Source: a virus. From it: a stretch of DNA of 27,047 nucleotides. The notes beneath the pieces were generated by a model that did no database searches, was not told the origin of the DNA, and saw only the letters and a program-made list of their open reading frames with translations. The DNA is taken from positions 1 through 27,047 of the IMG/VR virus record IMGVR_UViG_3300013119_000563; one strand, written 5' to 3'. Shown in pieces: positions 1-27,047 of the stretch; positions within the stretch are counted from its first letter, which is position 1, and the number at the start of each line of letters is the position of its first letter. A program made the translations under genes and the position numbers.

Positions 1-2
1 CG

Positions 3-137
3 GCGGAGGACATGGAGAGGTGGATGGACATCGTGAACCCCGAGGTAGAGGCCGTGCTGGACACGATGCGCCATGCGCTGGAGGTGCACCAGGGCATCGA
101 GCCGAAGACCACCGTTGCGGAGCACGATGGCGCCTAG
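3..137 (+). CDS. C-terminal end of a truncated gene, unknown function
   Basis: An open frame runs in from the left edge and ends at TAG 135-137. It encodes about 44 residues with an acidic, helical look (EDMERWMDIV near its start, ending VAEHDGA). The next gene's ATG at 127 lies inside it, an 11-base overlap of the kind seen throughout this operon, which supports a real gene. It sits upstream of the terminase, so a small terminase subunit is possible, but too little is visible to assign a function. The true start lies outside the window. Confidence 0.5.
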   Translation, partial: AEDMERWMDIVNPEVEAVLDTMRHALEVHQGIEPKTTVAEHDGA

Positions 138-696
138 AAAACCCAAGGCTCCCAAGGTCTCGGACGTCATCGGCCCCCATCGCGCCGGCAAGAAGTGGGA
201 GCTTCGCTGGGTCGAGAACGGCAAGAACCGGTGCAAGGAAGGGACGCTCGCCGAGGTGCAGAAGTTCCGGCGGGAGCTGACCGGCGGGACCCAGGGAATC
301 CCTCCCCGCCTCCCTCGCCGTGCCAAGTTTGGTAGCGCCGCCTACTTCAAAAAGTGCTTGGCCGATGCCCTGGAGGCGAACCGCGTGGCGTGCGTGAACC
401 TGGACCACGAGGCGATCAAGGCGACCAGGTCCAGGGTCGCTTCAATCCGCGAGGCGTCGGTGGCGGCGGCACCCTTCCTTGAGCACGAGCAAGTGCAGGA
501 GGCCTTCGAGAAGGTACTCGATTATCTGGAAAAACACGGGCATATGGTAAAAGTAGAGGGTGTCCAAGATCTACAGCCCGCGTCGCCGGAACTCGCTGAA
601 GCGCTCAGCGGAGTTGCTGGCCCCTGGGAAACGGCTGGTGGACATGGCCCTGCGGTTCCGGATCAGGGACGGGGAACACGCGGGGACTCTAACTAG
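127..696 (+). CDS. Hypothetical protein upstream of terminase
   Basis: A 189-aa frame starting at ATG 127 (MAPRKPKAPK). The frame stays open back to 73, but those codons lie inside the preceding gene and look non-coding, so I prefer 127. The N-terminus is Lys/Pro-rich and basic. A middle helical part (around residues 70-140, ending LDYLEKHGHM) looks coding. From about residue 140 the protein becomes Gly/Pro-rich and third positions lose their GC bias, while the overlapping terminase frame shows strong bias there. The last 45 or so codons may therefore be a run-on after an ancestral stop was lost. Position before the large terminase makes a small terminase subunit possible, but I recognise no DNA-binding motif and assign no function. 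Confidence 0.55.
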   Translation: MAPRKPKAPKVSDVIGPHRAGKKWELRWVENGKNRCKEGTLAEVQKFRRELTGGTQGIPPRLPRRAKFGSAAYFKKCLADALEANRVACVNLDHEAIKATRSRVASIREASVAAAPFLEHEQVQEAFEKVLDYLEKHGHMVKVEGVQDLQPASPELAEALSGVAGPWETAGGHGPAVPDQGRGTRGDSN

Positions 697-2137
697 GGGC
701 TACGGCGGCGTTTGGAACGTCGCGGCCAACCGAGGAGCGGGTAAGTTCGAGGGGCACTACGGGCCTGACGGCCGTTGGACGGGCGACGCCTTGGAGCCGG
801 GCCCCGGACGAATCAAGGTCGTCGAGATCAGCGCCCAGCAGTGGCCCTACATCTGGGATTTTCAGCACCGCATGATCTGCGCCGAGGGCGCCCGCCGCTC
901 TGGCAAGTCCTTCGCGCTGGCCCCCAAGGTGGTGCTCTCGGCGATGTACTTCCCGGGCACCAAGGGGGTGTTGCTCGGTCCGACCTATCGGCAGATCCGC
1001 AACGTCTGGGGGCACATCAGGCGGATCACCCCGCGCCACTGGCTGCTCCCCGGCAGCTACGGCATCAACGAGACCAAGAAAACCTTGCGCTTCATCAACG
1101 GCGCCTCGGTGGTGCTGCTTCATGCCTACAAGGACGACGCCAGCCGCTCCGAGGGCTGCGCTTGGGGTGGCTACGATGAGCGCCAGGACATCAGCGACGA
1201 GGCCGCGGCCAACGCCCTGCTGAGCACCTCCGAGGGCGGCAAGCACTTCCACATCTTCGAGACCGCGACGATCAAGGCCGAGCTCCGCGACCACCACGAC
1301 AAACTGATCGAATCCCCCGACTGCGAGGTCTACCGCATGACGGGGCGGGCTAACCCCTTCGTGGACCCGGCGCTGTTCGACTTCGCCGAGTCGATGCTGG
1401 ATCGGGCGGCGGTGGAGCGGGAGATCGAGGCGCGCTGGCCCGAGCTGGTGGGCCGCTGCTTCCAGCCCTTCATCTGGGAGGCCGGGGGGCACGTCCGGGA
1501 GATGCCGCTGCGCGATGAGGACGGCAACCTCATGGAGGACATCACGGCCGACTTCTGCTCGGAGCGGTTCGACACGCCGGCCTACGGGGAGCGCCGGGCC
1601 AACGTGATCATCGGAGTAGATCCCCCGCACCACGCCGCGATCTACCACATGCACCGCGGCGACGTCCTCCACCAGATCGATGAGCTGATCGTGGGCACGA
1701 ACAATCAGCCCGGCGACATCCGGACCCTGGCCCACATGTGCTCCAAGCTCTACCCCGGCGGCATCGTCATCCGCGATCCGCACGACACCCGGAGCGGGGG
1801 GCAGGGCGGCCGGAAGGGCTCACACGACTGCGACAAATATTTCCGGATGCAGGGTTACCGCGTGGTCCACTGCCCTTATGTGGGCGTCGAATATCAGCTC
1901 ACGGCGGTGCGCTCGAGGCTGGAGCGGGACAAGCTTTTCATCAGCCCCCGCTGTCGGCACACCATCGAGGCGTACCGCTACCAGGTCTACAAGGGGGCGA
2001 AGCCGGACAAGACCATCAAGAGCCGGATCGATCCCAACATGACGATCGATCACGCAGGGGACGCCACAAGGTACCCCATTTACAAACTGTTCCCGGCACG
2101 GGTAGACTACGAGAAGAGAGAGAGGCAAGCAGGTTGA
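560..2137 (+). CDS. terL: Terminase large subunit (packaging ATPase/nuclease)
   Basis: This is the DNA-packaging motor protein, which cuts concatemeric DNA and pumps it through the portal. Counting from GTG 560 (525 aa), an ATPase domain carries a Walker A motif, GARRSGKS, at residues 110-117 and a Walker B-like WGGYDE at 202-207. FETATI near 233-238 fits the coupling motif. The C-terminal half looks like an RNase H-type nuclease: IGVDPP with Asp354, VIRDPHD with Asp406, and DHAGDATRYP near 497-506, which supply acidic metal ligands. The start is uncertain. GTG 560 has AGAGG directly against it, but GC-rich third positions begin there. ATG 644 (MALRFRIRDG) is the alternative. A stop at 554-556 blocks any earlier start. 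The gene overlaps the upstream frame by up to 137 bases, and its TGA overlaps the next TTG start. Confidence 0.93.
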   Translation: MSKIYSPRRRNSLKRSAELLAPGKRLVDMALRFRIRDGEHAGTLTRGYGGVWNVAANRGAGKFEGHYGPDGRWTGDALEPGPGRIKVVEISAQQWPYIWDFQHRMICAEGARRSGKSFALAPKVVLSAMYFPGTKGVLLGPTYRQIRNVWGHIRRITPRHWLLPGSYGINETKKTLRFINGASVVLLHAYKDDASRSEGCAWGGYDERQDISDEAAANALLSTSEGGKHFHIFETATIKAELRDHHDKLIESPDCEVYRMTGRANPFVDPALFDFAESMLDRAAVEREIEARWPELVGRCFQPFIWEAGGHVREMPLRDEDGNLMEDITADFCSERFDTPAYGERRANVIIGVDPPHHAAIYHMHRGDVLHQIDELIVGTNNQPGDIRTLAHMCSKLYPGGIVIRDPHDTRSGGQGGRKGSHDCDKYFRMQGYRVVHCPYVGVEYQLTAVRSRLERDKLFISPRCRHTIEAYRYQVYKGAKPDKTIKSRIDPNMTIDHAGDATRYPIYKLFPARVDYEKRERQAG

Positions 2138-2448
2138 CCTACCCAGTTCGCATCAAGCCGCCCCTCGGCTACTACGCCGGCCAGGAATGGTGGGCGCGTC
2201 ATTTCCTCAAGACGAGCCGCGTTGCTGTCTACTGGCCCGAGGGGCCGGACAGCGTGACCCTGGTGAGCTACGAGACGACAGTCAGCGCCGGGAACGCAGC
2301 AGCAGCAGCAGCAGAGCGCCCCAACGGTCAGCGTCCTCTGGTGGCGATCAACTGGTGGCACAGCTCCATCGCCCAACTTCCGGTAGGCAAGAAATCCCAT
2401 CCGGACGCACGGGAGGCGCTGCCCTCCTGGATCGACGAGGCCGCATGA
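2134..2448 (+). CDS. Hypothetical protein, 104 aa
   Basis: I start this at TTG 2134, which overlaps the terminase TGA (TTGA) and has a purine-rich GAGAGAGAGG ribosome site 8 bases upstream. The frame stays open much further upstream, but only as a shadow inside the terminase. The protein is rich in aromatics (GYYAGQEWWARHF, AINWWHSS) and carries six consecutive alanines from a GCA repeat. I do not recognise a family. It heads a chain of four short, overlapping genes between terminase and portal, so it is probably co-translated with them. A packaging or head role is only guessed from position. Confidence 0.7.
   Translation: MTYPVRIKPPLGYYAGQEWWARHFLKTSRVAVYWPEGPDSVTLVSYETTVSAGNAAAAAAERPNGQRPLVAINWWHSSIAQLPVGKKSHPDAREALPSWIDEAA
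2296..2313 (+). repeat. (GCA)6 trinucleotide repeat in coding sequence
   Basis: Six perfect GCA triplets lie in frame inside the 104-aa gene and encode six alanines. Slippage would change the alanine count without breaking the frame. Confidence 0.9.
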
Positions 2449-2600
2449 AGTGCGAGACCTGCAGATGGCGCGACGAGCACAGCGAATGTCACCACGGGCC
2501 ACCGTCGGCCGCGGTGATTGACGACACCGTCGTGGCCGTGTGGCCGCCGCTGCGAATCAACGAAAAGGCGTGCAGTAAGTACGAACGGGAGCGCAAGTGA
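2445..2600 (+). CDS. Cys-rich mini-protein, probable zinc binder (51 aa)
   Basis: The ATG at 2445 overlaps the preceding TGA by ATGA, a classic coupling junction. The protein starts MKCETCRWRD with a CxxC knuckle. HSEC at residues 12-15 and AC near residue 44 give two more cysteines, four in all, enough for one zinc site, with extra His nearby. Small proteins opening with a C-x2-C-x-W motif are common in phage genomes, usually without an assigned role. It lies between an unrecognised gene and the GroES-like gene. The fold and the metal are inferred. Confidence 0.7.
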   Translation: MKCETCRWRDEHSECHHGPPSAAVIDDTVVAVWPPLRINEKACSKYERERK

Positions 2601-2893
2601 GCAGCATCACCCCCATCCTCGACAAGGTTCTGATCCGCATGGACCCCCTGGAGGCCGAGTTCGGCGACAGTGGGATCGCCCGCCCCGACATCGCCCTGGA
2701 GATGCCCATGGCTGGGACGGTCGCCGGCCGGGGGCCCGGTGGCTTCGACGAGAAGGGACGACGCATCCCCATGGAGGTCAGGCGCGGCGACCGCGTGGCC
2801 ATCCCCTGGCGCACCGGTGACGAGCAAACCATCAACGGCGCGTTGCACCGCTGGGTGCAGGAGCACCAGATCTTGGGCATCGTGGAGGACTGA
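2597..2893 (+). CDS. GroES-like co-chaperonin (Cpn10 family)
   Basis: A 98-aa protein, the usual Cpn10 length, starting at GTG 2597 (GTGA overlap with the preceding stop). The pattern follows GroES from end to end: PILDKVLIRMDP (first strand), a Gly/Ser-containing mobile-loop region at residues 17-35 followed by a PD pair, AGTVAGRGPG (the GxVxxxGxG turn), VRRGDRVAIP (the VKxGDxVLF strand) and a C-terminal ILGIVE matching the family's DILAVIE ending. GroES caps GroEL and encloses folding clients. T4 gp31 is the established phage example, needed for capsid protein folding. The usual hydrophobic tripeptide of the mobile loop (IVL-like) is not obvious, GIARPD being present instead, so GroEL binding could be altered. 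No groEL-like gene is visible, so it would act with host GroEL. Confidence 0.85.
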   Translation: MSSITPILDKVLIRMDPLEAEFGDSGIARPDIALEMPMAGTVAGRGPGGFDEKGRRIPMEVRRGDRVAIPWRTGDEQTINGALHRWVQEHQILGIVED

Positions 2894-3087
2894 TGAAACC
2901 CTGCAAGTGCGGCTCGATTCAACTGCGAGTGAACAACCCCGGCGACGGCCGGTTCTGGGCGTCCTGCGACGAGTGCGACGCCAAGGGGCCAGAGGCCACC
3001 ACCAAGGCCCTCGCCATCGAGGCATGGGACAAGATGGTGCGCCAGGCGCCTTCGCTGCCCACCCCCCCGGACGGTGATCCCCAATAG
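2893..3087 (+). CDS. Lar-like zinc ribbon (restriction-alleviation family)
   Basis: A 64-aa protein whose ATG overlaps the preceding stop by one base (TGATG). It opens MKPCKCGS and continues through FWASCDECDAKGPEA to a final AIEAWDKM. That is close to the Lar family layout: KPCPFCGS, a short beta hairpin, V-C-x2-C-GAxGP, then a helix ending AIxxWN. Two Cys pairs (CKC and CDEC) would form one zinc ribbon, although the first pair is CxC rather than CxxC. Lar of the Rac prophage modulates host type I restriction. Many phage homologues have no tested role, so restriction evasion is a hypothesis here. The last 15 or so residues are Pro-rich. Confidence 0.72.
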   Translation: MKPCKCGSIQLRVNNPGDGRFWASCDECDAKGPEATTKALAIEAWDKMVRQAPSLPTPPDGDPQ

Positions 3088-3090
3088 CTC

Positions 3091-4752
3091 ATGGCTGACA
3101 CCGGCTCCACAGGCCAGGCGCTCGATACCACCTTCCCTCGCCAGTACGTCAGCGCGAGGACCCAGGCCGAGCAGGTGCTGTGGCGCAGCTATGAGCTTTC
3201 CTCGATCACGCTGGAGGAGTACGCCGCCAAGATGGTCGCGGCCTCAAAGCTGGTCGGCGAGGTCGACCGGCGCGTGTCCACCGACCGCCGGGTCAAGATG
3301 CTCCGCGACGAGTGGGCCCCGCTGCTCAAGGCGTACTTCATCAACTGGGTGACCGACGCTGTCCGCAAGGCGGTCCTGGGCAAAGCCGATGACCACATGG
3401 ACATCAGTCGGAACGCCTTCAAGCACATCACCCGCGAGCTCTCGGTGGCCTACAAGAGCCCGGCCCTGCGCTCCACGCCAAAGAGTCCCAAGGACGGCGA
3501 GCGGTATAACGAGTTGCTGAAGGGGACCGGTTTCGATCTCTTCTGGCAGCAGGTGGAGCGTCACGTCGAGGCCTGCAACGATGTCCTGATCTGGCCCGAC
3601 GTCGTGACCATCGATGGCAAGAAGCAGATCCGGCACCGCTGGTGTGTGGGCAACCGCGCCACCGTGATCACGCTGGACGAGGAGCCGACCATCCCCGAGG
3701 GCGTGCTGTTCATCGACCAGTTCCGGACCATGGAGGGTGACGTCCGCGTGCTCTACAACCTCTGGACCGACCGCTGGCATGCGCAGTTTGCGGAGGGCGC
3801 TGACGGCCTGGAGCAGACGGGCTATGTGGATCCCGATATTCCGCCGGCCAAGGATGGTGGCAGCGCGAATCCCTACGGCGTGCTGCCGTTCATCCCGATT
3901 CACAAGAACCGCTGGCAAGACACGTTCTGGGACATCACCACCGGCGAGGACCTGGTAGATCTGACGCTTAATGTGGGCGTGGCCAAGCTGTTCTACAACT
4001 ACATGCGCAAGATGTCGGGCTTCAAGCAGCTCATCGCATGGGGGGACTCGGTCGACCGGACCCCCCAGATGCTCCTTGACCCTGCGGCGGTGGCGAAGAT
4101 CGTCACCAGCGGCGGAATTGAGATCGCCGACTGGACCATCGATCTGGGTGCCTACCTGGAGTGCATGGAGCGCGAGGAGCTGGCCAAGGCCGCGGCCCTG
4201 GGCATCAACCCGGAGCGCTACAAGCAGAAGCAGAGCCACCAGAATGCCCACGCTGCGGCGCTGTCCGAGCGGGGCCTGGCTGAGATCCGGATGCACAAGA
4301 TGCTGGCCCTCCAGGACGCTGAGCAGCGCTACTACCGGATGTGCTGCATCGTCTGGGCGGCCATGAGCATCGAGGACGTGCCAGACAAGGACGCCGAGCT
4401 CGAGGTGATCCACGCCCCGATCTGGTACCCGTCAGATCCGAAGGCCCAAAGCGAGCTCGACAGCGCGGACATCTCGCGCGGCCTGGAGTCGCCAGTCACG
4501 ATCTGGATGAAGCGGCACCCCGGCGCCACCGAGGAGGAGGCCGAGGCCGCCATCAAGAAGAACATGGAACAAACGGCAAAAGTGCAGGCCATGAAGGTCA
4601 CGCACAACATGCCGAAGAACCCCGAAACCGAGTCGCTCAGCGCTGAGGAAAACGGTGGCCAAGGTGGTCGCCCGATCGAAGATGCTGACGGCGTAAACAT
4701 GCAGTCTCCACCCGGAGCGGCGCCCGGGAAACCAAATCCGCCAGAGGAGTAA
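3091..4752 (+). CDS. Portal protein
   Basis: A 553-aa protein with portal size and placement, directly upstream of the scaffold candidate. It should form the dodecameric ring at one capsid vertex through which the terminase pumps DNA. Portal-like features are an N-terminal helical region, the NPYGVLPFIPIHKNRW segment (around residues 268-283, the hpyGxxPf motif of many portals), and a following long helix region with LVDLTLNVGVAKLFYNYMRK. The C-terminal tail is acidic and Pro/Gly-rich (GGQGGRP to KPNPPEE), probably flexible. The start at ATG 3091 has a GGTGATC sequence 10 bases upstream, which can pair with the 16S 3' end. An overlapping ATG at 3074 is in another frame and looks non-coding. 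Confidence 0.85.
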   Translation: MADTGSTGQALDTTFPRQYVSARTQAEQVLWRSYELSSITLEEYAAKMVAASKLVGEVDRRVSTDRRVKMLRDEWAPLLKAYFINWVTDAVRKAVLGKADDHMDISRNAFKHITRELSVAYKSPALRSTPKSPKDGERYNELLKGTGFDLFWQQVERHVEACNDVLIWPDVVTIDGKKQIRHRWCVGNRATVITLDEEPTIPEGVLFIDQFRTMEGDVRVLYNLWTDRWHAQFAEGADGLEQTGYVDPDIPPAKDGGSANPYGVLPFIPIHKNRWQDTFWDITTGEDLVDLTLNVGVAKLFYNYMRKMSGFKQLIAWGDSVDRTPQMLLDPAAVAKIVTSGGIEIADWTIDLGAYLECMEREELAKAAALGINPERYKQKQSHQNAHAAALSERGLAEIRMHKMLALQDAEQRYYRMCCIVWAAMSIEDVPDKDAELEVIHAPIWYPSDPKAQSELDSADISRGLESPVTIWMKRHPGATEEEAEAAIKKNMEQTAKVQAMKVTHNMPKNPETESLSAEENGGQGGRPIEDADGVNMQSPPGAAPGKPNPPEE

Positions 4753-4755
4753 AGC

Positions 4756-5391
4756 ATGCCACCAGGACCACTTGATCCCGTGAACCAGATCCCGACCGCC
4801 CCAGCGGCCACGCCGCCCGGGGAAGTCACCCCGCCGCCCGCTGCCGCCCCGGCCGAGCCCCCGCGGACCTACACCGCCGAGGAGCACAAGGCCGCCCTCG
4901 TGGGCCAGGGCAAGGAGCTGAAGCGTCTCCAGGAGGAGAACGAAGCCCTGGCCGCCGCCGCCGCCGAGCGCAAGACCGCCGACGAGGCCGCCGAGACCGC
5001 GCGCCTTGAGGCCGCCGGGGAGCACCAGAAGCTCCGCGAGCAGGCCGAGGCCCGCGCCACGGCGCTGGAGGAGGAGAACAACGCGCTGAAGGAGCGCGAG
5101 ACCACCCGCCTCGAGGCCAAGGACAAGGCCAACGAAAAGCGGATCAAAGAGCTCCCCAAGGAGTACCGCGACCTCATCCCGGCCGGGCTCGGCCCGGACG
5201 CCAAAGAGGAGCAGATCGCCAAGCTGGAGCGGATCTCCGGAACCGCGGTGCCTGTCGGCGTCCACCAGGGGGTCCCCCGCAACGCCCCGGCGTTGACCGA
5301 TGAGGAGGCCAGGAAGAAGCACAACGAGGACCTGCAAAAGGCCGGCTGGGACGCCATGACCGGAAAGAAACCGGAGGAGGCGGCATCATGA
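4756..5391 (+). CDS. Capsid scaffolding protein candidate
   Basis: A 211-aa protein between portal and capsid genes with typical scaffold composition. It has a Pro/Ala-rich N-terminus (residues 1-38), then a long charged coiled coil (about 45-140, rich in EEN, ERE and KEL heptads), then a KELPKEYRDLIPAGL segment and a basic C-terminal region. Scaffolds line the inside of the procapsid and leave, or are digested, before packaging. I see no Ser-His protease or ClpP-like motif, so this looks like a plain scaffold without a fused maturation protease. It is preceded by CAGAGGAG at good spacing, and its TGA overlaps the next ATG. Confidence 0.72.
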   Translation: MPPGPLDPVNQIPTAPAATPPGEVTPPPAAAPAEPPRTYTAEEHKAALVGQGKELKRLQEENEALAAAAAERKTADEAAETARLEAAGEHQKLREQAEARATALEEENNALKERETTRLEAKDKANEKRIKELPKEYRDLIPAGLGPDAKEEQIAKLERISGTAVPVGVHQGVPRNAPALTDEEARKKHNEDLQKAGWDAMTGKKPEEAAS

Positions 5392-5840
5392 AAAAGGACA
5401 CCAGCAAGGACGCCAAGCAGGCCAAGGGCCCCGCCAACGAGGCGCAGCCCGACGAGGTACCGTCCGACGAGGCGCAGCCCGCAGAGTTCCCGACCATCGA
5501 CGAGCTGCTCGCCGGCCCGAACTACAACCAGGCGGGACTCCTGGTCACCGACCCGGACCCCGCCATGCAATATTACTGGGCGTCGCCGTCCAAAGACCCG
5601 GACGACCCACAGGGGGTCGCCGCTTGCGAAAGCAAGGGCTACCGGGTATCTTCGAAGAAACACAACTCCCGCGACTGCATCCTGATGGAGCAGCCCAAAG
5701 AGTTGTACGAGGCACGCATGGCCCACGAACGCGAACAGCAGAAAGAGATCGAGGAAGCGATGGCGACGCCCCGCATTCCGAAGGGCGGCAGCCCGGGCGA
5801 TCTCCGCAGGCTCTCGCGGACGGGGGGCCTGGAGGGCTAA
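5388..5840 (+). CDS. Hypothetical protein between scaffold and capsid genes
   Basis: A 150-aa protein coupled to the scaffold gene by an ATGA overlap. The N-terminal 35 residues are Lys/Asp/Glu/Pro-rich and contain a short duplication (NEAQPDEVPS, then DEAQPAEFPT). The middle holds LVTDPDPAMQYYWAS and KGYRVSSKKHNSRD. The C-terminal part is a charged helix followed by a Gly/Arg tail. Position suggests a minor head component. I do not recognise a domain. Confidence 0.65.
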   Translation: MKKDTSKDAKQAKGPANEAQPDEVPSDEAQPAEFPTIDELLAGPNYNQAGLLVTDPDPAMQYYWASPSKDPDDPQGVAACESKGYRVSSKKHNSRDCILMEQPKELYEARMAHEREQQKEIEEAMATPRIPKGGSPGDLRRLSRTGGLEG

Positions 5841-5843
5841 GAA

Positions 5844-6296
5844 ATGCCAAATGAGGGTTATCTCGCGGGGTTCCGTCCCGCCAACGCGTTCCCCAAGATC
5901 CGCTGGCTGCCCGTGGCCGCCACGCAGACGCTGGCGCCGGGAGATCTGGTGATCCTGTCCAACAACCAGATCGCCATCGCGACCGCGACCAGCGCGGAGC
6001 TGTGCGGGGCCATGGCCGGCAGATCGGTCCTGGCCGACGCCGGGACGCTCGTCCCCGTGTACGCGGACCCCGACGAGGAGTTCGTCTGCATCGCCGACGC
6101 CGACTCCAGCGGGGTCGGCGCGGGCGACTACCGCGACATCGTCGGGGCCACCGGCGCCATGCAGATGGACGTCGGCGGAACCACCTACAACGTCCTCACG
6201 GCGTTGCGGGCGAACCCGGACGCAACCCTCACCTCGGCCTACGCGCAGTGGATCGTCAAGATCGCCCTGCACGCCTTCGCCGACATCTCGAGCTAA
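5844..6296 (+). CDS. Putative capsid decoration (cement) protein
   Basis: A 150-aa protein directly upstream of the major capsid gene, where lambda-like phages keep decoration proteins. The sequence is beta-rich with small residues: LPVAATQTLAPGDLVILSNNQIAIATA (residues 22-48), GTLVPVYADPDEEFVCIAD, then VGGTTYNVLTAL. A PGDLV turn of this type is common in small trimeric capsid-stabilising proteins that coat the shell. The C-terminal helix ends AFADISS. A GGAGGGC site precedes the ATG at suitable distance. The role rests on position and composition. A minor head protein is the alternative. Confidence 0.55.
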   Translation: MPNEGYLAGFRPANAFPKIRWLPVAATQTLAPGDLVILSNNQIAIATATSAELCGAMAGRSVLADAGTLVPVYADPDEEFVCIADADSSGVGAGDYRDIVGATGAMQMDVGGTTYNVLTALRANPDATLTSAYAQWIVKIALHAFADISS

Positions 6297-6297
6297 G

Positions 6298-6309
6298 GAG
6301 GAGGTGATC
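6298..6309 (+). promoter_or_regulatory. Extended Shine-Dalgarno of the major capsid gene
   Basis: GGAGGAGGTGATC lies just before the capsid ATG at 6312. Its last ten bases (6300-6309) match the complement of the conserved bacterial 16S rRNA 3' end, and a second AAGGAGG core starts at 6295. The GGAGG core at 6300-6304 is seven bases from the start codon. It is the longest such match among the starts in this window and fits very high capsid expression. Confidence 0.85.
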
Positions 6310-6311
6310 TT

Positions 6312-7223
6312 ATGCCGATGACACTCGTTTCTTTCCCCCTGGAGTACGATCAGAACGTCCAGGTCCGCATCTTCAACGGCCTCCGCGAGCAGCCCAACTA
6401 CTACGCGGAGCTGTTCAACATCGACCCCACCGAGGACTACATCACCGAGACCGCCGGATACGGCGGCTTCGGGACCATGGGCCAGTGGCCCGACGGTGAG
6501 CCGCTGCCCATCGATGAGGCGGTCAGGGTGTTCCAGGACTCGATGACCCAGGTCTTCTACGGGATGGGCTTCGCGGTGACCAGAAAGCACCTGCCCCGGA
6601 CGGCCGGCGGCTACGGCTACGGCCAGCTCAGGCTGGTCCAGCAGTGGGCTAACTCCCTGTCCCGCAGCGTCATGCAGACACTCAACGTCAGGCACGCCGC
6701 GGTGCTCAACAACGCCTTCACCACCACCTACGACTCGCTGGGCGGCCAGGTGCTCTACAGCGACACCCACCTGACGGCCAACGGCGCCAACGACCGCAGC
6801 AACTTCCTCGCGGCAGCGGCGCTGACCCCGGCCAACCTCCAGGCCTTGATGCTGGTGGGATGGAACAACACCAACCACCGCGGCCTGCGCGATCCCATCC
6901 GCTACACCAAGATCGCGGCAAACCCCGCGCTGGAGAGGACCATCACCAAGATCCTCGAATCCAACAACGAGCCGTTCACCACGGACAACGACATCAACAC
7001 CCAAAAGGGGAAGTTGGCGCCGCATCTCAACCCGTTCCTGACCTCGGCCACCCAGTGGAACCTGCAGAGCGACACCCACGGACTGCAGACCCTGGTGGGC
7101 ATGCCGCCGACCCCCAAGCGGTTCATGGACGAGGACACCGAGACCCTGGTTCACGGCGTGGCGACCGACTTCGTCACCGGCGTGGAGTTCTTCGAGGGAT
7201 CCGCAGGCTGCGCGGGAGCGTAA
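6312..7223 (+). CDS. Major capsid protein (Mu gpT-like)
   Basis: A 303-aa protein in the major capsid slot after the scaffold and decoration candidates, with the strongest ribosome site in the window. The second half, with RDPIRYTKIAANPALERTI, EPFTTDNDIN and KLAPHLNPFLTSATQWNL, follows the Mu gpT-like HK97-fold pattern: a conserved stretch before a helix, a loop with Asn/Asp, then a strand leading to W-x-L. NANNRS-like polar segments fit the E-loop and A-domain, but I cannot place them exactly. No long N-terminal delta domain is evident, and a separate scaffold is present, so a processed form is not obvious. It should form the icosahedral shell. Confidence 0.82.
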   Translation: MPMTLVSFPLEYDQNVQVRIFNGLREQPNYYAELFNIDPTEDYITETAGYGGFGTMGQWPDGEPLPIDEAVRVFQDSMTQVFYGMGFAVTRKHLPRTAGGYGYGQLRLVQQWANSLSRSVMQTLNVRHAAVLNNAFTTTYDSLGGQVLYSDTHLTANGANDRSNFLAAAALTPANLQALMLVGWNNTNHRGLRDPIRYTKIAANPALERTITKILESNNEPFTTDNDINTQKGKLAPHLNPFLTSATQWNLQSDTHGLQTLVGMPPTPKRFMDEDTETLVHGVATDFVTGVEFFEGSAGCAGA

Positions 7224-7235
7224 GGGAGTCACACC

Positions 7236-9302
7236 ATGGGAACCACAGCGGCTGACTGGAACGTCGGCGGCGCGCTGAACGTCACAGGGCTAACAACCCT
7301 GTCCGGCGGGATCGCACTGACCGGCGCCTTCACCTTCACGGGTACCAACTTCAACCTCGATCCGACGGGGACCTACACGCTGGACATGGACGCCGGACAG
7401 GCGTACAGCGTGGACATCCTCGGCGCCGCCTCCAACATCACCTTGGCCAGCACCGGCGCGGGCCACGACCTCACGGTCAACGTCACCGGGGCGACCGACT
7501 CCTCGCTGGTGCTCTCCAGCACCGGCACCGCCGCCGACGCCCTGCAGGTAGCGGCATCAGCGGGCGGCGTGGACATCTCCGCGGCCCTCGGCCTGGACCT
7601 GGTGTCCGCGGACGCGGCCTGCGGGTGGACCCACACCGCCAGCGGCGGCGCGGAAGACCTGACGATCGCCGTAGCCGGCGCCGTGGACTCAAGCCTGGTG
7701 CTCTCCAGCGCCGGAACGGGGACCGACGCGCTCCAGATCGCAGCCTCGGCCGGCGGCCTGGTGATCACCTCGGCCAACCAGACCTCGAGCTGGACCCACA
7801 CCGCCGATGGGGCCGCGGATGATCTGACGATCGCGGTCGCCGGAGCCACCGACTCATCGCTGTTCCTATCCTCCGCGGGCACAGGGACCGACGCCATCGC
7901 CATGACGGCCTCGGCCGGCGGCATCGACATCACGGCGGCAACCTCCCTGGATCTGGTCAGCGCCGACACCGCGTGCGGCTGGACCCACACGGCGTCCGGC
8001 GCCGCAGAGGACCTGTCAATCGCCGTCGCGGGGGCGGTCGACTCCTCCCTGATCTTGTCCTCGGCCGGGACCGGCGCGGACGCTCTGCAGGTGACCGCCT
8101 CGGCGGGCGGGATCGTGATGTCCAGCGCCAACACAACGTCAAGCTGGACGCACGCGGCCGATGGTGCCGGCGACGATCTGACCATCTCGGTCACCGGGGC
8201 AGTGGACAGCAGCCTCATCCTGCAGTCCGCGGGCACAGGGGCCGACGCCGTCACCCTGCAGTCCGCGGGCGGCGTGCTCATCGGGGCCGGCGGGGCGGTA
8301 TCCGTCCTGAGCACCGACCCCATGACCTTCTCCCTTGGCGCCCTGGAGGCCCTGCAGTTCGACAACGCGGCGATCTCGGGCTTCGACCTCGGCGACGACA
8401 CCGCGGGCACCGACGTTTACGTCGAGACCGCAGATGCGGGCGCAACGCCTACCGTGGCCCGGGCCGGCGGCGCGTACAACTTCAAGACCGGAGACGGGGC
8501 CGCGGCGGCAGACGCCACGGCATGCGGGGCCGGTGGAGCGCTGGACCACGTGACCGGCGCAGGCGGGGCGAACACGGGTGGCGCCTCGGGCGAGGCGGGC
8601 GGGGACGGCGGGGCCTACAGCATCACGACCGGGGCCGGCGGGGCGACCAACTCCCAGGGCGCCCACAACGCCGGGGACGCGGGCGACGTAACCATCACGG
8701 CCGGGGACGGAGGCAACGCCACGGCCGGCACCGGCGACGGAGGCAACGGCGGCGGCGTGACCATCACGGCCGGAGCGGGCGGCACCACCACGGGCGGCGC
8801 GGCGGGCAGCGACGGTCTGATCTCCCTCGCAGGGACGACCCAGATCTACCGCGCCGGCAGCGCCTCGGCGGCCCTGCTCAGGGCCTACGGGCCGGCATCG
8901 GGCGAGGGCATGGACACCATGATCGTGGACATTACGGTCAGCCCGGCAGCCGTCGAAACCGCCGTGTTCTCGGTCCCGGCGGGCGCGGTCATCAGGGCCG
9001 TGCTCGGCAACTGCGAGTCGGCCCTCACGGGCGGCGGCACAACCGTCACCTGGTCACTGGGGACCGCCGCAGACCCGGACAAGTACGGCAGCGCCGGGCT
9101 CTACCCCACCCAGGCCGACTCGCTGGCGCAAAACAGCAAGTCCAACTGGATCATCGGCGGAACCCAGCTCACGGGCCAGGAGGACATCGTCCTCACGGGG
9201 GCCGTCACGGGCGGCGCGGCCGACGGCGACACGGCATTGACCGTCGGATCGGTTCGGGTCGTCATCATCTACGACACCTACAACGCCCTGGCCAACGCGT
9301 AA
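7236..9302 (+). CDS. Repetitive fibre-like virion protein, probable head fibre
   Basis: A 688-aa protein placed directly after the capsid gene, with its own AGGGAG site and a terminator after the stop. Residues 1-65 form a beta-rich head. Residues 66-352 hold five tandem beta units marked by DSSL at 88, 151, 206, 269 and 324, with alternating spacing of 63, 55, 63 and 55. Residues 403-528 are glycine-rich with three short T-x-I-T runs (YSITTG, GDVTITAG, GGVTITAG), likely a polyglycine or triple-stranded shaft. Residues 559-688 form a beta sandwich-like tip (DITVSP, FSVPAGAVIRAV, VRVVIIYDTYNA). This head-shaft-tip plan is typical of trimeric phage fibres. The position next to the capsid gene favours a head fibre or decoration, perhaps binding cell surfaces. 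A tail fibre cannot be excluded. Confidence 0.7.
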   Translation: MGTTAADWNVGGALNVTGLTTLSGGIALTGAFTFTGTNFNLDPTGTYTLDMDAGQAYSVDILGAASNITLASTGAGHDLTVNVTGATDSSLVLSSTGTAADALQVAASAGGVDISAALGLDLVSADAACGWTHTASGGAEDLTIAVAGAVDSSLVLSSAGTGTDALQIAASAGGLVITSANQTSSWTHTADGAADDLTIAVAGATDSSLFLSSAGTGTDAIAMTASAGGIDITAATSLDLVSADTACGWTHTASGAAEDLSIAVAGAVDSSLILSSAGTGADALQVTASAGGIVMSSANTTSSWTHAADGAGDDLTISVTGAVDSSLILQSAGTGADAVTLQSAGGVLIGAGGAVSVLSTDPMTFSLGALEALQFDNAAISGFDLGDDTAGTDVYVETADAGATPTVARAGGAYNFKTGDGAAAADATACGAGGALDHVTGAGGANTGGASGEAGGDGGAYSITTGAGGATNSQGAHNAGDAGDVTITAGDGGNATAGTGDGGNGGGVTITAGAGGTTTGGAAGSDGLISLAGTTQIYRAGSASAALLRAYGPASGEGMDTMIVDITVSPAAVETAVFSVPAGAVIRAVLGNCESALTGGGTTVTWSLGTAADPDKYGSAGLYPTQADSLAQNSKSNWIIGGTQLTGQEDIVLTGAVTGGAADGDTALTVGSVRVVIIYDTYNALANA
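7431..8292 (+). repeat. Five tandem beta repeats, alternating 63- and 55-residue units
   Basis: Units share the core DL(T/S)IxVxGAxDSSLxLxSxGTG followed by ASAGG. Long units carry an extra LDLVSADxACGW segment, while short units end ANxTSSW. The higher-order unit is therefore 118 residues (354 bases), present about two and a half times. Confidence 0.9.
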
Positions 9303-9313
9303 CACCATCAACC

Positions 9314-9341
9314 CGGGGCCGGGCGACTGGCCCCGGTTTTC
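9314..9341 (+). terminator. Rho-independent terminator after the fibre gene
   Basis: A perfect 8-bp GC stem (CCGGGGCC at 9314-9321 with GGCCCCGG at 9330-9337) has an 8-base loop and is followed by TTTT. It lies 12 bases after the fibre stop, so it should end or attenuate transcripts from the capsid unit. Confidence 0.85.
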
Positions 9342-9354
9342 AAAGGACAGGAAC

Positions 9355-9555
9355 ATGGAAAACAAGACGAAGGAGGCGCCCGCCGAGGTGCCCCAAAAGA
9401 AGCCCGCAGGACCCGGCCCGCAGTGGCAGGAGATCGGCGACTGCCTGGTGTGGGACATCGCCGGCACCGGCTCCGGGTGCATCGTGCGGTGGGACGGCGG
9501 CGGGTGCTTCGTGCCCAACTGCGACATTCACGAGGGGCGCCTCATCAAGCGCTAA
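9355..9555 (+). CDS. Small Cys-containing hypothetical protein (66 aa)
   Basis: The gene starts at ATG 9355 behind AAAGGACAGGA. The first 20 residues are Lys/Pro/Glu-rich. The rest looks like a compact beta unit: WQEIGDCLVWDI, then GSGCIVRWDGGGCFVPNCDI, with four cysteines. It sits between two terminator-like hairpins, so it may form its own expression unit. I do not recognise it. Either a zinc-bound mini-fold or a small virion protein would fit. Confidence 0.65.
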   Translation: MENKTKEAPAEVPQKKPAGPGPQWQEIGDCLVWDIAGTGSGCIVRWDGGGCFVPNCDIHEGRLIKR

Positions 9556-9580
9556 ACCGTCACCGCTGGTGACATAACCA

Positions 9581-9610
9581 GCCCGGGGGCGCATTGCCCC
9601 TGGGCACTTT
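9581..9610 (+). terminator. Second terminator-like hairpin
   Basis: A 10-bp stem (9581-9590 with 9596-9605, one G-U pair) and a 5-base loop are followed by ACTTT. The T run is short, so it may attenuate rather than end transcription. Just upstream a smaller perfect hairpin, GTCACC/GGTGAC at 9559-9573, follows the stop of the 66-aa gene. Confidence 0.55.
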
Positions 9611-9620
9611 GAAAGGAACC

Positions 9621-9830
9621 ATGGACAAGGAACAGATGGAAAAACGTCGTGCCGTGCTCGTAGAAGCTCTCGCTAAGGTGGAGGAGGAGATCAAGAACCT
9701 CCAGGCCGCCGTCGTCGATAGGGTCAACCGCTCCAACGCCATCAAGGGCGGGATCGCGGAGTGGGACAAGGCCCTGGCCGAACTGGCCACCGAGGACCCC
9801 CCGTCGAAGGACGAGGACGGGAACAACTGA
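9621..9830 (+). CDS. Small coiled-coil protein (69 aa)
   Basis: I choose ATG 9621 because AAAGGA lies 6 bases upstream. The frame opens at TTG 9594, but that codon lies in the hairpin loop. The protein is a single charged helix (KRRAVLVEALAKVEEEIKNL, then a second helix to LAELATE) with an acidic disordered tail (SKDEDGNN). This composition suits a dimeric or trimeric coiled coil. Position between the head fibre and connector genes suggests a minor virion or assembly factor, with no family recognised. Confidence 0.7.
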   Translation: MDKEQMEKRRAVLVEALAKVEEEIKNLQAAVVDRVNRSNAIKGGIAEWDKALAELATEDPPSKDEDGNN

Positions 9831-9857
9831 GCCCTGCATCCGTGGTAGACTGAGGCC

Positions 9858-10787
9858 ATGGATCGCCAGGACTTCACCCAGGACATCACCGCCCCGCTGT
9901 ATTTCTACCCCCAACAGGGGCGCGCCTCCGCAACACCATCCGTCGAAATCAAGGACCAGGCCGGGACCACCGTCACCGTGGACTCGGACACCAACGTCAC
10001 GTTGGACCCGGTGAACACCACGCTGACCGCCGCCGCCGCGCCCGGTGACCAGACCATGACCCTGACATCGGTCGCCGATATCGATATCGGCGTGGAGTAC
10101 CTGGTGACCAACATCCTAGGCCAAAAGGAGCGCGTGCACGTGACAGGCGTGGACTCCTCCGGGCTGGTCGTCCACCTACGGGATGACATCGAGCACGTCT
10201 ACACCGGCAGCGGCAGCGACACCTTTGTCGGGACCCGCTTCTACCGCGACCTCCAGGCGGATGAGGTAGACGATCTCGTGGAGCTTTACCGCGGCCGGGC
10301 AACATACACCGTGGACGGCCAGGAATACGTGCTGGAGGTCGACTTCGACGTGGTCTTGACCCCGCTGCCCAACCTGCTCACCGCGGCCCTGCTGAAGTCC
10401 AAGCGCATCAGCATCGCGGCCCAGGAGCACCCAGAGACCCGGGGCAGCTGCTACGACGACCTGCGCGGGGCGGCGTGGGACGTGGTCCGCAAGAAGATCC
10501 GCGAGCTGAACACCGGCGACAACGAGCGGTGGCGCCCCGCCCTGGTGCGCACCGGCGACAACCTGGAGCTGTGGGCGCTGGCCGAGTTCGACCTGCTGGC
10601 CCACGAGAACGGGGTGCGCGTGCTCCGCGGTGAGTGGTCGGGCCCCGAGGCGCTGGAGAAGCTGGAGGGCCGTATCGAGAAGGCCAAGGCCCACGCGGTG
10701 GCCGGGCTGGACTGGATCGACCTCAACGAAAACGACGCGCGTGAGGACGAGGAAGAGAAGCCGCAAACCATGGACTGGATTCGCTGA
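9858..10787 (+). CDS. Putative head-tail connector/adaptor protein
   Basis: A 309-aa protein at the head-to-tail boundary. The N-terminal part (about residues 25-135) is beta-rich, with PGDQTMTLTSVADIDIGVEY and VTGVDSSGLVVHL. The C-terminal part is helical: LLTAALLKSKRISIAAQ, AWDVVRKKIRELNTG, WALAEFDLLAHENG and a long charged helix ending DEEEKPQTMDWIR. A helical bundle with a short insertion is the usual plan of gp6-type adaptors that stack under the portal, but the beta-rich front is unusual and no specific family is recognised. GAGG precedes the ATG. The next start lies 12 bases beyond its stop. Confidence 0.5.
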   Translation: MDRQDFTQDITAPLYFYPQQGRASATPSVEIKDQAGTTVTVDSDTNVTLDPVNTTLTAAAAPGDQTMTLTSVADIDIGVEYLVTNILGQKERVHVTGVDSSGLVVHLRDDIEHVYTGSGSDTFVGTRFYRDLQADEVDDLVELYRGRATYTVDGQEYVLEVDFDVVLTPLPNLLTAALLKSKRISIAAQEHPETRGSCYDDLRGAAWDVVRKKIRELNTGDNERWRPALVRTGDNLELWALAEFDLLAHENGVRVLRGEWSGPEALEKLEGRIEKAKAHAVAGLDWIDLNENDAREDEEEKPQTMDWIR

Positions 10788-10798
10788 AAGGAACGATC

Positions 10799-11104
10799 GT
10801 GGAAAAGAAAACCCTAAACAACAGCACGGCCAAGCAGGCCAAGGACCAGGTGCCAGACCTCGAGGTATTCGGGGAGGGAGACCTGTTCAAGCTCATCAGT
10901 AAGGCCAGCAGCAACGCCGAGCGCTGGATGAAGAGCACCAAGGCCATGGAGATCGAGGGCCTGGGCGTCATGGTCCAGGTGTCCACCCAGCAGGGCGAGC
11001 ACGTGGCCGAGTCGCTGGAGTTCGTGCCGGGCGCCACTATCAAGGAGGAGTGGCCCGACCCCGACACGGTCGTGCGCCGCATCGTGAAGGACTCGACATC
11101 CTGA
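10799..11104 (+). CDS. Hypothetical protein in the head-tail joining region (101 aa)
   Basis: Starts at GTG 10799 behind AAAGGA. The N-terminus is Lys/Asn-rich. The remainder, with DLFKLISKASSNAERWMKS, GVMVQVSTQQGEHVAESLEFVPG and a C-terminal IVKDSTS, looks like a helix followed by a beta sheet. It lies in a run of connector-sized genes between the adaptor and tail terminator candidates, so a small joining protein is likely by position. No motif fixes the role. Confidence 0.65.
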   Translation: MEKKTLNNSTAKQAKDQVPDLEVFGEGDLFKLISKASSNAERWMKSTKAMEIEGLGVMVQVSTQQGEHVAESLEFVPGATIKEEWPDPDTVVRRIVKDSTS

Positions 11105-11111
11105 ACCGCTG

Positions 11112-11612
11112 ATGGCAACCGACCTCGACAAAGTCCTCCTCAACTTCTATTGGCGAATCGAGTCCATCGATCCGACCTACACGGGCAGCGTCGTGGTGGA
11201 CCGCTTCCGCAGATGGGACCCGGAGATCGACTCCCGCCCCGACGAGGGGACCGGCTGGGCTCGCCGCTTCTGGGTGGAGTGGGTCGGCAGCGACGCCGAC
11301 GGCATGTCCACCAGCGACCCCCTGCGCGAGGCCAACCACCTGTATCGGGTCTACGTCTTCTACCCGCGCACCGGGCAGAACCTGGAGACTCAGCGCCTGG
11401 TCGCCCTGGACCGGCATGACCTGATCAAGATGCTCCGCGGTCAGATCGGAACCGATCACCGCCTGGGCTACGACGACGATCACCAGGCCACCAACATTGG
11501 GTTGCTGTCACGCAAGCGGCAGCGTGATATCTTGGAGCCGTTCACCGAAAATACTCAGATTTTGCTGTACAGCATGGAGTGGCTGTGCAGCGTGCGGGAG
11601 AGTGAAACATGA
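11112..11612 (+). CDS. Putative tail terminator / head-tail joining protein
   Basis: A 166-aa protein directly before the tail tube gene, where siphoviruses place the tail terminator (lambda gpU-like role), which caps the tube and docks it to the head. Alpha/beta features: an N-terminal helix (DLDKVLLNFYWRIESI), a YRVYVFYPRTGQN strand and loop, LVALDRHDLIKML, and a final ILLYSMEWLCSVRES strand. Size and position fit the family, but sequence motifs are weak. The ribosome site is poor. The TGA overlaps the tube gene's ATG, linking their translation. Confidence 0.5.
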   Translation: MATDLDKVLLNFYWRIESIDPTYTGSVVVDRFRRWDPEIDSRPDEGTGWARRFWVEWVGSDADGMSTSDPLREANHLYRVYVFYPRTGQNLETQRLVALDRHDLIKMLRGQIGTDHRLGYDDDHQATNIGLLSRKRQRDILEPFTENTQILLYSMEWLCSVRESET

Positions 11613-12889
11613 CCCTACCCTATGACTTCGATCTCTGGGAGATGCGCTACTTGAACCACGACGCGACGTTTCCCACCGGGTTCACCGCGGGGAATCATGC
11701 GACGTGGGACACCGCGACGAAGCTCCGCTTCCAAGATCTAGACTTCAGCGAGCTCAAACAGGCGAGCATCCCAGATCCCAGCGTCCAGGACCGCTTCATG
11801 GGGCGCCCGCACCCGATCTCCACTCTGCGCGGCGGCCGGGAGCAGATGGCGCTCAAGTTCAAGATGTGGTTGCCGGGCGGCTCCAACACCACCTCGGCCG
11901 AGGAGACGGTCAAGCTGATGGAGATGGTCATGGGCGGGCTCAAGAGCCCCACCGCCATCACCGATGCCGCCGAGGCGGGTTGCTCTGTCACCAACATCAA
12001 GGCCACTGGCCACGGGCAGGTGGTGGGCCAGGGCTCGCTTTACGGCGTCCTCGCCGACGGATACGCCGACGGCAAATTCGGCGTGATGAAGACCCGCACC
12101 GACGCCGACCAGTACGACCTGTTCATGGCGCTGCCCGGGATCCCGCAGGCGGCCGACGCCATCAAGAACGGCCACACGCTCTACGTGGACTGGGAGAACG
12201 AGAGCTATCAGAGTTTCCTGCTGATCGGCTCCTACCCCGGAAGCGGCGTCGCGGACGACTCCGTGTGCATGAATATCATCGGCTGCTCAGGAACGCTGGC
12301 CTTCGGCGGCCTGGTCGCGGCCGAGAAGCCCTGGGTCGAGTTCACCTTCCTGGTGGGCGACTGGCGCTGGGAGCCCTACGCCACAACTGGCGCCTTCACC
12401 AAGACGACCGACCCCGAGGGCGAGGACCCGGCCGGCGACCGCGGCATCGGCTCGCTGACCCTCCAGGACGCGGGCACCACCACCCGCGCGACCGTCCCCG
12501 GCGGCGACCTCGAGGTCAACCTCAACATGGAGCTGGTGCCCATCATCGATCCCCAGGGCGTCAACGGCATCGGCGGCTGGAAGAAGGTCCGCGCCGAGAA
12601 CGGCGCCACCATCGCGTGCACCGCCTACTGGGACGACATGCCTGGCCGGCGCAACGACTTCACCGCCGGCACCGACAAGCAGGTCGCCTTTGTCTGCGGC
12701 CACGCCGCCGAGGCAACGGTCGCCTTCGAGATGCAAAAGGCCCAGCTGCTGGAAGACCCGACCGCCATCGAATACGAGCGCATGCTCGGCCAGCGGCTCA
12801 TGTTCGAGGGTGACAGCGGGGACGCCACGGACGAGAGCACCGCAGATTTCAAGCTCCAGGACGCGCCCATCCGAGTGCACGTCCTGTAA
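11609..12889 (+). CDS. Tail tube (major tail) protein
   Basis: A 426-aa beta-rich protein placed before the tail chaperone pair and the tape measure, the expected tube position. Tube subunits stack as hexamers around the tape measure. Visible features are GGREQMALKFKMWLPGG (about residues 74-91), alternating polar/hydrophobic strands in the middle, ATVPGGDLEVNLNMELVPIIDP (about 294-315) and a C-terminal LQDAPIRVHVL strand. It is longer than typical tube proteins (150-250 aa), so an added domain exposed on the tail surface is likely. It is coupled to the previous gene by ATGA. Confidence 0.65.
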   Translation: MTLPYDFDLWEMRYLNHDATFPTGFTAGNHATWDTATKLRFQDLDFSELKQASIPDPSVQDRFMGRPHPISTLRGGREQMALKFKMWLPGGSNTTSAEETVKLMEMVMGGLKSPTAITDAAEAGCSVTNIKATGHGQVVGQGSLYGVLADGYADGKFGVMKTRTDADQYDLFMALPGIPQAADAIKNGHTLYVDWENESYQSFLLIGSYPGSGVADDSVCMNIIGCSGTLAFGGLVAAEKPWVEFTFLVGDWRWEPYATTGAFTKTTDPEGEDPAGDRGIGSLTLQDAGTTTRATVPGGDLEVNLNMELVPIIDPQGVNGIGGWKKVRAENGATIACTAYWDDMPGRRNDFTAGTDKQVAFVCGHAAEATVAFEMQKAQLLEDPTAIEYERMLGQRLMFEGDSGDATDESTADFKLQDAPIRVHVL

Positions 12890-12909
12890 CCCACAGCAGG
12901 AGGTAAATC

Positions 12910-13416
12910 GTGTTTGGTCGCCTGATCCTGGACCGAGTTCGCACTATCATCGCCCTGAAGCAGAAGGGTGAACCGCCCATCCTGGTCGACCCCGCCGTCG
13001 ACATCAACTCCGAAAAGACCAACCTGGACGCCTTCCGCGAGAGCCACTGGGACATCAAGCACCTGGCGCTCAGCGGGGAGCCGACGTACTGGACCATCAA
13101 GCCGATCACCCGCAAACAGATGAAGTACGCGATCACCGTCCGGCACGACGAGGCCGAATTCTGGGATTTCATGGTGCGCGCCGGCCTGCGCCTGGTGGAG
13201 AACTACACCCTGCAGAAGCCCGGTGGCGAGCGCATGCCGACCCCGGCTGTGGAGGTGGAGGAGGTGGGTGAACTCGGCGAGCTGATCACCACCAAGTGGA
13301 TGGACACCGTAAACCTCCAGAGCAACGTCAAGACGGCGCTGTGCCTCATGATCTGGCAGATCTCCGAGGTGCACCTCCCTTTGCCGAAGCCCTCAGAGCC
13401 GGGATCTGGGGGGTAG
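12910..13416 (+). CDS. Tail assembly chaperone, short form (gpG-like)
   Basis: The gene starts at GTG 12910 behind a strong CAGGAGG and ends at TAG 13414, giving 168 aa. It lies between tube and tape measure genes, where many siphoviruses encode the G/GT pair that coats the tape measure during assembly. Features: an N-terminal LILDRVRTIIALKQK, the middle EPTYWTIKPITRKQMKYAITV, and a helical end ELGELITTKWMDTVNLQSN before the CCCTTTG slippery site. The last 11 residues, read only when no frameshift occurs, are Pro/Gly/Ser-rich. Confidence 0.7.
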   Translation: MFGRLILDRVRTIIALKQKGEPPILVDPAVDINSEKTNLDAFRESHWDIKHLALSGEPTYWTIKPITRKQMKYAITVRHDEAEFWDFMVRAGLRLVENYTLQKPGGERMPTPAVEVEEVGELGELITTKWMDTVNLQSNVKTALCLMIWQISEVHLPLPKPSEPGSGG

Positions 13417-13835
13417 ACCTCGTTGAGCAGAGATGCCGCGATCAGAAGAAACGCTGGCGCCTCGTCGAGCTGCCCCGGACAGACGGCGGGTGCAAGCATT
13501 GCCCGGAGAGCCTCAGACAGGGCCGCGGCTGCGGAGTAAGCCGGGGGGTTCCCTGGACACCGAGCGCTCGCGGCCCCGGGCACCTCGGGCGGGCTACGCG
13601 GGCATTCGGGGGTCAGGGGGTCGATGCCGGGGGCGCAACCGTGGAACCCTGGTCCCGGACCTGCCCCATCTACTTCCGACACAGTCCCTTCTTCCTGTCC
13701 GTAATGGAGGAACTGGCCGACTTCGAGGGCGGCCGCCATGGGCCAGTGGACAGCATGCCCAACGATCTGCTTGGGTACCTCCGCATCGCCCTGGCCGAAA
13801 AGAAGGCATGGGAGGTCTACCAGCAGGCCACTTGA
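12910..13835 (+). CDS. Tail assembly chaperone, -1 frameshifted fusion (gpGT-like)
   Basis: Slipping back one base at CCCTTTG (13377-13383) moves ribosomes from frame 1 into an open frame 3 that runs to TGA 13833. The fusion is about 308 aa: 158 from the G part and 150 of T extension. The extension reads sensibly: AEALRAGIWGVDLVEQRC, KKRWRLVELPRTDGGCKHCP, a Gly/Arg-rich linker, then FFLSVMEELADFEGG and NDLLGYLRIALAEKKAWEVY. Several cysteines (CKHC and others) could bind zinc. The T domain lacks a good independent start and ribosome site, which supports frameshifting. In lambda-type phages both forms are needed in a fixed ratio for tape measure loading. A G run before the G stop (13408-13413) is an alternative slip site. 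Confidence 0.68.
13377..13383 (+). other. -1 ribosomal frameshift heptamer CCCTTTG
   Basis: The heptamer fits X-XXY-YYZ with zero-frame codons CCT and TTG, correctly phased to the G frame. After the slip the codons become CCC and TTT. It lies 31 bases before the G stop codon. Confidence 0.6.
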
Positions 13836-13910
13836 CGCGGCGTGGGGGAGGGGTACCCCGCGGGGCCGGGCACGAGTCCCGAGACGCGGGTTCGAATCCC
13901 GCCGCCGCAA
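13836..13910 (+). tRNA. tRNA-like element, initiator-like and degenerate
   Basis: A 75-base element starts at the base after the GT stop codon. A 6-bp acceptor stem (GCGGCG 13837-13842 with CGCCGC 13903-13908) is capped by a C-A mismatch, as in bacterial initiator tRNA. The D arm GGGG-AGGGGTA-CCCC keeps A14, GG and A21. The T arm is perfect: GCGGG, TTCGAAT, CCCGC (13886-13902). An anticodon-type hairpin CGGG-CACGAGT-CCCG (13867-13881) keeps the three G-C pairs typical of initiator tRNA. Departures: position 33 is A rather than T, five extra bases (13861-13865) precede the anticodon stem, the variable loop is short and no CCA is encoded. The nominal anticodon is CGA. It is probably a pseudo-tRNA or a tRNA mimic rather than a working tRNA. 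Confidence 0.4.
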
Positions 13911-13923
13911 ACAGGAGGGCATC

Positions 13924-14433
13924 GTGGCGAGCTACGAACAGAAGACCACCGGCATTGAGAACCTGACGAACCACCCCCTGGGCAAACCGCTCCTCCTGTC
14001 GGCGTCCGTGGGCGCCAAGGCCACCACTGGAACCCTCATCCGCAAGCGCGGACCCGACGAAACCGAGAGCAGGACAGCAGGCAAGAACGTCACCATCCTG
14101 CGCTACTGGGCCAAGCACGGGAGGAATGTGATATTCTTGGACCCATTGGACAAGGAGCGCGGAATCGAGATGTGGAAGCGGGCCTGCGAAGCGGTGATCG
14201 ACGGCGGCAGCCAGGTCGTCATGGCCGAGGCCGAAAAGGTGGCTGACATCCAGATCGACGCCATCCGCAAGCACGTCCAGGCTGGGCGCCGAGCGCGGGG
14301 TAAAATCAAGCCGCTGAAGAAGGGGACCATCAAGCGCAAGGAGCGCGAGACCGGCAAAAAAGACCAGCCCGTGCTGGTCCGCACCGGGCAACTTATGGAC
14401 TCTCTGATCCCCTATGTGCGGAGGCTCAAGTAG
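13924..14433 (+). CDS. Tail completion / minor tail protein
   Basis: A 169-aa protein from GTG 13924, with AGGAGGG four bases upstream in the 3' flank of the tRNA-like element. The C-terminal half has the pattern of HK97 gp10-like and Mu gpG-like virion morphogenesis proteins: a helix (DIQIDAIRKHVQAGRR), PLKKGTIKRKE, then VLVRTGQLMDSLIPYVRR, matching the family's L-T-x-x-R ... L-x-x-TG-x-L-x-x-S-I-x-Y-x-V. Such proteins finish tails or join them to heads. The position between the chaperone pair and the tape measure is slightly unusual for that family but not unknown. The stop is immediately followed by the tape measure ATG. Confidence 0.6.
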   Translation: MASYEQKTTGIENLTNHPLGKPLLLSASVGAKATTGTLIRKRGPDETESRTAGKNVTILRYWAKHGRNVIFLDPLDKERGIEMWKRACEAVIDGGSQVVMAEAEKVADIQIDAIRKHVQAGRRARGKIKPLKKGTIKRKERETGKKDQPVLVRTGQLMDSLIPYVRRLK

Positions 14434-16680
14434 ATGCCCTTCGGGAGCGAAACAAAGCCGGTCATCACTGAGTGGATCCTCAGTAACAAGGGGACCATCG
14501 AGAACATCGACGAGCAGGCCAAGGCCATCCGCAAGGAGGCGAAGGCTGAGCGCGACTTGATGTTGGTGGCCAAAAAACTCGGGTTTGAGTTTGGCAAGAA
14601 CGAGAAGGCCCTAAAGAAGGAAACAGCAGCACTCAAGGAGCAGGAGAAGGCCGCCAAAGCACGGCTGAAGATCGACAAGGCGCTGGAGGCCGCCATCAAG
14701 AAAAACGCCGCCGCCCGGGCAAGAGCGCTCAAAGAGCAGGAGGCAGCGGCCAAGAGAACCGCCACCACATGGACTGAACTCAAATCGAAATACAGCGTCG
14801 TCACCGGGGTTGTCGGCAAATTGTACAGGATGTTTGATCGGGCGATGTCACAAGGGACGCGCCTCAACAAGATGTACGACGCGCAGACCCTTTCCATCAC
14901 CGCGGCGACCAGGGCGACCGAGGGATTTCTTTCCCAGTCCGAGTTGCTGAGGGCGGCCAACCTGTCCCAGACGATGAAGCTGGATCTCACGTCCGAGCAG
15001 TTCGCCAGAATGTCCAGAAATGCGGTCATCGCTGCCGATATCATCGGGGGCGACGTACCCAACGCCATCAACGATCTGATGGTCGGCCTGAGTCGCCAGA
15101 GTAAGCAGATCTTGGACAACCTCGGAATCCAGGTCAGCGCCACCAAGGCCCAGGCGGATTATGCCAAGCAGCTCGGGGTGACAACGGCAGCGCTCACCGA
15201 GGCCGACAAGAAGCAGGCCTTCATCAACGCGGCGCTGAAAGACCTCGAGCGCATCGCCGCTGCTTCGAATCTCGAAATCAAGACCAGCGGCGACGCCTGG
15301 CGCGTGCTCGAGAACTCCCAGGACGACGCCCAGGCGGCGTTTGTGCGGTGGATCGCTGAGGCCACAGTCGGGAAGGAGCTGCTGACAGACATCGCGACAC
15401 TTGCGCGGGACGCGGCGGCGGCTCTGTATATCGACCCCTTCCAGCGGCAAAAGCAGGAACTGCGCGAGCTGGGCTTCGACGTTGAGGAGACAATAACCAA
15501 GACCGGCCATATAGAGCTGAAGCTCCTGCGGAAGACGGCCGACGGAATGAAGGAGGTCACTGCCGATCTGCTGAACTGGGGGACGCAAAGGTCGAATATA
15601 TGGGCAAAGGATAAGGGGAAAACGTGGCGCCGGGCATATAAGATCTTCACGGAATATCACGCCAATGCCGTCAGGCAGCAGGTGAACCTCTACAAAAAGT
15701 CAGCGACAGAGTTCGACAAGATGGTCGCCGGGATGGAGAAGCGGGCGCAGAAATTCTACCGGACCACGCCGCGCACCGGAGCGGAAAGGCGCGCGCTTCG
15801 CAGATTCAGGGACGAACAGGCAAAGGCGTATGCCGCCACGGCTCCCGGGAATGCCGACGTCCGCGCCGCAGAAAGAAAAGCCCGCAAGAAGAAGCGAGCC
15901 AGCAGACGAGCACCAACAATTGAAGGCGGGGCTGGCTTCATGATGGGAGGGCTTGTTCCTGGCGGCGATGGCGGCTTGGGGCTCGGCATGGGCGCGGGTG
16001 CGGCCGGCGCGCTGACGCCCGAGGGCCCCAGCCCCTACGCCCAGGCCGCGATCGACATGCTCAAGCTCACCGACGCCACGCAGAAGAAGATCGACGCGGA
16101 CATCGGCGCAGAGGCGGCGGCCCGGCGTCACGCCGTGGCCATGAGCGAGTTGAAGCTCGAGGTCACCGATATGGCCACCGGCGCGCTGGCGCAGTTTGCA
16201 TCCGGGATGTGGGCAGCCGCTGACGCCGCGATCATGGGCGAAGAGTCCATGGGCATGGCCCTGGCCAAGATGCTCAAGACGACCCTCCTGGGCATCGCCG
16301 CTGAGGCCACAGCGCGAGCGGTGCTGGAACTTGGGCTGGGCTTCGCTGCGCAGGCCGCTACCTCCGGGGTGCCGAACCCTAAAAGCATCCTGCACTTCAC
16401 CAGCGCAGCCATCCTTGGCGGCATCGGGGCAGTGACTGGGGTCGCCGGTCTGGCAGTGTCTGCGGGCATCTCAGCGGCCGGGGGCTACGATAAGAAAACC
16501 TCCGGGAGCACTACCAAGGCGAAGACCAGCAGCACCCCGAGTTACCAGAGTTTCGGCGACCGCAAGAAGGAAAGTGACAAGCCGTTGCACGTCCATCTCT
16601 ATCTCGGGGCCCCGGGCAACAAGGCCGCGGCCCGCCTGGCGGCGTACCAGCTCGGCGGCGTCATGCAGGAGGCTGCCTGA
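14434..16680 (+). CDS. Tail tape measure protein
   Basis: A 748-aa protein starting one base after the previous stop, with CGGAGG nine bases upstream. The rod-like protein sets tail length. At about 1.5 angstrom per helical residue it would give a tail near 110 nm (inference). Residues 20-115 form a Lys/Glu/Ala-rich coiled coil. Then come TQSLSITAATRATEG-like helical repeats and an INDLMVGLSRQSKQILDNLG segment common in tape measures, a basic KKKRASRR stretch near residue 490, and a hydrophobic Gly/Ala-rich C-terminal part (FTSAAILGGIGAVTGVAGLA, about residues 650-690) suited to membrane entry during DNA ejection. The first two thirds use more AT-ending codons than flanking genes. Confidence 0.85.
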   Translation: MPFGSETKPVITEWILSNKGTIENIDEQAKAIRKEAKAERDLMLVAKKLGFEFGKNEKALKKETAALKEQEKAAKARLKIDKALEAAIKKNAAARARALKEQEAAAKRTATTWTELKSKYSVVTGVVGKLYRMFDRAMSQGTRLNKMYDAQTLSITAATRATEGFLSQSELLRAANLSQTMKLDLTSEQFARMSRNAVIAADIIGGDVPNAINDLMVGLSRQSKQILDNLGIQVSATKAQADYAKQLGVTTAALTEADKKQAFINAALKDLERIAAASNLEIKTSGDAWRVLENSQDDAQAAFVRWIAEATVGKELLTDIATLARDAAAALYIDPFQRQKQELRELGFDVEETITKTGHIELKLLRKTADGMKEVTADLLNWGTQRSNIWAKDKGKTWRRAYKIFTEYHANAVRQQVNLYKKSATEFDKMVAGMEKRAQKFYRTTPRTGAERRALRRFRDEQAKAYAATAPGNADVRAAERKARKKKRASRRAPTIEGGAGFMMGGLVPGGDGGLGLGMGAGAAGALTPEGPSPYAQAAIDMLKLTDATQKKIDADIGAEAAARRHAVAMSELKLEVTDMATGALAQFASGMWAAADAAIMGEESMGMALAKMLKTTLLGIAAEATARAVLELGLGFAAQAATSGVPNPKSILHFTSAAILGGIGAVTGVAGLAVSAGISAAGGYDKKTSGSTTKAKTSSTPSYQSFGDRKKESDKPLHVHLYLGAPGNKAAARLAAYQLGGVMQEAA

Positions 16681-17501
16681 TGGCTCTCCAGCAGTACTTC
16701 GGACGCTTCCCCATCACGAACGCGTCCAAAGACTTCACCCTGGAGCGGGTCACCGCGCCGGCTCACGGGCCTGTGGCAGCCGCGCTGACCACCGGCTACT
16801 ACTATCTCCACGGCTGGACGGGCGAGGCGATTATTGATGGAGGCCCAACAGACCAACTCATTGAGCACATGCAGGCCGTGATCCGCGCCTGGGAGGGTGG
16901 CGCGCGCTTCCCGGCCGCGACTGTGACCTACGATGACGCCACGGGGAAGGTCACCATCGACTTCGGCGGCGTGGACGGCGATCTGGTCTGGACCGATACC
17001 GCCCTCCGCGATCTGCTGGGCTTCGCCGGGGACCTCACGGGCGCTGACGCTTACGAGGCCGACAACCAGGCCCGCTACGTGTGGCGGCCAGCCTACACGC
17101 TCACGGACTATCCTGGGGACAGGACGGCGTGGTGGGCACCGGACTCCACCAGCATCTCGCGGCGCGCCGACGACGGGACCACCTTCGGCCTCAAGGGCGA
17201 GGTGCTCTACGGCGGCGACTTTGAATATCAGCTCCTGCCTGAAACGGACGTGATCATCTGCGCCGACACGGTGGCCTACGAGAGCCTGGAGCAGTTTTGG
17301 CTTGATGTGGTCCACGAGGCCCAGCCCATCCGGTGCTACCCTGATCGCACGCTGAACGCCGAGGCCGACATCAGGATCGCCGAGTGGGCCGGCGGGGACG
17401 AGGGTGTCATCGGATCGTGGATGGAGTACCGTGAGCGCCAGGAGTCCAACTATAACGGCGATTGGTCCGTGCGCTTGCCTCTCTGGAAATCCATCACATG
17501 A
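16680..17501 (+). CDS. Putative distal tail protein
   Basis: A 273-aa protein, ATG overlapping the tape measure TGA by one base. Following the tape measure, it occupies the distal tail (Dit-like) slot that links tube to hub. Beta-rich parts include TLERVTAPAHGPVAAALTTG, ATVTYDDATGKVTIDFGG and GLKGEVLYGGDFEYQLLPE. Helical parts include IEHMQAVIRAWEGG and YESLEQFWLDVVHEAQPIR. The C-terminus ends in a short aromatic WSVRLPLWKSIT. I recognise no specific domain, so the assignment rests on gene order. Confidence 0.5.
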   Translation: MALQQYFGRFPITNASKDFTLERVTAPAHGPVAAALTTGYYYLHGWTGEAIIDGGPTDQLIEHMQAVIRAWEGGARFPAATVTYDDATGKVTIDFGGVDGDLVWTDTALRDLLGFAGDLTGADAYEADNQARYVWRPAYTLTDYPGDRTAWWAPDSTSISRRADDGTTFGLKGEVLYGGDFEYQLLPETDVIICADTVAYESLEQFWLDVVHEAQPIRCYPDRTLNAEADIRIAEWAGGDEGVIGSWMEYRERQESNYNGDWSVRLPLWKSIT

Positions 17502-20320
17502 GCGTGTCCGCGGACCTGCAGGAGGCCTATGGGGTCCACCGGCGTCTGTTCCTTCGCATCGACGGCTACCCCTACGATCTCTGGCAGCGCGGCGACGAAG
17601 ACCCCCCGGACATCGCTGGTGGTTGGTCCCGTGACCCGTTGGTCTGCCTGCATCCGCCGGCGCAGTTTTCGGCCGGGCTGGACCTGTCGTCCATGCAGGT
17701 TCAGGTGGATGCGATCCAGTTCGAGCTTGAGGACATCGAAGAGTCGGTCGGTGTGTCCCGCTTCGGCAAGCTCTTCGCGTCGGCCCGCTGGGACGCCAAC
17801 CCCCACGGGCGCGTAAAATTTGGGACCGCCTACAATCAGTACGTGGACGCCGACGCGGCGATCATCCCCATGGAGGACTCCACCACGCTGCCGGCCAGCG
17901 GGACCGCCTACATCGGCCAGGAGACCTTCACCTACACCGGCAACACCGGTGTCAGCCTGACGGGCTGCACGCGCGGGCTCTACCCCTGCGTGGGCACGAA
18001 CTGGGGCTACACCTACTACCGGCCGCCGGACAAAACCAAGGGCACCTTGATGGCGGTGGGAACCGTCCCGTTTTCGTGGATGGGGCGCCGGATCGCGCTG
18101 TACATCACGACGTGGGACCGCACAACGGGGACGTGGAACGCCGAGGCTCAGGCTGAGGTGCTGTGGGTGGGGTACATCGACGAGGCCATCGATCTGGACA
18201 GCAAGGAGGGCGTCTGGAAACTCAGCAGCGCGAACATCCTGGAGCTGTTGAAGACCAAGATCCCGGCAAGCCAGCCCACGGTGCAGTTGCGCGGAATCAA
18301 CCTGCTCGGCGACGAGGGGCGCCTCGTGGACATCACCGTCTACAACTCCGGGACGGGGGCGGTGATCAACTCGACCACGGGCTTTGCTCTTGCCGTCGCA
18401 GGGTACTACGACAACGTCAGCGAGCTGTACGTGGAGGTGAATAAACGCCTGAACATCCTGTGGGCCACGATGCTGTGGGGCCTGCAGATGGGGGCCAAGA
18501 AGGGGCTCAACGGGCAGGGCGACGTTTGGGCCGTGAATGCCGGCGGCGGTGACCAGGAGATCCGCATGCGGCCGGCGGCCAAGCTGTCGTCTACCTCGAA
18601 CCACGTCCTCCAGGCCCTGGGCTACGACGGGCGCTCAGAACTGACCTGGCGCATCAACAACGGCGGCGCGGTGACCCACAAGACGGCCAGCTATCACGTG
18701 GAGTACCACCCGCTGCATCAGAAGTGCAACGGAGGCAAGCTCTACACCAACAGGCCTGAGGGCGGCTCGGAGCTCATCGCCGACCAGGGCGACAACAGCA
18801 CGGCCCTTGCTGCGGTGGAAATCGAGGACGCCACGCTGGACCAGAGCCAGAAGCGCGAGGGGAGCTACTTCGCCCGCTACACCGGCATCACCGCGGGCGC
18901 CACCTCGGGCTCGGCCTACTTGACCCTATACTATCCGGACATGTTCCCCGTCGACTTGGACAGCTTCGTGGGAGCCAAGGCCGCCGACAACATGGTGGAG
19001 GTCAAGCAGGTCTACATCCCCAAGTGGGATCTGGACAGCACCAAGGCCCCCCGCGGCCCCTTTGAACTGATCGGGCTCATCCCCCTGCTCTCCACCGGAA
19101 CGAGCGGCTACAACGACGCCACCTATGATGTCCTGCCGGCCAATTTCGCTGTCGGGATGCAGGTCGATCTGGTGGACAAGCAGAGCTTTCTTGATGCCGA
19201 TGCCACGCTGAAGTCCAGAGATCTGGCCCAGCGCGTGGCCTACGTGATCAACGAGGGAACGTCCTTCTTGGAGATCATCAAGCGGGAGTGCCAGCTTTTC
19301 GGCTTCACCTTGCGGTGGGCGCGCGGGCAGCTCTCCCTGGCCAGGACCATCCTTCCCGCGACCGACAGCTACGACGTGATCCTGGACGAGAGCAACAACG
19401 CCGATCCGAACGAGTGGCCCACCGAGGAGCGGAGCATCGACACGGTGATCAACCGCTACACGGTCAAGGGGATCTACGACGCCACGTCGGGGAAGTGGGG
19501 GGCGCCGATCACGCTCACGGACGAGGACAGCCGCAAGGGTCTGAACAATCTTGTCAAGGAGATCTCGATCGAGCACCCCGGCATTTACCAGAGCGACAAG
19601 ACCAGCCTGGCCAAGTCGCTCCTGGAGGCCGAGCTCATCGGCCGCCCGCTCCGCTTCCCGTCCACCGTGATCCAGCGGACGCTCGCCCCCACGCTCATCA
19701 ACAGGTTGTACCCGGGCGACGTGGCACGTTTTCAGTCCTCGCGCATCATGGACCCGGCCGGCAGCGGGACGCGGGTCACCGACACTTACGCGCTGGCCTT
19801 GAATGTGCAGTGGGACCTCACCGAGAAGAACGCCTACTTTGGCACCGCGACCTTGATGCTGCTGGCCCAGTACAGCGGCTACGGGAGCGCCTGGGCCCCG
19901 GCCGCGCTGGTGGACAAATCGGCGGCCAACGGAGGGCTGGGCGTGGTCGCGAACCAGTTGACGCTGGTGGCGCTGGAGTGGGGCACCGGCACAGATCCTG
20001 ACGACGGCGCGGTGTTCGAGGAGACGTGGGAGGTGTACATCATCGAGCGGGCACCGTCGGATCCAACCGCCCCTGACATCTACGGCCCCTACGCCTGCGC
20101 CAAGGACTATGAGGCCGACGGCGCGCAGCTGCTCACCCTCCCCGTCGGCGCGGGGGCCGCTATCACCGCTGCAGGTTGGGACGCGACAAAGGAGCACGTG
20201 GTGGTGTTCGCCGACTACGATGAGGTGGTCGCGGGCCAGTTGACCGAGGCCACATTCCAGGCTGATACGTCGTCCATGTTGCTCGGTGGCGCGGACTTCG
20301 CGCAAAGGTGGGGCGGCTAA
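17498..20320 (+). CDS. Large tail hub / tip protein
   Basis: A 940-aa protein. I start at ATG 17498 because it overlaps the preceding TGA (ATGA). An in-frame GTG at 17462 lies inside the previous gene. Near residues 125-175 it carries PASGTAYIGQETFTYTG followed by SLTGCTRGLYP, a beta-turn motif found in phage tail-tip proteins. The middle alternates beta and helical blocks. The region near residues 560-740 has FLEIIKRECQLFGFTLRW and DSYDVILDES, resembling hub domains of the gp27 type in spacing. The C-terminal part (about 800-940) looks like a fibronectin-like beta unit. The central hub that caps the tube and contacts the cell is the likely role. Its TAA overlaps the end of the antisense lipoprotein gene. 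Confidence 0.6.
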   Translation: MSVSADLQEAYGVHRRLFLRIDGYPYDLWQRGDEDPPDIAGGWSRDPLVCLHPPAQFSAGLDLSSMQVQVDAIQFELEDIEESVGVSRFGKLFASARWDANPHGRVKFGTAYNQYVDADAAIIPMEDSTTLPASGTAYIGQETFTYTGNTGVSLTGCTRGLYPCVGTNWGYTYYRPPDKTKGTLMAVGTVPFSWMGRRIALYITTWDRTTGTWNAEAQAEVLWVGYIDEAIDLDSKEGVWKLSSANILELLKTKIPASQPTVQLRGINLLGDEGRLVDITVYNSGTGAVINSTTGFALAVAGYYDNVSELYVEVNKRLNILWATMLWGLQMGAKKGLNGQGDVWAVNAGGGDQEIRMRPAAKLSSTSNHVLQALGYDGRSELTWRINNGGAVTHKTASYHVEYHPLHQKCNGGKLYTNRPEGGSELIADQGDNSTALAAVEIEDATLDQSQKREGSYFARYTGITAGATSGSAYLTLYYPDMFPVDLDSFVGAKAADNMVEVKQVYIPKWDLDSTKAPRGPFELIGLIPLLSTGTSGYNDATYDVLPANFAVGMQVDLVDKQSFLDADATLKSRDLAQRVAYVINEGTSFLEIIKRECQLFGFTLRWARGQLSLARTILPATDSYDVILDESNNADPNEWPTEERSIDTVINRYTVKGIYDATSGKWGAPITLTDEDSRKGLNNLVKEISIEHPGIYQSDKTSLAKSLLEAELIGRPLRFPSTVIQRTLAPTLINRLYPGDVARFQSSRIMDPAGSGTRVTDTYALALNVQWDLTEKNAYFGTATLMLLAQYSGYGSAWAPAALVDKSAANGGLGVVANQLTLVALEWGTGTDPDDGAVFEETWEVYIIERAPSDPTAPDIYGPYACAKDYEADGAQLLTLPVGAGAAITAAGWDATKEHVVVFADYDEVVAGQLTEATFQADTSSMLLGGADFAQRWGG

Positions 20321-20571
20321 TGTTTCACGCAGGCTCCGGGGCTTTTGCCGTCCCACTTGCACGTTCCCTCGAGGGCGCACCCGTCGGACTTGGCGCAGTC
20401 GGCATCAGATCCCGGCCGGCAGCCAGTACCAGGGAAATAGGTACACCACCCGTGCTCGCCGCAGAGGTAGCTCTTGGTGCAATTGGGCTCCTGCCCGCTG
20501 TCGACGGGCAACGGGCCGTCCGCGCAGCCAAGAACAAGAACGAGGCAGAAAATCACCGAGAATCTTTTCAC
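20317..20571 (-). CDS. Antisense Cys-rich lipoprotein (phage cargo gene)
   Basis: This is the only convincing minus-strand gene. GTG at 20571 has GGGAGG six bases upstream (plus-strand 20578-20583). The 84-aa product starts VKRFSVIFCLVLVLGC: a basic N-terminus, a hydrophobic core and a lipobox VLGC, so Cys16 should be lipidated in a Gram-negative envelope. The mature part holds eight further cysteines in two related blocks (CTKSYLCGEHGWC, then SDADCAKSDGC and GTC), a C-x5-C-x5-C style typical of Myxococcota lipoproteins. Phage-borne lipoproteins such as T5 Llp can block superinfection by masking receptors, and others change lysogen surfaces. Either role is a hypothesis. Stop TAG 20319-20317 overlaps the hub gene stop, and the next plus-strand gene starts 27 bases from its own start. 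Confidence 0.82.
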   Translation of the reverse strand: MKRFSVIFCLVLVLGCADGPLPVDSGQEPNCTKSYLCGEHGWCTYFPGTGCRPGSDADCAKSDGCALEGTCKWDGKSPGACVKH

Positions 20572-20598
20572 GCTCAACCTCCCGTGAGATCGTAGCAC

Positions 20599-21156
20599 AT
20601 GGCCGTCGTCTGGACAGAGCAGCACCGCGGGATCAGCGACCGGGAAACCGACGTCGAGGACGGGGCCAGCGTGCGCGCCATCCGGGATATGGCCGACAGT
20701 CTCAACAACTGGGCTCGCTGGGGCATGCGAGAAAAGGTCATCTCCGAGATCTGCATCCCGAAGTGGTACAGCGCGGACAGCGCGGACACGAACGAGAATG
20801 TGCTGGCCGTCTTTGCGCCCCGCCTCATTCCGCACGGGTTCACGAAGTTCAGCGTGACCATGGGGCACGAGCGGTCGGTGGGGGCCGGGATCGACACCGT
20901 GGTCTTTGCCCTCTACGCCTCGAGCCAGATCTATCTCGGCGACGAGATCCTGGACACCGCGGCGCTGTCGGTGGACTACTCCAGGACGCTGATCACGAAC
21001 AGCAGTGGCACCCACGCGATCACCGTGACCCAGGATCTGGTCATTCCTGCTCAGGCGAACATCGCCAGCGGGATCTACTTCATCCTCACGGGCGAAAACA
21101 CCATCAACACCAGGGCGTGTCTGACCTCCATTGACGTGACCCCGATTTACATCTAA
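20599..21156 (+). CDS. Hypothetical tail-tip-associated protein (185 aa)
   Basis: The gene starts at ATG 20599, beyond the antisense lipoprotein gene, and its ribosome site is weak. An N-terminal part with VRAIRDMADSLNNWARW is helical. The rest is a beta sandwich-like run: IPHGFTKFSVTMGHE, TVVFALYASSQIYLG, HAITVTQDLVIPAQ, IASGIYFILTGEN, TSIDVTPIYI. That plan (short helix, then beta) occurs in small tail-tip or fibre-anchor proteins. Its TAA overlaps the next ATG (TAATG), so it is coupled to the 392-aa gene. No family recognised. Confidence 0.6.
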   Translation: MAVVWTEQHRGISDRETDVEDGASVRAIRDMADSLNNWARWGMREKVISEICIPKWYSADSADTNENVLAVFAPRLIPHGFTKFSVTMGHERSVGAGIDTVVFALYASSQIYLGDEILDTAALSVDYSRTLITNSSGTHAITVTQDLVIPAQANIASGIYFILTGENTINTRACLTSIDVTPIYI

Positions 21157-22334
21157 TGCCGACCATCCCGACAAACTACTACCTGGCCGGCCTGGACTTG
21201 CTCAAGGTGGCCCGCAACTACCGGCAGACGGTCAACGACGGGACGGACGTTCGCATGGGCAACAGGGTGGCCGCCGTTGAGGCCCTGGCCCACGCCCTCA
21301 ACCGCTGCCTGGCCCACCAGCCGCGGATTTTGTTCTCCAAGGCCCAGCCCTACGGCAACGTGGACAACGTGGGCAGCGATCCGCTCTACGTCTACACCTA
21401 CGACGACAGCGTGACCAACGCCCGCGACGTGGTGACCCGGGTCCTCGCGGTACCCCGGACGGCCGGGGCAAACGACTGCTACGGGGGGCGCTACACGGGC
21501 GCTGCGGTGACAGACAAGACCTCCGTCCACAACAACACCGTCGGCGCCGTGGACCTGTTCGAGGACACCTTTGGCGACACCTACAACCACGTCCGAGGGG
21601 CTGCAGCTGCAGCCGAGATCGAGGAGGCGTTCAGCACCTTCAACGGCTTCACGGCCCTGGACGTCGTGGTGCAGGAAAAGCCCCTGAGCCAGCTCGACAC
21701 CGCCCTCCATGACGCGGTGGACCCCTCGACCGCCAAGAAGGGCGACGAGGTGCTGGCCGACATTCTCGAGGACATCAGGGACAAGTTCCACACGCTCCGG
21801 ACCACCGGGACCCCGCGGTGTTTCGGCTGGGCGGCGCAGAAGCAGGCGGGCGCCTGGTACACCCCGGCCTCCACCGACCAGACGGCCATCGTGGTCGCCA
21901 ACACCACCCAGGTCAACGTCATCGACCAGGCCGTGGTGGCCCGCACCGCCACCAGCCCAGGGGTCTCCTGCCACGTCCAGTACGCCGGCTGGGGGGCGCA
22001 GGACGAGAACAACGGCGAGTTGATCAAGTGCTACTGCCGGGTCTTCGGCTCGGTGGTCAACGGAGCCATCGACGGCAAGGTGCGTTTTCACGGACCGAAC
22101 TTCGCGGCCGGCGGCGGCGCCAACAACTTCACCGACATCACGATCACGAATGGAGTGGCCGAGGCGTGGTATGGTGACAGCACGAATTTTGTTTATCTGG
22201 ACTCGACGATGCCGGACACCGACGTCACCGTGAACCGAAACAAGGTGGATATCTTCGGGTGGATTCCCGGGCTTACCACTGAGATAATGTACCTGTACGG
22301 CCTCGGCGGCTGGCAACACGCACCGCCCTACTAG
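21156..22334 (+). CDS. Putative tail fibre / receptor-binding protein (392 aa)
   Basis: It follows the 185-aa gene by a TAATG overlap. The N-terminal third is helical (LDLLKVARNYRQTV, VEALAHALNRCL), and residues 150-220 include DLFEDTFGDTYNHVRGAAAAAEIEEAF and VLADILEDIRDKFH, a possible coiled trimer stem. The C-terminal third is beta-rich with Gly and aromatics (VSCHVQYAGWGAQ, VRFHGPNFAAGGG, IMYLYGLGGWQHAP). Late position in the tail block and this layout suit a host-binding appendage. I recognise no enzymatic motif. Confidence 0.5.
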   Translation: MPTIPTNYYLAGLDLLKVARNYRQTVNDGTDVRMGNRVAAVEALAHALNRCLAHQPRILFSKAQPYGNVDNVGSDPLYVYTYDDSVTNARDVVTRVLAVPRTAGANDCYGGRYTGAAVTDKTSVHNNTVGAVDLFEDTFGDTYNHVRGAAAAAEIEEAFSTFNGFTALDVVVQEKPLSQLDTALHDAVDPSTAKKGDEVLADILEDIRDKFHTLRTTGTPRCFGWAAQKQAGAWYTPASTDQTAIVVANTTQVNVIDQAVVARTATSPGVSCHVQYAGWGAQDENNGELIKCYCRVFGSVVNGAIDGKVRFHGPNFAAGGGANNFTDITITNGVAEAWYGDSTNFVYLDSTMPDTDVTVNRNKVDIFGWIPGLTTEIMYLYGLGGWQHAPPY

Positions 22335-22343
22335 GAGAAGACG

Positions 22344-22772
22344 ATGCCCGAAACCGTGTATCCCGCCTACTGGCTCAGCCTGCTCGACGCGAGGACCACC
22401 AACAAGGCCGCGCCCACCCTGGTCACGGACGGGGCGCAGGTCCCGCCGAACCGCCACGGCAAGTTCATCCTGGTGCGGTTGAAGACGGCCGCCACGGGGG
22501 CGCGGGCCGCCACCATCAACCTGTACGGCTACAAGGGCCTGAGCCGCGACAGCGCAGGAGACACCATCACGGGCAGCGCGGGCTGGGTCGACACCGGCGA
22601 GACGTGGACCATCACGGGCAGCGCGGATTACGATCAGATCCCGACCAGCTCGGGGCTGCTCCAAGCGCTGTCCGCTTTTGAGCGGTTCGACGTCGAGGTG
22701 ACCAGCATCTCGGGCACGGGCCATGAAGTCACCCTGGACCTCGGCCTCACCGAGGGCACGGACGAGGGGTAG
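22344..22772 (+). CDS. Hypothetical beta-rich tail protein (142 aa)
   Basis: Starts at ATG 22344 behind AGGAGA. A compact beta domain is likely: GKFILVRLKTAATGARAATINL, TGETWTITGSADY, a short helix LLQALSAFERF, then VEVTSISGTGHEVTLDLGL and an acidic tail. It could be a small tail-tip or fibre-attachment protein. It lies between two fibre candidates and ends two bases before the next start. Confidence 0.62.
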   Translation: MPETVYPAYWLSLLDARTTNKAAPTLVTDGAQVPPNRHGKFILVRLKTAATGARAATINLYGYKGLSRDSAGDTITGSAGWVDTGETWTITGSADYDQIPTSSGLLQALSAFERFDVEVTSISGTGHEVTLDLGLTEGTDEG

Positions 22773-22774
22773 CC

Positions 22775-23908
22775 ATGGGCAGCTTTACGGTCCTCCCGAG
22801 CCTTGCAGATCTCCAGCCCAGCACTGAGTCACAGCTCGAGTCCCTGCTCGGCGCCATCAACGTCATTATCAGTACCGAGGTGGACAGCGAAGCCAAGCTC
22901 GAGGCACTGGCCGGGGCCATCAACCTGCTGGTGTCCACCGAGATGGACAGCGAAGCAGAGATAGAGGCGCTGGCCAGCATCGCCATGATCGTGGAGTCAG
23001 AAATCGACTCAGAGGCCGAGGTTGAGGCGATCATGGGCGCGGTCAACATGATCGTGGCCACGGAGATCGACAGCGAATCGGAGCTTGAGGCGCTGGTGGG
23101 CTCGCTCAACATCATCCTCGACAGCGAGATCGACACCGAGGGCAAGCTGGAGACCCTGGTGGGCGTGGCCATGGCGACCGAGGCCGAGGCCGCCACGGCG
23201 ATCTCCACGGCGGTCACCACGCATACGGGCAACGCCGGTGCTCATCACGCCAAGTACACCGACGCCGAGGCCATTGCCGCAGCCAAGACCGATCCCAAAT
23301 TCGCCGACAATGTATTCGCGCTGCAGGACAACGGTGACGCCACCAAGCAACTCGTAGCCAGCCTGGGAGGGGCCACTACTGCCAAGACCCTGACTCTGCT
23401 CAGCAACCACACCGATGACCGCGTGATCACGCTGCCGGATACAACGGGCACGCTTGACACCACGGCTGACGCCCGCGATCCGAACGCCCACGCCGCCAGC
23501 CACCAGAACGGCGCCGATGCGCTGAACAACACCGTGGCCAGCGGCACCGACAGCACGGACAGAACCACGACTACGGGCAACATCGTCGAGATCGCTGACT
23601 GTGAGATGACGCTCACTGCCGAGGCTAAAACCTACAGGCTTCACTACACGGGAGTGCACCAGATCGCGGTCGTGGGGCCGGCCACCATGAGGGTCTATTA
23701 CCAGATCGATGCCGGCGGCTGGGTCCTTTTCATCAACTCCGCCACGACCGTGGCCGGTTCGATGCACACCGTGAGCGCCAACATCCCGCTGACCCTGACC
23801 GCCGGCTCGCGCACCATCAAGTTCGGATTTGATCCCGACGCAGGAGGGGGAGCGACGATGCACACCGAGGGTGATACGACGGCCACGCAGGCCTGTATCA
23901 CGCAGTAA
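22775..23908 (+). CDS. Tail fibre with 21-residue coiled-coil stalk
   Basis: A 377-aa protein from ATG 22775 behind GAGGGG. Residues 21-124 hold five repeats of about 21 residues (three heptads each), such as LEALAGAINLLVSTEMDSEA, giving hydrophobic faces for a trimeric coiled coil. Then come two fibre hallmarks: AHHAKYTDAEAIAAAK and DPNAHAASHQNGADAL, found in many phage tail fibres. The C-terminal part is a beta sandwich-like tip (YRLHYTGVHQIAVVG, MRVYYQIDAGGWVLF, ANIPLTLTAGSRTIKFGF). Overall it looks like a stalk plus receptor-binding tip. Confidence 0.72.
   Translation: MGSFTVLPSLADLQPSTESQLESLLGAINVIISTEVDSEAKLEALAGAINLLVSTEMDSEAEIEALASIAMIVESEIDSEAEVEAIMGAVNMIVATEIDSESELEALVGSLNIILDSEIDTEGKLETLVGVAMATEAEAATAISTAVTTHTGNAGAHHAKYTDAEAIAAAKTDPKFADNVFALQDNGDATKQLVASLGGATTAKTLTLLSNHTDDRVITLPDTTGTLDTTADARDPNAHAASHQNGADALNNTVASGTDSTDRTTTTGNIVEIADCEMTLTAEAKTYRLHYTGVHQIAVVGPATMRVYYQIDAGGWVLFINSATTVAGSMHTVSANIPLTLTAGSRTIKFGFDPDAGGGATMHTEGDTTATQACITQ
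22835..23146 (+). repeat. Five tandem heptad-based repeats (about 63 bases each)
   Basis: Each unit follows LEALxGAINxIxxTEIDSEAx. Four units are 21 residues and the third is 20, which breaks the heptad register once and may mark a kink in the stalk. Confidence 0.85.
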
Positions 23909-23922
23909 AAGGAGAGCAAGGC

Positions 23923-24144
23923 ATGGCCATAAAGAAGAAGCTGGAAGGTACCCTCGACGACGACAGCGTCTCGCTGGTCGCGTTTCGTTTTGACGAGTCA
24001 AACCCCGTGGCCATGGAGATCCACTTCGCGGTCAATGGCACCACGGATACCTTGGTGGTAGACATCGACGACCCGCCCGAGCTGGCACGGGCCAGGAAGG
24101 TTCATCGGTTCGCTGAGCGCAAGCTGCAGGTCGAGCTGGACTGA
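23923..24144 (+). CDS. Small hypothetical protein (73 aa)
   Basis: Starts at ATG 23923 behind AAAGGAGAG. The protein has a basic start (MAIKKKLEG), a beta-type middle (SVSLVAFRFDESNP, VAMEIHFAVNG, TLVVDIDD) and a final helix (PPELARARKVHRFAERKLQVELD). Its TGA overlaps the next ATG by one base, so it may be coupled to the lysis-region membrane protein. I do not recognise it. Confidence 0.65.
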   Translation: MAIKKKLEGTLDDDSVSLVAFRFDESNPVAMEIHFAVNGTTDTLVVDIDDPPELARARKVHRFAERKLQVELD

Positions 24145-24530
24145 TGCCTGACACCAGCAAGCACAAAGTGAACTGGCGGGGGACGCCGCTGTCCATCGGC
24201 ATGCTGCTGGCCATGGTGGCGGGTATCGTCTACCTGTCCAGCCTCATCATGCAGGGGCGGGAGATGATCGACGAAGCGGCCACCAAGGCGGCGAAGCAGG
24301 CGGTCAGCTCGCACGTCCAGCGCCCCGTGAACGTGAGTCACCCTGACCTGCCCAAGCAATACACGCCGCTGGTGGAATTCCGCCTCGGCGTCCAGCAGAT
24401 CCGCTCCGACATCAAGGCTCAGTCGCAGTCCATCCAGCAGTTGAGCGACCAGGTAAAGCAGATCAACGCCCGCCGGCCCACCCGCCGGCCCACCCGCCGG
24501 CCCACCCGCCGGCCCCGTCGCTCACCTTGA
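24144..24530 (+). CDS. Single-TM coiled-coil protein, spanin-like
   Basis: A 128-aa protein with one N-terminal membrane segment (about residues 17-38, LSIGMLLAMVAGIVYLSSLI) after a basic leader, then a coiled helix (EMIDEAATKAAKQAVSS; later LGVQQIRSDIKAQSQSIQQLSDQVKQI) and an RRPT repeat tail. TM plus periplasmic coil is the layout of inner-membrane spanins (Rz-like), which disrupt the outer membrane at lysis with a lipoprotein partner. The basic Pro/Arg tail is unusual and could bind outer-membrane or cell-wall polyanions. Gene order just before the lysis genes supports the idea. The alternative is an unrelated membrane protein. Confidence 0.55.
   Translation: MPDTSKHKVNWRGTPLSIGMLLAMVAGIVYLSSLIMQGREMIDEAATKAAKQAVSSHVQRPVNVSHPDLPKQYTPLVEFRLGVQQIRSDIKAQSQSIQQLSDQVKQINARRPTRRPTRRPTRRPRRSP
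24471..24518 (+). repeat. 12-bp tandem repeat CGCCGGCCCACC
   Basis: Three perfect copies and a diverged fourth, in frame, encode RRPT three times and then RRPR at the tail of the spanin-like protein. The repeat length keeps the reading frame if copies are gained or lost. Confidence 0.9.
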
Positions 24531-24556
24531 CGCAAGCCCCCGCCCCGCTGTAGAAT
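24527..24556 (+). promoter_or_regulatory. Candidate sigma70 promoter for the lysis genes
   Basis: TTGACG (24527-24532) and TAGAAT (24551-24556) are separated by 18 bases. Each box matches five of six consensus bases in an otherwise GC-rich region. It spans the end of the spanin-like gene and points at the lysis genes. Transcription would start near 24563. Confidence 0.65.
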
Positions 24557-24563
24557 TCTCTCA

Positions 24564-24610
24564 GGCACCACAGAATCACCCTTTCCAGCCCGCCGTCTGT
24601 CCGTGGTGCC
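24564..24610 (+). promoter_or_regulatory. Leader inverted repeat upstream of the lysis genes
   Basis: A perfect 8-bp inverted repeat, GGCACCAC at 24564-24571 and GTGGTGCC at 24603-24610, has a 31-base spacer. It begins almost exactly at the predicted transcription start, so it could form a leader hairpin or bind a dimeric protein. The first lysis start codon is 44 bases further on. Confidence 0.5.
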
Positions 24611-24653
24611 ACCCCCCTTGGCCGGCGGCGTGGCTGGGATCTTGCGAGGTCAC

Positions 24654-25412
24654 ATGACATTTCGGAGCGGAGCCAAATCGTCAGAGTTCAAGCTCGTGGT
24701 AGGCATCGTGCTGGTGGTGTTGGTGGGCGTGTTCGCCCTCCTGGCGACCGGCGCCCTCGGCATGGGCAGCGAGGCCAGCGGCAAGGCGTTTGAACTCATC
24801 AAGTGGGTCATCGGCACCAGCGGGCTACTAGGCGGCTCCTACGCCGTGTCCCGGGGCCTGGCCAAGTCGGGCAAGCCCGAAGATCGCCCCGTGGTGGTGG
24901 ACGTGTACGGCGGCAAGCCCGGGTACGAACTCGAGGAGGTGATGGCGAGCAAGGAGGCGAAATTCAAGGACGGCGGCTTCCTCGACTCTCGCCTGTCGCT
25001 GTTCATCAGCGCCCTGGCCCTGGCCGGGCTCTGCTGCCTGTTCTCCAGTGGCTGCGGCATGACCCCGCTCCAACGCATCGACTACGCGGGCAAGGCCATC
25101 GCGAGCACCTGGAAGCATACCTACCCGCTGTTCGACAAGCAGTGCAAGGCCGAGGCCGCCAAGTGCGCCACGGCAGCCGCTAGCCAACCGGTGGCCCTGA
25201 AAGACTGCCCCGGGGCGGCCAGGTGCCTGACGGCGCTGCGCTCGTTCAAGGTGGCCCTGGATGCCGGCGACGCCGCCATCATCGTCGGGACCCCGCTGGC
25301 CCTCAAGAAAAACCGCAACGCCGCAGGGTGGTCCAACATGGCCCTGGACGCGCTCAAGCGGGCGGTGGAGATCGCGCAGAAGTCGGGCTTGCTACCAGGA
25401 GGTGCCCCATGA
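24654..25412 (+). CDS. Holin-like membrane protein with lipoprotein-like C-terminal half
   Basis: A 252-aa protein. I start at ATG 24654 with GCGAGG upstream. The frame opens at GTG 24603, but that codon lies in the inverted repeat. Residues 14-36 (LVVGIVLVVLVGVFALLATG) are a clear membrane helix, and 46-67 may be a second. Together they resemble a small holin. Residues 113-134 (LSLFISALALAGLCCLFSSGC) look like a signal peptide ending in a weak lipobox SSGC (Cys134). The tail then has four Cys in pairs, QCKAEAAKC and DCPGAARC. Internal ATG 24942, with GAGG five bases before it, would give a separate 156-aa lipoprotein. Either a fused holin plus outer-membrane spanin or a nested gene pair is possible. 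Confidence 0.5.
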   Translation: MTFRSGAKSSEFKLVVGIVLVVLVGVFALLATGALGMGSEASGKAFELIKWVIGTSGLLGGSYAVSRGLAKSGKPEDRPVVVDVYGGKPGYELEEVMASKEAKFKDGGFLDSRLSLFISALALAGLCCLFSSGCGMTPLQRIDYAGKAIASTWKHTYPLFDKQCKAEAAKCATAAASQPVALKDCPGAARCLTALRSFKVALDAGDAAIIVGTPLALKKNRNAAGWSNMALDALKRAVEIAQKSGLLPGGAP

Positions 25413-25636
25413 GCCCCGGACCCGCCGCTGCCGTCGTGGCCCTCGCGCCGGCCATCATCACCCTCGTGGCCCTCGTGGCCGACCTCATCGCCGAGGCGAC
25501 CAAGAACGGCGAGGATCTGGACATGGACACCATCATGGACGCCGCCAAAGCCCGCACCGTCCAGCGGGACGCCGACGTGGAGGCCACCGTCAAGGCCGTC
25601 ATGGAGTCGCTGGCCAAGAAGAAGGACGGCGAGTGA
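25409..25636 (+). CDS. Small single-TM protein, holin or antiholin candidate (75 aa)
   Basis: The ATG at 25409 overlaps the preceding TGA (ATGA), with CAGGAGG upstream. Residues 5-31 (PAAAVVALAPAIITLVALVADLIAEA) form one membrane helix with a short N-terminus. The rest is a charged helix (DMDTIMDAAKARTVQRD, VEATVKAVMESLAKKKDGE). Small single-TM proteins between holin and endolysin genes are often holins or antiholins. Either fits. Its stop is followed within two bases by the transglycosylase start. Confidence 0.6.
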   Translation: MSPGPAAAVVALAPAIITLVALVADLIAEATKNGEDLDMDTIMDAAKARTVQRDADVEATVKAVMESLAKKKDGE

Positions 25637-25637
25637 C

Positions 25638-26264
25638 GTGTACGCCCTGACCTTGGCGCTTCTGGCCGGGCTGAGCTCGGCCGGGGGCCAAGCAGGGGGC
25701 GAGCGCTGGCAGCCTGGCACCGCCCTTGCGCGGCCCGGAAATTCGCGAGGGGTGGCAGGGGGCCGGGCTACCGCCCAAGGAGTGGCCCGGGCGCTGCGCC
25801 GGACGGTACCCCATCTGAGTGGCAAGACGAGTCGCCACTACGCCCGGCTGATGGCCCAGATGGCCCGGCGCCACCGGGTGGGCGTTGACTGGATCGCGGC
25901 GCGGACCTACGTCGAGTCGAACTTCCGGAACGTGATCAGCCGGCGGTTCCGGGGCCCCGGCTACTGGCGCCAGAGCTTCGGCCTGATGCAAACCGAGGTC
26001 ACCCCGCGGACCAACCCGCAGTACTTGGGGCGCGAGCGGGAGTTGCTCAGGCCTGAGGTCTCCTTCCATCTGGGGGCCAAGATCCTGGGGTACTGGCTGA
26101 AGCGTCACAAGTCTGGCCGATGCACGTGCCCCGGCCCGTGGTGGAGACATTACAAATGGGGATACCGGGTGCCAAAGCGCAAGCGGCCCCGAGGTGGATG
26201 GAAGATGGAGAACTTTCGTCGGCGGTTCCTGCGGGCGATGGAGGCAATATGTCCAAGATCGTGA
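25638..26264 (+). CDS. Secreted lytic transglycosylase endolysin
   Basis: A 208-aa protein from GTG 25638. MYALTLALLAGLSSAGGQA is a signal peptide or signal-anchor-release segment, so export may not need the holin. Residues 60-170 follow the lytic transglycosylase (SLT) pattern: a helical start, then RTYVESNFRNVISR with the likely catalytic Glu93, QSFGLMQTEV (GLMQ, 115-118) and a later GAKILGYWLKRH helix with W-x-HYKWGY. These enzymes cleave the MurNAc-GlcNAc bond, leaving anhydro-MurNAc. The C-terminus is Lys/Arg-rich. The next gene's ATG (26249) lies inside its last codons. The pairing with a second murein hydrolase is uncommon but known. Confidence 0.82.
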   Translation: MYALTLALLAGLSSAGGQAGGERWQPGTALARPGNSRGVAGGRATAQGVARALRRTVPHLSGKTSRHYARLMAQMARRHRVGVDWIAARTYVESNFRNVISRRFRGPGYWRQSFGLMQTEVTPRTNPQYLGRERELLRPEVSFHLGAKILGYWLKRHKSGRCTCPGPWWRHYKWGYRVPKRKRPRGGWKMENFRRRFLRAMEAICPRS

Positions 26265-26932
26265 ATCTGCTCGAGCGACTCCCCTGGCACAAGACCAAAC
26301 GCTGGCCCCGCCGCCGCCTGTCCCTGGTCCGGGGCATCGCCCTGCACTGCACGGGCTCGGGCAACCAGGACCCGTTCGTCACCAACGCCTACCACATCAG
26401 CACGGCCTGCCACATCTCCAGCGGCGGTATCCCCCGCATCGCCTACCACGAGTTCATCGACGACGAGGGGACACGCTACTTGTGCAACGAACACCACCAC
26501 CGGACCTACCACTGCGGCTTGTGGAACCGCTGGACCCTGGGTGTCGTGATGGCTGGCCCTGGGCAGCGTGAGCCGCCGACCGTAGCGCAGATGCAGACCA
26601 CCCTGGGGGCGCTGGTGGAGCTGTGCCTGCGCCGGGGCATCCTGCCGAAGAAGGTCCGGGGCCACCGGGAGTGGCGGCTGTTGGCCGGCAAGAAGCTGAA
26701 GGCCTGCCCGGGCAAGTACGTCAACATGGACGCGGTCAGGCTGGTGGTGTGCGTGGCCATGCAACAGGAGCTGCGCGACGTGGGCCTGTACTTCGGCGGC
26801 ATCGACGGTAAGTTCGGGCGCAAGTCCAAGGCCGCGCTCAAGCGGTACGTGTGGGCCGAGGACGCCGGGGTGGTGACGGACACGCTGGTGACCGAGGAGC
26901 AGGCCGAACAGTGCATCAGGGTCAAGGACTGA
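26249..26932 (+). CDS. N-acetylmuramoyl-L-alanine amidase with PG-binding repeat
   Basis: A 227-aa protein. I start at ATG 26249 because GGAGG lies four bases upstream and the earlier open frame belongs to the transglycosylase. It has the amidase 2 (T7 lysozyme-like) layout: GIALHCTGS with His33, a YH near residues 66-67, VRGHRE with His139, and KACPG with Lys151 and Cys153. This repeats the T7 enzyme's zinc ligands (His, His, Cys) and its Lys two residues before the Cys. The reaction cuts the amide between MurNAc and L-Ala. Residues 171-200 (QQELRDVGLYFGGIDGKFGRKSKAALKRY) match a peptidoglycan-binding repeat of the PG_binding_1 type. No signal peptide is visible, so release should need a holin. 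Confidence 0.88.
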   Translation: MSKIVNLLERLPWHKTKRWPRRRLSLVRGIALHCTGSGNQDPFVTNAYHISTACHISSGGIPRIAYHEFIDDEGTRYLCNEHHHRTYHCGLWNRWTLGVVMAGPGQREPPTVAQMQTTLGALVELCLRRGILPKKVRGHREWRLLAGKKLKACPGKYVNMDAVRLVVCVAMQQELRDVGLYFGGIDGKFGRKSKAALKRYVWAEDAGVVTDTLVTEEQAEQCIRVKD

Positions 26933-27047
26933 GCACCGGCAGCGTCCAGAAAGCCCCCACCGTCCGGGGTCCAAACCAGCCGTCAAGGGCGACCTCTCAA
27001 CCGCTCTCGTGTCCAGCCAAGGGCATTGCCACGGCGGCCAGCAAGGG

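Follow-up and report, generated by a model that had tools for sequence, protein, structure and literature searches.

To our knowledge, dedicated capsid co-chaperonins have been proven by experiment only in the T4-like phages. In T4, GroEL and the phage-encoded gp31 are both required to fold gp23, a capsid protein of the HK97 fold, and GroES is no substitute (PMC3012670). E. coli GroES contacts GroEL through the tripeptide I25-V26-L27, and the binding is abolished by the substitutions I25A, I25D, L27A and L27D but not by V26D (PMC5575113). Co-chaperonin (Cpn10) genes are also described from other phages: a GroES gene stands in or beside the head module of siphovirus B8b (PMC4294664), Cpn10 is a core gene of the HTVC023P-type pelagiphages (PMC9599517) and a conserved gene of the Pervagoviridae (PMC8776804), and it has been described for the Roseobacter CHAB-I-5 phages (PMC10149686). 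The literature that we searched, with subscription journals and preprints outside it, contains no statement of the pairing of a capsid family with Cpn10, or of the Lys/Arg variant of the contact tripeptide, that are described below.

The window, i.e. the whole stretch of DNA analysed here, is the linear IMG/VR record IMGVR_UViG_3300013119_000563 of an uncultivated phage (27,047 bases, G+C 65.5%); the genes discussed below between positions 560 and 7223 all lie on the plus strand. The 98-aa protein encoded at 2597-2893, starting with GTG, had been proposed from the sequence to be a GroES-like co-chaperonin, and this is borne out by family profiles, known structures and a structural model. Residues 4-96 match positions 2-93 of the 93-position Cpn10 profile PF00166 (E=1.6e-13; 50.9 bits), a full-length match well above the curated cut-off of 21.1. 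The protein also matches PHROG 3188, 'co-chaperonin GroES' (8.6e-8), and, among PDB sequences, the M. tuberculosis Cpn10 (3.9e-12). The AlphaFold2 model, a monomer built from 66 aligned sequences, has a mean pLDDT of 86.7, and its sole clear dip (pLDDT 55) falls on the mobile loop at residues 21-30. Foldseek matches this model to the M. tuberculosis Cpn10 (1p3h; E=1e-7, TM 0.81), to Thermus Cpn10, human Hsp10 and E. coli GroES, and more weakly to T4 gp31 (1g31; 3.2e-3, TM 0.66). The model and Foldseek checks suggested by the earlier note thus returned a Cpn10 match, the GroES beta-barrel and a flexible mobile loop, rather than the missing hit or missing barrel that it had named as contrary outcomes. 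The gene is thus of a kind already known, in a divergent form.

The Cpn10 gene is located 0.5 kb downstream of the gene for the terminase large subunit (TerL, 560-2137) and overlaps both neighbouring genes. The TerL is identified by phrog_2 (1.8e-23) and by hhalign (98.3% probability, 1.3e-14) as the SSU5/RHEph10 type, which is found in SSU5, RHEph10, hairong and ANB28. On the upstream side, the stop codon of a small ORF of 51 aa (2445-2600), for which Pfam and PHROGs give no family match, overlaps the Cpn10 GTG; on the downstream side, the Cpn10 gene ends in a TGA that shares bases with the ATG of a 64-aa zinc-ribbon protein (2893-3087; phrog_599 7e-7, PF14354 below its cut-off). These stop/start overlaps at both ends indicate co-translation with the operon. 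Both neighbours are small and Cys-rich, and the second is Lar-like (restriction alleviation).

The next gene, at 3091-4752, stands where a portal gene would be expected and encodes a protein of 553 aa. Searches with Pfam, PHROG, PDB and tblastn against phage records found no homologue, and hhalign found no match to 4 portals of TerL relatives or to 10 portals of capsid relatives; that it is the portal is a guess from position and size. Consequently, of the placement "between terminase and portal" in the earlier note, the terminase side is confirmed and the portal side has no match behind it. A charged protein of 211 aa, probably coiled-coil by its composition, occupies the scaffold position (4756-5391), with no hhalign match to the scaffold-position genes of the phage group with which the capsid is shared (see below). 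The basis for calling the phage "siphovirus-like" is the tape-measure match (phrog_3779, 3.1e-8) of the gene at 14434-16680. In the tail or receptor-binding region, a 377-aa protein (22775-23908) carries short acidic repeats of the SEIDSEAEVEAL type. Searches of IMG/VR with the window protein P0001, the TerL or the 553-aa protein singly brought up no close relative, and neither did a search of GTDB genomes with P0001.

The major capsid protein (MCP) of 303 aa, with the HK97 fold, is encoded at 6312-7223. It gives no PHROG match, tblastn matches it to 18 phage records (9e-12 at best), and hhalign supports the assignment at 99.5% (9e-23). The top Foldseek matches of its model, which is of low confidence (mean pLDDT 59.9), are HK97-fold shell proteins. 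Immediately upstream are two genes of 150 aa each, g2 (5388-5840; hhalign 85.5%, 5.7e-6) and the decoration-like g3 (5844-6296; 94.6%, 7.1e-8, with a weak match to phrog_122, head decoration). The counterpart of g2 is the gene two before the MCP in 11 Cpn10-bearing phages, for which the other window ORFs tested reach at most 0.5%, and the hhalign counterpart of g3 is the gene immediately before the MCP in the same phages. When the hhalign profiles were compared with 22 window ORFs, those of g2, g3 and MCP each matched one ORF alone, and the next best ORF reached at most 1.2%. The window TerL and putative portal gave no profile match to their counterparts in this capsid group, and Cpn10 is absent in all four sampled phages with the terminase type of the window, whose head module differs. 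By these profile comparisons, the window is a mosaic in which a capsid cassette (5388-7223) is joined to a terminase backbone not related to that of the capsid group. With its MCP and g2/g3 matches and its overlapping or closely spaced genes on one strand, the stretch that contains the Cpn10 gene is a head operon of the kind found in the capsid group. Directly 3' of the capsid gene, a 688-aa protein rich in Gly/Ala/Ser/Thr, with internal repeats, is encoded at 7236-9302.

The association of this capsid family with Cpn10 was evaluated in 12 phage genomes, one per distinct kind among the 18 capsid-matching records: CRP-901, Pag-Yong1, 023Pt_psg01, ctpbd312, vir526, ct2os315, HTVC023P, HTVC027P, ct2G2228, DSL-LC04, RLK and QDWS535. 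The RLK record is a 62-kb 'partial genome' and that of vir526 a circular genomic sequence; the other ten are complete or circular. A whole-genome search with PF00166 gave a match above the curated cut-off in all 12, and in every case the gene stands in or beside the head operon. The genes mostly run from TerL through the portal, one or more small genes, Cpn10 and the scaffold-position gene to g2, g3 and MCP. In Caulobacter phage RLK, gp090c (4149-4580 of our locus L157) is annotated as hypothetical; PF00166 identifies it as a Cpn10 (37.3 bits), and it occupies the slot of the annotated GroES in its relatives. In vir526, a virus assigned to Methanomicrobiales and so to an archaeal host, the Cpn10 gene lies upstream of TerL (145-501 of locus L153). 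Archaea have mostly lid-less group II chaperonins.

A second survey was blind to Cpn10: IMG/VR was scanned by capsid patterns alone, and the best 80 capsid loci were taken. Among these, Cpn10 is present in 41/41 contigs with at least 3 kb upstream of the MCP, always on the same strand and 2.1-2.8 kb before it, a count that overstates the independent evidence because the sampled contigs are interrelated. With at least 2 kb upstream the count is 49/52, and the three misses are contigs that end 2-3 kb upstream. The earlier note considered Cpn10 uncommon inside a packaging operon; for this capsid family the opposite is found, and the co-chaperonin is the rule. By these two surveys, the capsid family and Cpn10 are a linked pair, the linkage being near-absolute. 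No Cpn60 (PF00118) was matched in any of the 19 records searched, window included, and therefore host GroEL must serve, if any does. Since the window record is a 27-kb linear fragment, a Cpn60 gene past its ends is possible.

Cpn10 genes are also found outside this capsid family. A tblastn search with two phage Cpn10s gave at least 80-93 matching records in 50,697, misfiled bacterial contigs included. A GroES gene stands in or beside the head module in Xanthomonas phage PBR31, in the order Cpn10, small gene, TerL, portal, scaffold and MCP, and in IMG/VR contig 3300044836_000034, in the order TerL, GroES, small gene, portal and protease. Some other phages carry Cpn10 at unrelated positions, a point against the lid account of the window Cpn10 given below. 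The first ten phage-record matches of tblastn with the window Cpn10 were dropped as phage evidence, since the six that were opened are bacterial groES-groEL stretches; these misfiled records (L002-L007) carry the names Listeria phage LM 4-11-1, Acinetobacter phage MD-2021a and fecal 'Bacteriophage sp.'.

The mobile loop of the window Cpn10 carries the motif G-I-A-R-P-D (2672-2689), and mapping of alignment columns against 206 other Cpn10s places I-A-R (2675-2683) at E. coli I25-V26-L27. The loop had been described as lacking the usual hydrophobic tripeptide. This requires a correction at the first position, where Ile is kept, and stands for the others, where V26 is replaced by Ala and L27 by Arg (Arg29 of the window protein). 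Thus, of the two positions that are hydrophobic in a canonical GroES, the first is Ile and the third is Arg. In the alignment of 207 Cpn10 ORFs, Lys or Arg at the third position is found, besides the window, in 8/61 capsid-linked phage Cpn10s (L207, L212, L217, L221, L226, L230, L232 and L150), in 0/80 bacterial and in 0/65 other viral Cpn10s (Fisher p=4e-5, not corrected for relatedness). Seven of the eight have Lys, and Pag-Yong1 has Arg (G-I-I-R-P-D). Six of them are in the tree and group together there with 98% SH-aLRT. The window had seemed to be the sole Cpn10 with a charged third residue (147/147 others hydrophobic), a view overturned when the capsid-linked Cpn10s were added. A sequencing error behind A-R would need two wrong codons, and Arg is found independently in Pag-Yong1.

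The change of Leu27 to Lys/Arg is thus real and recurrent. Given the loss of binding in the E. coli mutants L27A and L27D, the GroEL contact of the window Cpn10 is probably altered, being either weaker or adapted to the GroEL of one particular host. The recurrence of Lys/Arg among the capsid-linked Cpn10s agrees with the guess of an altered contact in the earlier note.

We consider it likely that the window Cpn10 acts as a lid of the T4 gp31 type, closing host GroEL so that the phage's capsid protein, of the HK97 fold, can be folded inside. The T4 precedent of gp31 and gp23 makes this the simplest account, and the near-absolute linkage with the capsid family favours a role in capsid folding. 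The Cpn10 would be made from the late head operon and form a heptameric lid; this lid would cap host GroEL, giving the folding chamber that the capsid protein requires. With Arg in place of Leu27, its contact would probably be a weakened one or one fitted to the GroEL of its own host. This account draws on direct observations of the protein family and fold, the place of the gene in the operon, the linkage with the capsid and the lack of Cpn60 in the linked genomes. The heptamer, the binding to GroEL and the capsid protein as the client are predicted. The Arg at the third tripeptide position, judged by the effect of L27A and L27D in E. coli, counts against the lid.

A different question is where the window Cpn10 came from, and an answer to it is compatible with the lid as the best explanation of function. 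A captured bacterial-type GroES, inserted upstream of the presumed portal gene, may have replaced an ancestral capsid-linked Cpn10 that was lost from the slot between portal and scaffold, the reason for the capture being that the capsid cannot do without a co-chaperonin. We rate this reading, with its proposed reason, as almost as probable as not. The window gene lies 3.7 kb before the MCP and upstream of the putative portal gene, outside the 2.1-2.8 kb interval of its relatives, and at the site where they place Cpn10 the 553-aa gene is followed after only 3 nt by the next one. The protein shows 40-44% identity to bacterial Cpn10s and scores 66 bits with a bacterial profile, whose members were picked by similarity to the window, vs 20 bits with the capsid-linked one. 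In the careful tree the capsid-linked Cpn10s are on one side of a 98/96 branch and the window is outside, but a topology that joins them is not rejected there (AU p=0.18) and is even the better one in the quick tree (p=0.80). The tree is built on about 100 columns, with a long branch of 1.7-1.8, and Lys/Arg at the third position is otherwise confined to the capsid-linked clade. On these comparisons, a captured bacterial gene may therefore stand in for the inherited Cpn10. A wider proposal, which we hold as tentative, is that the HK97-fold capsid family depends on a co-encoded Cpn10, that some of its lids, that of the window included, use a non-canonical basic contact (Lys/Arg for Leu27) with host GroEL or have given up GroEL altogether, and that a lost lid was replaced by a captured bacterial GroES.

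As for function, the Cpn10 barrel might have been repurposed as a factor in the assembly or structure of the head that works independently of GroEL and has no lid function. The gene is always within the head operon, and the change of Leu27 to Arg would, judging from the E. coli mutants, break the binding to GroEL, with Lys/Arg recurring there in the eight capsid-linked phage Cpn10s. However, the Ile25 equivalent, the length of the loop and its disorder are all kept, 53/61 capsid-linked Cpn10s retain a hydrophobic third residue, and the virion peptides listed for B8b include none for its GroES (PMC4294664), so that we regard repurposing as improbable. That the gene is chance cargo from a host, with no special role in head assembly, is less probable still: phage Cpn10s do occur in diverse genomes and positions and the best sequence matches are bacterial, but the near-absolute linkage with the capsid family and the tight gene overlaps around Cpn10 argue against it.

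If the lid account is right, the phages described here would add a second capsid lineage to T4. This lineage includes short- and long-tailed phages, is common among aquatic phages, and shows a complete linkage to Cpn10 in our sample. This linkage opens to testing the question why certain HK97-fold capsid proteins require a lid of their own. In addition, the replacement of Leu27 by Lys/Arg, which should break binding by the E. coli data, recurs in nature and amounts to a natural experiment on the extent to which the GroEL contact can change.

Among the known systems, the bacterial GroES proteins (M. tuberculosis, Acidobacteriota and Actinomycetota Cpn10) share with the window protein 35-44% full-length identity, the fold and the roof-loop style G-P-G-x-x-D-E-x-G, and in profile score the window Cpn10 is closer to them than to the profile of its capsid-linked relatives. 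In contrast to them, it is not paired with groEL, and it has A-R for V26-L27 and EMPM for EKPQ. The slot between terminase and portal is shared with IMG/VR contig 3300044836_000034 (L014), whose TerL, portal and protease are of another lineage (phrog_675, 3753 and 8158) and whose loop is the canonical G-I-I-I-P-D. T4 gp31, like RB49 CocO, is a phage-coded Cpn10 that acts with host GroEL and is tied to the folding of an HK97-fold capsid protein, a client that is inferred here. The window protein differs from gp31 in having 12% identity to it over the structural alignment, in being encoded within the head operon and in its tripeptide I-A-R. The HTVC023P/HTVC027P-type pelagiphages, Roseobacter CRP-901, Planktothrix Pag-Yong1, Caulobacter RLK, DSL-LC04, Alcaligenes QDWS535 and their relatives share the capsid family (22-26% identity), the g2-g3-MCP cassette and a Cpn10 gene upstream in the head operon. 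In these phages, vir526 excepted, the Cpn10 gene follows the portal and precedes the scaffold, at 2.1-2.8 kb from the MCP, unlike that of the window. Most of their Cpn10s carry an N-terminal extension that the window protein lacks, and their terminase and portal are not recognisably related to the terminase and putative portal of the window. Pag-Yong1, however, shares with the window the Arg at the third position of the tripeptide.
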